From assembly GCA_016699775.1 (NCBI GenBank), contig CP065010.1, forward strand, positions 124,001 through 188,000: a stretch of 64,000 nucleotides of DNA, read 5' to 3'. This DNA is from Candidatus Falkowbacteria bacterium (GTDB lineage: Bacteria; Patescibacteriota; Patescibacteriia; Patescibacteriales; Patescibacteriaceae). The notes under the pieces are model-generated. The model did no database searches and had not been told where the DNA came from. It saw only the letters and a program-made list of their open reading frames with translations. Below are positions 1 to 64,000 of the stretch, piece after piece. The position numbers and the translations under genes were made by a program. Numbering within the stretch: position 1 is the stretch's first letter; every line of letters starts with the position of its first letter.

Positions 1-590
1 TAAAGATACTCACAGCAAAATATAATTTTTTTGGAAAACGCTTCATACTTTCATTCTCAGAAATTCCATCATTAGAATATTACAATATATACGAAATATT
101 ATTTTGCCTTGAGAGTGATCAAGTCATCAAAATAAACTTCTTTAAAAGAACAGATGGTGACTCAATAGATGTTTATCTTGAATTTGATCCCCAAAAAATT
201 GGAAGGGAAGAACTAAATATTTTAGGAATAAGTAAAGAAGAAAATAATATTAAAAAAATTTACCTCTATAAACAATCCCTACTGAAATATAAGTTAATAG
301 TAGTAGGGAGTATTAGTAGTAAACTGATTAATCCAAAAAGTTCTACAAATCCCAATAGTTGGGTTGAGGGACTGTATGAGATTTCAGAAAAAGGTAAATG
401 TATCTTTTCTGATAGTATCCAAGGAATAAATAACAATACAAGCTTACAGTTATACGGTAAGGGTACTTTTTCTAAAACTAAAATAGTAAAAATAGTTGGT
501 AACACTGTAAGAAAAGAAAGAGAGATAGAAATTGTAAAAGTAAAAGATGAAGAAGAATTTAGAGAATTACAAAGAAAGTACAAAGTTTAG
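1..590 (+). CDS. Hypothetical protein, C-terminal part (cut by window start)
   Basis: An open frame runs from the first bases of the window to a TAG at 588-590, giving about 195 residues with no start codon needed inside the window. The product is lysine/glutamate rich with a charged tail (EEEFRELQRKYKV). I recognise no family. It is followed by a good intrinsic terminator, which supports a real rightward gene. It lies in the same block as the integrative-element genes, so it may be cargo of that element. Seen: the frame and terminator. Unknown: function and the N-terminus. Confidence 0.6.
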   Translation, partial: KILTAKYNFFGKRFILSFSEIPSLEYYNIYEILFCLESDQVIKINFFKRTDGDSIDVYLEFDPQKIGREELNILGISKEENNIKKIYLYKQSLLKYKLIVVGSISSKLINPKSSTNPNSWVEGLYEISEKGKCIFSDSIQGINNNTSLQLYGKGTFSKTKIVKIVGNTVRKEREIEIVKVKDEEEFRELQRKYKV

Positions 591-623
591 ACTCTAACTT
601 TGTTAATAACTTTTTTCCTTCAG

Positions 624-650
624 AAACACCAATAAAAATGGTGTTTTTTT
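624..650 (+). terminator. Intrinsic terminator
   Basis: AAACACC pairs with GGTGTTT across an A/T loop (624-630 with 640-646) and runs into a T tract, 34 bases after the stop of the upstream partial gene. Confidence 0.8.
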
Positions 651-725
651 GTATTACTTTAGACACTAAAGTCAGTGTCTTATTCAATAATATAAGAGAT
701 AATAATAAAAATAATACATAATAAT

Positions 726-968
726 ATGAAAAATATCTATCAAAATTTCTATACGACCAAAGATTTTGAACTAGCTAGTATTTTATATGCTAGTAAGCAG
801 GTATTAGACTCCTCATATTGGGAGAATAATACATGCTTTTTCGTTTTTGAGAATATTGAAGCCTGTGAGGCCATTATTGCTGATTACTTTAAGGATAGCC
901 TTATTATGAGCGCTAAATCGCTTATGGAGGCCATCAAAACTATTAAAAGCATATTATTTGCTAGATAG
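726..968 (+). CDS. DUF5659-like small protein
   Basis: 80 residues. The pattern TKDFELASILYASK ... CFFVFEN ... ADYFKDS ... MEAIKTIKSILFAR resembles DUF5659-type proteins that are common in small mobile elements of CPR bacteria: an N-terminal 'xxLAxxLxA' helix, a central strand ending in F-V-F-E and a C-terminal helix with an aromatic or arginine end. No biochemical role is known to me. It opens a set of rightward genes ending in the integrase. Family assignment is from memory of the pattern; the gene itself is convincing. Confidence 0.65.
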   Translation: MKNIYQNFYTTKDFELASILYASKQVLDSSYWENNTCFFVFENIEACEAIIADYFKDSLIMSAKSLMEAIKTIKSILFAR

Positions 969-979
969 GTCCAACAAAG

Positions 980-1336
980 ATGTATATGGAATCTATAGGA
1001 GACGTTTTAAATGAAAAGGTCCAAGAAAATAAAGCTATTAAAGGCAAAGTATTAGGTTTCGTTCAGATTCCACGGTGGTTAGTATTTAGTACAGAATTTT
1101 CCTGTTATGAAAAATGTGTCTTCAGTATTCTGGTCGCTTTCCAGATGAAAAAGGATAAATGTTGGCCGAGCCAAGAAACAATTGCTCATAAAGTTCCTTG
1201 TAGTATCTCAACTGTAAAGAAAACACTTGGTTCTCTTATCGCTAAAGGCTGGGTGGCAAAGACTCATGAAAAAGGGAAGAAAAGTAATGTTTATTATGTA
1301 AAGAAATTAGTGGTTGCTAAAAAGCCAGCATACTAG
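980..1336 (+). CDS. Helix-turn-helix (HTH_36-like) DNA-binding protein
   Basis: 118 residues. Residues about 35-105 form a winged helix: CWPSQETIAHKVPCSISTVKKTLGSLIAKGWV is the typical 'WPS..TIA..' signature of HTH_36 domains, found in plasmid replication initiators and phage or element regulators. A basic strand (KGKKSNVYYVKK) follows as the wing. The start could be the ATG at 980 or the in-frame one at 986, two codons later. It sits between a DUF5659-like gene and a zinc-ribbon gene in the integrative element, so a regulator or replication role for that element is the likely job. Confidence 0.7.
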   Translation: MYMESIGDVLNEKVQENKAIKGKVLGFVQIPRWLVFSTEFSCYEKCVFSILVAFQMKKDKCWPSQETIAHKVPCSISTVKKTLGSLIAKGWVAKTHEKGKKSNVYYVKKLVVAKKPAY

Positions 1337-1469
1337 GTATCAGATGCCTCTCATGTGGGTGTGAGAAAGCTACTAAGTATATAAAGGAATAATAATAAAT
1401 GAATAATATAGATTTAAATTTAAATGCTTCTATCTCTAATTATTTCGGTTAGAGGAAGAATTCAATTAT

Positions 1470-2051
1470 ATGACTAAAATTCTTGCTGAAGACTGCAAAA
1501 AACTAAGCATCTACAAACTTTGTAGTTGGAAGTATTTGAAACAGGGTAATTGCGCCGTTGGAAATTTCTATTGGACATCGAGTTGGAAAGAAAATCAAGA
1601 CAAGATGGGATTCCTCCTAGATCTACGTGATCCCAATAATATGTATATGGACTTGGATTACACGATTCGTAATGGAGGAGATGATGAATGGCGTCCTATT
1701 AAGAATCGTTATCCAATTGTATCAACAACTTGTAACTACGGGGGAAAGAGATACTGGTTTAAATGCTCAATCTACACTAATGGCTGGTATTGTGGTCGAC
1801 GAGTAGCTACCCTCTATCTAGGCGGAGGGAGTGATTATATGGCTTGTAGACACTGTTATAACCTCACTTATAGCTCTAGAAACCAGGGATATTCCTTTGT
1901 TAATCCAGATGTTGAAGAGTATGCAAGAAAGATTAAAAAATGGTACTACCAGGGCAAACTAACGAGAAAACATAGGCGATATTTAAAAATGGAATCTGCC
2001 GTTAATAACACAATGATGAGGTTTTTAGCATATTTAGATAAGAGGAAATAA
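1470..2051 (+). CDS. Zinc-ribbon-containing hypothetical protein of mobile elements
   Basis: 193 residues. The centre holds an aromatic strand region (RYWFKCSIYTNGWYCGRRV) followed by LYLGGGSDYMACRHCYNLTY. The Cys-x2-Cys type pairs (KC, YC and CRHC) suggest a zinc ribbon. Proteins with this 'GRRV..LYL....F.CR.C..L.Y.S' pattern occur widely next to integrases, but no function is established that I know of. The basic C-terminal helix (KLTRKHRRYLK) would suit nucleic acid binding. It lies directly before the excisionase-like gene. Confidence 0.65.
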   Translation: MTKILAEDCKKLSIYKLCSWKYLKQGNCAVGNFYWTSSWKENQDKMGFLLDLRDPNNMYMDLDYTIRNGGDDEWRPIKNRYPIVSTTCNYGGKRYWFKCSIYTNGWYCGRRVATLYLGGGSDYMACRHCYNLTYSSRNQGYSFVNPDVEEYARKIKKWYYQGKLTRKHRRYLKMESAVNNTMMRFLAYLDKRK

Positions 2052-2056
2052 AAGGG

Positions 2057-2089
2057 TATAATATAAGGGACCACATAGCCTCGGCTATG
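2057..2089 (+). promoter_or_regulatory. -10-like box and 16-nt inverted repeat before the excisionase-like gene
   Basis: TATAAT lies at 2057-2062, with only a weak -35 match upstream. It is followed by CATAGCC (2074-2080) and GGCTATG (2083-2089), two perfect 7-base arms separated by two bases. The placement just before the xis-like gene suits an operator or a short leader hairpin. Function is inferred. Confidence 0.4.
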
Positions 2090-2114
2090 CCCTATATTGC
2101 CCCTTAACAATCAA

Positions 2115-2327
2115 ATGGATACCGGTTTCAGTACAGAGAACATAATACACAAACCCTTTCTTACGCCTGACGATATGGCAACTCTTTTTAGCATTTCTAG
2201 AAAGACAGTCTATAGGTTGGTAGATAGAAGACTAGTGCCTTTCCATAAGATCGGTGGTGTATTGAGGTTTAGAAAAAAGGATATAGAAGAATACTTAAAC
2301 AGTACTCGTATTGATCCAGTGTCCTAA
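2115..2327 (+). CDS. Excisionase-like HTH protein (MerR/HTH_17 type)
   Basis: About 70 residues. FLTPDDMATLFSISRKTVYRLVDRRLVPFHKIGGVLRF is the standard DNA-binding domain of the excisionase/HTH_17 family: 'helix - turn - R.TVYRLV - basic - K.GG..RF'. It is followed by the helix KKDIEEYL. An upstream TTG at 2097 in the same frame is an alternative start. The gene ends 10 bases before the integrase, as expected for a xis-int pair: a small architectural protein that biases the integrase towards excision and may repress its promoter. The family is clear; the excision role is inferred from context. Confidence 0.75.
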   Translation: MDTGFSTENIIHKPFLTPDDMATLFSISRKTVYRLVDRRLVPFHKIGGVLRFRKKDIEEYLNSTRIDPVS

Positions 2328-2337
2328 ATAAATGTAG

Positions 2338-3387
2338 ATGTATATGACAATATATAAAAAGAATAATTCCTACTGGGTTAATATTCGTTTTAATAGGAAA
2401 CGTTATCGTAAACCTAGCCCTCAAAATACTTTAGCTGGAGCAAAAGCTTATGAGTCTCTGCTTCGTCAAAAATTAGCTCGTGGTGAACCCATAGTTGATG
2501 AACCTGAAGAAGTAATAGCAGAGAAAACATTATTCAGTGCGTTTGCCTTTGATTGGTTTAATACCTATGTCAAGAATAACAATAAACTATCAGAGGTTAA
2601 TAATAAAAGAAGTCACTTAGACTCATCTATTATTCCTTACTTCGGTAAGAAGTATATAGATGAAATAACGAGCTATGATATTGAGAAATATAAAACGTAT
2701 TTGTCGGTAGTAAAAGAGATGTCTCCTAAAACGATAAATAATCGTTTATGCATTATTAGTAAATGCCTAAAGACTGCTGTTGAATGGGGAACTCTAGAAT
2801 ACATACCAAGAATTAAGTTACTAAAAGTCCCTCCTCAGCGATTTGATTATTTAACAGTTCAAGAAAGTGAATTGTTACTTCGAACTGCTAAGGGTCAATG
2901 GAGAGATATGATTCTCTTGGGATTACGAACAGGATTACGATTCGGAGAGATAGTTGGATTGAAATGGGAGAATATTGATTTTACGAAAAACGTTTTACAA
3001 GTTATGCAAACAGTCGTGAGGAATGTAGAGTCTAGTCCAAAGAGTAATAAGATAAGAACCGTTCCTCTTACGAAAGAGGTTACTGAAATGTTAAAAGATA
3101 GAAGCAAAGATGGAAAGTATATATTTCAAAATCCTAACGGCTCTTCATTACAAGGATATTTTTGTTTAAGAAGGTTACATGAGATATGTAGAGAAGCTAG
3201 CTTACGAAATGTTGGTTGGCATACATTACGTCACACCTTCGCTTCTCGTTTAGCAGAAAATAACATCTCAATTTTAGCGGTGAAAGAATTACTTGGACAT
3301 TCTGACATTAAAACTACAATGAGATATTCTCATATTAATTTGTCAGTCTTACAAGATTCAATCAAATCATTAGAGGTAGAAATATAA
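2338..3387 (+). CDS. Tyrosine recombinase / site-specific integrase
   Basis: 349 residues. The N-terminal ~60 residues form an arm-type DNA-binding region (IYKKNNSYWVNIRFNRKRYRK). Next is a core-binding SAM-like domain (about 65-165) and the catalytic domain. Catalytic residues visible in order: Arg in TGLRFGE, Lys in SNKIRTV, His-x-x-Arg in HTLRH, His in LGHSDIKTT and the Tyr nucleophile in MRYSHI. A second ATG two codons downstream may be the true start. The gene sits just inside the 3' end of tRNA-His, the normal place for an integrase targeting a tRNA gene. Confidence 0.93.
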   Translation: MYMTIYKKNNSYWVNIRFNRKRYRKPSPQNTLAGAKAYESLLRQKLARGEPIVDEPEEVIAEKTLFSAFAFDWFNTYVKNNNKLSEVNNKRSHLDSSIIPYFGKKYIDEITSYDIEKYKTYLSVVKEMSPKTINNRLCIISKCLKTAVEWGTLEYIPRIKLLKVPPQRFDYLTVQESELLLRTAKGQWRDMILLGLRTGLRFGEIVGLKWENIDFTKNVLQVMQTVVRNVESSPKSNKIRTVPLTKEVTEMLKDRSKDGKYIFQNPNGSSLQGYFCLRRLHEICREASLRNVGWHTLRHTFASRLAENNISILAVKELLGHSDIKTTMRYSHINLSVLQDSIKSLEVEI

Positions 3388-3493
3388 AAATGGTCACCAT
3401 ATGGTCACCCGAAGTTATAATCAGATAAATTATTAACAGAAATAATCTGTTTAAACTGAAAAAATACCCCAACATTAGGGATATTTTTAGATG

Positions 3494-3565
3494 GGTGGCT
3501 AGAGGGAATCGAACCCTCGCCAACGGGACCACAACCCGCTGTTCTACCATTAAACTATAGTCACC
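3494..3565 (-). tRNA. tRNA-His (anticodon GTG)
   Basis: Minus-strand cloverleaf with TAGTTTAATGGTAGAAC as D arm, GCGGG-TTGTGGT-CCCGT anticodon arm (GTG) and GAGGGTTCGATTCCCTC T arm. The 5' end carries the extra G-1 opposite C73 typical of tRNA-His. There is one acceptor mismatch (A4 with C69). CCA is not encoded. Its 3' end faces the integrase. Confidence 0.93.
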
Positions 3566-3572
3566 ATATAAG

Positions 3573-3657
3573 AAGTTGAAAGTGGAAAGTTTATAAAGTT
3601 ATAACGTCATGTAGAAATAACTTTATAACTTTATAAACTTTATAACTTTTAACTTTC
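3573..3657. repeat. AT-rich inverted repeat (TTATAAAGTTATAAC family)
   Basis: Left arm contains tttataaagttataac and right arm repeated ctttataac units, folding into an AT hairpin between tRNA-Arg and tRNA-His. It is one of six related intergenic copies in the window (also near 4,930, 23,960, 38,310, 60,030 and 62,920). Confidence 0.7.
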
Positions 3658-3661
3658 TTTG

Positions 3662-3733
3662 TGTCCTCGGTAGGAATCGAACCTACATTAAGAGATTAGA
3701 AGTCTCTCGTTCTATCCATTGAACTACAAGGAC
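3662..3733 (-). tRNA. tRNA-Arg (anticodon TCT)
   Basis: Minus-strand cloverleaf: acceptor GTCCTTG with CGAGGAC, D arm GTTCAATGGATAGAAC, anticodon arm AGAGA-CTTCTAA-TCTCT (anticodon TCT, reads AGA/AGG) and T arm TAGGTTCGATTCCTA. Discriminator A, no encoded CCA. Confidence 0.93.
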
Positions 3734-3741
3734 AATAAAAT

Positions 3742-3796
3742 GAAGTCTCTCGTTCCCTACCTGTCGGCAGGCTAGTATTCATTGAACTGCAAAGAC
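3742..3796 (-). pseudogene. tRNA-Arg 5'-half duplicate split by a 20-bp palindromic insert
   Basis: The plus strand gaagtctctcgttc ... tattcattgaactgcaaagac copies the 5' half of the adjacent tRNA-Arg, from anticodon loop back to the acceptor 5' strand, with a few substitutions. The copy is interrupted at 3756-3775 by CCTACCTGTCGGCAGGCTAG, whose core is a palindrome seen elsewhere in the window. No T arm is present, so it is not a functional tRNA gene. Confidence 0.75.
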
Positions 3797-3915
3797 GTAG
3801 TTATTTTCCGTGAACACTTGTTTACCCCGTCATAGCTCTAAAAGAGCGTCGACGGGAAGAACGTAGACTGGACTAAAAATAGCACCAAAGCCTCTATTTG
3901 TCAATCATTGTAACT

Positions 3916-4872
3916 CTATCTTTTTCGTCTTTGTCGTCCATGAAATGCCTGATATACATCTCGTAACTGATTGTCTGTAATATGAGTATAAACTTGAGTT
4001 GTGGTAATTGAGGAATGACCAAGCATGGCTTGTACTGAACGTATATCAGCTCCGTTTAAGAGCAGATCAGTAGCATAACTATGTCGTAAAGTATGTGGAG
4101 TTACTTTTTTCATAATACCTGCTAAACGGGCGTAGCGTCCAACCAGTCGTTCAATAGATCGTGAAGTAAGTGGTTTGTCACTTCCCTCATTTATTTTACT
4201 TTGCCCCACAAAAAGATGTGGGTTCGTATCATGACGAGAATCAAGATATTTTTTTATCCAATGCCTGGCCGTTTCTGACAAAAATACTAAACGTACTTTG
4301 CTACCTTTCCCCCGAACCGTGAATTCTGGTTTTCCTAGATTAATATCATCAATTTTTAATTTAGCGAGTTCACTAACACGAAGTCCTGTTGAAAAAAGAG
4401 TTTCCAGTAATGCTTTATCACGTAAGCCTTGTTTTGAATCAATTGTTTCTTGAAGTGGTGCTTCTAATATTTTTTCAAGATCATTGCCTTCTAAAAATTC
4501 AACTTGGCGTGGCATTTGTTTTGCTAACTCAATTTTATCAGGTTCCAAGGTTTTGACATCATTCTTAATTAAATATTTTAGAAAAGTCCGCAGGGCAATT
4601 AAATGATAATTTTGAGTATTTTTTTTTATATTATCAGTACCACGGGACGGCAAACGATTTAGATGTAATCGATATTGATGAACCAGTAGTTTTGAAATTG
4701 CTTCTGGTTTATTAACTCCACGTTCTCGAGCAAAATTGGCAAATCTTCGTAAAAAGAAGCCATAATTACGAAGAGTCATTTTTGATAGACCACGATCAAC
4801 CTCAAGATATTCAAGAAAATCTATAACTGCCCGTTCCAAGGGAGACATTTTTGAGGTGTTTATTTGAGGCAT
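3916..4872 (-). CDS. xerC: Xer-type tyrosine recombinase (chromosome dimer resolution)
   Basis: 318 residues, the usual XerC/XerD length. The N-terminal SAM-like core-binding domain (about 10-110) starts with AVIDFLEYLEVDRGLSKMTLRNY. The catalytic domain shows Arg (TGLRVSEL), Lys (GKGSKVRLV), His-x-x-Arg (HTLRHSYAT), His (LGHSSITTT) and Tyr (VYTHI). It lacks the arm-binding domain of phage integrases, so a housekeeping recombinase acting at dif with FtsK is most likely. XerC versus XerD cannot be decided from sequence here. It has no SD sequence and no partner gene next to it. Confidence 0.85.
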   Translation of the reverse strand: MPQINTSKMSPLERAVIDFLEYLEVDRGLSKMTLRNYGFFLRRFANFARERGVNKPEAISKLLVHQYRLHLNRLPSRGTDNIKKNTQNYHLIALRTFLKYLIKNDVKTLEPDKIELAKQMPRQVEFLEGNDLEKILEAPLQETIDSKQGLRDKALLETLFSTGLRVSELAKLKIDDINLGKPEFTVRGKGSKVRLVFLSETARHWIKKYLDSRHDTNPHLFVGQSKINEGSDKPLTSRSIERLVGRYARLAGIMKKVTPHTLRHSYATDLLLNGADIRSVQAMLGHSSITTTQVYTHITDNQLRDVYQAFHGRQRRKR

Positions 4873-4925
4873 TCTAATATTATACGACGTCTTGATTTTT
4901 ATTTCAATTTATAGTACTATAGGGG

Positions 4926-5006
4926 AGTTAAAGGTCATAAAGTTAAATGTTATAAGGTAATTTACTTTATAACTTTATAACTTTTTAACCTTACAACTTA
5001 TTAACT
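4926..5006. repeat. AT-rich inverted repeat (TTATAAAGTTATAAC family)
   Basis: aggtcataaagttaaatg / ttataaggtaa on the left and ctttataactttataactttttaacctta on the right form an imperfect hairpin between xerC and rpsO. Confidence 0.65.
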
Positions 5007-5074
5007 ATCTCCTTACCTCTTTCTTGGAATAAGCGTTTGTCGCACTTTTTCTCAGATAGTGGTGGACAATTACT

Positions 5075-5446
5075 ATGTTAGACAAAAAAGCTAAGCAGCG
5101 GCTTATTAACCGCTTTAAGGTTCATGAAACTGATACCGGTTCGCCTCAGGTTCAGATTGCAATTCTATCTGAAGAAATCACCCAGTTAACTGATCACTTA
5201 AAAATGCATAAACAGGATCACTCTTCTCGTCGTGGACTATTACGAAAAGTTGGTGAACGTCGTCGTTTACTGCGATACCTCCAACGTGAAGATGAAAAGG
5301 CCTTCATGGATATTGCCGTTAAGCTCAAATTACGTATTGCAAAAAAAATGATTGCTGAAGAAGAAGAACGCAAACGGATTGAAGCTGAAATCATGGGCGA
5401 TCAATTGCCTGAGGAAGACGCAGAAGTAGTAGTAGAAGAAAAATAA
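5075..5446 (+). CDS. rpsO: 30S ribosomal protein S15
   Basis: Residues 1-89 match S15: HETDTGSPQVQIAILSEEI, then HKQDHSSRRGLLRKVGERR and LLRYL. The protein binds the three-way junction of 16S rRNA helices 20-22 early in 30S assembly. Unusually it has about 34 extra C-terminal residues, rich in Glu (EEEERKRIEAEIMG ... EEDAEVVVEEK). E. coli S15 stops at 89. It lies upstream of an NYN gene and pnp, keeping the classical rpsO-pnp association. A strong terminator follows at once. Confidence 0.97.
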   Translation: MLDKKAKQRLINRFKVHETDTGSPQVQIAILSEEITQLTDHLKMHKQDHSSRRGLLRKVGERRRLLRYLQREDEKAFMDIAVKLKLRIAKKMIAEEEERKRIEAEIMGDQLPEEDAEVVVEEK

Positions 5447-5453
5447 TAACCGG

Positions 5454-5478
5454 AAAGCGGACTTCTTGTCCGCTTTTC
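5454..5478 (+). terminator. Intrinsic terminator of rpsO
   Basis: AAAGCGGAC (5454-5462) pairs perfectly with GTCCGCTTT (5468-5476) over loop TTCTT, followed by T residues. It also shows that an upstream in-frame TTG (5466) is not the start of the next gene. Confidence 0.92.
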
Positions 5479-5486
5479 TTATCTAT

Positions 5487-5987
5487 ATGATGAAACACAA
5501 AGATCAACGAGTAGGCGTTTTAATCGACGTCTCAAATATGTACCACTCGGCAAAAAATTTATATAAACGTCGAGTGAATTTCAAGGAAGTATTGAAAGAA
5601 GCTGTAGCAGGTAGAAAATTAATTCGTGCTACTGCCTATGTTATTCGTGCGGAAAATGATGAAGAGAATAATTTTTTTGAAGCCTTAAGTCAACAAGGTT
5701 TTCAAGTTATTATTAAAGATTTACAGGTCTTTACGGGTGGTGCCAAAAAAGGTGATTGGGATGTTGGAATTGCCGTTGATTCAATTAAGCTAGCTGAGAA
5801 ACTTGATGTCTTGGTCTTGGTTACTGGTGATGGTGATTATTTGCCCCTCGTTACCTATCTACAAAACACTCAAGGCTGCTTAGTTGAAATTATGGCTTTT
5901 CGACAAACAACTTCCAGTCGTTTAATTGAAGAAGCTGATGATTTTATCAACTTGAGTGATAGTAGAAAGTTTTTGATTGGAAAGTGA
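5487..5987 (+). CDS. NYN domain (LabA/DUF88) PIN-like nuclease family protein
   Basis: About 166 residues. Strand-Asp signatures of the NYN fold are visible: VGVLIDVSNMYHSAKN, KGDWDVGIAVDSIK and VLVTGDGDYLPLV, giving the cluster of acidic residues that binds Mg2+ in PIN/NYN RNases. The start is taken at the ATG after 'tctat' because the upstream TTG lies inside the rpsO terminator loop. Placement between rpsO and pnp suggests an RNA-processing role, but the substrate is unknown. A second, diverged NYN gene is at 9484-10035. Confidence 0.85.
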   Translation: MMKHKDQRVGVLIDVSNMYHSAKNLYKRRVNFKEVLKEAVAGRKLIRATAYVIRAENDEENNFFEALSQQGFQVIIKDLQVFTGGAKKGDWDVGIAVDSIKLAEKLDVLVLVTGDGDYLPLVTYLQNTQGCLVEIMAFRQTTSSRLIEEADDFINLSDSRKFLIGK

Positions 5988-6002
5988 TCTTTAGATCATC
6001 TG

Positions 6003-6023
6003 GTCCCGGATCAAGTCCGGGAT
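6003..6023. repeat. Dispersed GC hairpin repeat (TCCCGGA-TCAAG-TCCGGGA)
   Basis: A 7-bp perfect GC stem, related to the 'atccccgacttgatcggggat' units found at 28.1 and 57.5-57.8 kb. It stands out against the AT-rich background just after the NYN gene. Confidence 0.6.
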
Positions 6024-6099
6024 TCCGGGATCTCGTCTAATTATTAATAATTAATTAACAAGCTGGCCGTTAAACAGATAGCACTGTGGAATAACCATA

Positions 6100-6120
6100 G
6101 TCCTGTAGTTTAATGGACAG
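6100..6120 (+). other. tRNA 5'-half-like fragment before pnp
   Basis: The segment gtcctgtagtttaatggacag resembles the acceptor plus D arm of tRNA-Arg in this window (gtccttgtagttcaatggatag) with only a few differences. No anticodon or T arm follows, because the pnp coding region begins. Probably a tRNA remnant now in the pnp leader. Confidence 0.4.
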
Positions 6121-6133
6121 CTTATCTATAAGT

Positions 6134-8392
6134 ATGTCTAACAAAGAATATGTCTATACCTGCGATTGGCAAGGCCGACCGCTAACTTTTAAAACTGGTC
6201 GTTTGGCCAAACAGGCTGATGCAGCTGTCACTGTGCAATATGGTGATACGGTTGTTTTAGCTACAGTCGTGGAATCTCCATACGAGCGTGAGGGAATTGA
6301 TTTCTTTCCTTTGATGGTGGAATTTGAAGAACGTTTATACGCTGCCGGAATTATTAAAGGTTCTCGTTGGATTAAGCGTGAAGGACGTCCTTCTGATGAT
6401 GCAATTCTAACAGGACGTATGATTGATCGTTCAATTCGTCCATTGTTTAATCAATCACTACGTCGAGATGTTCAAGTAGTGATTACAGTTTTGTCAGTTG
6501 ATCGTGAAAATGATTATGATGTTGTTTCTTTGGTGGCAGCTTCTGCCGCCTTGGCAATTTCTGGTGTTGAATGGAATGGACCAATTGCTGGTGTTAGAGT
6601 GGGACGAGTTAATGGTCAGCTAATGGTTAACCCAACCTATAAAGATCGTGAAGGCAGTGATCTTGATTTAATTGTTGCCGGAACAACTGAGCGTGTTGTT
6701 ATGATTGAAGCTGGTTGTAATGAAGTTAGTGAAGCAGATATGTTATCTGCTCTATTAGCAGGGCAAGCTGCTTTGGCACCAGCTATTGATTTGATAAAGA
6801 AAATGAAAGCTGAGGTTGGAATTACAAGTAGCAAAGCGAAGGCAAAGGTTGAAAAAGTTGATGAAACAAAAGATGCAGTTTTGGCTGATGCCACACAGTG
6901 GTTAAAAGAAAATTGTAAGAATATTTTATTCGATACTGTCTATTACACAAAAGGTGAACGTAAGGCTGCTGTGACTGCAATTAAAGAACAGCTTGATGCC
7001 TATTTAGCTTCAAAAGATGTTGAACCAAGCCTCCGTGATGTAGCTATAAAAAAATTAGTTGAAGCCGCTGTTGAAGCTGAAGTAACTCGGGGTATTCTTG
7101 AAGAAAAACGACGTGTTGATGGTCGTGCTTTAAATGAAATTCGTCAGTTATTATCAGATGTAGAAATGCTGCCACGAAATCATGGTTCAAGTTTGTTCTC
7201 TCGTGGTGAAACTCAGGTAATGTCTATTGTAACTCTTGGTGCACCTGGTGATGAACAATCATTAGAAGGCCTTGAAGGTGAAAGTAAAAAGCGCTACATG
7301 CATCATTATAATTTTCCTTCATATTCTGTTGGTGAAGCCAAACCAAGTCGTGGACCAGGACGTCGTGAAATTGGACATGGGGCCTTAGCTGAAAAAGCGA
7401 TTGTGCCATTACTACCTTCCAAAGAAGAGTTTCCCTATACAATTCGAGTAGTGAGTGAAACATTGGGTTCAAATGGCTCTTCATCAATGGCTTCAACTTG
7501 TGCATCAAGTTTAGCCTTATTTGATGCTGGTGTGCCTTTGAAAAAAGCAGTAGCTGGTATTGCTATGGGCTTAGCTTCAAATGAAGATATGAGTCGCTGG
7601 GAAGTTTTGACTGACTTACAAGATTTAGAGGATGGAAATGGTGGAATGGATTTTAAAATAACTGGAACTAAAGATGGTATTACTGCCATTCAACTTGATA
7701 CAAAAACAATTGGTTTGGATAAAGCGATTATGGAAAAAACATTAGTCCAAGCCAGTGAAGCGCGTATGCAAATTCTCGATGTTATGAATACTGCGATTGC
7801 TACTCCTCGTCAAGAATTATCTCAATATGCTCCTCGTATTACTACTCTAACAATCGATCCAGAAAAAATTCGTGAAGTTATTGGTTCTGGTGGAAAAGTG
7901 ATTAATGAAATTATTGATGCCTGTGGTGTTTCCATTGATATTGAAGATTCAGGTTTGGTCATGGTTTGTGGAGTAGATTCTGAAGGAGTAAAAAAAGCCA
8001 TTGAATGGATTAATAATATTGTTCGTAAGTTTGAAGCCGGTGAAATCTTTACAGGGAAAGTTGTTCGCTTAATGGACTTTGGTGCGTTTATTGAATTAGT
8101 TGCCGGACGTGATGGAATGGCTCATGTTTCTGAGTTAGCACCGTATCGAATTAGCAAACCCAGTGACTTTTTGCAGATTGGTGATATAGTTACAGTAAGG
8201 ATTAAGGAAATTGATGAAATGGGACGTGTTAATTTAACCTTAAGAGGCATAGCTGAAAATGAACATTTGTGGAAAGACGAAAAAGGTAAAGACACTGGTG
8301 AAGGAAATTCTGATCGTCCACCTCGTCGCGAATTTAACTCGCCTGCCGACAGGCATGGTGGTCCACGTCGCCCTCGTTTTGGTGGGCGCTAA
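6134..8392 (+). CDS. pnp: Polyribonucleotide nucleotidyltransferase (PNPase)
   Basis: About 752 residues; phosphorolytic 3'-5' exoribonuclease and poly(A)-like polymerase of mRNA decay. Order: RNase PH domain 1 (RPLTFKTGRLAKQADAAV, then YGDTVVLATVV), helical linker, RNase PH domain 2 (FSRGETQVMSIVTLG; GSNGSSSMAS; DLEDGNGGMDFK), KH (REVIGSGGKVINEII), S1 (GKVVRLMDFGAFIEL) and an Arg/Gly-rich tail. The ATG at 6134 is preferred over 6113 because it aligns with the family N-terminus. The other in-frame ATG overlaps the tRNA-like fragment. The tail contains an in-frame palindromic insert (SPADRHGG). Confidence 0.97.
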   Translation: MSNKEYVYTCDWQGRPLTFKTGRLAKQADAAVTVQYGDTVVLATVVESPYEREGIDFFPLMVEFEERLYAAGIIKGSRWIKREGRPSDDAILTGRMIDRSIRPLFNQSLRRDVQVVITVLSVDRENDYDVVSLVAASAALAISGVEWNGPIAGVRVGRVNGQLMVNPTYKDREGSDLDLIVAGTTERVVMIEAGCNEVSEADMLSALLAGQAALAPAIDLIKKMKAEVGITSSKAKAKVEKVDETKDAVLADATQWLKENCKNILFDTVYYTKGERKAAVTAIKEQLDAYLASKDVEPSLRDVAIKKLVEAAVEAEVTRGILEEKRRVDGRALNEIRQLLSDVEMLPRNHGSSLFSRGETQVMSIVTLGAPGDEQSLEGLEGESKKRYMHHYNFPSYSVGEAKPSRGPGRREIGHGALAEKAIVPLLPSKEEFPYTIRVVSETLGSNGSSSMASTCASSLALFDAGVPLKKAVAGIAMGLASNEDMSRWEVLTDLQDLEDGNGGMDFKITGTKDGITAIQLDTKTIGLDKAIMEKTLVQASEARMQILDVMNTAIATPRQELSQYAPRITTLTIDPEKIREVIGSGGKVINEIIDACGVSIDIEDSGLVMVCGVDSEGVKKAIEWINNIVRKFEAGEIFTGKVVRLMDFGAFIELVAGRDGMAHVSELAPYRISKPSDFLQIGDIVTVRIKEIDEMGRVNLTLRGIAENEHLWKDEKGKDTGEGNSDRPPRREFNSPADRHGGPRRPRFGGR
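8341..8355. repeat. Palindromic insert GCCTGCCGACAGGCA inside pnp
   Basis: Same palindrome family as at 3756-3775, 28183-28203 and about 57833-57855. Here it lies in frame in the C-terminal tail of PNPase and adds Pro-Ala-Asp-Arg. Confidence 0.6.
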
Positions 8393-8403
8393 TATATAAT
8401 TAT

Positions 8404-9456
8404 ATGCCAGAGCAATCAATGCGTTTTACCTTAACGACTTCAAGTCTAATTAGAATCATTGTTGTTTTGTTATTACTATATTTTGCTTATTTAATAAGTG
8501 ATATTTTAGTGCTGTTGTTTACGAGTATTATTTTAACGAGTGCGATTGATCCTTGGGTTGATTGGATGCAGAAAAAAGGCATACCACGGGCTTTAGGTAT
8601 TTTTATCATTTACGCTATTTTACTAGGAGCTGTTGGTGTCTCAGTTTATTTAATTATTCCACCAATTATTACTCAGTTTGGACAGTTGGTGCAAGATATT
8701 CCGGCGCGACTTGATCAGTTGAATACTTACATTGCAAGCTTCAATAGTTATACATCTGGTAGCAGTTGGTTTGATAATTTGAAATCTTCTTTTTCAAACT
8801 CAGCTACGGCAATACCTCAAGCTACCAGTAGTATTTTCTCAACGGTCTTTAATTTTTTTGGCGGATTATTTTCTTCAATTATTATTTTAGTGATTAGCTT
8901 TTATCTATTAGCAGAGGAAAATTCTATCAGAAAATTAGTTTGGTCAGTGACGCCTGAGAAAAAACAGAAGTATGTGATGGATGTGTTGACCAGAATGCAA
9001 AAGAGAATTGGCCTTTGGATGCGTGGTCAGTTAATTCTCTGTGTCTCTATTTTTGCCTTAACCTATTTGGGTCTTTCAATTCTTGGGGTCAAGTATGCCT
9101 TGATTTTGGCAATCATTGCTGGCTTTACCGAATTTATTCCCTATCTTGGACCAATCCTTGGTGCAATCCCTGCAGTATTTTTGGCTTCAGGACAATCAAT
9201 GACTATTGCTTTGTTTACCATTATTCTCTATGTTATTATTCAGCAAATTGAAAATAACTTCTTGGTGCCAAAGATAATGCAAAAAACTGCAGGCCTAAAT
9301 CCAATTATTAGTATCGTTGTGTTAATGATTGGTTTTTCAATTGGAGGTATTCTTGGTGCCTTGTTGTCAATACCGGTAGCGACTGCTGGTATGGTGATTG
9401 TGGAAGATATGCTTAACAAGAAATATACATTAAGTGGGAAGTCATCTGAGGAATAA
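8404..9456 (+). CDS. AI-2E family (TqsA/YdiK-type) membrane transporter
   Basis: 350 residues with about eight hydrophobic segments. The C-terminal signature NFLVPKIMQKTAGLNPIISIVVLM, then GGILGALLSIPVA, is the hallmark of the AI-2E transporter family (PF01594). Members have been linked to export of autoinducer-2 or to Na+(Li+)/H+ exchange; the substrate here cannot be told from sequence. It starts 12 bases after pnp, so it may be co-transcribed, and ends at a bidirectional terminator. Confidence 0.88.
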   Translation: MPEQSMRFTLTTSSLIRIIVVLLLLYFAYLISDILVLLFTSIILTSAIDPWVDWMQKKGIPRALGIFIIYAILLGAVGVSVYLIIPPIITQFGQLVQDIPARLDQLNTYIASFNSYTSGSSWFDNLKSSFSNSATAIPQATSSIFSTVFNFFGGLFSSIIILVISFYLLAEENSIRKLVWSVTPEKKQKYVMDVLTRMQKRIGLWMRGQLILCVSIFALTYLGLSILGVKYALILAIIAGFTEFIPYLGPILGAIPAVFLASGQSMTIALFTIILYVIIQQIENNFLVPKIMQKTAGLNPIISIVVLMIGFSIGGILGALLSIPVATAGMVIVEDMLNKKYTLSGKSSEE

Positions 9457-9469
9457 TATTGATGGATGG

Positions 9470-9502
9470 AAAAAGACACGTCACTACGACGTGTCTTTTT
9501 TT
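9470..9502. terminator. Bidirectional intrinsic terminator
   Basis: GACACGTC (9475-9482) pairs with GACGTGTC (9488-9495), flanked by A5 and T7, between two convergent genes. The stop codon of the leftward NYN gene lies in its loop. Confidence 0.92.
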
Positions 9503-10035
9503 GTAAAGGTTAGTATTTCTTGTTTAGATAATAGTCTAAAGTATGTGCAGTGATTTATTAAGGCTATTGATGGGGCATGCTTGAATCCTATATATAGTAA
9601 CTTTTTACCTAGACTTTTTATTTTTTGAATAGCAGGAATTAGATCTGTGTCTGAGGATAATAATAGTGCCGTATCATAATAATCTTCATAGGCACCAACT
9701 AATAAATCAACGGCAATATTCACATCAACACCTTTTTCGTGATAAACGCCATTATTTTTCATGAGATATCCTTTGTGAAGTTTGATATTTTGATCTAAAA
9801 GGGTATTGAAAAGAGTTAGTTGTCCTTGATGTATTTTTTTGGTTTTCTTGTCATGTTGATTCAATTGTACAGCGCCTACATAATAATTAATATCAGTTAA
9901 AATTCTGTTTTTTGTAAGGTACTTAGCGAGACCTCTATAGTTAAACTGACTTGTATGAGAAATATAAAGATTCTTTAGTTTAAAATATAGATTACTACCA
10001 TCAATATAAACAATAATTCTTTCTTCTTTTTTCAT
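9484..10035 (-). CDS. NYN domain (LabA/DUF88) protein, second copy
   Basis: About 183 residues starting MKKEERIIVYIDGSNLYFKLKN; the ATG at 10035 is preferred over upstream in-frame starts because those overlap the leader hairpin. NYN acidic residues: IVYIDGSN, KGVDVNIAVDLLVGAY and LLLSSDTDLIPAIQ. This arrangement is that of LabA-like PIN-fold nucleases acting on RNA. The C-terminal half ends in IGFKHAPS and a 'Y-F-R-L' helix. It is preceded by a promoter, a structured leader and a terminator hairpin seven bases from the ATG, so expression may be controlled by attenuation. Confidence 0.82.
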   Translation of the reverse strand: MKKEERIIVYIDGSNLYFKLKNLYISHTSQFNYRGLAKYLTKNRILTDINYYVGAVQLNQHDKKTKKIHQGQLTLFNTLLDQNIKLHKGYLMKNNGVYHEKGVDVNIAVDLLVGAYEDYYDTALLLSSDTDLIPAIQKIKSLGKKLLYIGFKHAPSIALINHCTYFRLLSKQEILTFTKKDTS

Positions 10036-10170
10036 ATAATGAAAAACCCTCACGATGGTCATTAAGACCAAGGTGAGGGTTTTTGAACCCCTGTGGTGCC
10101 CTTGCGGTCAGTCTAGGGGGGATTAGTAAATGTATGTATTACTACTTAAATCTGTATTTATCTGGATAAA
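10036..10170 (-). promoter_or_regulatory. Candidate attenuator leader of the NYN gene
   Basis: On the minus strand a leader of about 130 nt ends in a strong terminator: AAAAACCCTCAC with GTGAGGGTTTTT (10042-10074) and an inner GGTC/GACC stem. A CCCC...AGGGG element (about 10077-10120) lies upstream. Its GGGGTT can instead pair with the AACCCT of the terminator's first arm, giving an antiterminator-like alternative. No known riboswitch class was recognised. Confidence 0.5.
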
Positions 10171-10173
10171 TAA

Positions 10174-10201
10174 AGTATAGCAAAATTAAAAATGCTGTCA
10201 A
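10174..10201 (-). promoter_or_regulatory. Sigma70-type promoter for the NYN leader
   Basis: Minus strand TTGACA (10196-10201), 16-bp spacer, TATACT (10174-10179). It points at the attenuator-like leader. Confidence 0.7.
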
Positions 10202-10208
10202 GAGAAAA

Positions 10209-10757
10209 TTATAATTTAATCTTAGATAAAATTTCTGGCAGTAGTTTTTCTATCTGTTTTATTTCGTCATCATTAAAACGTTGCAAGACAAATTTATCAC
10301 CGGGAATATTTTTTCGGCTTTCATTGTTAATGCCAATACGAATACGTTGAAAGTTTTTGGTTTTCAGGTGATCAATAATTGATTGCACTCCGTTGTGACC
10401 AGCGCTTGAGGAATTACTTGCCACTTTATACTTCCCAAAAGGCACATCAAGTTCATCGTGGATAATTGTTAGCACAGCTGTTAAGTCACTGTCTTTTTTT
10501 GTTCCAAAAATAGTGCGAGGTAGTAGGTGGTAGTATCGTAGGAGCTTTGCGGTAGTTTCTCCTGAGAGATTCATAAAGGTTTGTGGCTTAACTAACACAT
10601 AGTCAGTTCCTTTGGCAATCAAGGCTTTGTTTTTTGTATCTTCTTGCCAGGAAAGATTATGTTGACGTGCTAATTCATCAAGGACCATAAAGCCGATGTT
10701 GTGACGGGTAGATTCATATTTTTTGCCTGGATTACCAAGGCCGATGATGAGGTTCAT
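10209..10757 (-). CDS. pth: Peptidyl-tRNA hydrolase
   Basis: 182 residues; cleaves peptidyl-tRNA released by stalled ribosomes. Family motifs: GLGNPGKKYESTRHNIGF with the catalytic His, KPQTFMNLSG, IIHDELDVPFG with the catalytic Asp, and SAGHNGVQSI. Length is normal and no segment is missing. It is a stand-alone leftward gene. The promoter for the NYN leader begins a few bases beyond its stop. Confidence 0.96.
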   Translation of the reverse strand: MNLIIGLGNPGKKYESTRHNIGFMVLDELARQHNLSWQEDTKNKALIAKGTDYVLVKPQTFMNLSGETTAKLLRYYHLLPRTIFGTKKDSDLTAVLTIIHDELDVPFGKYKVASNSSSAGHNGVQSIIDHLKTKNFQRIRIGINNESRKNIPGDKFVLQRFNDDEIKQIEKLLPEILSKIKL

Positions 10758-10810
10758 AGTGTGAATATATTCTCATTTTAGTATAAAGCAAAATATATAT
10801 AATAGAAAGG

Positions 10811-10847
10811 TAATAAAAAACCGCTAACCTTGTTATTTGGTTAGCGG
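10811..10847 (-). terminator. Terminator of the hammerhead-ribozyme operon
   Basis: CCGCTAACC (10821-10829) pairs with GGTTAGCGG (10839-10847). Read leftward, the stem is followed by TTTTTTATTA. It closes the leftward accessory operon, between the 164-nt structured RNA and pth. Confidence 0.9.
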
Positions 10848-10941
10848 TAATGAATTGATTATATTTCTTTTTTAAATCAATCTATGTAAATATATGCAAT
10901 ATTTTATAAATCTATGCAAATCTATGCATAAAATAACTGGT

Positions 10942-11105
10942 CTTACCTAAATGTATCCGCTGACAAATGTGATCGTGTGGGCCAAAGAGTCCATACTCTA
11001 GAGGAGAGAGATTTTATACTCTCCCGTATATTGTACAGGTCAGGGAGAGTGTAGAGTACAGCTCCCTGGCCTGATCTTTCTTGTCAGCGGGTATATTGAG
11101 GTAAG
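10942..11105 (-). ncRNA. Candidate 164-nt multibranched structured RNA
   Basis: Closing stems: CTTACCT (10942-10948) with AGGTAAG (11099-11105), and CCGCTGACAA (10957-10966) with TTGTCAGCGG (11081-11090), 10 bp perfect. Inside are three hairpins: AGAGT/ACTCT (10986-10999), GGAGAG/CTCTCC (11003-11024) and a 12-position stem at 11036-11047 with 11062-11073 containing one mismatch. There is no plausible ORF. It lies between hammerhead 1 and the operon terminator. It does not match 6S, SRP, tmRNA or RNase P signatures that I know. Confidence 0.65.
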
Positions 11106-11107
11106 TT

Positions 11108-11182
11108 CTGTTTCGTCCTGTGCTTGTTTGCCCGAGAGGGTAGAGGCGTGGACTCATCAGTCAAGATTATATCTTGAGACAG
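11108..11182 (-). ncRNA. Type III hammerhead ribozyme 1
   Basis: Minus strand: stem III TTCTG/CAGAA, cleavage triplet GTC, stem I TCAAGAT-ATA-ATCTTGA (7 bp), core CTGATGA (11154-11160), stem II GTCC/GGAC closing a 31-nt insert, core GAAA (11111-11114). All invariant hammerhead bases are present. Predicted cleavage lies between 11178 and 11177. Stem III is the open stem, so this is type III. It follows the gene at 11222-12007 and a hairpin. Confidence 0.9.
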
Positions 11183-11183
11183 A

Positions 11184-11212
11184 AGGAGCTTAACTAAGCA
11201 TGCTAAGCTCCT
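11184..11212 (-). other. 3'-end hairpin preceding hammerhead 1
   Basis: AGGAGCTTA (11184-11192) pairs with TAAGCTCCT (11204-11212), one base from stem III of the ribozyme. After cleavage it would form the 3' end of the upstream mRNA. Confidence 0.75.
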
Positions 11213-11221
11213 AAAATACGA

Positions 11222-12007
11222 TTATTTTGATCTTGTAATTTTCGAGACGTAGGTCCCTAAATTAGCAAGATCTTTTAGATCTTCTATTTCTTTGGGGTTT
11301 ACAACCCTAAAGTTTTTTAAAGATCTTTCCTTTCCTGGTTCCCCAGTATAAGGTGAGTCGCAAACATGATAATCATACCCACTCATAAAGGGTAATATCA
11401 CATTTTTTAACCACCGCTCTTGCCATTTGTTGGTTTCTTTTGAAAACTTTTGCCACCCCTTCTCATAAGCAGATAAGACATCTAGGGCTGTGTATCCTAT
11501 CTGTCTTATATTTTCAGCTATAAACTCATTCGAGATCTGAATCTCGAATGGCTTAATAATCAGGCTACCATAGCCTGAAAAATCGCTAGACCACCACCCC
11601 ATTTTTTCAGGGGGAGTTGATGACGAAAGACCATATATGACCGGCCTGCTATATTGTCTTAAACCGAGTTCATTTATGTTGAAGGAGTTTAGATACTTCT
11701 TATCAATTAAAGGGAATTTAATTCCGATTTTAATTAATATTTCCTTATCCGCTTCTAGGAGATGAACAGGTTCTGGCAAGAATCTGCATGTTATTTTTTT
11801 TGAATATTTTTCTGGAATAGTAATTAGACTATCCCATAAAACTTCACAGCCCCACATGTTGTGGTGGAACTTCCATATATGGGCTGTGCCGATTGCAAAT
11901 ACCCCTGTTCGTGTGTTGGGGAGTTTTACATATATATCAAAGATATTTCTTATATCTTGATATGATGATGGTTCAATCGGAAAAAGCTTTTGTATTTTTA
12001 TTCCCAT
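11222..12007 (-). CDS. Hypothetical protein in the hammerhead operon
   Basis: 261 residues with no family that I recognise. It is soluble (no signal peptide or membrane segment), rich in Trp and Tyr, with stretches such as FAIGTAHIWKFHHNMWGCEV, MGWWSSDFSGYGS and GYDYHVCDSPYTGEPGKER. The start is supported by an AAGGA Shine-Dalgarno about 9 bases upstream, unlike most core genes here. A 17-bp leader stem-loop and hammerhead 2 lie upstream; a hairpin and hammerhead 1 follow. Function unknown. Confidence 0.7.
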   Translation of the reverse strand: MGIKIQKLFPIEPSSYQDIRNIFDIYVKLPNTRTGVFAIGTAHIWKFHHNMWGCEVLWDSLITIPEKYSKKITCRFLPEPVHLLEADKEILIKIGIKFPLIDKKYLNSFNINELGLRQYSRPVIYGLSSSTPPEKMGWWSSDFSGYGSLIIKPFEIQISNEFIAENIRQIGYTALDVLSAYEKGWQKFSKETNKWQERWLKNVILPFMSGYDYHVCDSPYTGEPGKERSLKNFRVVNPKEIEDLKDLANLGTYVSKITRSK

Positions 12008-12034
12008 TTTTGTGTCCTTCCTTGATACACATTT

Positions 12035-12102
12035 TTATTTTAGAAAAAAGCCCCGATAGAATATTAACGATATAGTCTACCGTTCGCTTTTTTCTAAAAT
12101 AA
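12035..12102 (-). promoter_or_regulatory. Leader stem-loop (17 bp) of the 11222-12007 gene
   Basis: A perfect 17-bp stem (12035-12051 with 12086-12102) with core TTTTAGAAAAAAGC/GCTTTTTTCTAAAA closes a loop of about 34 nt. It lies between hammerhead 2 and the SD of the gene. Likely an mRNA-stabilising or regulatory leader. Confidence 0.7.
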
Positions 12103-12150
12103 TAAAGAGAATATCTTATTATTTTACATATTAAGTTATTAATGAATTAA

Positions 12151-12199
12151 CTGTTTCGTCCTTTAGGACTCATCAGCACAGATACACATCTGCGAACAG
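12151..12199 (-). ncRNA. Type III hammerhead ribozyme 2
   Basis: Minus strand, 49 nt: CTG-TT (cleavage triplet GTT), stem I CGCAGAT-GTGT-ATCTGTG (7 bp, one G-T), CTGATGA, stem II GTCC-TAAA-GGAC, GAAA, CAG. The core is intact. Stem I differs from copies 1 and 3 but stays paired. Stem III is short, 3 bp plus the A-U pair. Confidence 0.88.
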
Positions 12200-12200
12200 A

Positions 12201-12229
12201 GAGAAGTTATCAACTAACGATAACTTCTC
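12201..12229 (-). other. 3'-end hairpin preceding hammerhead 2
   Basis: GAGAAGTTATC (12201-12211) pairs perfectly with GATAACTTCTC (12219-12229) over a 7-nt loop, one base from stem III and seven bases past the stop of the upstream gene. Confidence 0.78.
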
Positions 12230-12236
12230 AATTATT

Positions 12237-12847
12237 TTAGAAAATATCACTGATTTCCCGGTCCTCCCAGGTAATTCCACCAGTTAATTTTTCGCCATCC
12301 CAGAAATAATAATGGGATACTGGCGAACCATATAGGCGTCCTGAGTAACCAGTACGGAAAATAGAATTTTCTGGAATCACAGCAATAATTTGTGATCCTG
12401 ATCCCATTCTTCCAGCATCGCCTTGGGCAATCATACCTTGGCAGATAATTTCGCCCGGGAAGGGGAGAAATTTTATTTCATCACTCCTTTCCAAAGGTTG
12501 AGGATCGCGATCTCCTGTGTGAGAGTTTCCTCCCCTAAAACCGATGTCTGTGTAGAAAACTCCAATCATAGAGTTATCATTTACATTTTCGGTTTCAGAA
12601 ACCACAAGTTTTGGTTTCCCAGACTTTGTTTTGGAAGTTGTGGCTGAGTTAATATTTATTTTGCCATTAATCTTCCATTCCTGGTACTGCAAATTAGTGA
12701 GCTGGACGGGTAAACTCCGCGTTCCCTACCCCGACCTTCTTCGCCGACAATAATTGCCGGAATTTCCAGGTTGGCTCCTTTAAGAAGAAGTTTTTTAATA
12801 ACTGCCCCTTCGGAAACGGAACCAGAATTAATCGTGAAAATTTTCAT
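12237..12847 (-). pseudogene. Hypothetical protein with a single-base frameshift
   Basis: Two overlapping frames make one protein of about 203 residues. The first (12847 to about 12700) starts MKIFTINSGSVSEGAVIKK and includes EIPAIIVGEEGRGRERGV. The second continues with PVQLTNLQYQEWKINGK and ends ITWEDREISDIF. One missing T in the GTTTACCC stretch near 12,710 would rejoin them as GVLPVQL. A strong AGGAGA Shine-Dalgarno precedes the first ATG. I do not recognise the family. It could be a decayed gene, a sequencing error or a slippage site. It lies between hammerheads 3 and 2. Confidence 0.65.
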
Positions 12848-12910
12848 TATTTCTCTCCTTTCTTTAATGCTCTTGCTTTATGTATAAGCGTGAGCGTTTA
12901 TTATTCAATA

Positions 12911-12960
12911 TGAACAACATATCGAATATAAATTTTAAATTATATTCAAAATGTTGTTCA
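12911..12960 (-). promoter_or_regulatory. Leader stem-loop of the 12237-12847 gene
   Basis: TGAACAACAT (12911-12920) pairs with ATGTTGTTCA (12951-12960), and inside it GAATATAA pairs with TTATATTC. It lies between hammerhead 3 and the SD of the gene. Confidence 0.7.
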
Positions 12961-12977
12961 GATTGAAATAGGAGATT

Positions 12978-13026
12978 CTGTTTCGCCGTTTTCGGCTCAT
13001 CAGTCAAGATATACATCTTGATACAG
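12978..13026 (-). ncRNA. Type III hammerhead ribozyme 3
   Basis: Minus strand, 49 nt: stem III TTCTG/CAGAA, cleavage triplet GTA, stem I TCAAGAT-GTAT-ATCTTGA (7 bp), CTGATGA, stem II GCCG-AAAA-CGGC, GAAA. Stem II differs from copies 1 and 2 (GTCC/GGAC) at both strands, a compensatory change. All core bases are intact. Confidence 0.9.
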
Positions 13027-13029
13027 AAA

Positions 13030-13062
13030 AGGAGCTTCTACATAACCAATATAGAAGCTCCT
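13030..13062 (-). other. 3'-end hairpin preceding hammerhead 3
   Basis: AGGAGCTTCTA (13030-13040) pairs with TAGAAGCTCCT (13052-13062), three bases from stem III. The 13063-13174 spacer up to the gene holds no ORF that I trust. Confidence 0.75.
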
Positions 13063-13174
13063 AAAAAACCCGTAGTTGGACACTTTGTGCGTAGCGACAG
13101 CACGGGCGGTCCGGTGAGAACGCCTGTTAATTTTTATGAATCGGAATTAGCTAAACCGATTGAAATCGATAATT

Positions 13175-13501
13175 TTAAGCAGCTTTTTTTGCCACTTTTT
13201 GATTATTAATTTCTGAAAGAATTACTGAGCAGTCGAAGACCGCCTCAATAATTTTTTTTACCCCACCATTGGCCTCAATGACCTTTGATGAGATTAAAAG
13301 TTTAACCTGATCGGCAGGTCTTCTGGACCTGTTGATCATTGACACTATTTCCGGTGTCAATAGGTTAAATATTTTGGAGGCGCGGTTCAAGGAACCCACG
13401 CCAATTTTTTTTGCCACCTTTATTGCTTGGTGGCTCGGGATATCAAAGGCTTCAATAGCCAATGACAAGGTTAAAACAAAAAAGCTTTTTGTATCACTCA
13501 T
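13175..13501 (-). CDS. Hypothetical helical protein in the hammerhead operon
   Basis: 108 residues, predicted mostly helical (IEAFDIPSHQAIKVAKKIG, then LTPEIVSMINRSRRPADQVKLLISSKVIEANGGVKK), with a basic C-terminus (QKVAKKAA). No membrane segment, no known family. A strong AGGAGG Shine-Dalgarno precedes the ATG. The upstream spacer carries a tRNA-like minihelix and several hairpins. Hammerhead 3 follows about 110 bases after the stop. Confidence 0.65.
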   Translation of the reverse strand: MSDTKSFFVLTLSLAIEAFDIPSHQAIKVAKKIGVGSLNRASKIFNLLTPEIVSMINRSRRPADQVKLLISSKVIEANGGVKKIIEAVFDCSVILSEINNQKVAKKAA

Positions 13502-13546
13502 ATTTAGGCCCTCCTAAGACCTGTTTTTGATTATTTTTTGTTTTAG

Positions 13547-13596
13547 TGAGTCGGTGAGGGATCGAACCTCTTACTGCCGAAAATCATTCCGACTCA
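13547..13596 (-). other. tRNA-like minihelix (acceptor stem plus T arm)
   Basis: Minus strand: TGAGTCGG (13589-13596) pairs perfectly with CCGACTCA (13547-13554). The 3' side contains GAGG-TTCGATC-CCTC, a tRNA T arm, followed by the 7-bp acceptor strand and a discriminator A. Only about 17 nt replace the D and anticodon arms. No CCA follows. It may be a degenerate tRNA or a tRNA mimic. Confidence 0.6.
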
Positions 13597-13599
13597 TTG

Positions 13600-13788
13600 A
13601 AGCACATATTTACGTCTGACGACGAAGGAATCTGCTTTCCTTAGGCACACGTGTGTTGACCTTTTAAGCGCCATACCCGTGATACTTTCTTTTGCCCGTA
13701 CTTTAACGTTGATGGCTGGGGTATAAAAACTACCCCTCTTCAACAACCGGAAATAGTCAGTTTCCGGAACTATACTGATGATCGATGA
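13600..13788 (-). other. Structured spacer between two accessory genes
   Basis: The region holds no ORF but several hairpins: GGGGTA/TACCCC (13718-13736), CCGGAAA/TTTCCGG (13747-13767) and, read on the minus strand, AGGAA/TTCCT and CGTC/GACG. The first gene's stop is followed directly by the CCGGAAA hairpin, but no hammerhead core (CTGATGA...GAAA) is present here. Confidence 0.45.
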
Positions 13789-15057
13789 CTAGTCGAGCTT
13801 TTCTTTCATTTCTTCCGATTCATCAACCATCATTTCGTTAATATTTAACTTCATGTATATGACTTTTTGGAAGTTGAAGTTTTTAATCATTTTCGATATG
13901 TTCACATTTTCTAATAAAGATTGAATCTTTATACCAGTCTCATTGACTTTGATATTCATTTCATTCATAAAGCTCTCGGTGCCGGGCAAACAGTTACCGG
14001 TATCGAGTGAATCCTGGATACATATGTATGTTTCAGGATGTTCCTTCATTATTCTAAGTAAATCTAAACCCGCTCTTTTTCGAGCATAAAGGTAGTCTTG
14101 CTGAGCTTTTTTTCTGAGGCCCTCGTGTAATATTTCTGATATTTTTTCTTCAGTTTTGCTGAAGAATTCAATAACTGAAAAATTCTGCTCAAAGTCAATC
14201 CATTCCGACAACTCGTTCTCGATCCACCACTTTCCATTCGCATACTCAGATCGTTTGGTTTCAATGAAGCATTCTATTTGGGAATTCTTTCTCTTAAAGA
14301 ATATACCATTTCCAAGGCTTTCCCATCCGGAAAAAATTCCCTTTGTTTTTCTTGGATCATTTTCGTATTTTTCGTCAAATACCCCGTCTCTGTTACTATG
14401 TAGCCATACTTCTTTTTCTGGAACTTTGAATATACTTAGTTTCTTCATAAGGATATTATCATTTCCATCTGGTATTTGGTGCCGATACTGTCTCAAATCA
14501 ATGAATCGCGTTGCTCTGAGTCCGTAAAATCCGAAATTAATTAACGCCCATTTTATTTCTTTTTTCTTTCCGTTTAGGTCATAGAGCGTATCTTCTATGA
14601 CGGACACTTTAGGAATGTTATATCCACGGTCTTCATAAAGATTATTTTTCCAGCACCCCCAATTTACGAGGGTCTTTATTACTAATTCTGGATCGTGAGG
14701 TAAGAAAACTACCATTGTTCCATCTGTTAAAACTATAGGTTCTTCTCTGTCCATCCCCCCATGGCTAATAATTGGCATATAGCCGAATATTTCTTTGCCA
14801 TTTTCAAGGACATGAACTACTTTTTTGTACTGCTGATCTCTTGCATCGGTTCGGTAAATACCGAACTGTATGTGGTCATTTGGTTCGTTAATCCACCCAG
14901 ATCCCGAGTCTCCGGATCTTGATGTATAATAATCTTTTCCGCCAAAAAGCTCGTGAACTTCTTCACGATTCTTCTCGTATGAAAAAAATCTTTTTTGTTT
15001 CAATGAAAGAAGGATATCATCTACCCCTCCCCCGAATCCAAGCTGAAGTTTTTTCAT
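13789..15057 (-). CDS. Hypothetical protein, first gene of the hammerhead operon
   Basis: 422 residues. I recognise no family. It is soluble and rich in aromatic and charged residues (NEPNDHIQFGIYRTDARDQQ; NFGFYGLRATRFIDLRQYRH; IENELSEWIDFEQN). Near the C-terminus is a distinctive ICIQDSLDTGNCLPGTESFM segment, which could be a small conserved active or binding motif. An SD (GAGGAG) in the loop of a short GC hairpin lies about 10 bases upstream, behind a long leader stem-loop. The gene is headed by about 680 nt of structured RNA and a consensus promoter. Confidence 0.72.
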   Translation of the reverse strand: MKKLQLGFGGGVDDILLSLKQKRFFSYEKNREEVHELFGGKDYYTSRSGDSGSGWINEPNDHIQFGIYRTDARDQQYKKVVHVLENGKEIFGYMPIISHGGMDREEPIVLTDGTMVVFLPHDPELVIKTLVNWGCWKNNLYEDRGYNIPKVSVIEDTLYDLNGKKKEIKWALINFGFYGLRATRFIDLRQYRHQIPDGNDNILMKKLSIFKVPEKEVWLHSNRDGVFDEKYENDPRKTKGIFSGWESLGNGIFFKRKNSQIECFIETKRSEYANGKWWIENELSEWIDFEQNFSVIEFFSKTEEKISEILHEGLRKKAQQDYLYARKRAGLDLLRIMKEHPETYICIQDSLDTGNCLPGTESFMNEMNIKVNETGIKIQSLLENVNISKMIKNFNFQKVIYMKLNINEMMVDESEEMKEKLD

Positions 15058-15063
15058 TTCATT

Positions 15064-15162
15064 CCCGCTCCTCTGCGGGCTTTTTTAGTTTTAACAACAC
15101 CCCGAACCACTACTCAGCATAGGGATAAATGAGTAGCAATCCGTTCGTGTTGCTAAAACTAA
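15064..15162 (-). promoter_or_regulatory. SD-in-loop hairpin and leader stem-loop
   Basis: CCCGC/GCGGG (15064-15079) presents the GAGGAG Shine-Dalgarno in its 6-nt loop. Upstream on the transcript is a 16-position stem, 15085-15100 with 15147-15162 (one mismatch), whose loop holds CTACTCA/TGAGTAG. Read on the plus strand the GC hairpin is followed by T6, so it could also stop rightward transcripts. Confidence 0.65.
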
Positions 15163-15169
15163 AGGAGTT

Positions 15170-15850
15170 TTGAGTAAGGCAATGAAATACCAACATAATG
15201 TATTGATGTAAGTATAATAAAAAGACTCTGACGCTCCGGTTTATAATCCCCGAACGTATAACTCGCCTTTTGCCTTTTCAAACTATTAAATTGTTAAAGA
15301 ATTGTGATAAAGGATTGCTTTGTATTTACTATCAGCAAAAGCGATACCACAGTGTTTGTTTCCTCTCTCCTCATCTCTTACATTAACCTCAGTGGTTAAT
15401 TAGAGAATGGTTGTAATAAGGAAATTTGTGATAGTGAAGGGGGTTAGTCTTCAACTATCAGCCGATCTCATTATTACTAAGAACGGTTGATAGGAATGAG
15501 GTTCCGGAGGCTTGCCCGATACTACTTGGTGAGTATCAGATGGGTCATGCCGTACTAATCATTGCCCGCGGTATGAACGGTTCGTTTTCCATTCTCGCGC
15601 TTGTCGGCCTCACCGGTGACTCTCTCCTCGAGAAACAGCCGGCTAAAATCCTATCTAACGAAATATTTATATAAAGAACTAAACTTTTTTCTCTCCTCTT
15701 TAAGAATCTCTCTCTTATTGAGGGAAGTATGGAGGGGAGGGAGGAACCATTGTTATATATAAGTCTATTGTTCCTCTCCTCTCCAAGCTTCCATCTATAA
15801 GTTGTTTATTTGACTGATTGTTAATTTCCTGTCCTAATCTTATCTTGATA
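15170..15850 (-). ncRNA. Large structured leader RNA candidate (~680 nt)
   Basis: No credible ORF on either strand. It begins at a perfect consensus promoter and contains many local inverted repeats: GGAAG...GGAGGGGAGGGAGGAAC with GTTCCTCTCCTCTCC...CTTCC (about 15724-15791), GATACT/AGTATC inside GCCC/GGGTC (15515-15545), CTCATT/AATGAG, GATAGTGAAG/CTTCAACTATC and CATGCCG/CGGTATG. GC content is locally raised. Signatures of tmRNA, RNase P, 6S and SRP RNA were looked for and not seen. It could be a long 5' leader or a separate ornate RNA. Confidence 0.55.
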
Positions 15851-15855
15851 AAATC

Positions 15856-15884
15856 ATTATACACCATATCTCTAGTTTTGTCAA
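15856..15884 (-). promoter_or_regulatory. Perfect consensus sigma70 promoter of the hammerhead operon
   Basis: Minus strand TTGACA (15879-15884), 17-bp spacer, TATAAT (15856-15861). It faces left, into the structured RNA and accessory genes. Confidence 0.88.
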
Positions 15885-15976
15885 GAGGGTGTGACTAATA
15901 TTTTATAATATTGTCTTTATATAATAAAAAAAAGCATAAAATGCTTAATATATTTATATAAAAATGTCATAGTATC

Positions 15977-16005
15977 TTGACAAAATATATATCAAGGTGT
16001 ATAAT
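15977..16005 (+). promoter_or_regulatory. Perfect consensus promoter of the TrmB-like regulator
   Basis: TTGACA (15977-15982), 17-bp spacer, TATAAT (16000-16005). The flanks TCTTGACAAAA and GGTGTATAATGA are identical to those of the divergent promoter at 15856-15884, so a shared regulator is plausible. Confidence 0.88.
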
Positions 16006-16038
16006 GAAAGTATATTTAAGTAACCTACTATTTATTCT

Positions 16039-16812
16039 ATGACTACTTTGACGAGCGCTCCAAGCTATCAACAATCCTTGATCCAAGCTGGATTATCAGA
16101 TGAACAGGCCTTAATATATGAGTATTTAGTGAAAAATGGGCCTCAAACAGCTGGTAAAGTTAGTATTTCAACCCCTCTAAAGCGGGGCTTGGTCTATAAA
16201 ATACTGGATAGCTTGGTTGAAAACGGTTTGGCCATAAAGCACGATGCTCCAGGTAAAGTAGCTATGTTTGAACCAGCGCACCCTTTGAAGCTAAGAGAGC
16301 TAGCTGAAAAAAAGGAAGCAGATGCCAAAAATGCTCAAGAAGCTTTAAAAGGCGTGCTTGAGAAAATGACGATTGATTATAATTTAATCTCTGGTCGACC
16401 GGGGGTGAAGTTTTATGAGGGGAGAGAGAGGATTAAAGAATTGATTTTTGATAGTTTAAATGCCAAAACCGAGATTCTTACCTTGGCTGATGTAACAGCG
16501 GTAGAAAAATATATAAAAGATATTGATGAGGAATACGTAAAGCTGAGAAATAAAAAAGGTCTTGCTAAGCGGTTACTAGTACTTGATACCCCTGAAGCTC
16601 ATGGGATGGAAGGGCGTCCTGAACATTTTACTGCCACTACAAAATATTGTAAGTTAGAAATTTCTCCATTTAGTACAGCGATGATGTTATATGATGAGAA
16701 GGTTGTCTTTTTAACCTTAACAGAGAAATATATTATTGGTTTTTTAATCGAAGATAAATTTATTTATTCTACTCAAAAAGCATTATTTGATTTTATTTGG
16801 AATAAAGCTTAG
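16039..16812 (+). CDS. TrmB-family transcriptional regulator
   Basis: 257 residues. N-terminal winged helix (about 15-80): GLSDEQALIYEYLVKNGPQT, then KRGLVYKILDSLVENGLA, then the wing ending MFEPAHP. This is the TrmB arrangement, followed by a short coiled coil and a C-terminal ligand-type domain (YEGRERIKELIFDSL ... MMLYDEKVVFLTL). TrmB proteins usually sense sugars in archaea; in CPR genomes their ligand is unknown. The gene is divergent from the hammerhead operon with a near-identical promoter, which makes it a candidate regulator of that operon (inference). Confidence 0.85.
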   Translation: MTTLTSAPSYQQSLIQAGLSDEQALIYEYLVKNGPQTAGKVSISTPLKRGLVYKILDSLVENGLAIKHDAPGKVAMFEPAHPLKLRELAEKKEADAKNAQEALKGVLEKMTIDYNLISGRPGVKFYEGRERIKELIFDSLNAKTEILTLADVTAVEKYIKDIDEEYVKLRNKKGLAKRLLVLDTPEAHGMEGRPEHFTATTKYCKLEISPFSTAMMLYDEKVVFLTLTEKYIIGFLIEDKFIYSTQKALFDFIWNKA

Positions 16813-19436
16813 GCTGCTTTTGATTTTAGATAGTCCTGAGATTCAAGATAGTTGATTTCCTGTTCGAATATTAGATTGATGTAATTTTTTTTATTATTGA
16901 TTTGATGATCAAGATGGGTGATAACATAAGAAGGTTCATCTGTTTTATCAAGGAGATGTTGTATCGCTTCCATATCATTCTCAGAGGGTTGGAATAAATT
17001 GTCAGTTGGGATCGTTAGGTTAAAAGTGTGGTATTGTTTTAGTTTATCAAAATTATGAGATTTAAATAATGAATTAATTAAATCATCAGGTAATTTTTCC
17101 GTCTCAGTTTTACGTCGAAGGTACTGTTGGTTTAATTGATCGTCTCTTTTAATATTAAAAAGATGGATACCGGAAGCCTTATCAGGAGTTATCCCAGTAA
17201 TGACGAAATTTTTTTTATTGATGTAGTGTTGACTTACATCTCTTCTCATCTCTACTACACCAGTAAGTTCATTATGTTGGGCAATAGTGTCCATTGTCGC
17301 CGTTTCAAAAGCGGTACCAATTGAAGAACCAGACGCCAATGGATCAACCATAAATGAACCGGCATAAACTGATTTAAAATCTTTTTGATCAAATCTAATA
17401 CAAGCAATTAGTTTGTCTTTTTTACTTAATACAAACCAGCGTGATTTATCGCCTGAAGCTATGGCATTAGAGATATCTGATTTGACCTCATTTTGAATTA
17501 CTGGATTTTCTTTGTAGAGTCGTTTCGCTAGATCAAATATTTGGGCTTTGGTCGTTGGTTCTAATTGTGTTGCAGTTTGTGAACGTATATTAAGATCGTG
17601 AAGGTCATTTAAATCTGCATCAGGATTATTTTCACGAGCGTTTTTGAAAAGAGCACTTAAAATGATTGTATCTATCTCAACTGTTTTAAGTTCTTTTGTA
17701 ATCTTTTCGTTAAGTTCATCACGGGAAGAAGCTGCGAGATCGGGCTGCTGTAATTTAGTCGCGTAAGAAACTAGTATTTGTTTGGCGCGTCGAATGATCT
17801 CCATTGTTGGGTGTATCGTTAGGTCAGTTTTAAAATAAGTGTTTTTCAACTCAGCTTCTGTTTTCCGAATAGTATTAGTAATTTGATTAACAGTAGAAAA
17901 AATTTTTGAGGCGATTTCAGGGGTTGTTTTTTGGGAAATAGTAAAAATATGTTCGGCATTTTTTTCATCATCTTCCATACTTAAAAATGTTTTAATGCCG
18001 TTTTCTCCAAATTTTTCTATAAACTTATGTAATCGCGTTTTATCTGCAGGGGAAGCTTGAGTATAAAAAATTAAAAACCACCCTTGCTCTTTAAAGGTTA
18101 AATTATTAAATTGGACACCAGAAGTTTTGAACATTGGAGATTGAGCAAAATCATAGTACTTGTCTTTAAAGGATTGTAGATATTCTAGTCGTTTGTGATA
18201 TTGAGGCGAATTTGGATCCGGTGTTTGTGAGAAAATGGTATCATATTCAATTGTTCGTATTGTTGGTGAAATATGATCATCTGTGGTTAGGTCGCCAACA
18301 TGAAAATATGCGTCAAGCTTGCGTTGACTTGTGTTAAAAATTCCAACTTCCCCATCATTGGTTACGCGTTCACCGTAGAAGTCATTATTATTATATTGTG
18401 ATCCAAGATCGAAAGTTTTTTCAAGGTAGGGTAAGCCATCAGCTCCGATCGGTATTGCTCGATCTTCTAATCGATAGAGTATAATTAAAGCAATTTCTTG
18501 TTCATCCGGTGTTCCGTTTTTTGCGATGTTAAGTAGCTGAGAGGCTGATTTCGGAATGCTGATCTTTTTTAAAGCCTCCGCAGTATTAATGATATTTGCA
18601 TACTTTGATACTCCATCATCGTTTGGGAACTTTGAAGATATGGCAGATTGAATTAATGGCTCAATAAAATCTTGATCTTTTGATTCTCCCATTATTTCAA
18701 TAATTTTTTTTCTTGCGTAAGTAAAAGTAGAATCAGCCGGATTGGTTATAATGTCATGTAAGGTTACTTTGTCAAAATTATTACCTGTTTGTGGAATTTT
18801 TATTGCTCGGGTATTGATAATTTTGCCGATGATTTGATTTGATGATTGATCGGGAGGAATATCTTTTATAATAATTTCGTCAGCCACTTTTAGATATTCA
18901 CTTTCTATATCGCTGAGTTCGTGTTCAATTAAATTTTTTAAATAGATTTTTTCTGTGGGATTAATTTCTAACGGGTTGATGAGATTTAGTTGGTTGATAT
19001 TTGTTTCTGTTTGGTGGTTTTTAGTATTATAATCAGAAAAAATATTATGATAAAATTCAAAATTTGTTGAAGCAAAGATTAGTTGTTTTTTTAATCGATC
19101 CTTTTCAAAATGATCTGGCTCAGGGCCAAATAGCGCTTTATAATTTTCTAGATCTTCAGAAAATTTTTTGTATCTTTTTTTATTAGATTCATCGTTTATT
19201 TTTTTTCTTTTGTCCTTAATTTCTTTGATTCTATCTAGATCTGTTTGAAGAAAGGGTTTTTTGGAATAAATAGCTAATAATTCGTCATCTAACTGTTGTT
19301 CTAATAAAAGATTTTCAAATTGATCTTTAATAGGAGTTAAGCCAGAAGATTCAGTTTCATTTATCAAGTTGGTTTCATTAGTTTTTTTTTGTTCTTGTTC
19401 AGACAGATCATTGAAAGTAAATCGGTATTTTTCCAT
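16809..19436 (-). CDS. Large hypothetical protein with HEAT-like and GNAT-like regions
   Basis: 875 residues, very Lys/Asn/Asp rich, no signal peptide. The N-terminal ~170 residues look coiled-coil. A helical-repeat (HEAT-like) part includes QDFIEPLIQSAISSKFP and NIAKNGTPDEQEIALIILYR. Near residues 700-790, KLIACIRFDQKDF, then VDPLASGSSIGTAFETATMD and NKKNFVITG, resembles a GNAT acetyltransferase core with an acetyl-CoA-loop-like segment. No substrate can be named. Its stop overlaps that of the TrmB-like gene by four bases. The start ATG lies 20 bases upstream of der's stop (leftward order der, then this gene). Confidence 0.6.
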   Translation of the reverse strand: MEKYRFTFNDLSEQEQKKTNETNLINETESSGLTPIKDQFENLLLEQQLDDELLAIYSKKPFLQTDLDRIKEIKDKRKKINDESNKKRYKKFSEDLENYKALFGPEPDHFEKDRLKKQLIFASTNFEFYHNIFSDYNTKNHQTETNINQLNLINPLEINPTEKIYLKNLIEHELSDIESEYLKVADEIIIKDIPPDQSSNQIIGKIINTRAIKIPQTGNNFDKVTLHDIITNPADSTFTYARKKIIEIMGESKDQDFIEPLIQSAISSKFPNDDGVSKYANIINTAEALKKISIPKSASQLLNIAKNGTPDEQEIALIILYRLEDRAIPIGADGLPYLEKTFDLGSQYNNNDFYGERVTNDGEVGIFNTSQRKLDAYFHVGDLTTDDHISPTIRTIEYDTIFSQTPDPNSPQYHKRLEYLQSFKDKYYDFAQSPMFKTSGVQFNNLTFKEQGWFLIFYTQASPADKTRLHKFIEKFGENGIKTFLSMEDDEKNAEHIFTISQKTTPEIASKIFSTVNQITNTIRKTEAELKNTYFKTDLTIHPTMEIIRRAKQILVSYATKLQQPDLAASSRDELNEKITKELKTVEIDTIILSALFKNARENNPDADLNDLHDLNIRSQTATQLEPTTKAQIFDLAKRLYKENPVIQNEVKSDISNAIASGDKSRWFVLSKKDKLIACIRFDQKDFKSVYAGSFMVDPLASGSSIGTAFETATMDTIAQHNELTGVVEMRRDVSQHYINKKNFVITGITPDKASGIHLFNIKRDDQLNQQYLRRKTETEKLPDDLINSLFKSHNFDKLKQYHTFNLTIPTDNLFQPSENDMEAIQHLLDKTDEPSYVITHLDHQINNKKNYINLIFEQEINYLESQDYLKSKAA

Positions 19437-19456
19437 ATAATTTAGAAAATATAATT

Positions 19457-20917
19457 CTACGAATCATGCGCCCCATGAACATCCCGTCCTTTTTGCACCC
19501 ACATGGAGATAGGGGTGCCGGTAAAGCCAAACTTTTCTCGTAATTGATTTTCTAAAAAGCGAAGATAAGAATCAGCTAAACTTTCACGAGTTCCAACTCG
19601 AACCATAAAGGTTGGGGGATTAGTGCCGGTTTGCGTAAAGGCATATAGACGAGGATATTTTGTGCCTCGACCTTTGGTTGGACGATGTTTTTTTACGGCT
19701 GTTTTCATTAACCAATCAAGATTATTTTGTGACAATGTTACGTGACGCTGACTATCAACTTTTAAGACCAAATCTAGTAAGTGATCAACTTTAGAATTAT
19801 TTTTTGCAGAGATAAATTGAATTGGCGCATGAGTTGCAAAGGGTAGTTCGCCGTAAATGTAATTGGTAAATTTTTTGGTATCACGTTCGTCAGCAAGGTC
19901 CCATTTATTAGCGACTAAAATCAAACTTTTTTTTCTGTCAAAAATTTCTTCAACCAAACGTGAATCTTGTTTGGTCAAGGGATCATTAATATCCAAGATC
20001 AATAAAGCAATGTCAGATTTTTTAAGCGAAGCAAGGCTCTTGTCCATGCTAAACTTTTCTAGAGTATGAGATTTATGTCCATGCTTTGTAATTCCAGCTG
20101 TATCGACCAAAACCAATGGTTTATTTTTGTAAGTAAAATTGGTTGATTGTGGTTCACGAGTGGTGTGTGGGACTTCACTCACAATCACACGATTATACCC
20201 AAGAATGGCATTTAATAAACTTGATTTTCCGACATTGGGTTTGCCTAAAATACAAACCTTGATTGGTTGGGCTGCCAATTCTTTTTGATGCTTTTCTTCT
20301 TGTGCACTCTCAGTCATTTCTTCTTCATCTACTTCTTCCTCATCTTCATCAAGGCGTTTAGTTTTAGTTGGATCAATGTGAAGAATTTCTAAAACAGCAT
20401 CAAGCATGTCACCAGTACCAGCACCAGTAGCAGCTGAGACAGGATAGACTTGGCCCAAACCTAAGCTATAGAAATCACTGACTTCTGGAATTCGTTTAAA
20501 GGCATCAACTTTGTTGGCGATAATAATTACTTTAGACAAGTCAGGAATGATGCGTTTAAGAATTGATGCCATTTGTTTGTCTTGTGGTAGTAGACCTTCT
20601 TTGGCATCAACAGCAAAAATAATAACATCGGCTTTTTTTAAATAATCACGAGCTTGTTTTTGAACGAGTTCATCAATGGAAACAGCTTTAATTTTACGTT
20701 GACTTAAAAAATCAAGGTTCATAAATCCGCCTGTATCAATTAATTCAAATTGATGACCGCGCCATTCAACAGAGGCGATATTACTATCACGGGTTGTGCC
20801 TGGGACATCAGAAATCAAAGCCTGACGTTTTTCAACGAGACAGTTAAAGAGAGTTGATTTGCCAACATTGGTTCGACCAAAGATAACGATTAAAGGTAAT
20901 TTTGAAGTGGAGGGCAT
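19457..20917 (-). CDS. der: Ribosome-assembly GTPase Der (EngA)
   Basis: 486 residues with two tandem GTPase domains. G domain 1 has GRTNVGKST, DTGG and NKVD. G domain 2 has GKPNVGKSS, DTAGI and NKWD. A C-terminal KH-like domain follows (from about 385). Der acts in 50S subunit maturation. An acidic linker (DEDEEEVDEEEMTESAQEE) joins the two G domains. The start is the ATG in 'catATG'. It lies downstream of the LCP gene, separated by a terminator. Confidence 0.96.
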   Translation of the reverse strand: MPSTSKLPLIVIFGRTNVGKSTLFNCLVEKRQALISDVPGTTRDSNIASVEWRGHQFELIDTGGFMNLDFLSQRKIKAVSIDELVQKQARDYLKKADVIIFAVDAKEGLLPQDKQMASILKRIIPDLSKVIIIANKVDAFKRIPEVSDFYSLGLGQVYPVSAATGAGTGDMLDAVLEILHIDPTKTKRLDEDEEEVDEEEMTESAQEEKHQKELAAQPIKVCILGKPNVGKSSLLNAILGYNRVIVSEVPHTTREPQSTNFTYKNKPLVLVDTAGITKHGHKSHTLEKFSMDKSLASLKKSDIALLILDINDPLTKQDSRLVEEIFDRKKSLILVANKWDLADERDTKKFTNYIYGELPFATHAPIQFISAKNNSKVDHLLDLVLKVDSQRHVTLSQNNLDWLMKTAVKKHRPTKGRGTKYPRLYAFTQTGTNPPTFMVRVGTRESLADSYLRFLENQLREKFGFTGTPISMWVQKGRDVHGAHDS

Positions 20918-20971
20918 ATGATGCTTTAATTTATATTCTGAGTCTAGTACAAAATCGCTATTTTAGCAAGT

Positions 20972-20998
20972 AAAAAAGCCCTAAAATTGGGCTTTTTT
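20972..20998. terminator. Bidirectional terminator between the LCP gene and der
   Basis: AAAAAAGCCC (20972-20981) pairs with GGGCTTTTTT (20989-20998). It lies past the stop of the leftward LCP gene. Confidence 0.88.
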
Positions 20999-21032
20999 CT
21001 AAAACAAGAGGCTTTTGGATGGTTCAGAGTAT

Positions 21033-22508
21033 TTAATTACTATTTTCTGTCCCAGAGTTACTTTTATCAGCATCAGTACCAAGGATAATAATAAAGTCAG
21101 GTTGCTCTTTATTACTCTCTTGAGCTGTGGCAGTCAAGTCTTCTTTTAACCAGTCAGGAAGAGTTGGGGCAATATTCGCACCTGTTTTTTCCTTAAGAAA
21201 TTCTAAACTTGAGCGTTTTGTTCCATACCCAAGATCATAGATAACAGTTTTTTCAAAATTATGACGACTGGAATTACCAATTTCAACTACATCAATTCCA
21301 TCTTGTTCAAAGTCCACGGCTAATCTGCTACCCAAACCATTAATCCAGGTGCCATTGAGAATTGTAACTTTAATTTTTTCTTTTGGCTTTTTTGTTTCAG
21401 TATCATTTTCGTTTTGTGGTGTTCCAAATAGGTTAGCAAATAAATAAGTTATTTCTGAAAAGTCACCAGAACGTGGGGAAAGAATATAGGCTCCATTATC
21501 ACCAACACTATCAACTAATAATCCACTTGGACTATTATCAAGCACTTGGTTAATGATGTTATTCCCCTTAACATTTTTTACTAAGCCAAATAATTTAATA
21601 ATTTCCCATATTTTTAAATTGGTTGAAATGTTGGTATTTAGTTCTCCAATAATACTTGTTACTTTTTTAGGATTTAAAAGAGTATCAACACTTAGTACTT
21701 TTTCACGAACAGCCTCAAGAATTTTTTGTTGTCTACGAGCACGAGCAAAGTCTGTACCTTCACCACCAACACCATGACGAGAGCGAGCAAACTTTAAGGC
21801 TGTTTCTCCGTCCATGTGTTGCCAGCCGGCATCAACATGTAGATGTTCAAACCGACTGTAGTAATTTGGGTCATCTTCTCGGCCACGAATTGGATAGCTA
21901 TAGTCATCTAACGTATTTTCAACCATAACATCAATTCCACCAACTTGATCAATAATTTTTTCAAAACCATCAAAGTCAACTCGAACATAATAATCAATTG
22001 GCTCTTCAAGCAAGTGACCAATACTTTGGCTACTGGCTAAACCACCTGAGCCCGGTTCTCGTCCTTCGGCAAAGGCATTGATGGTGTTAATTTTTCGCCA
22101 GCCCATATTTTCTATAGGGACGGCTAAGTCTCGTGGAATTGAAAACAGAGCAACTTGTTTGGTTGATGGTTTATAACTTGCAATCATGATCGTATCGGAT
22201 AGTTGTCCGCCATCATGATTTTTTCCACCAACACCGAGTAATAAAATATTAATGCGATCTCGATCTTCGCCTTTTAATTCTCGATCAGCGCTTTCGGCCA
22301 AATGCTTTACTTGTCCCAAGATTGGGATACTATCAATCCAGGATGGATTGTCATTGGGAGCTATTTTATGTTTAAAATAAAAAAAAGCAAAAAAGGTTCC
22401 GAGAAGAATTACTAGCCAAATAAGCACTTTAGGCCAGCGTTTTTTCCGATGAACAATTTTTTGCTCAAGAGGAGGGAAATTGTTAAGTATTTCTTGATGT
22501 TGATCCAT
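21033..22508 (-). CDS. LytR-CpsA-Psr (LCP) family cell-envelope protein
   Basis: 491 residues. Cytoplasmic N-terminus with basic patch HRKKR, one membrane helix (about 27-45), then an extracytoplasmic LCP domain: INILLLGVGG, DTIMIASYKP, VALFSIPRDLAV, ADGETALKFARSRH-like ('DGETALKFARSRHG'). The C-terminal ~100 residues form a LytR_C domain (KVTILNGTWINGLGSRLA). LCP enzymes transfer polyprenyl-linked glycopolymers to peptidoglycan or proteins. The Arg and Asp residues that bind the pyrophosphate are present. Confidence 0.92.
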   Translation of the reverse strand: MDQHQEILNNFPPLEQKIVHRKKRWPKVLIWLVILLGTFFAFFYFKHKIAPNDNPSWIDSIPILGQVKHLAESADRELKGEDRDRINILLLGVGGKNHDGGQLSDTIMIASYKPSTKQVALFSIPRDLAVPIENMGWRKINTINAFAEGREPGSGGLASSQSIGHLLEEPIDYYVRVDFDGFEKIIDQVGGIDVMVENTLDDYSYPIRGREDDPNYYSRFEHLHVDAGWQHMDGETALKFARSRHGVGGEGTDFARARRQQKILEAVREKVLSVDTLLNPKKVTSIIGELNTNISTNLKIWEIIKLFGLVKNVKGNNIINQVLDNSPSGLLVDSVGDNGAYILSPRSGDFSEITYLFANLFGTPQNENDTETKKPKEKIKVTILNGTWINGLGSRLAVDFEQDGIDVVEIGNSSRHNFEKTVIYDLGYGTKRSSLEFLKEKTGANIAPTLPDWLKEDLTATAQESNKEQPDFIIILGTDADKSNSGTENSN

Positions 22509-22728
22509 AGTATGATTAGAGGCAACTTGATAACTTACCCATTATAGCCTATTTCGCTAATTTAACAAATTATCGCCTAAACAAGCTAAAATATCGCCCT
22601 TATTCGTTGACACTACCTTTTAAAAAAGCTATACTTATCCTATATATTATGTGCGTATTTAGGCAATGAACTAATAAAGAAATTAAGCCCTTTTTAATCT
22701 CTTGTTAGTTCATTCGTTATTACATCCT

Positions 22729-23382
22729 ATGATTATCACTTGGTTAGGACATTCAGCTTTTAAGCTTCAAGGTAAAGGTCATTCAGATACAGTAACAGTA
22801 GTGACTGATCCTTTTTATTCTGAAAAAACTGGATTAAAATTGCCACGCCTAGAAGCTGATATTGTGACGATCAGTCATGATCATGATGATCATAATAATA
22901 GTGAAGCTGTTAAAGGTAATCCTCATATTATAACCGGCGCTGGTGAGTATGAAATCAAAGGAGTGTTTATTGAAGGTGTGCCTTCATATCACGATGAAGA
23001 AAAAGGCGCTAAGCGTGGAGGTAATATTATCTATCGTTTTGAAATTGAAGATTTGTCGATCACACACTTGGGAGACTTGGGAACTGAATTAGATAACAAA
23101 CAACTTGAAAGTTTAGAGGGTACTGATATTTTATTAGTTCCAGTAGGTGGTATTTATACTATCAATGCAGCCAAGGCAGTGACGGTTATTAATCAAATTG
23201 AACCGCGAATTGTTATTCCAATGCATTATCAGATTCCTGGATTAAAGTTAAGTAATGAGTTGGCAACACTTGAAACTTTTCTCAAAGCAATTGCCATTAA
23301 ACCGCGTCAAGAAGAAAAATTAAAAATTTCTAAAAAAGATCTACCACAAGAAATAATGGAAGTGGTAGTATTAAGTTTTTAA
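22729..23382 (+). CDS. MBL-fold metallo-hydrolase (UlaG-like)
   Basis: About 217 residues. N-terminus MIITWLGHSAFKLQGKG is typical of the UlaG/YtkL-like metallo-beta-lactamase branch. Metal ligands: SHDHDDHNN, the second His region (SITHLGDLG) and PMHYQIPG. The ATG at 22729 is preferred over a TTG nine codons upstream because it matches the family N-terminus. Substrate unknown; related proteins are lactonases or general hydrolases. It is followed two bases later by a Lys-rich membrane protein gene, so the pair is an operon. Confidence 0.88.
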   Translation: MIITWLGHSAFKLQGKGHSDTVTVVTDPFYSEKTGLKLPRLEADIVTISHDHDDHNNSEAVKGNPHIITGAGEYEIKGVFIEGVPSYHDEEKGAKRGGNIIYRFEIEDLSITHLGDLGTELDNKQLESLEGTDILLVPVGGIYTINAAKAVTVINQIEPRIVIPMHYQIPGLKLSNELATLETFLKAIAIKPRQEEKLKISKKDLPQEIMEVVVLSF

Positions 23383-23383
23383 T

Positions 23384-23947
23384 ATGCCTCGCAAAGTCGC
23401 AGTCAAAAAATCAGCCACTGTTAAAGAAAAAAAAATAGTAAAAAAAACAGCTAAGAAGAAAACTGTTAAACGTCAGGTGAAAAAAATTCCTGTCACAATC
23501 CCTGTTCCAGAATCCCCAGTTTTAGCTCCTTTGACCCATGGTCATACATTACATTATTCAGACATGCAGTTTAAAACTAATCAGGAATCTGGTTATCGAA
23601 AAAAACAAAAATTAATTATCGGTCTTGGTGTTTCAATTATCATGACAGCAATCGTCATTGCTTGGATCTTAAACTTAAAAAAAATAATTGGCCCAGAGGT
23701 TGATGCCTCAACGCAGGCACAAACCCCAGCCTATTCTGATTTAACAGACTTAAAAAAAGAATTAACAGATACATTATCAGAAGTTAAAGGCCAATTAAAT
23801 GAATTAAATAGTATTAATGAAGCCCCGGCTACCTCAACGATTGCACCTGAGACTGAAGATGAACTACGAAATGCTTTTAAAGCCACAGTTGAAAAAACAA
23901 TAACCGAACCACCAACCCAAACTACTCCGCCCCCAGTTCTCCCTTAA
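23384..23947 (+). CDS. Lys-rich single-pass membrane protein
   Basis: 187 residues. The first 38 are extremely basic (KKxxK repeats, VKKTAKKKTVKRQVKK), suggesting nucleic acid or membrane-surface contact. One membrane helix lies at about 81-100 (LIIGLGVSIIMTAIVIAWIL). The outside part has a short coiled coil (LKKELTDTLSEVKGQLNELN) and a Pro/Thr-rich tail. No family recognised. It sits between the MBL hydrolase and gyrA. Confidence 0.65.
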   Translation: MPRKVAVKKSATVKEKKIVKKTAKKKTVKRQVKKIPVTIPVPESPVLAPLTHGHTLHYSDMQFKTNQESGYRKKQKLIIGLGVSIIMTAIVIAWILNLKKIIGPEVDASTQAQTPAYSDLTDLKKELTDTLSEVKGQLNELNSINEAPATSTIAPETEDELRNAFKATVEKTITEPPTQTTPPPVLP

Positions 23948-23954
23948 TGATATT

Positions 23955-24017
23955 CAAGAAGTTATAGTGTTATTCATTACTTTATAACCTTATAACTTTT
24001 TAACCTTATAACTTTAC
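23955..24017. repeat. AT-rich inverted repeat before gyrA
   Basis: Repeated ctttataac/cttataac units (ctttataaccttataactttttaaccttataac) with a shorter complementary arm (gaagttatagtg), four bases before the gyrA ATG. Confidence 0.6.
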
Positions 24018-24020
24018 AGT

Positions 24021-26564
24021 ATGGCAAAAGCTACATCTAAAAAAGACTTAGAACCAAAAAAGAATAAAGATAAAGAAACAGCCAAGGCTGATAGCCAAGA
24101 GGTTGTAACTACAACTAACAATATTGGTGCGCTTGAAGCCCAGCCAATTGTTGAGGAAATGCGTCGTTCATATCTTGATTATGCCATGAGCGTTATTGTG
24201 GCACGTGCTTTGCCTGATGTTCGTGATGGTTTAAAACCAGTTCACCGACGTATTTTATACGCTATGTGGAATTTGGGACTGCGACCAAGCGCCAAGTTTA
24301 GAAAATCAGCCACTGTAGTCGGAGAAGTACTTGGTAAATATCACCCGCACGGAGATAGTTCTGTCTATGATGCTATGGTTCGTATGGTTCAGGATTTTGC
24401 TATGCGTTATCCGCTGGTTCGTGGACAAGGAAACTTTGGTTCAATGGATGGTGATAATGCGGCTGCTATGCGCTATACAGAAGCAAAATTAGCTCCTATC
24501 ACTGAAGAACTTCTGGCTGATATTGATAAAAAAACCGTTGATTTTATTCCAAACTATGATGGCTCACAACAAGAGCCAACAGTTCTACCAACTCGTTTAC
24601 CAGTCTTACTAATGAATGGCAGTATGGGTATTGCTGTTGGTATGGCCACTAATATCCCTCCGCATAACTTGCGTGAATTAGCCGGAGCTATCACTCACTT
24701 AATTGATAATCCAGAAGCAACGGTTGAAGATTTAATGCAATTTGTAAAAGGACCGGACTTTCCAACCGGTGGTATTATTTATGATCAATCAGAAATTGCT
24801 CGAGCTTATACAACAGGAAAAGGTGGAATTGTCATGCGTGGTGTAGCAGAAGTTGAAGAAACAAAGCAGGGTGGCTTTCAAATTATTATTACTGAAATTC
24901 CATATCAAGTTAATAAAGCATCCTTGGTAGAAAAAATTGCTGACTTAGTGAAAGAAAAAAAATTAGAAGGTATTAAAGACCTGCGAGATGAATCCGATAA
25001 AGACGGTGTTCGGGTTGTTGTTGAATTAAAGAAAGACGCTTTTCCAAAAAAGATTTTAAATAGTTTATACAAACAGACTCAGTTACAAGAAACCTTTCAC
25101 GTAAATTTACTGGCTTTGATTGATGGTATTCAACCTCGTGTTCTGAATTTAAAAGTTGTACTTGAAGAATATATAAAGCATCGAGAAATTGTGATTCGAC
25201 GCCGCACAGAATTTGAATTAGAAAAAGCGCGTGACCGGGCTCATATTCTTGAAGGTTTAATGATTGCTTTGGAAAATATTGATGCCGTTATTAAAATTAT
25301 CAAAGCTTCAGCCGACCGTGAAAGTGCCAAACTTAACTTAATGAAGAAGTTTAAGTTATCTGAAAGACAAGCTTTTGCCATTGTAGAAATGAAGCTTGGA
25401 TCTTTGGCTAATTTGGAACGACTACATATTGAAAATGAATTAAAAGAAAAACTGGCTTTGATTAAGGAATTAGAAAGTATTTTGAAATCTAGAACTAAGA
25501 TTCTAGGTATTGTAAAAAAAGATATTATAGAAGTATCGGAAAAATTCGGAGATGATCGACGCACACAATTGGTCACTCATGGAATTAAAGATTTTAATAC
25601 CGAAGACTTGGTGCCAAATGAAGAAGCCATGGTTTTAATGACTCGTGACGGATACATTAAGCGCTTAGCTCCTGATACCTTTAAAGTGCAGGCTCGAGGT
25701 GGCAAGGGTGTTATTGGCTTAACCACCAAAGAAGAAGATATGGTTGAGTTTATGATGACCACCATGACTCATAATGATATTTTGTTCTTTACGACTCGTG
25801 GTCGCGCCTTTCAACTAAAAGCCTATGAAATTCCAGTAACCCAGAGAACTGCCAAGGGTCAAGCGATTGTTAACTTTTTGCAATTACCTGGTGATGAAAA
25901 AGTCACTTCAGTTTTGCCGTTAGATAAAATTACTAAAAGTTCCTATCTTTTCTTTGCTACGGAAAAAGGTGTAGTGAAAAAAGTTGCTCTTGAAGAGTTT
26001 TCAAAAGTTAGACGTTCAGGATTAATTGCTTTGAAAATGAGAGATGATGATGCTTTGATTTGGGCAAAGCCAACTTCTGGAAAAGATGAAATTCAATTAA
26101 TCACCGCCAATGGTCAAGCTATTCGTTTTAAAGAAACTGATGTTCGGGCTATGGGACGTAATGCTTCTGGTGTGATGGGAATTAGATTAAAGAAAGGCGA
26201 TACTGTTGTTGGTATGGGAGTAATGTCAACTGAGAAAGAACAACTCAAAAAATACCAAGTTGTTTCTGTGATGGCTAATGGTTATGGAAAGCGTACACCT
26301 TTGTCGTTATATAAGGTACAGGCTCGCGGAGGTAGTGGAATTAAGACTGCCAAAGTAACTTCAAAAACTGGTGCTTTGACAAATGCGTATGTTATGAATT
26401 CGGAAACAATGTCTGATCGAGATATCTTAATTATTTCTGCCAAAGGTCAGGTAATTCGCTTGCCATTTAAGTCAGTTAATGAACTTGGACGCGATACTCA
26501 AGGCGTGAGATTAATGCGATTCAAAGAAGAAAATGATAACGTTGCTTGCGTCAGTTGGGTATAA
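24021..26564 (+). CDS. gyrA: DNA gyrase subunit A
   Basis: 847 residues. Type IIA topoisomerase subunit that cuts and rejoins DNA. Breakage-reunion domain: [21 protein letters not shown], quinolone region [12 protein letters not shown], catalytic Tyr in [10 protein letters not shown]. The C-terminal beta-pinwheel starts after about 540. The GyrA box reads QARGGKG rather than the usual Q(R/K)RGG(R/K)G, and a second similar element reads QARGGSG. An N-terminal extension of about 40 residues is Lys rich. gyrB is not in the window. Confidence 0.96.
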
Positions 26565-26635
26565 AAGGTATAGTTTGACTTGCTATGAGTCTTTAGCTTA
26601 TAATGTAAGGACTTTATTTTTAATTATATAAAATT

Positions 26636-27709
26636 ATGGAAAACATGGAACATAATCATTCTCCAATGCCTTCTGAAGGACATGGGAATCAGGCCCCACA
26701 GAAAGTGGAAAGTAAAAAGAATTTAATGATGGCTCTTGGTGCTGTGGCCATTATCTTAATTGTTTTAGCTGCTGGAAATTTTTCTGGTGGTTTATTCAAT
26801 ACTAAGGGTGGAAACAAAGCCCTTTCAGCTGATGAAGCAAAAGCAAAGGCTGAGGATTTTATAAATAAGAATTTAGTACAAGGTACAACCGCTTCAATTA
26901 CCGCTGTTGAAGATTATAGTGATAGTCTCTATAAATTAAAAGTAAAAGTTGGTGACACTGATATTGATTCATATATTACTAAAGATGGAAAGCAATTTTT
27001 CCCACAAGCTATGGACACCGAAGCAGCAGTCGCTTCTGGCGATGGAGAGGCTCAAACACCAGTTGCTCCAGCAGATTTAGTAAAGTCAGATAAGCCAGAA
27101 GTAGAATTATTTGTTATGAGTCATTGTCCATATGGAACTCAAGCTGAAAAAGGTATTGTTCCAGTTATGGAAACATTAAAGGATAAAGCAAATATTAAAA
27201 TTAAGTTTGTAAACTATATCATGCACCAAAAGATTGAAATGGATGACAACTTGGTTCAATATTGTATTGATAAAGAAGATAATGGGAAATATACTGCCTT
27301 CTTAAAGTGTTTCTTGAAAGATGGTAATTCTGGTGCTTGTATGACTTCAACCGGAGTTAATACAAAAAAAGTTCAAAGCTGTATCTCAGCTACTGATAAA
27401 CAATTCAAAATTACCGAAGCTTTTAATGATAAGTCAAAATGGTCAAACGGAAGCTTCCCTCCATTTGCAGTTCATGAAGCTGAAAATGTTGAGTATGGTG
27501 TTCAGGGTTCCCCAACTTTGGTTATTAACGGAAAGCAAGTTGATTCTGAACGCTCACCAGCAGCTTTCTTAACAACAATTTGTGCAGCTTTCAACAATCC
27601 TCCAGCAGAGTGTGGTACAAAACTTGATACTGCTACTCCAGGTGCGGGTTTTGGTGAAAGTACGGCTGCTAACACAGGTACTGGTAATGCCGCATGTGCT
27701 CCTAGTTAA
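26636..27709 (+). CDS. Membrane-anchored thioredoxin-fold (DsbA/GILT-like) protein
   Basis: 357 residues. A His/Pro-rich N-terminus precedes one membrane helix (about 29-48). A small domain follows (ALSADEAKAKAEDFINKNL ... YSDSLYKLKVKVGDTDIDSYIT), then a thioredoxin fold starting VELFVMSHCPYGTQAEKG. The active-site position has CPYG instead of CxxC. More cysteines follow (QYCIDK, LKCFLK, SGACMTS, VQSCIS, TTICAA, AECG). The C-terminal 'GSPTLVINGKQVD' is the cis-Pro loop of this fold. Probably oxidises or isomerises exported proteins, or has lost classical redox activity. Confidence 0.78.
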   Translation: MENMEHNHSPMPSEGHGNQAPQKVESKKNLMMALGAVAIILIVLAAGNFSGGLFNTKGGNKALSADEAKAKAEDFINKNLVQGTTASITAVEDYSDSLYKLKVKVGDTDIDSYITKDGKQFFPQAMDTEAAVASGDGEAQTPVAPADLVKSDKPEVELFVMSHCPYGTQAEKGIVPVMETLKDKANIKIKFVNYIMHQKIEMDDNLVQYCIDKEDNGKYTAFLKCFLKDGNSGACMTSTGVNTKKVQSCISATDKQFKITEAFNDKSKWSNGSFPPFAVHEAENVEYGVQGSPTLVINGKQVDSERSPAAFLTTICAAFNNPPAECGTKLDTATPGAGFGESTAANTGTGNAACAPS

Positions 27710-27740
27710 TCTTAATTTTGTTGTTTAGTTCATCTAGCAA

Positions 27741-27773
27741 AAAAACGACTCTTATCTAAGGGTCGTTTTTTTT
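27741..27773 (+). terminator. Intrinsic terminator
   Basis: AAAAACGAC ... GTCGTTTTTTTT hairpin 30 bases after the stop of the thioredoxin-fold gene. Confidence 0.85.
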
Positions 27774-27774
27774 A

Positions 27775-28212
27775 TGTCATCCTCGACCTTCCTCTGTCAT
27801 CCCCGCGAAGGCGGGGACCTAGTCTTGATTCTATAAGCGATTATTAGAAATATTTATTCAACTAATCCTCTCTCTAATATACCAATGCCACCTTTTAAAA
27901 AAGGTGGCACCAAAATAACAAGCCTAGAGAAAATGTACTACAGGTATCGTTCATTCAAGAAGCCTCGCTTAAACTCCTCGTCCTCACTATAATGAGGACT
28001 CGTCAAACAGTAAGCTCGGCCACATTCTTGAATTCACTCACCTGTTACGTACATTTTCTAAGGCTTGTTACATACAATACAAGTACCCTCTGAAATTCCC
28101 GCCTCTCCACTGTCATCCCCGACTTGATCGGGGATCTTGTGAATGATATAAGATAATAATTTTACCCAGATCCCCGCATACGCCTGCCTGCCGGCAGGTA
28201 GGCGGGGATGAC
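27775..28212. repeat. Composite repeat, copy A, with 147-bp fold-back core
   Basis: The unit starts with tgtcatcc/atccccg hairpin repeats, then 'aatataccaatgccacc', then a core at 27920-28066 that is identical to 57601-57747. The core folds on itself: AAGCCT...AGAAAATGTAC with GTACATTTTCT...AGGCTT, then ACAGGT/ACCTGT, ATTCAAGAA/TTCTTGAAT, GCTTA/TAAGC and GTCCTCA/TGAGGAC. It ends in an ATCCCCGC unit carrying a CCTGCCGGCAGG palindrome. No ORF of its own; there is no gene in 27,710-28,317. Confidence 0.85.
28183..28203. repeat. CCTGCCGGCAGG palindrome insert
   Basis: cctgcctgccggcaggtagg lies nested inside an ATCCCCGC...GCGGGGAT repeat, matching the reverse complement of the insert in the tRNA-Arg duplicate. 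Confidence 0.65.
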
Positions 28213-28269
28213 AATAGGTAATAGTGGAGCTATATATAGTAATGGTAGATGTATAAAAATAGTTTGTAA

Positions 28270-28303
28270 TAAAAAAGCTACCTGGCTGTTAAGGCCAGAT
28301 AGC
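28270..28303 (-). terminator. Terminator of the 28318-29667 accessory genes
   Basis: GCTACCTGGC (28277-28286) pairs with GCCAGATAGC (28294-28303) with one mismatch. Read leftward it runs into TTTTTTATTA. Confidence 0.85.
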
Positions 28304-28317
28304 GGTTAGTTAAAAAC

Positions 28318-29094
28318 TTATTTCATGATCTCTGACTCCACTTTTTTCTGATAAGTGGAGTAAAGAATTGTTTCTCCGGTGGTTGAGACTACGGAGTAAA
28401 ATTGGGTGTATGTGGGACTTTGATAACCTCCAACCTGTGAATCTATAACGATCAATCCTTTCTCCTCAAAAACTTTATCAACATATCCCGGAATAAACAA
28501 CTTTGTATAGCTATTGTTGTCTATAAGATATAATTCGTTTTCTCCGGAGATGAAACCTGGCTCATATGTTCTTATAAGCAAGATATACTGATCTTTATTT
28601 AGTTCTCCGCCAAGAATTGTTGGTGATGTGGTTTTTATTCCTTGAACGCCAACCACATTTTCTTTTGCTGAGCTAAAATAAAATCCGAAAGCTTCCACCT
28701 TAATCCATCCTCCCATTGATCCTTCATCTTCGTATATTTTTAGAGGACCATAGGTTCCAGACTTCAGTTCTTGTAAGATAGATACATTTTGTTTCGAAAG
28801 AATATTTAATTCTTCGAAACTTTGTGCTGAAGTTTTTGAACTTTGTAAGAAGAATAAGAACAAGAGTGCAAAAATGCTTAATAGAGTTGCTTTCATTTGA
28901 TCTCCTTTCTGATTTTGGTTAATTCTGAATATTGACTTAAAAATTTTTTCGCCTCCAATTATCAAGATAATTACAGTGATGATATATAACCCTGTAACTA
29001 TCCAGACTTCGTTCTTTGAGAGCTTCTCAAAGTATGCTAACGTGATTCCTATTATATTACTAAGAAATAGTAACGCAAGCAATATTTTTTTCAT
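28318..29094 (-). CDS. Accessory membrane/secreted hypothetical protein with internal start
   Basis: The full frame is 258 residues. Residues 1-66 are a small membrane protein (MKKILLALLFLSNIIGITLAYF, then WIVTGLYIITVIILIIGG). At residue 67 there is a second ATG (28896) with its own AAAGGAG Shine-Dalgarno and a complete signal peptide (MKATLLSIFALLFLFFLQ ... TSAQS). The simplest reading is two genes joined in frame, or one gene with two products. The mature part (from QSFEELN) is beta rich and unknown. A Shine-Dalgarno also precedes the first ATG. It is co-transcribed with the gene at 29125-29667. Confidence 0.6.
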   Translation of the reverse strand: MKKILLALLFLSNIIGITLAYFEKLSKNEVWIVTGLYIITVIILIIGGEKIFKSIFRINQNQKGDQMKATLLSIFALLFLFFLQSSKTSAQSFEELNILSKQNVSILQELKSGTYGPLKIYEDEGSMGGWIKVEAFGFYFSSAKENVVGVQGIKTTSPTILGGELNKDQYILLIRTYEPGFISGENELYLIDNNSYTKLFIPGYVDKVFEEKGLIVIDSQVGGYQSPTYTQFYSVVSTTGETILYSTYQKKVESEIMK

Positions 29095-29124
29095 TTTCTC
29101 TCTCCTTGTTGTTTTGATGAAATT

Positions 29125-29667
29125 TCAGTTAGTTAGAATATTTTGTAAATAATCAGGAACTCGGTATTTCTCAGTAGCCACATCGACCAGAAGTAAACTG
29201 AGTGACTTCATGCTTGATTTAGAAGGAATTAGTAGCCTCAATTTTTCATGTAAAATTTTTAAGGCCTCATCCTCACTCTTATTACCCTGCAGTTTATGTA
29301 AATAGTCAGAAAAAAATTTTTTTAGTATTTTCTCAAATTCTTTTTCTAATCCCAGATCACTGCATGCTATGAACACTGGGGAATATCCTTTCTCGGAAAT
29401 AAGCTGAAGAATCCCCTCGGCATCTTTTTTTGAGATTAAAGATTCTACGACCAACTTTCTATTTTTGGCTCCTCTTATAATACTTCTGAATCCTATGATT
29501 CCAACAATAGCTCCGAAGCTAATACTGATTGGTAGAACCATTTCTTTGTTTAATTCTACGAGTGTGTTTATTTCATTAAGGTTATTCATTAAAACAATGA
29601 GAAACCCAACAACACATACAAATGAACTTGTAAGGATGCAGAACCAATACATTATTGATCTTTCCAT
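29125..29667 (-). CDS. Accessory two-helix membrane protein
   Basis: 180 residues. Two N-terminal membrane helices (YWFCILTSSFVCVVGFLIVLM and LPISISFGAIVGIIGFRSII) precede a cytoplasmic helical domain (VESLISKKDAEGILQLISEK ... LEKEFEKILKKFFSDYLHKL). No family recognised. A perfect AGGAGG Shine-Dalgarno, a leader stem-loop and a TTGACA promoter lie upstream, as for other accessory genes here. It is first in a two-gene leftward operon. Confidence 0.65.
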   Translation of the reverse strand: MERSIMYWFCILTSSFVCVVGFLIVLMNNLNEINTLVELNKEMVLPISISFGAIVGIIGFRSIIRGAKNRKLVVESLISKKDAEGILQLISEKGYSPVFIACSDLGLEKEFEKILKKFFSDYLHKLQGNKSEDEALKILHEKLRLLIPSKSSMKSLSLLLVDVATEKYRVPDYLQNILTN

Positions 29668-29691
29668 TTTTCCCTCCTGGGTTTGTTTAGT

Positions 29692-29761
29692 TTATTGAAC
29701 AATTTTCAAAGCCTCTGAGAACTGAAGATTTTCCTCAGAAAATCAGTAAATTATTCAATAA
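29692..29761 (-). promoter_or_regulatory. Leader stem-loop of the 28318-29667 operon
   Basis: TTATTGAA (29692-29699) pairs with TTCAATAA (29754-29761), with an inner GATTTTC/GAAAATC hairpin extended by ACT/AGT. Confidence 0.6.
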
Positions 29762-29793
29762 TTCAACAAATTGTTAAAAAGCAAATATATCAA

Positions 29794-29822
29794 GATATAG
29801 CATATTTTTATGAAAATGTCAA
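29794..29822 (-). promoter_or_regulatory. Promoter of the 28318-29667 operon
   Basis: Minus strand TTGACA (29817-29822), 17-bp spacer, TATATC (29794-29799). Confidence 0.72.
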
Positions 29823-29879
29823 TATTTTGCTAATATTAAATAATATTGCCTTTTTTAAGACCATATGGTAACGTAATAA

Positions 29880-30103
29880 GGCACTTAACAATTGGGCATA
29901 GCCCATGAATACCACCCTTTATTAAACTCTTGGGAAAAATCTTATTATAAGCAAATATCGCCTTATATATGAGACAGTTCGCTTACTCGCCGTAGCAAGC
30001 TCGCTTAAACAACGTAGCAAGCTCAGCAAATAGCGAGGCAAAGGTGGCCAAGAGACTTTCGTCCAGCTTCTAAGCTGGCAAAGTTAAGAGCAATTTTTTT
30101 ATT
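29880..30103 (+). promoter_or_regulatory. rpsA leader with direct repeat and hairpins
   Basis: CGTAGCAAGCTC occurs twice (29991-30002 and 30013-30024), ten bases apart. CCAGCTT/AAGCTGG forms a hairpin at 30063-30078 and TGGGCATAGCCCA another near 29893. A long leader like this would suit autoregulation by S1, but no known leader class was recognised and no clear promoter was seen. Confidence 0.4.
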
Positions 30104-31420
30104 ATGAAAAACACAAAAGTAAGTGATTCAACAAGCGACTTCGCCTCTTTAATGAAAGAGGAAGGTTTTAAGATCCCACAAGTTGGGGACACTGTTTTTG
30201 GAAAAATTCTTTCAGCCTCCAAGGCTGAAGTTCGTCTTGATATTGGTGGCGTAATGACCGGAGTAGTTCGTGGTCGTGAATTATATTTTGAAGCCAGTGA
30301 ATTTTCAAAACTAAAACCAGGTGAAGAAATTGAGGCAACCGTGATTGATGCAGAAAATGAAAATGGTGAATTAGAATTATCTTTCCGTTTTGCTGGTCAA
30401 GAAAAAACATGGCAAGCAATTATGGAAGCCTATGAAAAGAAACAACCAATTAAGGTTAAAATCAGTGCAGCTAATCGCGGAGGTTTGCTTGTAATGTACA
30501 CACAGATTCCTGCTTTCTTACCAGTTTCGCAATTGTCACCTGAAAACTATCCACGTGTGGCTGGTGGTGATAAAACAAAAATTCTTGAAAAATTAAAATC
30601 ATTAGTTGGTCAAGAAATTGAAGTTAAAATTATTACCCTTGATCGTAAAGAAGAAAAATTAGTAGTTAGTGAAAAAGATGCCTGGCAAGAAAAACAAAAG
30701 GACTTTATTTCTCAGTATAAAGTTGGTGATACAGTTGAAGGCAGAATTATTGCTGTTACTGGCTTCGGAGTCTTTGTTAACTTTGGTGGAAACTTGGAAG
30801 GTTTGATTCACATTAGTGAACTAGCCTGGCAGAGAATTGAAGATCCATCAGAAACATATAAAGTTGGTGATCATATTTCCGCACAGATTATTAATATTGA
30901 AGGAGCAAAGATTTTCTTGTCAGCTAAAAAATTAATAGCTGATCCATGGTCAGAAGTAGCCAAGCGTTATGAAGTTGGTCAAACAGTTAATGGCTCAATT
31001 CTTAAAGTTAATCCTTTTGGATTGTTTGTAGAGCTTGATTCTGACATTCATGGTCTAGCTCACGTTTCTCAACTTGGTCTAGTCACCGGACAGAAAATTG
31101 AAGATATGTTTAAAACAGGTGATAAGATGGAATTTGAGATAATTTCATTGGACATTAATGAACACCGTCTTGGCTTGGCTATGCCTGGAAAGTCAAAGGA
31201 ACGAAAGGGTAAACCAAAGACCAGTGAAAAAGAAAAGCCTGCTTCCAAAAATGATAAAACTGAAAAAAAGACCAAAAAAGCTGATGAAGAAGTTGAAACG
31301 GAAACTGAAGTAGTAGCAGATTCAGAAGACTCGGCTGAAAAAACTGAACCAAAGAAGGCTAAAAAGCCAAAAAAAGAAACAATTTCCTCAGAGACAAAAG
31401 ATGAAGATCAGGCTGAATAA
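30104..31420 (+). CDS. rpsA: 30S ribosomal protein S1 (four S1 domains)
   Basis: 438 residues. Four S1 RNA-binding domains are visible: GDTVFGKILSASKAEVRLDIG, QPIKVKISAANRGGLLVMY, GDTVEGRIIAVTGFGVFVNFG and GQTVNGSILKVNPFGLFVELD. E. coli S1 has six. A Lys/Glu-rich tail of about 75 residues follows. S1 helps mRNA bind the 30S subunit, which matters more where Shine-Dalgarno sequences are rare, as for the core genes of this genome. Confidence 0.93.
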   Translation: MKNTKVSDSTSDFASLMKEEGFKIPQVGDTVFGKILSASKAEVRLDIGGVMTGVVRGRELYFEASEFSKLKPGEEIEATVIDAENENGELELSFRFAGQEKTWQAIMEAYEKKQPIKVKISAANRGGLLVMYTQIPAFLPVSQLSPENYPRVAGGDKTKILEKLKSLVGQEIEVKIITLDRKEEKLVVSEKDAWQEKQKDFISQYKVGDTVEGRIIAVTGFGVFVNFGGNLEGLIHISELAWQRIEDPSETYKVGDHISAQIINIEGAKIFLSAKKLIADPWSEVAKRYEVGQTVNGSILKVNPFGLFVELDSDIHGLAHVSQLGLVTGQKIEDMFKTGDKMEFEIISLDINEHRLGLAMPGKSKERKGKPKTSEKEKPASKNDKTEKKTKKADEEVETETEVVADSEDSAEKTEPKKAKKPKKETISSETKDEDQAE

Positions 31421-31553
31421 ATAGTGAAGATAGTTTTTTTCTTTCATGAATTTAGTTTGCTCATAAAAAATACGATATAGTACAAATAAGTGTTTTGGAT
31501 AAAGTCCTATTTTATGCTATATTTACTGTATATTTATTTATAAAATTTATTAT

Positions 31554-31766
31554 ATGACAAATATTATACAGGTTATCAAAACAAAATTAAATCATGTAAT
31601 GTGGATGTTTATTATTACCGGTGTTATTTTGTTGATGTTATCAGTGCTGGCTGTTTGGACTGATTTACTTCTTAGACTTTTAGTAGGCTTATTTATCCTT
31701 CTTCTTGCCTTAAATCTGTTCTCAGTGGCGCTAAAAATTCATTCAATCAAAAAGCATCTTGGATAA
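31554..31766 (+). CDS. Small two-helix membrane protein
   Basis: 70 residues with two membrane helices (VMWMFIITGVILLMLSVLAVW and LLLRLLVGLFILLLALNLFSV). Basic residues near both ends (KTKLN, HSIKKHL) put the termini in the cytoplasm. No family recognised. It lies 24 bases before ftsH and may be co-transcribed with it. Confidence 0.55.
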   Translation: MTNIIQVIKTKLNHVMWMFIITGVILLMLSVLAVWTDLLLRLLVGLFILLLALNLFSVALKIHSIKKHLG

Positions 31767-31790
31767 TAGTATTTGTTCCCGATTGAACTT

Positions 31791-32207
31791 ATGAAAAATA
31801 TTTTTAAGAATGTAGGTATTTTATTACTCGCCTTTATTTTTTTGGGTGCCTTATTTTCGTTGTGGAGTGAGCAGGGAAGTAATGTTGAAGTGATTGGCTT
31901 TGATCGTTTAACACAAGAAATTAATAATGACTTTGTTAAAAGTCTAGAAATTAATGGTGAGGTAGTGAATATAACCTTAAAAGATGATAGTAAGAAGTCT
32001 GTTACCAAAGAGCCAGGTCAACCAGTTTCTGAACTACTATCTAATCTAGGTGTAGCCCCTGAAAAAATTGCCTCTCTTAATATTACAGTTGCTTCAACTA
32101 CTGGTGCTCGAGCCTGGGCTGGAGCGTTATTGCCATACTTAATCCCATTTATTCTTTTGGGTTTGTTTTTTGTATTTTATGATGCGTTCGGTGCAGGGCG
32201 CCAATAA
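31791..32207 (+). CDS. ftsH: FtsH protease, N-terminal part (before frameshift)
   Basis: The membrane and periplasmic portion of FtsH: helix 1 ([19 protein letters not shown]), a periplasmic domain ([20 protein letters not shown] ...) and helix 2 ([17 protein letters not shown]). The frame then leaves the FtsH sequence and stops after YDAFGAGRQ. The rest of the protein continues in the +1 frame from about 32170. Removing one T from the T6 run at 32166-32171 would restore [13 protein letters not shown] and a complete protein. The ATG at 31791 is preferred over an upstream TTG. Confidence 0.88.
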
Positions 32208-33603
32208 TCGAGCAATGAGTTTTGGTCAATCACAAGCCAGAGAATCAATCCAATCAACTAAAGATAAAGTTACTTTTAAAGATGTTGCTGGTGTTAAGGA
32301 AGCCAAAGAAGAATTAGAAGAAATTGTTGAGTTCTTGCGAGAGCCTGATAAATTCACAGCCTTAGGGGCAAAAATTCCACGTGGTGTATTGCTACTTGGC
32401 AGCCCAGGAACTGGAAAAACCTTGTTAGCCCGAGCGGTAGCCGGAGAAGCCAATGTGCCATTTTTTAGTATTTCTGGGTCTGAGTTTGTGGAAATGTTTG
32501 TTGGTGTTGGTGCTTCTCGTGTTCGTGATTTATTTCGTAAAGCCAAGCGTGGTGCGCCATGTATAATTTTTATTGATGAAATTGATGCCGTTGGTCGAAA
32601 GCGTGGTTCGGGTATGGGTGGATCTCATGATGAACGTGAACAAACGTTAAATCAAATTTTGGTTGAAATGGATGGGTTTGAAGTAAATGCTGGCGTCATT
32701 GTCATGGCTGCCACTAACCGACCTGATGTGTTGGATGCAGCTTTAATGCGTCCTGGCCGTTTTGATCGACAGGTTGTGCTTGATGATCCAGATATTGCTG
32801 ATCGTGAAGCAATTTTGGGAATCCATGCTCGTCAAAAGCCATTAGCCAAAGAAGTTTCTTTACGTCGTGTTGCTGAACGAACACCTGGATTTAGCGGCGC
32901 TGATTTAGCTAATGTTTTAAATGAAGGAGCATTACTGGCTGCTCGTCATAATAAAAAAATTATTAGTCAGCAAGAACTCTTTGAAGCTATTGAAAAAGTA
33001 ATGCTTGGCCCAGAACGAAAATCACGCATATTATCTGATAAGGAAAAAGAAATTACTGCCTATCATGAAGCTGGTCATGCTATCGTTTCGCACTTCTTAT
33101 TGCATACAGATCCTGTTCATAAAATTTCCATAATTTCTCGAGGTCGAGCTGGTGGCTATACGTTAAAATTACCAACTGAAGATCGTCACTTACATACTAA
33201 GACAGAATTTATTGAAGAGATTGCTGTTTTATTAGGAGGATATTTGACTGAAAAAGAATGGTTTAAGGATGTAACAACTGGTGCTACCTCTGACTTACGC
33301 AGAGCAACTGCTTTGGCTCGTCGTTTAGTAACTGACTATGGTATGTCTGATAATCTTGGTCCACGAACTTTTGGTGAAAAAGAAGAAATGATTTACTTAG
33401 GTCGTGAAATTCATGAGCAACGTGATTATAGTGAAAAAATTGCTGAAGCCATTGATGGTGAAATCTCTGGATTTATGAGTCAGGGTACAGCTATGGCGGA
33501 AAAAGTGATTAAGGAACATCGAGATAAATTGGAAGCTGTTGCCAAGCGATTACTAGAAAAAGAAACTATTGAGAAAGAAGAGTTTGAGGAGTTAATGAGT
33601 TAG
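32170..33603 (+). CDS. ftsH: FtsH protease, AAA+ and zinc-protease part (after frameshift)
   Basis: Starts in the linker ([21 protein letters not shown]). AAA+ domain: Walker A GSPGTGKT, Walker [10 protein letters not shown], second region of homology with GRFDRQ. M41 peptidase: zinc motif HEAGH plus the downstream acidic ligand in [12 protein letters not shown]. FtsH degrades membrane and regulatory proteins. Everything needed is present apart from the single-base frame break, so the gene is either restored by slippage or miscalled by one base. The apparent TTG start is probably not used. A terminator follows. Confidence 0.9.
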
Positions 33604-33627
33604 CATTATAGATTGGTTGAAGTAAAA

Positions 33628-33659
33628 TAAAAATCCAAGTGTGAAACCTTGGATTTTTT
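33628..33659 (+). terminator. Intrinsic terminator of ftsH
   Basis: AAATCCAAG (33631-33639) pairs with CTTGGATTT (33648-33656), followed by T residues. It lies between convergent genes. Confidence 0.9.
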
Positions 33660-33663
33660 GCAT

Positions 33664-34254
33664 TTATACAAAAAAATTGAAAACTATTATATATAGACTG
33701 GTTAGTACGGCTGCTAATATTCCAGCAACTGTATCGTCTATCATAATTCCAAATGATCCCTTATAACCTCTTCTCCCTTGATATTTGTTTTCTATTTTTT
33801 TTATTAACCAAGGTTTTGAGATGTAAAAATCTTGGAATGCAAACCAAGAGATTATAAAGAACATAATACTTTTAAGCCAATGATCAGCAACGATAAAAAA
33901 GACAGGGAGTCCAGCTATGAGCTGACCATGGACTTTATCTATGATCGTATGATCATAATTTATCTTGCCGATATATTTTTTCCTATGGCCAAAGATGAGA
34001 AAGAAAATTCTCTCAGCAGGGCCTATAAGAAATATCCCAAGTAAAAATGTTATTATTATCAGGGTAACTACTAGCTCTACCGACTGGTTGTTAGTGAAAA
34101 TATAGATCAACAATCCGAGTCCGATTAAGCTACCCATTAATCTTCCACCCGAGCCTGCTTTTTTTGAAATAAAGCTTGGAATAAAACCGAGAAAAAAGAA
34201 ACTGGTGATGTAAAGAGCAATCAGGGCAAAAAATCCCTTTAGAATATGTAACAT
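33664..34254 (-). CDS. pgpA: Phosphatidylglycerophosphatase A-like membrane protein
   Basis: 196 residues, four to five membrane helices. Signatures of PgpA/YutG: NYDHTIIDKVHGQLIAG (family: IDE.vGq), WFAFQDFYISKPWLIKK and GSFGIMIDDTVAGILAA with the conserved DD. The family removes the phosphate of phosphatidylglycerophosphate in cardiolipin and PG synthesis. The usual Glu of IDE is Lys here, which may affect metal binding. Unlike its neighbours it has a strong AAGGAGG Shine-Dalgarno and a TTGACA-type promoter, so it may be acquired. Confidence 0.72.
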   Translation of the reverse strand: MLHILKGFFALIALYITSFFFLGFIPSFISKKAGSGGRLMGSLIGLGLLIYIFTNNQSVELVVTLIIITFLLGIFLIGPAERIFFLIFGHRKKYIGKINYDHTIIDKVHGQLIAGLPVFFIVADHWLKSIMFFIISWFAFQDFYISKPWLIKKIENKYQGRRGYKGSFGIMIDDTVAGILAAVLTSLYIIVFNFFV

Positions 34255-34274
34255 TCAACCTCCTTTTTTTAAGT

Positions 34275-34303
34275 ATTTAAGCTTAAAAATAGTATGATGT
34301 CAA
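34275..34303 (-). promoter_or_regulatory. Candidate promoter of the pgpA-like gene
   Basis: Minus strand TTGACA (34298-34303), 17-bp spacer, weak -10 TTAAAT (34275-34280), followed by an AAGGAGG SD. Confidence 0.5.
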
Positions 34304-34397
34304 CTCAAGTTAGTAATATTATTTTAGTCTGTTGGTTTTATTAATAATTTGCTATAATAAATATATTAATATTTAAAGGCTATTGCCTTAATATAAT

Positions 34398-35387
34398 ATG
34401 ACTTTTTATCGATCCATTATTAGACAAGCCATTCTTATCAGTTGGCATAATAAGTATCTATGGTTTTTTGGTTTGTTTGCAACTCTATTATCCAGCAATT
34501 TTGAGATTGAATTGGTTAATCGTTTTACTAATGGAGGAGCTACGCCATACGATTTTCAGCGTTGGTGGGAGACAGGTATTTTTAATGGACAAACCTGGAT
34601 CAATTTCTTTCAATTAGCAACCACTGATACAGCTACTTTTATTTCTATTATTCTTTTAGTAGCAGTTTTGATTACTCTAGCAGTGGCTATTATTTGGTTA
34701 GCAATCGTTTCTCAAGTTGCTTTGGTAAATAGCGCAAGTAAAATTATTTCAAATGCTAAAAAAAGTATTAATGCAAAAAATCATGATACTTCATTAGGAT
34801 TACAGGAAGGTCGGAAGCATTTTTGGCCAGTGCTTGGTCTACAGGTACTTGTTAGAGTACTTGTTTATGGTTTAGCAGCCACAACAGTTATTCCAGTTTT
34901 GCTGTGGGTAAGTAAACCAACCCTTACATTTAGTCTTGCATATTTAGTTATCTTTTTAATCTTCTTTGCCATAGCTTTAGCGATTTCTTTAGTTGCTAAA
35001 TATGCAATCGCTGCTATTACAATTAAAGGTCAACGTTTTAGTCAGGCTATTAGCTCTTCTTGGGATCTTTTTTGGAAGAACTGGTTAGTAAGTTTGGAAA
35101 TGGCCTTTATCCTTTTTGCCATCAGTATCATCGCCACTTTTGCTATTATTTTGGCCATATTGATTGTTGGCATTCCAGTTGTATTTTTATTACTTCTTAC
35201 TCTCTATTTAAATTCTTTTATTTTGTGGGTTTCAGTTATAGCAATAGGGGCTATTATTTCTTTCGGAATTTTAATTATTGGTGGTTCAATTGTAACAGTT
35301 ATTCAGACAGTAGCTTGGGTTACATTATATAATCAGCTAAATGGTAAGGGTGTTGAAAGTAAATTAGAGCGAGTCTTTGGAGAATAA
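34398..35387 (+). CDS. Polytopic membrane protein of unknown function
   Basis: 329 residues with about six membrane helices, for example YLWFFGLFATLLS, ISIILLVAVLITLAVAIIWL and IIATFAIILAILIVGIPVVF. An amphipathic part (GLQEGRKHFWPVLGLQVLVR) resembles the glycerophosphodiester-phosphodiesterase membrane-domain and DUF4013-type proteins common in CPR. The C-terminus (LYNQLNGKGVESKLERVFGE) is cytoplasmic. No catalytic motif seen. It ends before a terminator. Confidence 0.6.
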   Translation: MTFYRSIIRQAILISWHNKYLWFFGLFATLLSSNFEIELVNRFTNGGATPYDFQRWWETGIFNGQTWINFFQLATTDTATFISIILLVAVLITLAVAIIWLAIVSQVALVNSASKIISNAKKSINAKNHDTSLGLQEGRKHFWPVLGLQVLVRVLVYGLAATTVIPVLLWVSKPTLTFSLAYLVIFLIFFAIALAISLVAKYAIAAITIKGQRFSQAISSSWDLFWKNWLVSLEMAFILFAISIIATFAIILAILIVGIPVVFLLLLTLYLNSFILWVSVIAIGAIISFGILIIGGSIVTVIQTVAWVTLYNQLNGKGVESKLERVFGE

Positions 35388-35420
35388 AAATTAAGTTATG
35401 ATTAGGTAATTATATATACA

Positions 35421-35442
35421 AACGACCGTAACTGGTCGTTTT
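35421..35442 (+). terminator. Intrinsic terminator
   Basis: AACGACC (35421-35427) pairs with GGTCGTT (35434-35440), with a short T run. The next gene starts 12 bases later. Confidence 0.75.
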
Positions 35443-35454
35443 GTGTTTATCTAT

Positions 35455-36219
35455 ATGAATGAAAAAATTGAACAAATACCTAATAATGAGCCACTTGATA
35501 ATCTTTCTGATTCTATTGATAGTAAATTGGCATCAAGCGAACAGAATGATAAAAAAAAGTATAAAGAAGATAAGAAAACTTTTTTGGAACATTTAGAAGT
35601 TATGGGCTATATAGATGAGAGTATTATAAGGATTAATGAAGCATATGCTTTAAGTTATGGTATTTTTAGCTCGATAAAACGTGATACAGGCGAACCTTAT
35701 TTTGATCACTTGATGGGGGTTTCTTTAATATTAATAGATGAGTGTAAGGTAGAAGATCCTGAGATGGTTATTGCTGCTTTATTTCATGATGCTATTGAAG
35801 ATTCAGTAGTGTATGGCGATACATCTATGCCAATGTCGGTGTGGAGAAAAATTGCTTATACCCGTTTGTCAAAAACTTTTGATTCAAATGTTGCGAAAAT
35901 GGTAATTACGCTCACAAGGCCACAGGTTGATGGAGTTGAGATTAAAGATGATAAAGAGGCTCATGATGTCTATATTTCTAAGTTACAAGAAACTGAAGAT
36001 TTACGAATTATTTTAATAAAGATGGCTGATCGTTTACATAATCTTCGGACATTAAAAGGTACTACTTTGGATAAAAAGCGTCGAGTGGTTAAAGACACTG
36101 AGGAAGTTTACTTTAAATTGTTTAAGAGAGCGAAGGATTTCTATCCAGAACAATACAAATATCTTTTAAAAGAAATGGAGTTAGCTATCAATAATGTGAA
36201 TCTCAATACTGAAGACTAA
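35455..36219 (+). CDS. HD-domain (p)ppGpp hydrolase-like protein (SpoT/Mesh1 type)
   Basis: About 254 residues. After a charged N-terminal stretch come the HD-domain motifs of RelA/SpoT hydrolases: GEPYFDHLMGV, ALFHDAIED with the His-Asp metal pair, TRLSKTF and KMADRLHNLRTL. No synthetase, TGS or ACT domain follows, so it is a stand-alone hydrolase similar in build to Mesh1. Removal of (p)ppGpp is the likely activity; another nucleotide substrate is possible. Start chosen at the ATG after 'ttatctat'. Confidence 0.82.
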   Translation: MNEKIEQIPNNEPLDNLSDSIDSKLASSEQNDKKKYKEDKKTFLEHLEVMGYIDESIIRINEAYALSYGIFSSIKRDTGEPYFDHLMGVSLILIDECKVEDPEMVIAALFHDAIEDSVVYGDTSMPMSVWRKIAYTRLSKTFDSNVAKMVITLTRPQVDGVEIKDDKEAHDVYISKLQETEDLRIILIKMADRLHNLRTLKGTTLDKKRRVVKDTEEVYFKLFKRAKDFYPEQYKYLLKEMELAINNVNLNTED

Positions 36220-36240
36220 TTAGTATAATCGAAAAATTAA

Positions 36241-36271
36241 AAACACCTAGTTTTATAACCAGGTGTTTTTA
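36241..36271. terminator. Bidirectional terminator
   Basis: AAACACCT (36241-36248) pairs with AGGTGTTT (36261-36268), T-rich on both sides, between the HD gene and the convergent RNase J gene. Confidence 0.85.
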
Positions 36272-36311
36272 AGTTTTGTCGTTTTAATGTTTTAAAATTT
36301 TATATTTGGAA

Positions 36312-37088
36312 TTATACTCGTATCACTACTGGCATTAAGAGTGGTCGACGTTTGGTTTCTTGGAAAAGAAATTGACCAATATCTGATCTAATTTTGTTTT
36401 TCAAAAAATCATCATCAGTCATGCCTGGCTGTGGTTTTGGACGGTTTTTAACAATTAAACGAATTTTTTGACGGGTTTTCTGGATTAATTCTTGATTTTC
36501 TTTCATATGTACAAAACCTCGGGAAATAATATCAGGACTACTTAATAGTTCACCAGTTTTTGAATCAATAGTAGTGATAACAACAACCATTCCATCCTCG
36601 GACATCATTTTACGATCACGTAAGACGACATTATTGCTGGAATCAGTAACACCCATACCGTCAACAAATACATAGTTAGCAGGAATCTTTTCTTTATTTG
36701 ATTTATAGCCAGTTCTATCAAATTCAATAACCATCCCGTTGTTTGGCACAATAATATGTTTTGGATTAAAGCCGATACCTTTGGCTAATTTTTCGGCTTC
36801 TTTAAGCATAAAATAGTTTGCATATACCGGAATAAAGTAATCTGGTTTAACTATTTTTAACATATAAGCGATATCTTCTTTGGTGCCATGACCAGAAATG
36901 TGAACATCCATTAAGTTTCTATGAATAACGTTATCGCATTGACGATACAAGTTATCAATTAAACGTTGAATCACTCGTTCATTTCCGGGAATGATTGAAG
37001 ATGATAAAACAATAGTGTCATTTCTTTTAATTTTTAAGAAAGCGGTGACTACCTTCAATAACCCGAGAGAGGACGGCATTTTCTTCAC
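36312..37088 (-). CDS. rnj: RNase J, C-terminal part (after frameshift)
   Basis: This frame holds the second half of RNase J: LKIKRNDTIVLSSSIIPGNE, DVHISGHGTKEDIAYML (beta-CASP His motifs), PDYFIPVYANYFMLKEAE, and the C-terminal dimer domain (VVVITTIDSKTGELLSSPDIISRGFV). The apparent N-terminal Met at 37088 is not the true start. The real sequence joins the upstream frame at the A5 run (37031-37035 on the plus strand as T5). One base fewer gives SHRFLKIKRNDT without a break. Confidence 0.88.
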   Translation of the reverse strand: MKKMPSSLGLLKVVTAFLKIKRNDTIVLSSSIIPGNERVIQRLIDNLYRQCDNVIHRNLMDVHISGHGTKEDIAYMLKIVKPDYFIPVYANYFMLKEAEKLAKGIGFNPKHIIVPNNGMVIEFDRTGYKSNKEKIPANYVFVDGMGVTDSSNNVVLRDRKMMSEDGMVVVITTIDSKTGELLSSPDIISRGFVHMKENQELIQKTRQKIRLIVKNRPKPQPGMTDDDFLKNKIRSDIGQFLFQETKRRPLLMPVVIRV

Positions 37089-38253
37089 CTTGAGCGCCGG
37101 TGCAAATCACTACAATTTTTTCATCAGGGAATTGTGAAATCTGATCGATTTTTATAAAGGTTTCTTTGCGACTTTTTATATAGCCAAGTTCTCTGGCAAT
37201 CTCTATATTAAATTTCATGCTATAGCCATCAAGAGCAATTTTTTTACCAAGACGCTCAGCAATTTCTATAATCCAGCCAACACGTTCAACTTGTGAAGAA
37301 AAAGTTCCAATCACAATGCGTCCAGGAGATTTTGAAATAAGTTCTTCAAGATTTTGCTTTAAAACGGCAGCCGTTGGACTAGCTTGATGACTAACCATGC
37401 CCAAGCTTTCTAACATTAAAATTGTTGGTCGTTGCAACTTTGAAAGATGAGAATAATCAAGAACTGGATCGCCAGTTTTTGGGTCTCGCTCCATTGTCCA
37501 ATCTCCGGGGTGGATAACTGTGCCAGAAGGCGTGCTGATAATGACACCAACAGCATCCATGATTGAGTGTTCAACTTGGAAAAAGCTAATTTTAAAAATA
37601 CCGAGACTTAATGTATCACTAAGCTCTTTGATTAAAATAGTTTTAAGTGTTTTTGAGCTATTTGGTTTATAATCTTCAACGCGGTGTTTAACCATCGCCA
37701 ACGTCATATTGCGACCAATAATTGTTGGGTTGCCCAATTTTTCCAAGAGAATAGGTGCAGCTCCAATGTGATCAAGGTGACCATGAGAAAAAATAACCCC
37801 ACGGATATTTTTTTCTTTACCTTTTAGATACTCAATATTAGGAATTACGTAATCGATCCCTAACATATCATCTTCAGGAAATTGAATTCCCATATCTAAA
37901 ATGATAATGTCATTATCATATTCAAAAATGGTCATATTACGACCAACTTCTTCGCAACCACCAACTGGAATAACTCGGAGTCTATTAGCTATTCTACCTG
38001 GGGTAGTAGGAATTTTTGAGGTTGGAATTACCCGTGATCCCTCCGGACGAGCATTAAAGCGAGGCATTGGTCTACTACCAGAGCGTCGCTGTGATTGATT
38101 GCCAGTACGCATATCAGTTCCCCGACGTAGTGGAGTATTTTGTGGACGCTGACGATTGTTTGTCATTGGCCCTGTTTGACGATCAGACAGTGGTCGATCA
38201 CCAGGTTTCGGACGCGGGTACGGCGACCGAGGATTTTTATATTTTATTATCAT
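37027..38253 (-). CDS. rnj: RNase J, N-terminal part (before frameshift)
   Basis: 408 residues up to the frame break. An Arg/Pro-rich, disordered N-terminal extension of about 90 residues (typical of CPR RNase J) precedes the metallo-beta-lactamase core: RVIPVGGCEEVGRN, IFSHGHLDHIGAAP (HxHxDH), HPGDWTMERDP and the beta-CASP part GTFSSQVERVGWI. It ends CTGAQGEENAVLSRVIEGSH then RFLKN and a premature stop. RNase J is a 5'-3' exo- and endoribonuclease of mRNA decay and rRNA maturation. Confidence 0.9.
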   Translation of the reverse strand: MIIKYKNPRSPYPRPKPGDRPLSDRQTGPMTNNRQRPQNTPLRRGTDMRTGNQSQRRSGSRPMPRFNARPEGSRVIPTSKIPTTPGRIANRLRVIPVGGCEEVGRNMTIFEYDNDIIILDMGIQFPEDDMLGIDYVIPNIEYLKGKEKNIRGVIFSHGHLDHIGAAPILLEKLGNPTIIGRNMTLAMVKHRVEDYKPNSSKTLKTILIKELSDTLSLGIFKISFFQVEHSIMDAVGVIISTPSGTVIHPGDWTMERDPKTGDPVLDYSHLSKLQRPTILMLESLGMVSHQASPTAAVLKQNLEELISKSPGRIVIGTFSSQVERVGWIIEIAERLGKKIALDGYSMKFNIEIARELGYIKSRKETFIKIDQISQFPDEKIVVICTGAQGEENAVLSRVIEGSHRFLKN

Positions 38254-38300
38254 ATATAAGTTAAATTTTTTCTATCTCTAGAAGAGAATTAATAGTAAAA

Positions 38301-38380
38301 GTTTTTGTTATAAAGTTATAAGGTTATAAAGTGAATTTTCAGTTTACTTTATAACATTATTACATTATAAACCTTAAAAC
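38301..38380. repeat. AT-rich inverted repeat near tRNA-Leu
   Basis: gttataaagttataaggttataaagtg pairs imperfectly with ctttataacattattacattataaacc, between rnj and tRNA-Leu. Confidence 0.7.
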
Positions 38381-38388
38381 TAATGTAG

Positions 38389-38472
38389 TGCCGAAGGAGG
38401 GATTTGAACCCTCACAAAGTTGCCCTTACAGCGACCTGAACGCTGCGCGTCTACCAGTTTCGCCACTTCGGC
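38389..38472 (-). tRNA. tRNA-Leu (anticodon CAG)
   Basis: Minus strand, 84 nt, class II tRNA: acceptor GCCGAAG with CTTCGGC, D arm GGCGAAACTGGTAGACGC, anticodon arm CAGCG-TTCAGGT-CGCTG (CAG), long variable arm and T arm GAGGGTTCAAATCCCTC, discriminator A. No CCA encoded. Confidence 0.94.
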
Positions 38473-38481
38473 TGGCACAGT

Positions 38482-40275
38482 TTATTTAATTTGTCGCTTT
38501 ACTTTAAGATACCAAGATTCAATATCAATAAAACGATCACTTGAATCACTTAAAAAAGTTGAAGAAAAACCTTTTAATTTTTTTGTTTGGGGATAGATAT
38601 AGGCTTTCCAGAATAAGGGGATTGCCGGAACATCAGTTATCAGGGCAGTTTGAAATTTATTATATCGATCACTTACAACATTTGCATCACTACTGAGCCG
38701 AGCTTCTTTAAGCCAGGTATCAACATCGCTGCGACTATATCCAGAAATATTTCCTGGTCCATCAGTTGCCCAGAATGGATAGGGATCGCCTGTTTCCAAA
38801 GCTTCAGTATAAATAATGGCATCAAAATCCTTATTAGCTAGTGCTTGATTTTGAATTTGGGTATCTTCTTGAATTTTTAGATTTACTTTGACGCCTAGTT
38901 TTTTCCAATCTTCAGCTACCTTTTCCGCAACTCCCTTAAGTGAGGTTGGAGCCGCTAAGGTAATGATTATACCATCGTTGCCCTTCATTCTCCATTCACC
39001 AACTCCAAGTTCGGTAATTGAACCAGGAGTTTTTGAAGTTTTGATTGCTTCAAGGTCAGCCGTTGTTAATGTTCTTAGTTTCCAATCATTTTTTTCTAAA
39101 AGCTGCTGTGCTTCATTTAATTGCAGAGCAGGCATTGCTTCTGTTTTGGTGTAAGAGGCAGGGATAAGACTGTCGGCAATCTTACGATCACTTTGCCCAG
39201 CAATAGAAAGTACATTTTGTTTTTCAATGGCTGTTAAGGCCTGACGAATTGGTGCTAAAGAGACAGCCCCTTTAGCTTTTGCATTAAAGAAAACTGCTGT
39301 TAAATAAGGCTGAGGAATAGTGTGAAAGTTCAGAGAATTTTTTGCAATAATTGTCTCAATTAAATTTGCCGGTAACTCAGCTAAACCATTAACATGACCA
39401 TTATTAATAGCGGCCACCATTTCTTCTGAGCTTGGGAAAAACTTAAATATAATTTTATCTAAGTATGGAGCTTGTCCATAATAGTGTTCATTTCGTTCCA
39501 GGGTATATGAGCGAATTGTTCCAGTATTATTTTTTACTAATGATTTAAGTTTATATGGTCCTGAACCAATTGGTTTAAGATTAAGTTCGGCTAAGGGAAT
39601 CATTTCCGGACTAACGCCCTCCCAGAGATTTTTTGGAAGAATTCCAAAGTCCAAGAGACTAGTAAAACGTCCGTAGGGTTCACTTAAGCTAAAGGAAATT
39701 GTTTTGTCATCAACTTTTTCGGCAGTTACTTGGGAGAAACGTGCGTTCAATGGTGATTTATAATCAGGATTTTGAATTAAATTAAAAGTAAACAAAACAT
39801 CGTCAGCCGTAATCAATTCGCCAGTTGGCCAGTGAGCTTCCCGTAAAGTAATTTTGTAGGTTTTATTTTCAGCGGAAATTGTTTGTTCGTCTGCAAGGTC
39901 AGGAACGGTATTACCTTCGGCATCAGATGTATAGAGACGAGAAAAAAGTAATTCTTCAAGATCAGCATCAATTGGATTTAAAGAAGCATAGAGGGGGTTA
40001 ATATATTGTGGGTTTCCAAGCATGGCTTCTATATATGTACCACCAGCCTTTGGAATTAGTTCAATATATTTTTGGTATAATAGTGATCCAAGAATTGCTA
40101 ATCCACTAACCATAATAACAAAAAAACCATACAAAAAAAGTCTCTCTCGTCCTTTTATAAAATGACTTAAGTATTTTAATTGACGGGGGGAGGGGATACG
40201 CGATTTAGAAAGTTGAAAAACTAATTGTTGATCAAGATTTTTTGTTGTTTGCGGACGACGTTTAAAAGAAAACAT
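38482..40275 (-). CDS. Membrane-anchored peptide/oligopeptide-binding protein (SBP family 5)
   Basis: About 597 residues. A basic N-terminus is followed by one membrane helix (LFLYGFFVIMVSGLAILGSLL), which anchors it instead of a lipobox. The extracellular part matches family 5 solute-binding proteins: EAMLGNPQYINPLYA, LFSRLYTSDAEGNTVPDLA, THE region LREAHWPTGELITADDVLFT, and GSGPYKLKSL. It normally delivers peptides to an ABC importer; no permease or ATPase gene is adjacent. The start at 40275 (MFSFKRR) suits the SD-less pattern better than an ATG 11 codons upstream. Confidence 0.88.
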   Translation of the reverse strand: MFSFKRRPQTTKNLDQQLVFQLSKSRIPSPRQLKYLSHFIKGRERLFLYGFFVIMVSGLAILGSLLYQKYIELIPKAGGTYIEAMLGNPQYINPLYASLNPIDADLEELLFSRLYTSDAEGNTVPDLADEQTISAENKTYKITLREAHWPTGELITADDVLFTFNLIQNPDYKSPLNARFSQVTAEKVDDKTISFSLSEPYGRFTSLLDFGILPKNLWEGVSPEMIPLAELNLKPIGSGPYKLKSLVKNNTGTIRSYTLERNEHYYGQAPYLDKIIFKFFPSSEEMVAAINNGHVNGLAELPANLIETIIAKNSLNFHTIPQPYLTAVFFNAKAKGAVSLAPIRQALTAIEKQNVLSIAGQSDRKIADSLIPASYTKTEAMPALQLNEAQQLLEKNDWKLRTLTTADLEAIKTSKTPGSITELGVGEWRMKGNDGIIITLAAPTSLKGVAEKVAEDWKKLGVKVNLKIQEDTQIQNQALANKDFDAIIYTEALETGDPYPFWATDGPGNISGYSRSDVDTWLKEARLSSDANVVSDRYNKFQTALITDVPAIPLFWKAYIYPQTKKLKGFSSTFLSDSSDRFIDIESWYLKVKRQIK

Positions 40276-40362
40276 AGTAAAATCAAAAGACAAAACTATA
40301 AAAGACAAAGGTTAGGTATCTACTAAAAGATAAAATGAATTTGTCTTTCGGAGGTTTTATTA

Positions 40363-41163
40363 TTATTGGATAGAGATAAATCTTTGAATAGGTAAGATTG
40401 ATTGGCAGCGACTGGTAGCCGGATCAATAGAAATTACAACCGCACTAAGAATAGCTTTTCCAGATTCAGGAAGGCGTTGAGGTTGTTTAATTTGTGTTAG
40501 AAATGAATATAAAACAGGTTCTTTTTCAACTCCAATTACTCCATCTGCATATCCGGTCATACCTACATCAGTTAAATAACCTGTACCAGCAGAGGTAATA
40601 CAATTATCAGCAGTTTGAACGTGCGTATGGGTGCCGATGAGGGCACTAGCACTACCATCAACAAAATGACGAAAAGCTATCTTTTCCGAAGATGCTTCTG
40701 CATGTATATCTATTATTATAGCAGAAAATTTTTTATCTGTAAAGAGCGCCATGATTTCAGTGTATTTTTCAAAGGGAGAATCATAGTCGCGTGACATAAA
40801 ACTACGCCCAATAAGGTTTATTAGAAGAATGTCGCCTAATTCTGTTGGGATAACAGCATAACCTCTTCCCGGAGCTTGTGAGCTGTAATTTGCTGGTCGT
40901 AGAATTGGCTGTTCATCATTAAAGCAACTTTGAATATTTGTGCTTTGATCAAAGCAATGATCGCCAGTTGTAATCCAATTAACTCCTGAGTTTAGTAGCT
41001 CTTCGGCAATGGAAGCCGTTATCCCTTTGCCATGAGCGGAATTTTCTCCATTGGCAATCACAAAATCTATAGCCATCTCTTTTTTTATATCTGGCAACAG
41101 AGCAGCAACCGCTTTACGACCAATAGATCCAACAATATCGCCTATAAATAGAATGTTTATCAT
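40363..41163 (-). CDS. ymdB: YmdB-type metallophosphoesterase
   Basis: 266 residues. Dimetal phosphoesterase of the TIGR00282/YmdB family: NILFIGDIVGSIGRKAV, IANGENSAHGKG, WITTGDHCFDQ, IIDIHAEASSEK and IGTHTHVQTAD supply the metal ligands. B. subtilis YmdB is a cAMP phosphodiesterase affecting biofilm formation. It follows rny in the same orientation about 55 bases downstream, the conserved rny-ymdB pairing. Confidence 0.93.
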   Translation of the reverse strand: MINILFIGDIVGSIGRKAVAALLPDIKKEMAIDFVIANGENSAHGKGITASIAEELLNSGVNWITTGDHCFDQSTNIQSCFNDEQPILRPANYSSQAPGRGYAVIPTELGDILLINLIGRSFMSRDYDSPFEKYTEIMALFTDKKFSAIIIDIHAEASSEKIAFRHFVDGSASALIGTHTHVQTADNCITSAGTGYLTDVGMTGYADGVIGVEKEPVLYSFLTQIKQPQRLPESGKAILSAVVISIDPATSRCQSILPIQRFISIQ

Positions 41164-41217
41164 GTAGTATTCTAATTTCGAAGTTTTACAGTTTGGCTAT
41201 TTGAAATTTTAGAATTT

Positions 41218-42732
41218 TTATCTGGCGTATTCAATAACGCGAGTTTCGCGAAGTAGGTTAACTTTAATTTCACCTGGATATTTAAGTTCTTCTTCAATTT
41301 TTTTAGCAATATCTTTGGCCATTTCATGGGCTTTTAGATCACTGACTTCTTCAGCTTTTACAAAGACACGAACTTCACGTCCGGCTTGAATAGCATAGAC
41401 TTTTTCAACACCTTCAAATGACTGAGTTAGTTTTTCAAGTTCTTCAAGTCGTTGAACATATTGTTCAAAACTATCATGCCGAGCTCCTGGACGAGATGAA
41501 GAAATGGCATCAGCTACCTTAACTATGATCGTAACAATATCAGAAGGGTGATCTTCATGGTGTTTTTCAATTGGGGCAATAACAGCTTCACTTAAACCAA
41601 ACTTACGAGCAATTTGCCCACCGATTTCTGGGTGACTACCTTTTACTTCATGGTCAACTGCTTTTCCAATATCATGAAGCAGTCCACCCTTTTTAGCTGT
41701 ACTGACATCAGCGCCAAGACTTTCTGCCAAAAGACCACAAAGATGAGAAACTTCTACAGCGTGTTTCAAAGCGTTTTGACCATAGCTGGTTCGATATTTT
41801 AAGCGACCAATAATTTGTACTAGTTTTGGATCAAAACCAGTAATTCCAAGTTCATACAAAGCTTCTTCTCCGGCTTTTTTAATATCAAGGGCTAATTCTC
41901 GTTTTGCTTGATCAATGGCTTCTTCAATTTTTGTTGGGTGAATACGTCCATCTTTAATTAAAATTTCCAAAGCTTGTTTGGCAATATGGCGACGAATGGC
42001 TGAGAAACCAGAAATAGTAATAGCGTTTGGTGTATCATCAACAATAATTTCAACACCAGTAAGTTGCTCAATAGATTTTATATTTCTACCCTCACGACCA
42101 ATAATACGTCCTTTCAAATCGTCATTAGGTAATTCAACAGTAGTTGTAGTTAACTCAGTGATAAAATTTGAGGACAAACGTTGCATGGCGGCTGAAACAA
42201 GTTCCCGAGCCTTTTCATCAATCGTTTCTGAAGTCTCGTTTTCTAATTTTTTTAGGCGAGAGGTTAAGGCCTCACGACTATCTTTTTCCAAACGTTCAAA
42301 TAATTTTTCTTGAGCTTCATCGCGCGTTAAGTGAGCCACTTTTTCCAAGACAGCGGTTTGCTCTTCACGAATTTTATGGATCTGTTCTTTAGCTTCTTCA
42401 ACTTTTGAAACTTTGTCATATAAAGCCTGCTGCTTATCTTGAAGTTCAAGCAGTTTTTGGGAAAATAAATTTTCTCGTTGTTCTAGTCGTTCTTGAAGCT
42501 GAGAGACTTCTTTATGACGATCAGAAGCTTCAATTTTAGCTTGTTCAATAATTTTTAAAGCCTTATCTTGGGCTTCAAGAATGAGCTTTTTTTCTTTATT
42601 TTTTGTTTCCGCTAAAATTGTTTCAGCACGTAATTCAGCACTGTTAATTTGCGTTAAGGCTCGTTGTTTACGTAGCCAGTAGCCAAGTAAAATTGAGACG
42701 AAAGCAATAACTATATATATAAGATAGGGCAT
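41218..42732 (-). CDS. rny: Ribonuclease Y
   Basis: About 504 residues. N-terminal membrane helix (YLIYIVIAFVSILLGYWL), a long coiled coil to about residue 180 (EAQDKALKIIEQAKIEASDR ...), KH domain with GRIIGREGRN, and HD domain with GGLLHDIGKA and HPEIGGQIA. RNase Y starts mRNA decay at the membrane. The ATG at 42732 ('ttctATG', MPYLIY) is preferred over one five codons upstream. With RNase J, PNPase and YmdB, much of the RNA decay set is in this window. Confidence 0.96.
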   Translation of the reverse strand: MPYLIYIVIAFVSILLGYWLRKQRALTQINSAELRAETILAETKNKEKKLILEAQDKALKIIEQAKIEASDRHKEVSQLQERLEQRENLFSQKLLELQDKQQALYDKVSKVEEAKEQIHKIREEQTAVLEKVAHLTRDEAQEKLFERLEKDSREALTSRLKKLENETSETIDEKARELVSAAMQRLSSNFITELTTTTVELPNDDLKGRIIGREGRNIKSIEQLTGVEIIVDDTPNAITISGFSAIRRHIAKQALEILIKDGRIHPTKIEEAIDQAKRELALDIKKAGEEALYELGITGFDPKLVQIIGRLKYRTSYGQNALKHAVEVSHLCGLLAESLGADVSTAKKGGLLHDIGKAVDHEVKGSHPEIGGQIARKFGLSEAVIAPIEKHHEDHPSDIVTIIVKVADAISSSRPGARHDSFEQYVQRLEELEKLTQSFEGVEKVYAIQAGREVRVFVKAEEVSDLKAHEMAKDIAKKIEEELKYPGEIKVNLLRETRVIEYAR

Positions 42733-42747
42733 AGAAGTGATTTCCAT

Positions 42748-43070
42748 GCCGACGGACGTTTATGTTAAGAGCTAATGTAAACTCTGTTTTAAAGAAAACA
42801 GTAAGTAATTCAGAATAATAATGATTTCAGGTAAGTATCAACAGAGAAATTAGATAAGAATTTTACTAACATTAGATATAAACTACAAACAGGTTGTTCA
42901 GAAACCGTAGTCGGCTGGAATAATTAATTTATAAGAAATCTTTCTTTACCCTACCATTCTTTAAATATATTTGCAAGACATAGGATTATGGCTTTTTTTA
43001 GAGTGGTAAGCTATAATTTTAATGTTTATAGCCTTAGAGAAAAGAAAAAACTCTGTTGATTACCTTTTTT
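42748..43070. other. Intergenic region between divergent rny and dnaQ-like genes
   Basis: About 320 bases without a credible ORF. A TATAAT-like box (ctataatttt near 43010) precedes the rightward exonuclease gene, but its -35 is weak. No hairpin or repeat of the window's families was seen. Confidence 0.4.
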
Positions 43071-43853
43071 ATGCCCTCTACTATTATCACCAAATTAGGT
43101 TTGGATCGGCCATTAGTTTTTTTTGATACCGAGACCACCGGATTAAATATCTTAAATGATCGGATTATTCAATTGGGATATATAAAGTATATTCCAGGAG
43201 TAAAAGAAGCAGAAAAGGCAACTCTTTTTTTTAACCCAGAAATGTCAATCCCAGCCTCTTCAACAGCTGTTCATGGTATTACTGATACTGACGTTGCGAA
43301 CGCACCACTTTTTAAAGATGAGGCTAAAAAATTATTAGAGATTTTTTCAAATTGCTATTTTAGTGGTTTTAATATTTCTAGCTATGATTTGCCTCTCTTA
43401 CGTCAAGAATTTCTTCGGGCTGGAGAAACTTTTTCTTTTCAAAGCAGTGATATTATTGATTCAAAAACAATTTTTCATGCCTTTGAACAACGAAATCTAA
43501 CGGCTGCTTATCAATTTTATTGTGGTAAAGAATTAGTTGAAGCTCATGATGCTATGGCTGATACTTTGGCGGCAGCTGAAGTTCTTATGGCTCAGATTGA
43601 TCGTTATGGTGCCAAAGAAATTATGGAAGTGCAAGTAAAATATTCTCAAGATTTTTTTGATGCTGATGGTAAGTTCTATTGGAAGGATGGACAGGTATGT
43701 TTTGCTTTTTCAAAGCATAAACATCGTAGCTTAGCTGAAGTTATGGAGAAAGAACCGACGTTTTTGGATTGGATGTTGGCTCAAGATTTCTCTGAAGAAG
43801 TTAGAAAGCTAGTTAAGGATGCTTTAAAAGGAAAGTTTCCAGCACGCGATTAA
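43071..43853 (+). CDS. DnaQ-like 3'-5' exonuclease
   Basis: About 260 residues. DEDDh exonuclease motifs: Exo I FFDTETTGLN, Exo II in GFNISSYDLPLL, Exo III AHDAMADTLAA with the catalytic His and Asp. It could be the proofreading epsilon subunit of DNA polymerase III or a stand-alone exonuclease. The C-terminal 60 residues (KFYWKDGQVCFAFSKHKHRSLAEV) form the small 'GKHKG' accessory domain seen in many such proteins, which favours a stand-alone exonuclease. First in a rightward run with ruvB. Confidence 0.85.
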   Translation: MPSTIITKLGLDRPLVFFDTETTGLNILNDRIIQLGYIKYIPGVKEAEKATLFFNPEMSIPASSTAVHGITDTDVANAPLFKDEAKKLLEIFSNCYFSGFNISSYDLPLLRQEFLRAGETFSFQSSDIIDSKTIFHAFEQRNLTAAYQFYCGKELVEAHDAMADTLAAAEVLMAQIDRYGAKEIMEVQVKYSQDFFDADGKFYWKDGQVCFAFSKHKHRSLAEVMEKEPTFLDWMLAQDFSEEVRKLVKDALKGKFPARD

Positions 43854-43869
43854 GATATTTTTTTAGTCT

Positions 43870-44337
43870 ATGGATATTATTTCTCATGCTCTGCTTACAA
43901 ATTTAGTTTTTAAAGATGCTCCCACAACTCAACGGTTAGTAGCCACAGCTTTTGGTGTCTTACCGGATTTAATTAGTTTTGGGCCGATGTTTAATACTCT
44001 ATTTTTACGCAAAGTATTATTTTTTAAAAAACCACCGCAGTCATTGTTTCCCAAGTATGTCATGCAGATGTATAATGTGTTCCATAGTTTGATTGTTTGG
44101 TTAGCAGTGTTTCTTTTATTAATGTTGTTTGGTTTTGATTGGCTGGCAATTGCTGTTTGTGGTTGGGGATTTCATATTCTGATTGATGTATTCACTCATT
44201 CCAGTCGAGCTTTCCCAACACCAATTTTATGGCCGGTTTCAAAGTTTCATTTTTCCGGAATTAGTTGGTCAAATAAGTGGTTTATTCTGTTTAATTATTT
44301 AATGATCTTATTTTTATATATTTTCTTTTATTTCTAA
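43870..44337 (+). CDS. Integral membrane metal-dependent hydrolase-like protein (DUF457/YdjM type)
   Basis: 155 residues with about four membrane helices. The N-terminal [14 protein letters not shown], the DLISFGPMF acidic loop, HSLIVWL and [17 protein letters not shown] carry spaced His and Asp residues like the YdjM/DUF457 membrane metal-hydrolase family. Substrate unknown. It starts 17 bases after the DnaQ-like gene and ends 5 bases before ruvB, so they form one operon. Confidence 0.65.
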
Positions 44338-44341
44338 ACCA

Positions 44342-45340
44342 ATGTCCGATACTATTGCTTCAACTCTTTCCCCAAAAATGCGTGAAGAAGACTCCGCAGA
44401 GGTTGGCTTGCGTCCAAAAATTTTGGATGAGTATATTGGTCAAGAACGAGTTAAAGAAAATTTGCTAATCTTAATTGAAGCCGCAAAGCAACGAGCTGAA
44501 CCAATTGATCATGTCCTGTTATACGGTGCGCCTGGTCTTGGTAAAACAACGTTGGCTCATATTATTGCTAAAGAATTAGGAGCTCAGATTAGAGTCACCT
44601 CTGGTCCAGCTTTGGAAAAACCTGGTGACTTAGCAGCGATTTTAACAAATTTAAGTCCAGGTGATATTTTATTTATTGATGAAATTCATCGTTTACCTCG
44701 AACCGTTGAGGAAGTACTTTACCCGGCTATGGAAGATTTTGGTTTAGATATTGTTATTGGGAAAGGGCCTTCGGCAAAAATTCTGCGCTTAGATTTACCT
44801 CGTTTTTCAATTATTGGTGCCACAACACGAGTTAGTTTGTTGTCATCGCCATTACGTGATCGATTTGGGATGACCTATCACTTGGATTTTTATCAGCTAA
44901 AAGACTTAGAGCAAATTATCGCTCGAAGTGCAAAGTTATTAGGTCTGGATTTGGATGATACTTCTGCAACAGCCATTGCAGCGCGTGCTCGTCGCACTCC
45001 ACGTCTAGCTAATCGTTTACTTCGTCGCGTTCGTGATTATTGTGAGGTTAAGGCAGAAGGCAAGATTGATGCTGAATTATCTCGTCAGGCTCTTGAACTT
45101 TTGGATATTGATCATTTGGGTCTTGATAGAATTGATAGAAAAATTTTAGAAACGATTATTGAAAAGTTTGCCGGTGGCCCGGTTGGTATTAGCACAATTG
45201 CCGCAGCGACAGGTGAAGATTTGGCAACGATTGAAGAGGTCTATGAACCATATTTGCTACAACTTGGCTTTTTAAATCGCACCTCAAGAGGACGAGAGGC
45301 GACTGATATTGCCTACAAGCACTTAGGTAAGCATAGATAA
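44342..45340 (+). CDS. ruvB: Holliday junction branch migration helicase RuvB
   Basis: 332 residues, normal length. [17 protein letters not shown] start ([20 protein letters not shown]), Walker [10 protein letters not shown], Walker [10 protein letters not shown], sensor I GATTR, arginine finger region [10 protein letters not shown] and the C-terminal winged helix ([18 protein letters not shown]). RuvB drives branch migration with RuvA; neither ruvA nor ruvC is nearby. Confidence 0.97.
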
Positions 45341-45381
45341 TATTTCTTGATAGAGAATTTGTTTTTAACTATACTTAGAAT

Positions 45382-45648
45382 ATGACTTTCCCTTTGATCT
45401 ATTTATTAATTCCCTACGCCATTTTTTTATGTATTTGGTTGTTTTTAAGTTTGGTTGGATATTATCATTTAATGCGATATAGTGGACAACGAATGGTTAA
45501 CTTTAGTATTGGCTTAGTATATTTCCTTGGCAGTATGGTTTTACTACTTTTATCTTTCGCAGTCCTTGCTCCTATAGATTGGTATCAACAAATCACTATT
45601 TTCCAAAGTAGCGTTGAACCCTCGTCTTTTATGGACATAGAATACTAA
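45382..45648 (+). CDS. Small membrane protein
   Basis: 88 residues, two membrane helices (LLIPYAIFLCIWLFLSLVGYY and LVYFLGSMVLLLLSFAVLAPI) and an acidic C-terminus. No family recognised. It ends two bases before the PH-domain protein gene, suggesting that the two products work together at the membrane. Confidence 0.6.
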   Translation: MTFPLIYLLIPYAIFLCIWLFLSLVGYYHLMRYSGQRMVNFSIGLVYFLGSMVLLLLSFAVLAPIDWYQQITIFQSSVEPSSFMDIEY

Positions 45649-45649
45649 T

Positions 45650-46210
45650 ATGATGCACTTATATAAACTTCCTCATCCAATGCCCGACGAGAAGGTAATT
45701 CGAATTATTCATCGAGATATTTTTATTGCTTTAAAGCGGGTTGGTTTATTTATGTTGCTGTTAACATTGCCATCTGTTGTTTTCTTAATGATTGATGATA
45801 TTGTCCCCTCGGCTAATGATTTTGGTGTAGCCACAATAATTATTTTGCTTTCATTAAGTGTTTATTTGTTATTTATCTGGTTATTATTTTTCTTTTCTAT
45901 TATTGATTATTTTCTAGATATTTGGGTAATCACTGATAAACGTATTATTGATATTCAACAGAATGGTTTTTTTTCTAGAGCTATTTCTGAGCAGATGGTG
46001 GCAAAAATTCAGGACATTACCAGTGATACTCATGGATTTTGGCCAACAGTTTGGAAATATGGAAATTTAACAGTGCAAACAGCTGCTCAAACTAATAAAT
46101 TTTATTTTGAAGAAATATCTAACCCTGAGGAAGTTCGAGATTTATTAATTAGATTAGCTGCAGCGTCCGCTACTCAGCCTACTAGTGATTCTGAATCTAA
46201 AATAGTCTAA
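45650..46210 (+). CDS. Bacterial PH-domain (bPH_2) membrane protein
   Basis: 186 residues. Two membrane helices (LFMLLLTLPSVVFLMIDDIV and ATIIILLSLSVYLLFIWLLF) precede a bPH_2/DUF304 domain: DIWVITDKRIIDIQQNGFFSR, AKIQDITSDTHGFWPTVWKYGNL (typical 'V..v....g......fG.i..') and FYFEEISNPEEVRDLL. Function of such proteins is unknown. Its TAA stop shares a base with the queA ATG (TAATG). Confidence 0.8.
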   Translation: MMHLYKLPHPMPDEKVIRIIHRDIFIALKRVGLFMLLLTLPSVVFLMIDDIVPSANDFGVATIIILLSLSVYLLFIWLLFFFSIIDYFLDIWVITDKRIIDIQQNGFFSRAISEQMVAKIQDITSDTHGFWPTVWKYGNLTVQTAAQTNKFYFEEISNPEEVRDLLIRLAAASATQPTSDSESKIV

Positions 46211-47247
46211 TGAAGTTGAGTGATTTTAATTATCAATTACCTGAGAATTTAATTGCCCAAGCTCCAGCTTCACCTCGTGACCAGTCTCGATTATTAATTC
46301 TCCATCGCACCTCCGGTCGTCTTGAGCATCGGCGGTTTTTTAATATTGTTGATTATTTAGATACAGGTGATGTTTTGGTTATTAATGATTCAAAAGTAAT
46401 TCCAGCTCGTTTGATTGGTAATAAATTAACGGGTGGAAAAGTAGAAATATTTTTGTCCCATTTAGTTTCTCTAGAAAAAGAAGAGGAAATTTGGGAGTGC
46501 TTAATTAAGGGTAAACATATTAAAGTTAACAGTGAGATTATTTTTAGTAAGAAATTTAAGGCAGTGGTTCAAGAGAAAATTAATGATGTTTGGTTAGTAA
46601 AATTTAATTGTAGCGGTCAAAAATTTCAAAAATTTCTGGAAGAGTATGGTCAAGTCCCTTTACCACCCTATATCAAGACTTTAAAAAATACATATAAAAA
46701 ACAGTATCAAACTGTTTATGCCGATACAAAGCACAAAGGCTCTGTGGCAGCCCCAACAGCTGGTCTACACTTCACACCTCGTTTAATAAAAGAATTAGAA
46801 AAAAAAGGTGTGATAATAAAAAAAGTGACATTGCATGTTGGTCTTGGAACCTTTTTACCCGTTCGAGTTGATACTATAAAAAAACATCAAATGCATAGTG
46901 AGTGGGTTGAAGTAAAAAAAGAAGTTTTTAAAGAAATTACCTCGGCACGAAAACGAGGTAATAAAGCTATTGCCGTTGGTACTACCACGGTTCGGTCTCT
47001 GGAAGCAGCCTTTAGAGTTTCCCCAACAAAAGATTTTCAAGGTTGGGTAAATATTTTTATTTATCCGCCATACCAATTTAAAACCATTGATGGTCTTATT
47101 ACTAATTTTCATTTACCTGAATCAACATTACTTATGTTAGTTTCAGCATTAGCCGGTAGGCAGAAAATATTAAAGGCTTATAAAGAAGCTGTGAAAGAAA
47201 AGTATAGGTTTTTTAGTTTTGGAGATGCGATGTTGATTGTTGCTTAA
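46210..47247 (+). CDS. queA: tRNA preQ1(34) S-adenosylmethionine ribosyltransferase-isomerase
   Basis: 345 residues. Transfers and isomerises the ribosyl group of SAM onto preQ1 in tRNA to make epoxyqueuosine. Family motifs: FNYQLPENLIAQAPASPRDQSRLL, GDVLVINDSKVIPARL, GQVPLPPYI, KGSVAAPTAGLHFT, HVGLGTFLPVR and TTTVRSLEAA with LITNFHLPEST near the end. Translationally coupled to the PH-domain gene. tgt and preQ1 synthesis genes are not in the window, so preQ1 may be salvaged. Confidence 0.96.
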   Translation: MKLSDFNYQLPENLIAQAPASPRDQSRLLILHRTSGRLEHRRFFNIVDYLDTGDVLVINDSKVIPARLIGNKLTGGKVEIFLSHLVSLEKEEEIWECLIKGKHIKVNSEIIFSKKFKAVVQEKINDVWLVKFNCSGQKFQKFLEEYGQVPLPPYIKTLKNTYKKQYQTVYADTKHKGSVAAPTAGLHFTPRLIKELEKKGVIIKKVTLHVGLGTFLPVRVDTIKKHQMHSEWVEVKKEVFKEITSARKRGNKAIAVGTTTVRSLEAAFRVSPTKDFQGWVNIFIYPPYQFKTIDGLITNFHLPESTLLMLVSALAGRQKILKAYKEAVKEKYRFFSFGDAMLIVA

Positions 47248-47345
47248 GTTTTTTTTGTGATTTAGTCTATGTTTTATAAATTTATTAATACTATTTTTCA
47301 ATAAAATTTTCAAAACATTTCTAGGATATTATAATGAGATAAAGA

Positions 47346-47385
47346 GAAAAAATAAAATCAGCCCTGCAGAATCACAAGGCTGATT
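47346..47385 (-). terminator. Terminator of the T9SS-type gene
   Basis: AATCAGCC pairs with GGCTGATT (47357-47364 with 47378-47385). Read leftward it runs into TTTATTTTTT. Confidence 0.82.
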
Positions 47386-47399
47386 GGAAGTTCAAGATG

Positions 47400-49235
47400 T
47401 TACTTTATCAGCAACATTTTTTTTGTTTCTATAAAACTCTCGGCTTCTAGGCGGTAGAAGTAAGCACCGCTTGGGAGGTTTGAAGCATTGAAGGTTACGG
47501 TGTAGTAACCGGCAGTCTTTACTTCATTGACAAGAGTTGCTACTTCCTTTCCGGAAACATTGAACAACTTAATGCTTACTATCCCATCAGAAGGAAGTTC
47601 ATAATTGATCTTCGTTGAGGGGTTGAATGGATTGGGATAGTTTTGTGTTAGTTTGAAATCTTTTGGAAGGACTGTTTGTGAATTTCCCACTGAGGTTGTG
47701 GTGTTGAAAATGAAGTGTGTTTCTGGGGTTGTAATATTCACGTGTAAATTTTGATACACTGCAAAAATTTTCGTGAATGGATTAACTTCATTTCGCCAGG
47801 TTATTAATTGCTGAGGGTTCCCTGATCCACGACGTTGACCTTTAATAATTATTCTTGCTATCTCTGTGCCATCTCCCGTATCAGAGATGACGATTACTCC
47901 GTTGTTTGGTGCTGTTGCCGACATAACAACGATTCCAGAAGGTGAAATTTGATTATTATAGATGAAGTCACCTATAGTTCTCATGCTTGTCGGGTAGAAT
48001 TGAGCCGTGTCAATTTGGGCAATATACTGTGATCCATTATACTCAAATCGCGTACCTGTTGATTTTAAGTATACGTCAAGTACTATACTGTCAGTGGTCG
48101 ACTGAACAATTCCACCTTTTAGGGTATAAGTTGGGAGCTCGAGTGGACTATCAATTTGTCGTCTAGTGCGTCCAATCATTCTATCTTTCATATCAAACTT
48201 TCCATCTGCATTATAATCCAGTGCAAATGGGAAAACGAAAGGATTCTTTTTTGCAAATTTTTGGTACTGCTTGTCGTACGAGTCGATCCGTCCATTCATG
48301 TTGTAGTCAATCACTCTGTTGATGAGTATAGAATCTTGCCATGGCTCTCCGTTGGCCACACAGAAAGGAATTCCTGATCCCCAACAATAGAAATATTCCG
48401 CAAGACGGGCATCTTCTATGTCAACTTCGGAATTAAGATTACAATCTGTATCATCGTAAACCTCTATTTTACCGGTATCGTTTAAGCAGGCTCGTCTGTC
48501 ACCATCATCAACAAAATGGTCACCTTTGCCGAAATAAAAGCCTGTGTATGGTCCAGCAACGTCACCGGGAATCATGCACCATGTTCCGTCTATCATCTGA
48601 ACAGCAGCGAAATAACCGCCCCAGATTTTGTTAACATCTGACGTAAAGTCATACGTTGAAATCGCGGTGTCAGTCTGAATTGGAGTTGACGACATAACTC
48701 CGTTGTGATTTCGATGAACAACGCAAATATAGTAATCCTTTTCTGGGTTTACAGAAAACTTAAGGAATTTTTCTTTGTTATTAAAATCCCTTATATTTCC
48801 GGAGCTATCCAAACGGGCTAGCCTCCAGTGCATTTCTGTTGGATTGTATGGATTGTCCACTAAAATAACTTGGATGAAATCCACCATTTGTGACGTGACG
48901 ATGTCTTGTTCAAAACAGTTATCGGCGAAATCAATCCATTTTAATTGCCAAGGATATTTTGTATCGAAAAAATTAGTATCTGTAAGCCGCTGTGGGATTC
49001 TGTTTGATTCAAAAAGCTTCGTATGCATTCGGCCAGTATATGGATTAAAGGCGCCTGCAAGCATTACTTTTACAGCGACCTTTATATAGCGAAAATCTTC
49101 GCTTGTACTTGTATCTCTTTCAACGCAGTCATCGTTTTTTATGAACGTTTTAGCTGCTTGAGACTGTATCGGTTTTGAACCGATAGATCCGAGTATGAAT
49201 ATCACACTCAGGATCAAGAAGGAAATCTTTTTCAT
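47400..49235 (-). CDS. Secreted protein with type IX secretion (T9SS) sorting domain
   Basis: 611 residues. Signal peptide MKKISFLILSVIFILGSIGS. Residues about 270-365 contain three dockerin/EF-hand-like calcium loops (DTDCNLNSEVDIED, DYNMNGRIDSYD, DYNADGKFDMKD). The last ~85 residues are a classic type A sorting domain: NYPNPFNPSTKINYELP, VSIKLFNVSGKEVATLV, GYYTVTFNASNLPSGAYFYR and MLLIK at the end. Such domains are normal in Bacteroidota and related FCB bacteria but not in CPR, where no T9SS is known to me. It has a strong AAAGGAG SD. Likely acquired; its export route here is unclear. Confidence 0.85.
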   Translation of the reverse strand: MKKISFLILSVIFILGSIGSKPIQSQAAKTFIKNDDCVERDTSTSEDFRYIKVAVKVMLAGAFNPYTGRMHTKLFESNRIPQRLTDTNFFDTKYPWQLKWIDFADNCFEQDIVTSQMVDFIQVILVDNPYNPTEMHWRLARLDSSGNIRDFNNKEKFLKFSVNPEKDYYICVVHRNHNGVMSSTPIQTDTAISTYDFTSDVNKIWGGYFAAVQMIDGTWCMIPGDVAGPYTGFYFGKGDHFVDDGDRRACLNDTGKIEVYDDTDCNLNSEVDIEDARLAEYFYCWGSGIPFCVANGEPWQDSILINRVIDYNMNGRIDSYDKQYQKFAKKNPFVFPFALDYNADGKFDMKDRMIGRTRRQIDSPLELPTYTLKGGIVQSTTDSIVLDVYLKSTGTRFEYNGSQYIAQIDTAQFYPTSMRTIGDFIYNNQISPSGIVVMSATAPNNGVIVISDTGDGTEIARIIIKGQRRGSGNPQQLITWRNEVNPFTKIFAVYQNLHVNITTPETHFIFNTTTSVGNSQTVLPKDFKLTQNYPNPFNPSTKINYELPSDGIVSIKLFNVSGKEVATLVNEVKTAGYYTVTFNASNLPSGAYFYRLEAESFIETKKMLLIK

Positions 49236-49294
49236 TTGATTCTCCTTTGATTTTTTGGTTAAAAATATTTTTAATGTATCTCCTTTCTACCTTT

Positions 49295-49323
49295 GCTATA
49301 TCATAATTTTATTTTTTTGTCAA
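49295..49323 (-). promoter_or_regulatory. Promoter of the T9SS-type gene
   Basis: Minus strand TTGACA (49318-49323), 17-bp spacer, TATAGC (49295-49300). A TTAAAAATATTTTTAA palindrome and an AAAGGAG SD follow before the ATG. Confidence 0.7.
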
Positions 49324-49466
49324 TTATTTTTTTCAAGGGTAAAATGCTCAATAAAATATGGGTAAATATACAAATTATGCCTTGGAAAGCGTCTGATTAA
49401 ATTTTAGAATTTGTATTTTTCTAATTTTACAATTTAGTCGATTTTTATTGACTTTTGACTAAAAAA

Positions 49467-50168
49467 ATGCTAATAAAAAGAAAAGATTTTTTTGTTCATT
49501 ATAAAAATGGAGGAAACTTGATAACAAGAAGCAATAATCAGGATTATGAAAACTGCAAAAAGATAATTTTCATAATTTTAGGTAAAAACTGGGAATCAAA
49601 GGACCCACTAAAATTATCCGCTGATTCCGAAATAAATGTTCTTGCGCTTGTTTGTGAAATAAAACAAGTAATTGACCAGGGTCTTGAGATTATAGTAATA
49701 TTTTCCACTGGGCATACAGCCGGTCCTGAAAACATTTCAGAGGCAAAAGCAATGAAGAAATTTTTTGATGAAAAATGTAAGCAGAATCTGGAAAAAGTGA
49801 CAATACTTCTGGAAGAGGATTCCCTAGATACCCTAGGGAATGCAAAAGAAGTTAAAAATAGATTTTCCTCTCAAATTGATGATGCTGATAAAATTATTTT
49901 AATTACCGTTTCGTATCATATGAAGCGGTCTAAATCAATTTTTGAGAGTATTTTGAGAAGAAAGATCTGTCCAGTAAATGCAGATGGAATTGTAGAAGAT
50001 TCTAAATTGCAGATCCCTATCGAAGACAGACTTTTTATCTGTCACAGGAAAGAAACATTTGATTTCATTTGTATTGAGCCGATCAAAGAATATATCCTTC
50101 GGTCGATAAGAGTATTTGATCGCCAAGGGAAATTTATTGCTTGGCTAGCAAAAAAAGTCCGGTCATGA
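49467..50168 (+). CDS. YdcF/SanA-like DUF218 domain protein
   Basis: About 233 residues. DUF218 pattern: IFIILGKNW at the start of the fold, VIFSTGHTAG, EAKAMKKFF, LLEEDSLDTLGNAKEVKNRF (the 'E..S.nT..Na' motif) and ILITVSYHMKRSKSIFES ('T...H..Ra'). DUF218 proteins are linked to envelope integrity in E. coli (SanA, ElyC); the reaction is unclear. It lacks the usual N-terminal membrane helix. An upstream TTG at 49455 is a possible alternative start. A terminator follows. Confidence 0.75.
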   Translation: MLIKRKDFFVHYKNGGNLITRSNNQDYENCKKIIFIILGKNWESKDPLKLSADSEINVLALVCEIKQVIDQGLEIIVIFSTGHTAGPENISEAKAMKKFFDEKCKQNLEKVTILLEEDSLDTLGNAKEVKNRFSSQIDDADKIILITVSYHMKRSKSIFESILRRKICPVNADGIVEDSKLQIPIEDRLFICHRKETFDFICIEPIKEYILRSIRVFDRQGKFIAWLAKKVRS

Positions 50169-50185
50169 ATTTCTTCAACTTTTTG

Positions 50186-50230
50186 AAAAGCCCTATATAC
50201 GCATTTTGTATAATAGGGTTTTATTTTATT
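50186..50230 (+). terminator. Intrinsic terminator
   Basis: CCCTAT (50191-50196) pairs with ATAGGG (50213-50218), extended by A/T pairs, followed by ttttatttta. Confidence 0.7.
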
Positions 50231-50260
50231 TAGTTTGATTGTTGATAATAGCCGTATTTA

Positions 50261-50289
50261 TTGACATTTCTAAAATTTTATTGTAATCT
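50261..50289 (+). promoter_or_regulatory. Promoter of infB operon
   Basis: TTGACA (50261-50266), 17-bp spacer, TAATCT (50284-50289), 28 bases before the infB ATG. Confidence 0.6.
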
Positions 50290-50316
50290 TAAGGAAATAA
50301 AGATAATTTTCCCTTC

Positions 50317-52302
50317 ATGAATATCTCTGAATTAGCGCGTATTCTCAAAATTCCACCTCAAGATCTTCGGGATAATCTCCCGAAGCTTGGTTTTGATATT
50401 GGTCAGAAGGCTATCAAAATTGATAATCACACAGCAAATAAAATTATTCGTTCCTGGGGGATGTTGTCCCGACGTCTTGCCTCTCGTCGCGTCGCTGAGG
50501 TAAAAGTAAAATTAGTCGCACCGGCTGATGTTACAAAAATTAGCGTGCCACCTTTTATTACCGTCAAAGATTTTTCGGCTTTAGTGAAGCTGCCAATTAA
50601 TAAAATTTTGGCTGAGTTAATGAAGAACAATATTTTTGCCTCAATGAATGAGAAAATTGACTTTGAAACTGCAGCGGTGATTGGTGCTGATTTAGGAGTT
50701 GAAGTCTCAGCCGTTAATGATGAATCAGTAATTGACGACGCACAATCAGCTCAAGACAAAATTAAAACTTCTTTGGCAGAAAAAGAATCTACCGATAATT
50801 TAATTACCCGTCCACCCGTTGTAGTTATTATGGGTCACGTTGACCATGGAAAAACAAAATTATTAGACACAATTAGACATAGTGATGTTGTGGCTTCTGA
50901 AGCTGGAGGAATTACTCAGCATATTGGTGCTTACCAAATTTCTCATAACCAAAAACAAATTACCTTTATTGATACCCCGGGTCATGAAGCTTTTACTGCC
51001 ATGCGTAATCGCGGTGCCAAAGTTGCTGACTTAGCTGTTTTGGTTGTGGCTGCTGATGATGGTGTTAAGCCACAAACCATTGAAGCTTATCGTATTATTG
51101 AAGCAGCTAAAATACCCTTTTTAGTCGCAATTAATAAAATTGATAAAAATGATGCTAATGTTGAAAAAGTAAAACAAGAATTATCGTCAATGCTTCAAAT
51201 TGTTGTTGAAGATTGGGGAGGAAAAACAATTTGTGTTCCATTGTCTGCCAAGACCGCAGAAGGTGTTCCTGAGCTTTTGGATATGTTGTTATTAATGTCT
51301 GAAGTCCAGGCCGATACTCTTAAGGCTGATCCGACTGTTTCAGCCGTTGGAACAATTATTGAATCTCGTTTAGATAAAGGCGAAGGAGCGATTGCAACGG
51401 TTTTGGTTCAAAATGGAACTCTGCACGTTGGAGATCCAATTATGTTTGATGGATTCTCAGCTGGCAAAGTTCGCTCACTTAAAGATTTTACTGGTTCATT
51501 AGTTAAAGAAGCTCTGCCTGGAACACCAGTGAAATTAATTGGCTTAAAAACTGTGCCAGTGGTTGGTGATATTTTAGAAGTTGGCGAAGGTGAAAAAAAT
51601 AAATCAAAAATGTATAGTCTTCATCAGCCATCCGCTTTAACGCAACTGGTTGATACCTCAGATGATACTGAAGAAAAAACTCCAGCCGCAGTTATTAATT
51701 TAATTATTAAAAGCGACATGTTGGGTTCTGGAGAGGCTATTGAGAATTCGCTTTCTAAAATTGATTCTCAAGGTGTTCGAGTTCAGATTATTAGTAAGGG
51801 CCTTGGCAATATTACTGAAGGTGATATTTTGCGAGCCGAAACAAATGGCGCCAAGATTGTTGGCTTTAACGTTAAAGTTTCACCACAAGTTGAGAATTTA
51901 GCCCGAGATAAAAATGTTTCAGTAAAATTATATAAAATTATTTATGATCTTATTAATGAGATCAAAGGAACTATTCAAGAATTAGTTAAACCTGAAGTTG
52001 AACGTGTTGACCTTGGTCGATTAAAAGTCTTGGCAATTTTTCGAACCGAACCAAAGTTTCAAATTGTTGGCGGTAAAGTACTTGATGGTGAAATAAAAGT
52101 TAATGCCATTGTTGAAGTTATGCGGGACAAAGAATTGATCAGCACTGGTACTCTGGTTGGTTTACAAAGTGCCAAAGTTGAAGTAAGTAGCGTTGAAGAA
52201 AATCAAGAATGTGGGGCTCGTTTTGAGGGTAAACCAATTGTTGAAATAGGTGACATTTTGGTTTGTTATGAAGAGAAAAAGATTATTAAGAAAGTAGGTT
52301 AA
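50317..52302 (+). CDS. infB: Translation initiation factor IF-2
   Basis: 661 residues, short for IF-2 because the N-terminal region is reduced to one or two small HTH-like modules (MNISELARILKIPPQDLRDNL; ITVKDFSALVKLPINKILAEL). GTPase domain: GHVDHGKTK, GGITQHIGAY, DTPGHEAF, NKIDK. Domains II-IV follow, ending RCGF-like ('CGARFEGKPIVEIGDILVCYEE'). Delivers fMet-tRNA to the 30S subunit. Followed within six bases by rbfA, as in many bacteria. Confidence 0.97.
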   Translation: MNISELARILKIPPQDLRDNLPKLGFDIGQKAIKIDNHTANKIIRSWGMLSRRLASRRVAEVKVKLVAPADVTKISVPPFITVKDFSALVKLPINKILAELMKNNIFASMNEKIDFETAAVIGADLGVEVSAVNDESVIDDAQSAQDKIKTSLAEKESTDNLITRPPVVVIMGHVDHGKTKLLDTIRHSDVVASEAGGITQHIGAYQISHNQKQITFIDTPGHEAFTAMRNRGAKVADLAVLVVAADDGVKPQTIEAYRIIEAAKIPFLVAINKIDKNDANVEKVKQELSSMLQIVVEDWGGKTICVPLSAKTAEGVPELLDMLLLMSEVQADTLKADPTVSAVGTIIESRLDKGEGAIATVLVQNGTLHVGDPIMFDGFSAGKVRSLKDFTGSLVKEALPGTPVKLIGLKTVPVVGDILEVGEGEKNKSKMYSLHQPSALTQLVDTSDDTEEKTPAAVINLIIKSDMLGSGEAIENSLSKIDSQGVRVQIISKGLGNITEGDILRAETNGAKIVGFNVKVSPQVENLARDKNVSVKLYKIIYDLINEIKGTIQELVKPEVERVDLGRLKVLAIFRTEPKFQIVGGKVLDGEIKVNAIVEVMRDKELISTGTLVGLQSAKVEVSSVEENQECGARFEGKPIVEIGDILVCYEEKKIIKKVG

Positions 52303-52307
52303 TCTAT

Positions 52308-52631
52308 ATGGCTCGTATGGAACAAGTAAATGCCTTACTCCAACAGGAGTTGGCTTTTTTAATAACTCAGTATGTTCCCTTAAAAGGTGGACTAGTGACT
52401 GTGGTTTGGGTTGACTGCACACATGATTTACGCGAGGCCACAGTCGCCGTTTCGGTTTTACCAGAAAAATTTGCTGGCACTGTTCTTGGACAACTTCGTC
52501 AAAAATCAGGAATCTTTGCTTCGCACTTACGTAAGCGAATTAAAATGAAACGGTTACCTTCCTTTCGTTGGCAACTTGATACCACTGAAAGTAATGCTGC
52601 AGTTCTTGAAGATATTTTTCAATCGTTGTGA
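52308..52631 (+). CDS. rbfA: 30S ribosome-binding factor A
   Basis: 107 residues. KH-type fold: MARMEQVNALLQQELAFLIT, DLREATVAVSVLP and SGIFASHLRKRIKMKRLPSFRWQLDTT, matching RbfA (family: 'R..la..l.lr..P.l.F..D.'). It acts on 16S rRNA helix 1 in 30S maturation. It is directly downstream of infB and its TGA overlaps the next ATG (TGATG), so translation is coupled. Confidence 0.92.
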   Translation: MARMEQVNALLQQELAFLITQYVPLKGGLVTVVWVDCTHDLREATVAVSVLPEKFAGTVLGQLRQKSGIFASHLRKRIKMKRLPSFRWQLDTTESNAAVLEDIFQSL

Positions 52632-53596
52632 TGAACTTAAAATATACACAAGCCTATGAAAAAATTCAGGGCGCCAAAAATATTTTATTAATTACCCATA
52701 TTTTTCCTGATGGAGATGCCCTTGGTTCACTTGGGTTTATGTGTGAATGGTTGACACAGCTTCAAAAAAAATATCTTGCCTATACTGCTGGTCCTTTGCC
52801 AAGCAGTTTATCTTTTTTACCTCATTATCATGAGTTTAATGTTGATAAAAATTCTTTTGCTATTTCTGATTTTGATGTAATTATTAGTTTGGATTGTGGT
52901 AGTCTTGCACGCACTAATGTATCTGAAGAAATTAAACAAAGAAATAAAGACCAATTTTTTATTGAAATAGATCACCATCCCTCAATTGAAGCAGTTTCTG
53001 ATTTGGAAATTAGGGAACCAACAATGGCTTCAACGACTGAGCTATTATATAAAATTTCTCAGTCACTTAATTATCGGTTGAATACTGATATGGCCCGTTC
53101 AATATTAACGGGTATTTTAACCGACACGGGTAATTTTAGTTTTTCAGCCACTAGCCAGTATACGATTGCTTCCGCTGCCAGCATGTTATTAAAAGGTGCA
53201 AGTCTTACAAAAATTATAGAAAAAACTTGGCGTACCAAAAAATTACCAGATCTTAAACTATGGGGAATTGCCTTATCACGTCTTACAAAAATAGAAGATT
53301 ATGATATGACTTATACGGTAATTCTTGCCTCTGATTTTGAAGCGACCAATGCCTCTGATGAGGCGATTGAAGGATTTGCTGAGTTTATTTCATCATTATC
53401 GGAGAATAAGGCGGTTCTCGTTTTGCGAGAAGATATACACGGTTATGTACGTGGAAATTTACGAACTATTCGTGATGATATTAATGTTGGAAAAATGGCC
53501 CAAAGATTAGGTGGAGGTGGACATCGGAAAGCAGCTGGTTTTAGTATTCCTGGAAAATTACGAGCGACTAAAACAGGCTGGAGAGTTGAAACTTAG
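52631..53596 (+). CDS. DHH/DHHA1 phosphoesterase (NrnA-like)
   Basis: 321 residues. DHH motifs: HIFPDGDALGSLG (I), ISLDCGSL (II), FIEIDHHPS (III, the DHH), ILTDTGNFSFS (IV). The DHHA1 domain ends GKMAQRLGGGGHRKAAGF. NrnA-type enzymes degrade nanoRNA and dephosphorylate pAp. The infB-rbfA-nrnA order is conserved in many bacteria, which supports the assignment. Start set at the ATG overlapping the rbfA stop. Confidence 0.92.
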   Translation: MNLKYTQAYEKIQGAKNILLITHIFPDGDALGSLGFMCEWLTQLQKKYLAYTAGPLPSSLSFLPHYHEFNVDKNSFAISDFDVIISLDCGSLARTNVSEEIKQRNKDQFFIEIDHHPSIEAVSDLEIREPTMASTTELLYKISQSLNYRLNTDMARSILTGILTDTGNFSFSATSQYTIASAASMLLKGASLTKIIEKTWRTKKLPDLKLWGIALSRLTKIEDYDMTYTVILASDFEATNASDEAIEGFAEFISSLSENKAVLVLREDIHGYVRGNLRTIRDDINVGKMAQRLGGGGHRKAAGFSIPGKLRATKTGWRVET

Positions 53597-53731
53597 GCTT
53601 AAAAAGGCTACAGTTATAGAGGAAGGATATGCTAAACTTCAAAACTGAAAAATAAAAAACATAATTAAGATGATATATATAGAGTTGTTTGAAATTTTGT
53701 AGTTTTAGTATTTTATATTTTTTATAAACCT

Positions 53732-55426
53732 ATGTCATCACTTGCAGCAAAACACGAAGAGCCAGAAATAATGACTGTGACACCGGGGGCAAAAAAGATT
53801 TTTCAAGCCATGTATCTTGAACAACAGCCCCAGTCTGAAGATGAAACCATTGTGCGAATACAAGTTTCAGACTTGATTTCCAAGATGTCTTTTTATTACG
53901 AAAAAATTCGTAATGCTGTCCATTATTCTGAAGATCATCTTCTTCGTAAAGATGCAATATTTCGTATTCTCAAACGCCAACTTGTAATTGAAGGTTCGGT
54001 TAGACGCGCTCGCTCTGAGGATAGTCGAACCTTAGCTCAGCATCTTTTGATTGAATTAATCCGAGCTAGTTATTTGCCAAATAATAAACTTCCGGAAAAT
54101 AAGATTGATGAAGTCGCTAGTATTATTAGTAAGTATACAACTCTTCGAGATATAGCTTTAAGTGAAACAGTTAGCCAATTTAACTTTTTTTCACAAAAAA
54201 ATAAAAAAAAGGGAAATCTAGAAAGACGAACAGAAATTACTAACTGGTTAATGGGCTTGGCGGCGGCTGAGATTGAAGAGCATATTGGTTTTAACCAAGT
54301 AACTCGGACAGTGGTTTTGGCAATGTATCGAATGCTTGAGAAAAGAATTGAATTACCAGATTCATTACCATATGAACAGGATTTACCAATTCAAATTTAT
54401 GTAGCGATTTATCGAAGTTTATTAAAATTTGATGACGACATGCTGTCGTTGATATTATTCCGTTATTTTAACAGTGATTGGGAGAAAGTTTCTTCAGTAT
54501 CTTTGAAAAAAATTGCTTTGCAATTACCAACTTTGAAACGAGTTATTGATGAGCAATTGGCTCATCCGTTATCAGCTCAGTTAAATCGAATAGTTGGTAC
54601 CTATACGGTGTATTTTAAAATTCTTGAAGATGTAGTTCGCGAAGATCCGGTTGGCATTTATGAAAGCTTTAGCGAAGATCCAAAAGTCTTTGAACGTAAA
54701 ATAAAGCTAGCATGTAGTCGTCGTTATGCTAAAGCTCGAAATACTCTCTGGCGGGCTGCTTGGCGAAGTATTATTTATATCTTGTTGACCAAGTCAGTGT
54801 TTGTTGTTTTGCTTGAAGTCCCAGCCACCCAGTTTTTTGGAGAAACAATTAATATTCTTTCATTGGCGATTAATGTATCTTTCCCAGCGGTGTTGATATT
54901 TCTTTCCATTATTTTTATTCGTTTACCTGGTGATGAAAATACTAAACGAATTATTACCGGAATTGAGGAGATTGTATTTAATGAAAAAAAACGTCCGCCT
55001 ATTAAACTGAGAAAACCACGTGGTCGCCATCGTGTTATGAATGTTATTTTTACCTTAATTTATTCCATAACCTTTTTCATTTCATTTGGATTAACTATTT
55101 GGTTCTTGGAAATAATACATTTTAGTTGGGTAAGCGTTATTATATTCCTATTCTTCTTGGCTTTTGCCAGCTTCTTTATTATACGTATTCGTCGAACAGC
55201 CAAAGAGTGGATTGTGATTGATGCTCGTGAAAATATTATGGGCTTTTTGATTGATTTCTTCTCGGTACCAATTGTGGCGACTGGAAAATGGTTATCCGGA
55301 AAGTTTGCCCGTCTTAATGTTTTTGCCTTTATTCTTGATTTTATTATTGAAGCCCCATTTAAAGTATTAGTTGAAATTGCTGAACAGTGGACCAGGTATG
55401 TTAGAGAACGTAAGGATGAACTATAA
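53732..55426 (+). CDS. Large membrane protein of unknown function
   Basis: 564 residues. The N-terminal ~340 residues are soluble and helical, with repeated hydrophilic helices (ISKMSFYYEKIRNAVHYSED; FRILKRQLVIEGSVRRARSED). Four membrane helices follow (about 350-370, 375-400, 440-463, 468-488), and an amphipathic C-terminus (IVATGKWLSGKFARLNVFAF). I recognise no named family, though similar architectures occur in CPR genomes. It is headed by an AT-rich inverted repeat and followed by cvpA in the same orientation. Confidence 0.6.
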   Translation: MSSLAAKHEEPEIMTVTPGAKKIFQAMYLEQQPQSEDETIVRIQVSDLISKMSFYYEKIRNAVHYSEDHLLRKDAIFRILKRQLVIEGSVRRARSEDSRTLAQHLLIELIRASYLPNNKLPENKIDEVASIISKYTTLRDIALSETVSQFNFFSQKNKKKGNLERRTEITNWLMGLAAAEIEEHIGFNQVTRTVVLAMYRMLEKRIELPDSLPYEQDLPIQIYVAIYRSLLKFDDDMLSLILFRYFNSDWEKVSSVSLKKIALQLPTLKRVIDEQLAHPLSAQLNRIVGTYTVYFKILEDVVREDPVGIYESFSEDPKVFERKIKLACSRRYAKARNTLWRAAWRSIIYILLTKSVFVVLLEVPATQFFGETINILSLAINVSFPAVLIFLSIIFIRLPGDENTKRIITGIEEIVFNEKKRPPIKLRKPRGRHRVMNVIFTLIYSITFFISFGLTIWFLEIIHFSWVSVIIFLFFLAFASFFIIRIRRTAKEWIVIDARENIMGFLIDFFSVPIVATGKWLSGKFARLNVFAFILDFIIEAPFKVLVEIAEQWTRYVRERKDEL

Positions 55427-55519
55427 ACACTAAACAGTAAAATTTTTAAAACATAAAACTACAAAATTTTTTTCGCTTTTGTAGTTTTGATATTTAAGAG
55501 TTTTTAGTTTTGAACTTCT
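55427..55519. repeat. AT-rich inverted repeat (aaaactacaaaa family) before cvpA
   Basis: aaaactacaaaattttt on the left pairs with ttttgtagtttt on the right, with further ttaaaac/gttttga pairing. Related tracts precede the genes at 53732 and 56123. Confidence 0.6.
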
Positions 55520-56035
55520 ATGTTTATTTTTGATATTATTTTATTAATTATTCTAGCCGGTTTTGTTTTTTATGGGTTCTTTTTTGGTTTGATTAGAGCC
55601 GTGGGGATGTTGGCTGGTTTATTGGTTGGAGCTTGGATTGCATCACGTTACTATCTTTCTGTTTTCTCCTGGGTTGATCAGTGGTGGCCGGGTAATCCAA
55701 ATATCGGTAAGGTTATTTGTTTTATTATTTGTTTTTCAATCATAAGTCATTTGGTTGGCTGGGTATTTATTTTATTTGAACAAGCCTTCAAAGTGATAAC
55801 GATTATTCCTTTTGTAAAAACAATTAATCGCTTACTTGGAGCAGTTTTTGGTTTTGTGGAAGGAGCTTTGGCTCTTGGATTAATTTTATATATTTCTTCA
55901 AAATATTTACCAGCTGGTTTATTATTAGCTCAGTGGTTGGAGGGATCAAAAATCGCATCATTCTTAATTAGTTTCTCAAAAATTTTAGCCCCGATTTTGC
56001 CGGAGATTTATAAAAAGATTCAAACAATCATTTAG
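55520..56035 (+). CDS. cvpA: CvpA family membrane protein
   Basis: 171 residues with four membrane helices: FDIILLIILAGFVFYGFFFGLIRAVG start, then GLLVGAWIASRYY, VICFIICFSIISHLVGWVFILF and a C-terminal pair around RLLGAVFGFVEGALALGLILY. The 'G...G..r....l.g...g...A' and 'NRLLGAVFGFVEG' patterns define CvpA/colicin V production proteins. The molecular function is unknown; homologues affect envelope and purF-linked phenotypes in E. coli. Confidence 0.85.
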   Translation: MFIFDIILLIILAGFVFYGFFFGLIRAVGMLAGLLVGAWIASRYYLSVFSWVDQWWPGNPNIGKVICFIICFSIISHLVGWVFILFEQAFKVITIIPFVKTINRLLGAVFGFVEGALALGLILYISSKYLPAGLLLAQWLEGSKIASFLISFSKILAPILPEIYKKIQTII

Positions 56036-56122
56036 GCAATTATAAAACTATAAAAATAAAAACTGCAAAATTGGTATAGAATTTTTTTAGTTTTATCATT
56101 TTAACGTTTTGCATTTAACTCT
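56036..56122. repeat. AT-rich inverted repeat (aaaactataaaa family) before tatD
   Basis: aaaactataaaaataaaaactgcaaaat on the left pairs with ttttttagttttatcattttaacgttttgca on the right, ending just before the tatD ATG. Confidence 0.55.
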
Positions 56123-56965
56123 ATGTATTTTGATACTCATAGTCATATAAATACCGAAGCCTTTGCCCTTGATGCTGATAAGGTTATTAAACGTGCCCTT
56201 GATCACCACACTTCGCTAGTGATTATTGGCACCGACTATAAGTCATCAAAAAAAGCTTTAGAACAAGCTAATCGTTATGAATCAGGCGTCTGGGCAGCTA
56301 TCGGTTTACACCCACAGTCCCTTCAATCATATATAGAAGAAACAGCTGATGGACCAAAAGAAATTCCAGCGGAAAAATTTAATTTTGATATGTATGCTAC
56401 GTTGGCAAAATTTCCAAAAACCGTGGCGATTGGTGAAATTGGTTTAGATTATTCTTGGCGTGAAACCGATCTTGATATTGAAGCAATAAAAAGAGAACAA
56501 AAATTAGTTCTCTCTGAACAACTATTATTAGCTCGACGTTTTGATTTGCCGGCCATTATTCATTGCCGTCAGGCTCATGATGATTTACTGCCTTTACTAC
56601 AAAATTTTCGTCATCAGTACAAAGAAATGATTCCTAAAGATCGGCCTTGGGGTGTTATTCATTGTTTCTCTGGTGATGAAAATTTAGCTTGGCAGTATTT
56701 TAATTTAGGTTTAATTATTTCTTTTACTGGTTTGATTACCTTTAGCCAACGGTGGGATGAATTAATTCGTAAAATTCCAGCTGATAAAATAATGATTGAA
56801 ACAGATTCACCATATATGACACCCGAGCCACATCGAGGAAAACGTAATGAGCCAGTCTTGGTTCGATTTGTTGCCGAGCGTATTGCTGAAATTAGGGGAG
56901 TGAGCGTTGATAATATTGCTCAGATGACAACAGCGAATGCTAAGCAATTGTTTAAGTTGAAATAA
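56123..56965 (+). CDS. tatD: TatD family metal-dependent deoxyribonuclease
   Basis: 280 residues. TIM-barrel hydrolase ligands: FDTHSHINTEAF (HxH), GEIGLDYSW (Glu), IIHCRQAHDDLL (His), VIHCFSGDE (His), MIETDSPYMTPEPHRGKRNE (Asp). TatD enzymes have 3'-5' exonuclease activity on DNA and RNA and take part in DNA repair and quality control. Length is normal. It ends one base before a convergent hypothetical gene. Confidence 0.95.
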   Translation: MYFDTHSHINTEAFALDADKVIKRALDHHTSLVIIGTDYKSSKKALEQANRYESGVWAAIGLHPQSLQSYIEETADGPKEIPAEKFNFDMYATLAKFPKTVAIGEIGLDYSWRETDLDIEAIKREQKLVLSEQLLLARRFDLPAIIHCRQAHDDLLPLLQNFRHQYKEMIPKDRPWGVIHCFSGDENLAWQYFNLGLIISFTGLITFSQRWDELIRKIPADKIMIETDSPYMTPEPHRGKRNEPVLVRFVAERIAEIRGVSVDNIAQMTTANAKQLFKLK

Positions 56966-56966
56966 T

Positions 56967-57395
56967 TTAGGCTGCCTGAACATATACCTCTTTTATGCTC
57001 TCTTTAATTTCTTTTTTTTCATTGTCTTTAAATAATTCTTTTGCTCTTTTTTTTAGTTCGGCTTCAGCTTCACTAAAGCTCCTAAATACTAGTTGTTTAA
57101 AGTAATCTTCTTTTTTATCAGGAATATTACCTTCATAATTTACAGCTACAAAATCTTTTGGATCAGGGACAATATTTGGGTGTTCAGGCGGAGCAATCTC
57201 TGGTATTGCCCAAAATTGAAAAGTTGCGCCATTGAGTTTTGGATGAATAACGCCGCCTTCGAGAGTGAAAAGAGGTTCTATTTTTTTCTTTAAGGCCTCA
57301 TATCCTAGGACTTCTTTATAATGTTTGTCTATTGCGTTAATAACGGACATATAGTCTGGCACAGATTCATGAAAAAATTTATTTTCTATATTCAT
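56967..57395 (-). CDS. Hypothetical protein
   Basis: 142 residues, soluble. The central part (LNGATFQFWAIPEIAPPEHPNIVPDPKDFVAVNYEGN) is followed by a charged helix (FSEAEAELKKRAKELFKDNEKKEIKESIKE). No family recognised. It lacks a Shine-Dalgarno, like core genes and unlike the accessory gene to its right. Convergent with tatD with no room for a terminator between them. Confidence 0.55.
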   Translation of the reverse strand: MNIENKFFHESVPDYMSVINAIDKHYKEVLGYEALKKKIEPLFTLEGGVIHPKLNGATFQFWAIPEIAPPEHPNIVPDPKDFVAVNYEGNIPDKKEDYFKQLVFRSFSEAEAELKKRAKELFKDNEKKEIKESIKEVYVQAA

Positions 57396-57455
57396 AAAGG
57401 AAGTTATTTATAATAGATTAAGTATAGCATGGCCTTTGTTATTTCGACTCTCCTT

Positions 57456-57864
57456 TGTCATCCCAGCTTATACACTGTCATCCCCGACTTGGTCGGGGAT
57501 CCAGTCTTGATATTGCAAAAAGATTATCCTTATTATTTTATTTAATCTTCTCTTTAATATACCAATGCCACCTTTTGAAAAAAAATGGCACCAAAATAAC
57601 AAGCCTAGAGAAAATGTACTACAGGTATCGTTCATTCAAGAAGCCTCGCTTAAACTCCTCGTCCTCACTATAATGAGGACTCGTCAAACAGTAAGCTCGG
57701 CCACATTCTTGAATTCACTCACCTGTTACGTACATTTTCTAAGGCTTGTAGGAATAATTATTCTGTCATCCCCGACTTGGTCGGGGATCTCGTGAATAAT
57801 AGAAAATACAAATTTTACCCAGATCCCCGCATGCGCCTGCCTGCCGGCAGGCAGGCGGGGATGA
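57456..57864. repeat. Composite repeat, copy B, with 147-bp fold-back core
   Basis: Second copy of the unit at 27775-28212. The core 57601-57747 is identical base for base, as far as I can read, to 27920-28066. The flanks share tgtcatcc and atccccgacttg hairpins upstream, 'aatataccaatgccacctttt', and downstream 'gtcatccccgacttggtcggggat', then 'aattttacccagatccccgcat' and the CCTGCCGGCAGG palindrome. Short ORFs here are translations of repeats. No real gene is seen in 57,396-58,061. Confidence 0.85.
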
Positions 57865-57989
57865 CATGAAAAAATACAGGTATGACAGAGTAGAAACGTT
57901 AACGGCAAAAAATACCTTAGCTGGGTCCCAGCTTTCGCTGGGATGACAGAAAGAAGACCGGTATGACAGAGTAGATGGCAATGACAAGA
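57865..57989. repeat. Further short repeats downstream of composite copy B
   Basis: ggtatgacagagtaga occurs twice (about 57880 and 57959) around a GTCCCAGC/GCTGGGAT hairpin. This extends the repeat cluster up to the terminator of the next accessory gene. Confidence 0.5.
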
Positions 57990-58020
57990 ATAAAAAAAGC
58001 CATCTCTGTAAAAGATGGCT
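57990..58020 (-). terminator. Terminator of the 58062-58463 gene
   Basis: AGCCATCT (57999-58006) pairs with AGATGGCT (58013-58020). Read leftward it is followed by T7. Confidence 0.87.
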
Positions 58021-58061
58021 CCAATTTCATTTTTCTTTTTCAATTTTAGTTTATGAACTGG

Positions 58062-58463
58062 TTATTCTTTTATTACTGGTCTCAAAACTGTTACCTTTGG
58101 AGCATTTGGTCCAGTATAGATCATGTCGTTCAATCCATACCATTCGCCATCTTTCTGCAAAATACTTCCTTCCCTTGATTTGCAAAAAAATGCCTTCGTA
58201 TTGCTTCTTATCACTAGTACATTATAGGCATACAACCCTGCTTGTGCCTTATAGCCTTTTTGTTTAAGCTTTTCAATTATTTGGCTTAATGGCATGCTAT
58301 TCGGTAATGCGGTGTCCTCGAATATTTCCGACATTGATAGTTCAGTGCTTCTATACCAAACCCCACTATGTAGCGTCGTGAAATCCTCATCTGTATAGAC
58401 TGTTTGTCCATACATTGAGCTTGTTGCGACTAAAAAAAGAAGCACAGTTATTAGCATTTTCAT
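58062..58463 (-). CDS. Small secreted accessory protein
   Basis: 133 residues with a clear signal peptide (MKMLITVLLFLVATSSMYGQ, cleavage probably after YG). The mature part (TDEDFTTLHSGVWYRSTELS ... GYKAQAGLYAYNVLVIRSNT ... YTGPNAPKVTVLRPVIKE) is unknown. It has a strong AAGGAG SD, a 14-bp leader stem-loop and its own terminator. The style resembles the accessory gene at 28318-29094, which is also next to a composite repeat. Confidence 0.65.
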   Translation of the reverse strand: MKMLITVLLFLVATSSMYGQTVYTDEDFTTLHSGVWYRSTELSMSEIFEDTALPNSMPLSQIIEKLKQKGYKAQAGLYAYNVLVIRSNTKAFFCKSREGSILQKDGEWYGLNDMIYTGPNAPKVTVLRPVIKE

Positions 58464-58502
58464 TTTTTTTCTCCTTGCCTTTTTAAGGCGTTTTAGTTAC
58501 GT

Positions 58503-58571
58503 TTTTGATTAAGAATCTACTGACCTTTAGGTCCTCTATTACCAGAAGAGCCAGTATATTCTTAATCAAAA
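58503..58571 (-). promoter_or_regulatory. Leader stem-loop (14 bp) of the 58062-58463 gene
   Basis: TTTTGATTAAGAAT (58503-58516) pairs perfectly with ATTCTTAATCAAAA (58558-58571). The loop holds a GACC/GGTC hairpin. A GCCTT/AAGGC hairpin lies nearer the SD. Two TTGACAAAT motifs lie upstream (near 58600 and 58640), without a clear -10. Confidence 0.65.
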
Positions 58572-58765
58572 TAACTAAGTAGGAGATATGAGTACTAGTA
58601 TTTGTCAATGAACTCTTATGACCATATTATCATATATTTGTCAAGCAATTAAGGTTATTATTTAATATTCTATTCTAATATTAGCCAAAATAATATTTTC
58701 ATTTAGTTCTATAATACCTTAACCCCTTTTAATTATTAGGATTTTAATGAAAAAAGCTAAAATCA

Positions 58766-58794
58766 TTGACTTTCCTTTTAAAATAGCCTACATT
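58766..58794 (+). promoter_or_regulatory. Promoter of the ATP synthase operon
   Basis: TTGACT (58766-58771), 17-bp spacer, TACATT (58789-58794). Confidence 0.6.
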
Positions 58795-58826
58795 TATTAA
58801 GGGAGCCCATTGGACTCTATGAAAAC

Positions 58827-58850
58827 CAAGGACAAGCCGCCCTTGTTTTT
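58827..58850 (+). terminator. Terminator-like hairpin in the atp leader
   Basis: CAAGG (58827-58831) pairs with CCTTG (58841-58845), followed by T5, between the promoter and the first atp gene. It may attenuate the operon or end a short leader. Confidence 0.5.
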
Positions 58851-58862
58851 ATTTTTCCGATT

Positions 58863-59108
58863 ATGGTTGAAAAACCCATCAAAAAAGTTTGGTATACTGA
58901 TTCCATCCAGATGTTTACAAGATTGTCTGGCTGGATTTTGGTTCCGTTAGTGGTCGGGTACACCTTGGGTCGTTATCTTGATAATAAATTTCAGAGTGAA
59001 CCCAGATGGTTTTTTATTTCAATTGGTCTGGCTTTTATCATTTCCACTATCGGTATTGTGTATCAAGCTCAGGCTGAGTATAAAAAAATAATTACACCGA
59101 AAAAATAA
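58863..59108 (+). CDS. atpZ: ATP synthase accessory protein AtpZ/AtpI-like
   Basis: 81 residues with two membrane helices (LSGWILVPLVVGYTLGRYLDN, then WFFISIGLAFIISTIGIVYQA). The 'GxxLGxxLDxxF' element is typical of the AtpZ/AtpI/AtpQ group that precedes F-type ATPase operons. These proteins are thought to help c-ring assembly or carry Mg2+. First gene of the operon, one base before atpB. Confidence 0.8.
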   Translation: MVEKPIKKVWYTDSIQMFTRLSGWILVPLVVGYTLGRYLDNKFQSEPRWFFISIGLAFIISTIGIVYQAQAEYKKIITPKK

Positions 59109-59109
59109 T

Positions 59110-60009
59110 ATGGCCGAAACACATTCTACGTCTACAGGAATAGAAAATAATAAGTCTCAATCTGAAGCGTCTCATGATACTTCTTCATCAGCCACTGGTC
59201 ACGAAGAATTAGTCCATGAACATACGTTGTTTGCAGAGCCGATTTTTGAATTAGGTCCTTTGACAGTAACAAATTCATTGTTAACTTCTTGGATAGCTGT
59301 ATGTATTATTTTGGTTATTGGTTTAGCTTTCCGTGCTCAATTACGAGCAGTACCAAAAAAATTACAAAACATAGTTGAGATGGTGATGGAAAAATTTTTG
59401 GAAATTTTTGATGCTGTTACTGGATCAAGAAAACAATCAATTAAATTAGCTCCGTTTGTGATGAGTTTTTTTGTTTTGATCTTAATTAACAATTGGCTGG
59501 GATTAATTCCGGGGGTTGGGTCAATCGGCCAAGTTGTTATGCATGATGGACATAAAACTTTTATTCCTTTTTTGCGAGGCGGTACGGCTGATCTAAATAC
59601 AACCTTAGCTCTTGCTTCGATAGCGGTGGTTGCTAGCCATATTTTTGGTGTTGTGGCTGTTGGTGCCTGGACGTATTTAAATAAGTTTATTAACATCAAA
59701 GCCATTGCGGAGATTCCAAAAAAGTTTTTAAAAGATCCAACGATCATTATTGTTAATCCGATTAAAGCTTTTGTTGGTTTGATAGAGATTATTGGTGAGG
59801 TGGCTAAGGTGGCTAGTCTTTCTTTCCGTTTATTTGGAAATATTTTTGCCGGTGAGGTTTTATTGGCCTCCATGGCAGCTATCATTGCTTTTGCCGTGCC
59901 GATTCCATTTATGTTCTTGGAAATTATTGTTGGATTGATTCAGGCTCTGATCTTTGCTATATTGGTTTTGATATATGTTTCAATCAGCACAACGGCTGAG
60001 GAACATTAA
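59110..60009 (+). CDS. atpB: ATP synthase F0 subunit a
   Basis: 299 residues with a Ser/His-rich N-terminal extension of about 40 residues and five to six membrane helices. The essential Arg lies in SLSFRLFGNIFAGEVLL. IIGEVAKVASLSFR and FLEIIVGLIQALIFAILVLIYVS give the family pattern; it ends TTAEEH. It forms the proton half-channels next to the c ring. An AT-rich repeat separates it from atpE. Confidence 0.95.
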   Translation: MAETHSTSTGIENNKSQSEASHDTSSSATGHEELVHEHTLFAEPIFELGPLTVTNSLLTSWIAVCIILVIGLAFRAQLRAVPKKLQNIVEMVMEKFLEIFDAVTGSRKQSIKLAPFVMSFFVLILINNWLGLIPGVGSIGQVVMHDGHKTFIPFLRGGTADLNTTLALASIAVVASHIFGVVAVGAWTYLNKFINIKAIAEIPKKFLKDPTIIIVNPIKAFVGLIEIIGEVAKVASLSFRLFGNIFAGEVLLASMAAIIAFAVPIPFMFLEIIVGLIQALIFAILVLIYVSISTTAEEH

Positions 60010-60020
60010 AGGTTCTTTGT

Positions 60021-60352
<332 letters not shown>

Positions 60353-60472
60353 TCTTTTGATACACTGCCCCTTTTGGGCAGAAATTAACAGAGTATTGAG
60401 TGAGATATTTCTTTTATATTCCTTATTGAGCTAACCTGATTATAGGTAGCCCGGGATGACAATTATAAAACT

Positions 60473-60970
60473 ATGGATTCATTAATTTCTACATTTCATT
60501 TAGATGGAAAACTATTGATTGCTCAAATGGTTAACTTTGCGATTGTTTTTTTAGTATTATATTTCTTTGTTTTCAAACCTTTATTTAAGGTGACTGGAGA
60601 TCGTTCACTAACAATTGAAAAAAGCTTGAAAGAAGCTAAAGAAATAGAAGCTCGTTTAGAAAAAACTAAAGCTGAACAAAAAGAAATGATTAAACAAGCT
60701 AAAATGGATGCAGCGGTTGTTTTGGAAGAAGCTAATCGTCAAGCAGAGGAGCGTAAGCTTGAATTAGTCGCCAAGGCAAAAGAAGAAATTGGTGATTTAA
60801 TTAACCGAGAAAAAGCCAAAATTCAAGCAGATAAATCAGAAGCTTTACGAGAAATCAGAGCAGAAGTGGCTGAGATGATTAAATTAAGTTGGGAAAAAAT
60901 CATGCATGAAAAAATGGACAAGACAACAGATGAAAAAATTCTTAGTAAAGTTATAAAGCAGATGGAATAA
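60473..60970 (+). CDS. atpF: ATP synthase F0 subunit b
   Basis: 165 residues. One N-terminal membrane helix (LLIAQMVNFAIVFLVLYFFVFKPLF) and a long charged helix (EKSLKEAKEIEARLEKTKAEQKEM ... simplified), the peripheral stalk coiled coil. The F-K-P-L-F junction is family typical. It lies one base before atpH. The region between atpE and atpF (60353-60472) holds a hairpin and a short 'ccgggatgac' repeat remnant. Confidence 0.92.
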   Translation: MDSLISTFHLDGKLLIAQMVNFAIVFLVLYFFVFKPLFKVTGDRSLTIEKSLKEAKEIEARLEKTKAEQKEMIKQAKMDAAVVLEEANRQAEERKLELVAKAKEEIGDLINREKAKIQADKSEALREIRAEVAEMIKLSWEKIMHEKMDKTTDEKILSKVIKQME

Positions 60971-60971
60971 T

Positions 60972-61373
60972 ATGGCCTCACCTATTCGTGCCTATGCTCA
61001 GGCCTTGTATGAAGCATCGGTGGATCAAAAGAAACCGGAAATAAAAAAATTGGTAGAAAATTTCTTAAAATTGTTACAGGAAAAAAATCAGCTTTCACGA
61101 ATAGAGGAGGTAGTTTCAGAAATTGAGGTTATTGATAATAAGGTCAATCATAGAATCCAAGCAGAAGTAACAAGTGCTCTTCACCTTGATGAAGTAACCA
61201 TAAAAAAATTAGAAAAGTTTGTTCACCAAAGGACTGGCGCAAAAGAAGTTATCTGGGAAAAGAAGATTGACAAGAATATTCTTGGTGGAGTTATATTAAA
61301 ATTTCAAGATACGGTGCTTGATCTTAGTATGCTAGAGACACTTGAAGCTTTAGCAGAAGAAATTAAAAAGTAA
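60972..61373 (+). CDS. atpH: ATP synthase F1 subunit delta (short form)
   Basis: 133 residues, against about 177 in E. coli. The start ([16 protein letters not shown]) and the end ([29 protein letters not shown]...) match OSCP/delta, but the helical N-terminal bundle is contracted. Delta links the peripheral stalk to the top of F1. Position between atpF and atpA confirms the call. Confidence 0.9.
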
Positions 61374-61384
61374 TAATTTATTGT

Positions 61385-62911
61385 ATGTCCAAAACTAAAG
61401 ATTTTATAGTTGAGCAAATTAAAGAGAGCATTGGTGCTTTTCAATCTTCGCCCAAAGAAAAAACTGTTGGACGAGTTATTCGAATTAGTGATGGTATTGC
61501 CGCTGTTTCAGGGCTGCAGTCAATTCGGATGTCGGAAATGGTTGAGTTTAAAACTCCAAGTGGAATTGTATCTGGAGTAGCCTTAAACCTGGAAGCTGAC
61601 ATGGTTGGAGTGGCCATTCTTGGAAATATTGAAGCTATTATTGAAGGAGCTGAAGTGCAAGCCACTGGCCGTATTTTGGAAGTACCGGTTGGTGAAGCTT
61701 TGGTGGGTAGAGTGGTGAATCCTCTTGGGGAAGCTCTTGATGGAAAAGGAAAAATAATTTCACAAGAATTTTATCCAGTTGAAAAAATTGCTCCCGGAGT
61801 TATTACTCGTCAATCAGTTAATCAACCACTTCAAACCGGAATAAAAGCTATTGACGCTATGATTCCAATTGGACGAGGTCAGAGAGAATTAATTATTGGT
61901 GATCGTCAACTTGGAAAAACGGCACTAGCGATTGATACGATTATCAACCAAAAAGGCAAGGATGTTATTTGCATTTACGTGGCCATTGGTCAAAAAGAAT
62001 CTAAAGTTGCTTCAATTTTAACCAAACTTGAAGCCGCTGGGGCTATGGATTTCACCACAGTTGTGTTAGCCGGTGCTTCTGCTCCTGCTCCGTTGTTATA
62101 TTTTGCTCCGTATGCCGGTTGTGCTATGGCTGAATATTTTTTGGATAAAGGAAAAGATGTTTTGGTTGTCTATGATGATCTATCAAAACACGCTGTTGCC
62201 TATCGTGAAATTGCTTTGATTCTGCGACGTCCGCCTGGTCGTGAAGCCTATCCAGGAGATGTATTCTATCTTCACTCTCGTTTACTTGAACGTGCTTGTA
62301 AATTAAATAAAGAACATGGTGGTGGATCAATTACAGCTCTGCCAATTATTGAAACCCAAGCTGGTGATAACAGTGCTTATATTCCAACTAACGTAATTTC
62401 AATTACCGACGGACAAATTTATCTTGAACCAGATTTATTCTATCAAGGAAATCGTCCGGCTATCAACGCTGGTTTGTCTGTTTCTCGTGTTGGTTCAGCC
62501 GCGCAGATTAAGGCAATGAAAAAAGTTGCTGGAAAGATTCGTCTTGAAGCTGCTCAATATCGTGAGCTAGCAGCCTTTGCTCAATTTGGATCTGATCTTG
62601 ATGAAGAAACCAAACAAAAGTTGGAACGTGGTCGACGTCTGTATGAAGTCTTTAAGCAAGGGCAGTATGCACCGCTTTCAGTTTCTGAACAGGTAGCAGT
62701 TTTCTGGGCTTTGATTAATGGACACCTTGATGCAGTACCGGTTGAAAAAATAATTCAGTTTGAAACCGGTTTTCGTCACCATTTAACTGTATCTCATGCT
62801 CAATTATTAACAACAATTGAAACTGACGGAGAGTTAACTGATAGTATTGTTGAAGGGTTAACACAAGCGGTGACAGATTACAAAGCAACAGTGGATTATT
62901 TAGTAGAGTAA
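61385..62911 (+). CDS. atpA: ATP synthase F1 subunit alpha
   Basis: 508 residues, normal length. N-terminal barrel, then Walker [10 protein letters not shown] (the usual Thr before Gly is Leu; G-K-T is kept), [15 protein letters not shown], then [25 protein letters not shown] and the arginine-finger region ([12 protein letters not shown]). Carries the non-catalytic nucleotide sites of F1. Confidence 0.97.
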
Positions 62912-62999
62912 AAAGTTATAAAGTGCAAAGTTCATAAAGTAAAATATAAATTAATTTATCAATTTACTTTATAACATTAAAAACTTTACACTTTTAACT
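62912..62999. repeat. AT-rich inverted repeat between atpA and atpG
   Basis: aaagttataaagtgcaaagttcataaagtaaa pairs with tttactttataacattaaaaactttacactttt. Confidence 0.7.
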
Positions 63000-63006
63000 A
63001 GTTTAT

Positions 63007-63945
63007 ATGGCCAAGACCAAAGACATACAACGAAGAATTAAATCAATTTCTAGCACCAAGCGTATTACTCGTGCTATGGAAATGGTAGAAGCTTCAAAAA
63101 TGCGTAAAGCTGTTGAGACAGTGCTTGCTTCTCGCACCTACGCTAACTTAAGTTGGGAAACCTTGATGAATTTAGCAGCCTCTAGTGAAAAAAGTTTGGC
63201 TCATCCTTTACTTGAAGTTCGCTCTGAAATTAAACGCCAAGTACTAATTTTAATTACAGCAAATCGTGGTTTATGTGGTGGATTTAATTCAGCCATTATT
63301 TCTGAAGCTCGTAAAATTACCAAAGGCTTTGAAGAAGCAACTGACATTATTTTGTTAGGTAAAAAAGGTGAAAGTATTTCTGGATCTTTGCACGTTGAAG
63401 CACAGTTTATTAAAGAAGAAACCGGTATTAATCTGGGCTCAATTGCCCCCATCGCTACTTTAGTAATTGATGGATTTCGTTCAGGTAAGTTTGATAAAGT
63501 ATTAGTTGCTTATACTGATTATATTAATGCGGTTAAACAAGTCCCTCGTGTTAAGCAGATTTTACCATTAGTTACTGAGCCTTCTGATGGGACTTTGGGA
63601 GTTTTATCAAACGAGGATCGAGCTGGTTTGACGCATGATTATGTTGTTGAAAAATCCAAGCAACATTTAGGATCCGGTGGCTTTACTCATGAATATACTT
63701 TTGAGCCAGCGCCGGCAACTGTTCTTGATGAAATTATTCCCCGATTAGTGTCTGTTCAGATTTATCAAGCCTTGCTTGAATCTAATGCTTCCGAACACAG
63801 CGCTCGTATGGCCGCTATGCACCAAGCAACTAAGGCAGCCTCTGATTTAGTAGGTGAATTAACTTTATTTTATAACAAGGCCAGACAGGCCGCTATTACT
63901 GCTGAAATCGCCGAAATTACCGCAGGCGTGGCAGCACTTGAATAA
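63007..63945 (+). CDS. atpG: ATP synthase F1 subunit gamma
   Basis: 312 residues. The N-terminal helix (IQRRIKSISSTKRITRAMEMVEASKMRK) and C-terminal helix (SEHSARMAAMHQATKAASDL, then LTLFYNKARQAAITAEIAEI) form the rotating coiled coil. ITANRGLCGGFNS marks the Rossmann-like domain. Slightly longer than E. coli gamma (287) because of inserts in the middle. Confidence 0.96.
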   Translation: MAKTKDIQRRIKSISSTKRITRAMEMVEASKMRKAVETVLASRTYANLSWETLMNLAASSEKSLAHPLLEVRSEIKRQVLILITANRGLCGGFNSAIISEARKITKGFEEATDIILLGKKGESISGSLHVEAQFIKEETGINLGSIAPIATLVIDGFRSGKFDKVLVAYTDYINAVKQVPRVKQILPLVTEPSDGTLGVLSNEDRAGLTHDYVVEKSKQHLGSGGFTHEYTFEPAPATVLDEIIPRLVSVQIYQALLESNASEHSARMAAMHQATKAASDLVGELTLFYNKARQAAITAEIAEITAGVAALE

Positions 63946-63954
63946 ACAAATTAT

Positions 63955-64000
63955 ATGACAGAAAAAAATATTGGACATATTAAACAAATTATCGGCGTTG
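63955..64000 (+). CDS. atpD: ATP synthase F1 subunit beta, N-terminal fragment (cut by window end)
   Basis: ATG at 63955, nine bases after atpG, opens MTEKNIGHIKQIIGV, the usual beginning of subunit beta (G.i.qi.G.V). Only 15 residues are inside the window. The atpA-atpG-atpD order makes the call safe. Confidence 0.85.
   Translation, partial: MTEKNIGHIKQIIGV

Follow-up and report, generated by a model that had tools for sequence, protein, structure and literature searches.

What are three hammerhead ribozyme motifs doing on one strand, within 2 kb, in the chromosome of a patescibacterium, that is, of a very small bacterium? The question is raised by a window of 64 kb (the whole stretch of DNA that was analysed), whose gene set is Patescibacteria-like: its PNPase shares 69% identity with the PNPase of a Patescibacteria MAG (L121), and L123, one of the best four, is named Falkowbacteria. 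The role of hammerheads in prokaryotes is treated as an open question in the accessible part of a review (PMC6155905), and a 2023 paper, likewise accessible in part, states that the reason why they are associated with genes has yet to be found (PMC10085705).

The three motifs lie on the minus strand at 12978-13026 (copy 3, the first in transcription order), 12151-12199 (copy 2) and 11108-11182 (copy 1, with a long stem II). Their triplets are GTA, GTT and GTC, with cuts predicted after positions 13022, 12195 and 11178, respectively. Positions, type and triplets are those given in a preliminary description of this DNA, which also stated, correctly, that all core bases are kept and that the paired stems show compensating differences between copies; indeed, the CUGANGA and GAAA core elements, with an NUH triplet, are present in each of the three. 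A covariance-model search of the window against all Rfam families (cmscan) agreed with the assignment, matching RF00008 (Hammerhead_3) with 43.3 bits for copy 3 (E = 4e-6), 40.1 bits for copy 1 (E = 3e-5) and 30.9 bits for copy 2 (E = 0.013), all of them below the gathering score of 48.5 bits, which is an Rfam inclusion rule and not a property of ribozymes. Moreover, copies 2 and 3 are exact matches to the core pattern CTGATGAG...CGAAAC, which was found in 0 of 100 dinucleotide shuffles of the window; the pattern disallows a long stem II, which places copy 1 outside its reach.

A covariance model, R1, was derived from an alignment (A3) of 70 hand-chosen copies: copies 2 and 3 from the window, four copies from Patescibacteria, and 64 of 76 picked virus copies. 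Copies 2 and 3, being part of the model, scored 72.4 and 65.9 bits, while copy 1, which is not in the model, scored 51.8 bits (E = 9e-12), and the window gave no further R1 match at E-values of up to 10. In A3, 97.9% of the stem cells are paired, with the stems in type III order. Double-sided changes amount to 301, as compared to 81.5 in shuffled alignments and at most 43 with the partners slid, this being one of five covariation measures, two of which did not exceed the shuffles (pairs with double changes, 10 vs 8.9; further pair types, 33 vs 32.3). The GTT triplet of copy 2 is shared by only 2 of the 83 virus copies among the matches listed (see below). Altogether, the Rfam matches, covariation and full core conservation support the three motifs as type III hammerheads, whose cleavage is predicted. 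The preliminary description had further called a triple type III array unusual, which stands in part only, as a 2011 study had already described prophage hammerheads clustered around single genes, one of these clusters being a triple array with activity both in vitro and in E. coli (PMC3088659).

We then focused our attention on the flanks. Each copy is directly preceded, on the same strand, by a strong predicted hairpin: 14 bp at 13030-13062, ending 3 nt before copy 3 (-20.8 kcal/mol); 12 bp at 12201-12229, ending 1 nt before copy 2 (-15.7 kcal/mol); and 11 bp at 11184-11212, ending 1 nt before copy 1 (-16.2 kcal/mol). The hairpins begin 7-112 nt past a stop codon, and the distance from gene end to ribozyme is 149 nt between c108 and copy 3, 38 nt between c151 and copy 2, and 40 nt between c261 and copy 1. 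The hairpin of copy 3 was scored as terminator-like, and could itself be a terminator; terminator-like sites in the region number 11 vs 4.4 in shuffles. As side observations, these hairpins were absent from the preliminary description of the three copies, and long inverted repeats were seen near each ribozyme copy.

To place the hairpin in a larger sample, IMG/VR was scanned with a strict ribozyme pattern that is blind to the hairpin, which yielded at least 120 stretches; from 125 copies whose flanks were long enough, the removal of duplicates left 92 and then 83 non-redundant copies, and all virus counts given here refer to the matches listed in that scan. A flush hairpin stands 5' of the ribozyme in 61 of the 83 listed copies and is absent from the remaining 22, while dinucleotide shuffles (20 rounds) gave a mean of 5.0 and a largest value of 10 of 83. 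Judged by the best-scoring hairpin alone, 56 of the 83 listed copies have its end at a distance of 0-3 nt from the ribozyme, as compared to 4 of 83 in shuffles and 4 of 83 downstream. The hairpin might serve the ribozyme itself, by stacking on stem III and so either speeding folding or keeping the ribozyme from misfolding with RNA upstream of it, the message ends then being incidental. Stem III is modelled with only four pairs and lies 0-3 nt from the hairpin, and stacking could help; yet one placed 3' of the ribozyme could stack as well, and only 12 of the 83 listed copies have a hairpin there, against the 61 with a hairpin on the 5' side. We consider this explanation unlikely.

The same survey placed the hairpin-ribozyme pair with respect to genes, as called by a mechanical ORF caller. 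Among the listed copies, the distance from the upstream stop codon to the ribozyme has a median of 33 nt (interquartile range 27-39, n = 64), and that from the ribozyme to the downstream start a median of 25 nt (interquartile range 21-40, n = 56), omitting 15 of 83 listed copies that lie inside a called ORF. Genes codirectional with the ribozyme stand on both flanks in 53 of the 83 listed copies, and the downstream gene is convergent in nine of the 83. The short distance to the next start could mean that the chief role of the ribozyme is to define the 5' end of the gene downstream, by leader trimming or insulation, the hairpin being a chance feature of the upstream gene. A halovirus hammerhead variant, described in the accessible part of the 2011 study, would suit such a role, as it is located 13 nt upstream of a start codon and has a mapped 5' end at most 3 nt from the cut (PMC3088659). 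However, hairpins at equal distance past other stop codons of the same loci are found in just 35 of 221 listed cases, and in the window the next start is distant, 132 nt after copy 3 and 144 nt after copy 2, as compared to the usual 25 nt in the virus copies. Taken together, we regard this second possibility as improbable, and somewhat more so than a service to the ribozyme.

That the hairpins are ordinary terminators in general was rejected, as none of the 61 listed virus copies with a flush hairpin has at least five T within 8 nt after it, the hairpin of window copy 3 being a possible exception. That the hairpin goes with the 5' product, and that a T tract usually does not follow it, fits a unit whose hairpin forms the 3' end of the upstream message once the ribozyme has cut itself.

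A sigma-70-type promoter match (TTGACA-17-TATAAT, 12/12) at 15856-15884 on the minus strand is the presumed operon start; it stands back to back with a second 12/12 match at 15977-16005 on the plus strand, before a TrmB-like gene. Promoter-like sites overall were fewer than in shuffles (10 vs 18.0), so that only the perfect scores support these two. The operon comprises, all on the minus strand, c422 (13789-15057, the presumed first gene), c108 (13175-13501), c151 (12237-12692, the 3' part of an apparently frameshifted gene) and c261 (11222-12007). No phage gene was found among the four by Pfam and PHROG. For c422 there was no Pfam match and the best PHROG match had E = 0.078; besides one identical protein it has ten relatives with 35-53% identity, it is matched in 2 of 379 Patescibacteria genomes, and its predicted fold (mean pLDDT 76.3) had no match in the PDB at E <= 0.001. 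Neither a Pfam nor a PHROG match was found for c261, whose relatives, besides an identical entry, amount to one protein with 36% identity; tblastn detected no relatives of c422 or c261 in virus contigs. By comparison, c151 has 377 relatives at E <= 1e-3, the best being 91% identical and 203 aa long, and intact relatives have around 203 aa. With c151 broken, parts of the stretch may be in decay, or else the assembly may contain an error. Relatives of c151 are present in ten virus-contig loci. In 14 loci with c151 relatives, no convincing ribozyme match was found in the vicinity (best E = 0.14). A tie of each ribozyme to its own gene was thus rejected, since c151 relatives occur without a ribozyme.

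The frameshift in c151 could be read as a sign that the motifs no longer function and are remnants of a prophage or other element that has decayed, as could the fact that no convincing phage structural gene was found among the ORFs scanned. Nevertheless, core bases and stems are intact in all three copies, with compensating differences, which makes this explanation very improbable. Pieces of RNA between one cut and the next might also end up as circles or spliced products, in a retrozyme-like manner. Copies in virus contigs do recur every 0.3-2.3 kb or so, in arrays of two to four (28 hand-chosen loci, consisting of 27 of the at least 120 virus loci and one phage record, some chosen for already showing several copies), and plant retrozymes have type III copies 0.6-1 kb apart, as stated in the accessible part of PMC7761336. 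Yet the six ORFs of the stretch gave no Pfam match to a reverse transcriptase, and the 2011 study, in its accessible part, reports that circular or spliced products of bacterial arrays were not detected (PMC3088659); we find such products scarcely credible here. As to the origin of the virus loci, named phages similar to four of them amounted to two weak matches to one record, MW202828.1, of which 20.9 kb was examined and contained no R1 match at E <= 1e-3.

Overall, we lean, with some reserve, towards a reading in which the three hairpin-backed hammerheads split a likely shared operon transcript into separate messages with protected ends. Against this reading stand the long distances from copies 3 and 2 to the next starts, the possible terminator at copy 3, the uncommon GTT triplet of copy 2, the broken c151, and the copies that lack a flush hairpin (22 of the 83 listed in virus contigs and 15 of 34 in Patescibacteria). 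Starting from the promoter at 15884-15856, one long RNA would carry c422, c108, c151 and c261, and the polymerase would pass each hairpin, as expected from the general lack of a terminator T tract after it. Each hammerhead would then fold and cleave after its own fifth nucleotide. As a result, the message upstream would end in the hairpin and a short tail, predicted from the coordinates at 8 nt in copy 3 and 6 nt in each of the other two, bearing a 2',3'-cyclic phosphate, which is the known end left by hammerhead cleavage. Such ends generally resist 3' exonucleases, and a 5'-OH generally resists decay that depends on the 5' end. Hence, the upstream message would offer a poor entry to 3' exonucleases, and the downstream RNA, starting at stem I with a 5'-OH, a poor entry to decay that requires a 5' monophosphate. 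The divergent TrmB-like regulator may control this transcription.

The operon belongs to an 8.7-kb stretch from pth to der (10758-19456, ends approximate) that the four closest relatives all lack at this site: in each of them, the der and pth matches lie only 7-157 nt apart, beside the same LytR-family gene. Besides the ribozyme operon, the stretch contains the TrmB-like transcription regulator (16039-16812, plus strand, divergent from the operon; PF01978, E = 9.8e-10) and, tail-to-tail with it, the gene of a large protein, P875 (16809-19436, minus strand). In P875 a GNAT-like stretch is weak, with E = 0.015 for Acetyltransf_1 in the window copy and 1.8e-9 in the relative L244; in some P875 relatives the GNAT acetyltransferase match is above the Pfam cut-off. 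The A+T content of the stretch (64.5%) equals that of the window (64.2%), and composition thus gives no sign of foreign origin. Moreover, no similar plasmid was found at megablast level. Two tyrosine recombinases, at 2338 and 3916, lie at least about 6 kb off the stretch, and one of them is syntenic in a relative. PADLOC, applied to seven proteins of the region, gave a weak match for TrmB; its strong HEC-09 match is an NYN protein outside the stretch.

Genes similar to P875 occur in 23 of 379 Patescibacteria genomes, and the loci of 20 of these were examined. TrmB stands tail-to-tail with P875 in 18 of the 20, the other two having no TrmB within the sequence examined. A divergent promoter match (at least 11/12) lies less than 800 nt from TrmB in 16 of 17 islands with enough sequence, the window included, as compared to 20 of 409 stretches drawn at random from these loci. 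One genome (G255) has the same order as the window, namely ribozyme (minus), TrmB (plus) and P875-like gene (minus), and another (G299) has genes similar to c422, TrmB and P875, with no hammerhead found in 9 kb. As hammerheads are found in only 2 of the 20 P875 loci, the ribozyme is optional to this type of island.

We then evaluated how far hammerheads extend among Patescibacteria. R1 matched 39 of 379 genomes (E <= 1e-3 per genome), a number that may be low, because only 12 candidates were scored per genome and stricter filters were applied; the strict ribozyme pattern matched four of the 379, and in these four the flush hairpin was recognised by score in three and by eye only in the fourth. 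Two or more neighbouring R1 matches occur in three genomes (G138, G166 and G034), G138 having five within 3.3 kb of one contig. Among 34 distinct parsed copies, a flush hairpin is present in 19 vs 2 of 34 shuffled, in a set that may lean slightly to hairpin-bearing copies because R1 includes the upstream flank as unpaired columns, a possible lean that the virus set lacks. The hairpin is absent from the other 15 of 34, and a second group without it includes, e.g., L216, L227 and L228. In eight of the closest relatives, RF00008 gave three weak matches (E = 0.4-0.74), none of them convincing. A TrmB gene above the Pfam cut-off lies within 3 kb of 6 of 47 Patescibacteria ribozyme clusters, as compared to 0.52 expected in a comparison conceived after the window was seen and with rounded genome sizes; five of the six clusters are in divergent orientation.

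More tentatively, and short of calling it probable, we propose that hairpin and type III hammerhead form one selected, RNA-only maker of message ends, which would take the place of terminators and nucleases in phages as well as in Patescibacteria, there in cargo islands under TrmB control. Such a unit would cut polycistronic RNA after each gene and cap both new ends, so that genes of any origin, once placed in an operon, could become separately stable messages. The one-sided flush hairpin offers a specific reason for the position of the ribozyme, one that a simple construct can put to the test, which makes the likely job of these bacterial ribozymes testable, and the same hairpin-ribozyme pair is found in many virus sequences. 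In addition, hammerhead matches are placed in about one in ten of the Patescibacteria genomes sampled, some of them linked to a regulator-bearing, patchily distributed island, and the unit could be a natural part for obtaining stable, separate messages. Three features look new, namely the hairpin flush with the ribozyme, the occurrence in Patescibacteria and the surrounding stretch with its regulator: the flush hairpin is not described in the accessible parts of PMC10085705, PMC7761336 and PMC6155905, and no open-access title or abstract among the matches listed mentions it or hammerheads of Patescibacteria.

The proposed unit can be set beside several known systems. RiboJ-type insulators also combine a hammerhead with a hairpin to define message ends in bacteria, but they are engineered, act on the 5' end of one gene and carry the hairpin downstream, whereas here it stands 5' of the ribozyme. 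In phages, mRNA 3' ends come from terminators or RNases and a terminal hairpin protects them; the hairpin is thus common to both, whereas here the RNA would cut itself, usually without a T tract. Type III hammerheads are also carried by plant-virus satellites and viroids. These, like the hammerheads of retrozymes (PMC7761336), have the same fold with an open stem III and process circular RNA replicons or retrotransposon transcripts, whereas here the copies sit in a DNA chromosome with protein genes between them. The closest parallel is provided by the clustered prophage hammerheads of Perreault et al., for whose arrays, in the accessible part of the study, cleavage in vitro is reported and a processing of phage transcripts into messages of single-gene or operon length was proposed already in 2011 (PMC3088659). 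That part of the study neither describes a flush hairpin nor mentions a TrmB-like regulator, and its setting is a prophage, as compared to the Patescibacteria chromosome here. What the two share is the arrangement itself: in the prophage clusters, hammerheads sit on either side of single genes or of short blocks of genes with varied identities, and the window array, with several copies around single genes, fits that pattern.

For each of the three type III hammerheads on the minus strand of the window, a long inverted repeat, with arms of 27-32 nt and a complementarity of 81-87%, either lies downstream of the ribozyme or overlaps its end. The repeats at positions 12904-12967 and 12025-12112 fold far better than shuffled sequences; the third repeat is at 10935-11112.

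The presumed first open reading frame of the ribozyme operon, c422, is separated from its promoter match by an 800-nt leader (15058-15855, minus strand), in which no open reading frame of at least 80 amino acids was found, and which contains a hairpin at 15710-15806. Long leaders are also present in other islands, and short blocks are common to some of them. Also on the minus strand, at 13488-13699, an acceptor stem and T arm resembling those of a tRNA could be recognized by eye, the full tRNA being absent. Comparison of this region with the Rfam RT-2 RNA gave a weak match (22.3 bits against a cut-off of 40; E 0.019), ARAGORN called no tRNA for it, and a 74-nt fold of the tRNA-like piece was not above shuffled sequences (z -0.34).

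Genes for a TrmB-like protein and for P875 are paired tail-to-tail at loci L299-L316, L244 and L282, with a near-consensus divergent promoter at most pairs; these pairs form an island family of Patescibacteria with varied cargo. L282 (genome G299, contig C51), a relative, without a hammerhead, of the 8.7-kb stretch between pth and der, carries a different intergenic block in 2-3 copies between genes (626-1016 and 1812-2120), which are mutually 85-96% identical. The block, which matched nothing in Rfam at E <= 1, is possibly a further punctuation RNA.

In Patescibacteria, a second hammerhead group (L216, L223, L227-L230 and L237) lacks the flush hairpin, that is, the strong predicted hairpin ending 0-3 nt before the ribozyme; by eye, a promoter-like sequence seems to follow some of them directly. 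At locus L239 (9974-11653; genome G166, contig C8), one hammerhead follows a MoxR-like ATPase gene and another follows the next gene, which encodes a VWA-domain protein.

Elsewhere in the window, an NYN-domain protein (9484-10071) that adjoins pth matches PADLOC HEC-09 (E 1.6e-24). A tyrosine recombinase gene (2338-3564) ends approximately 100 nt from a tRNA-His gene, an arrangement like that at the borders of integrated elements.
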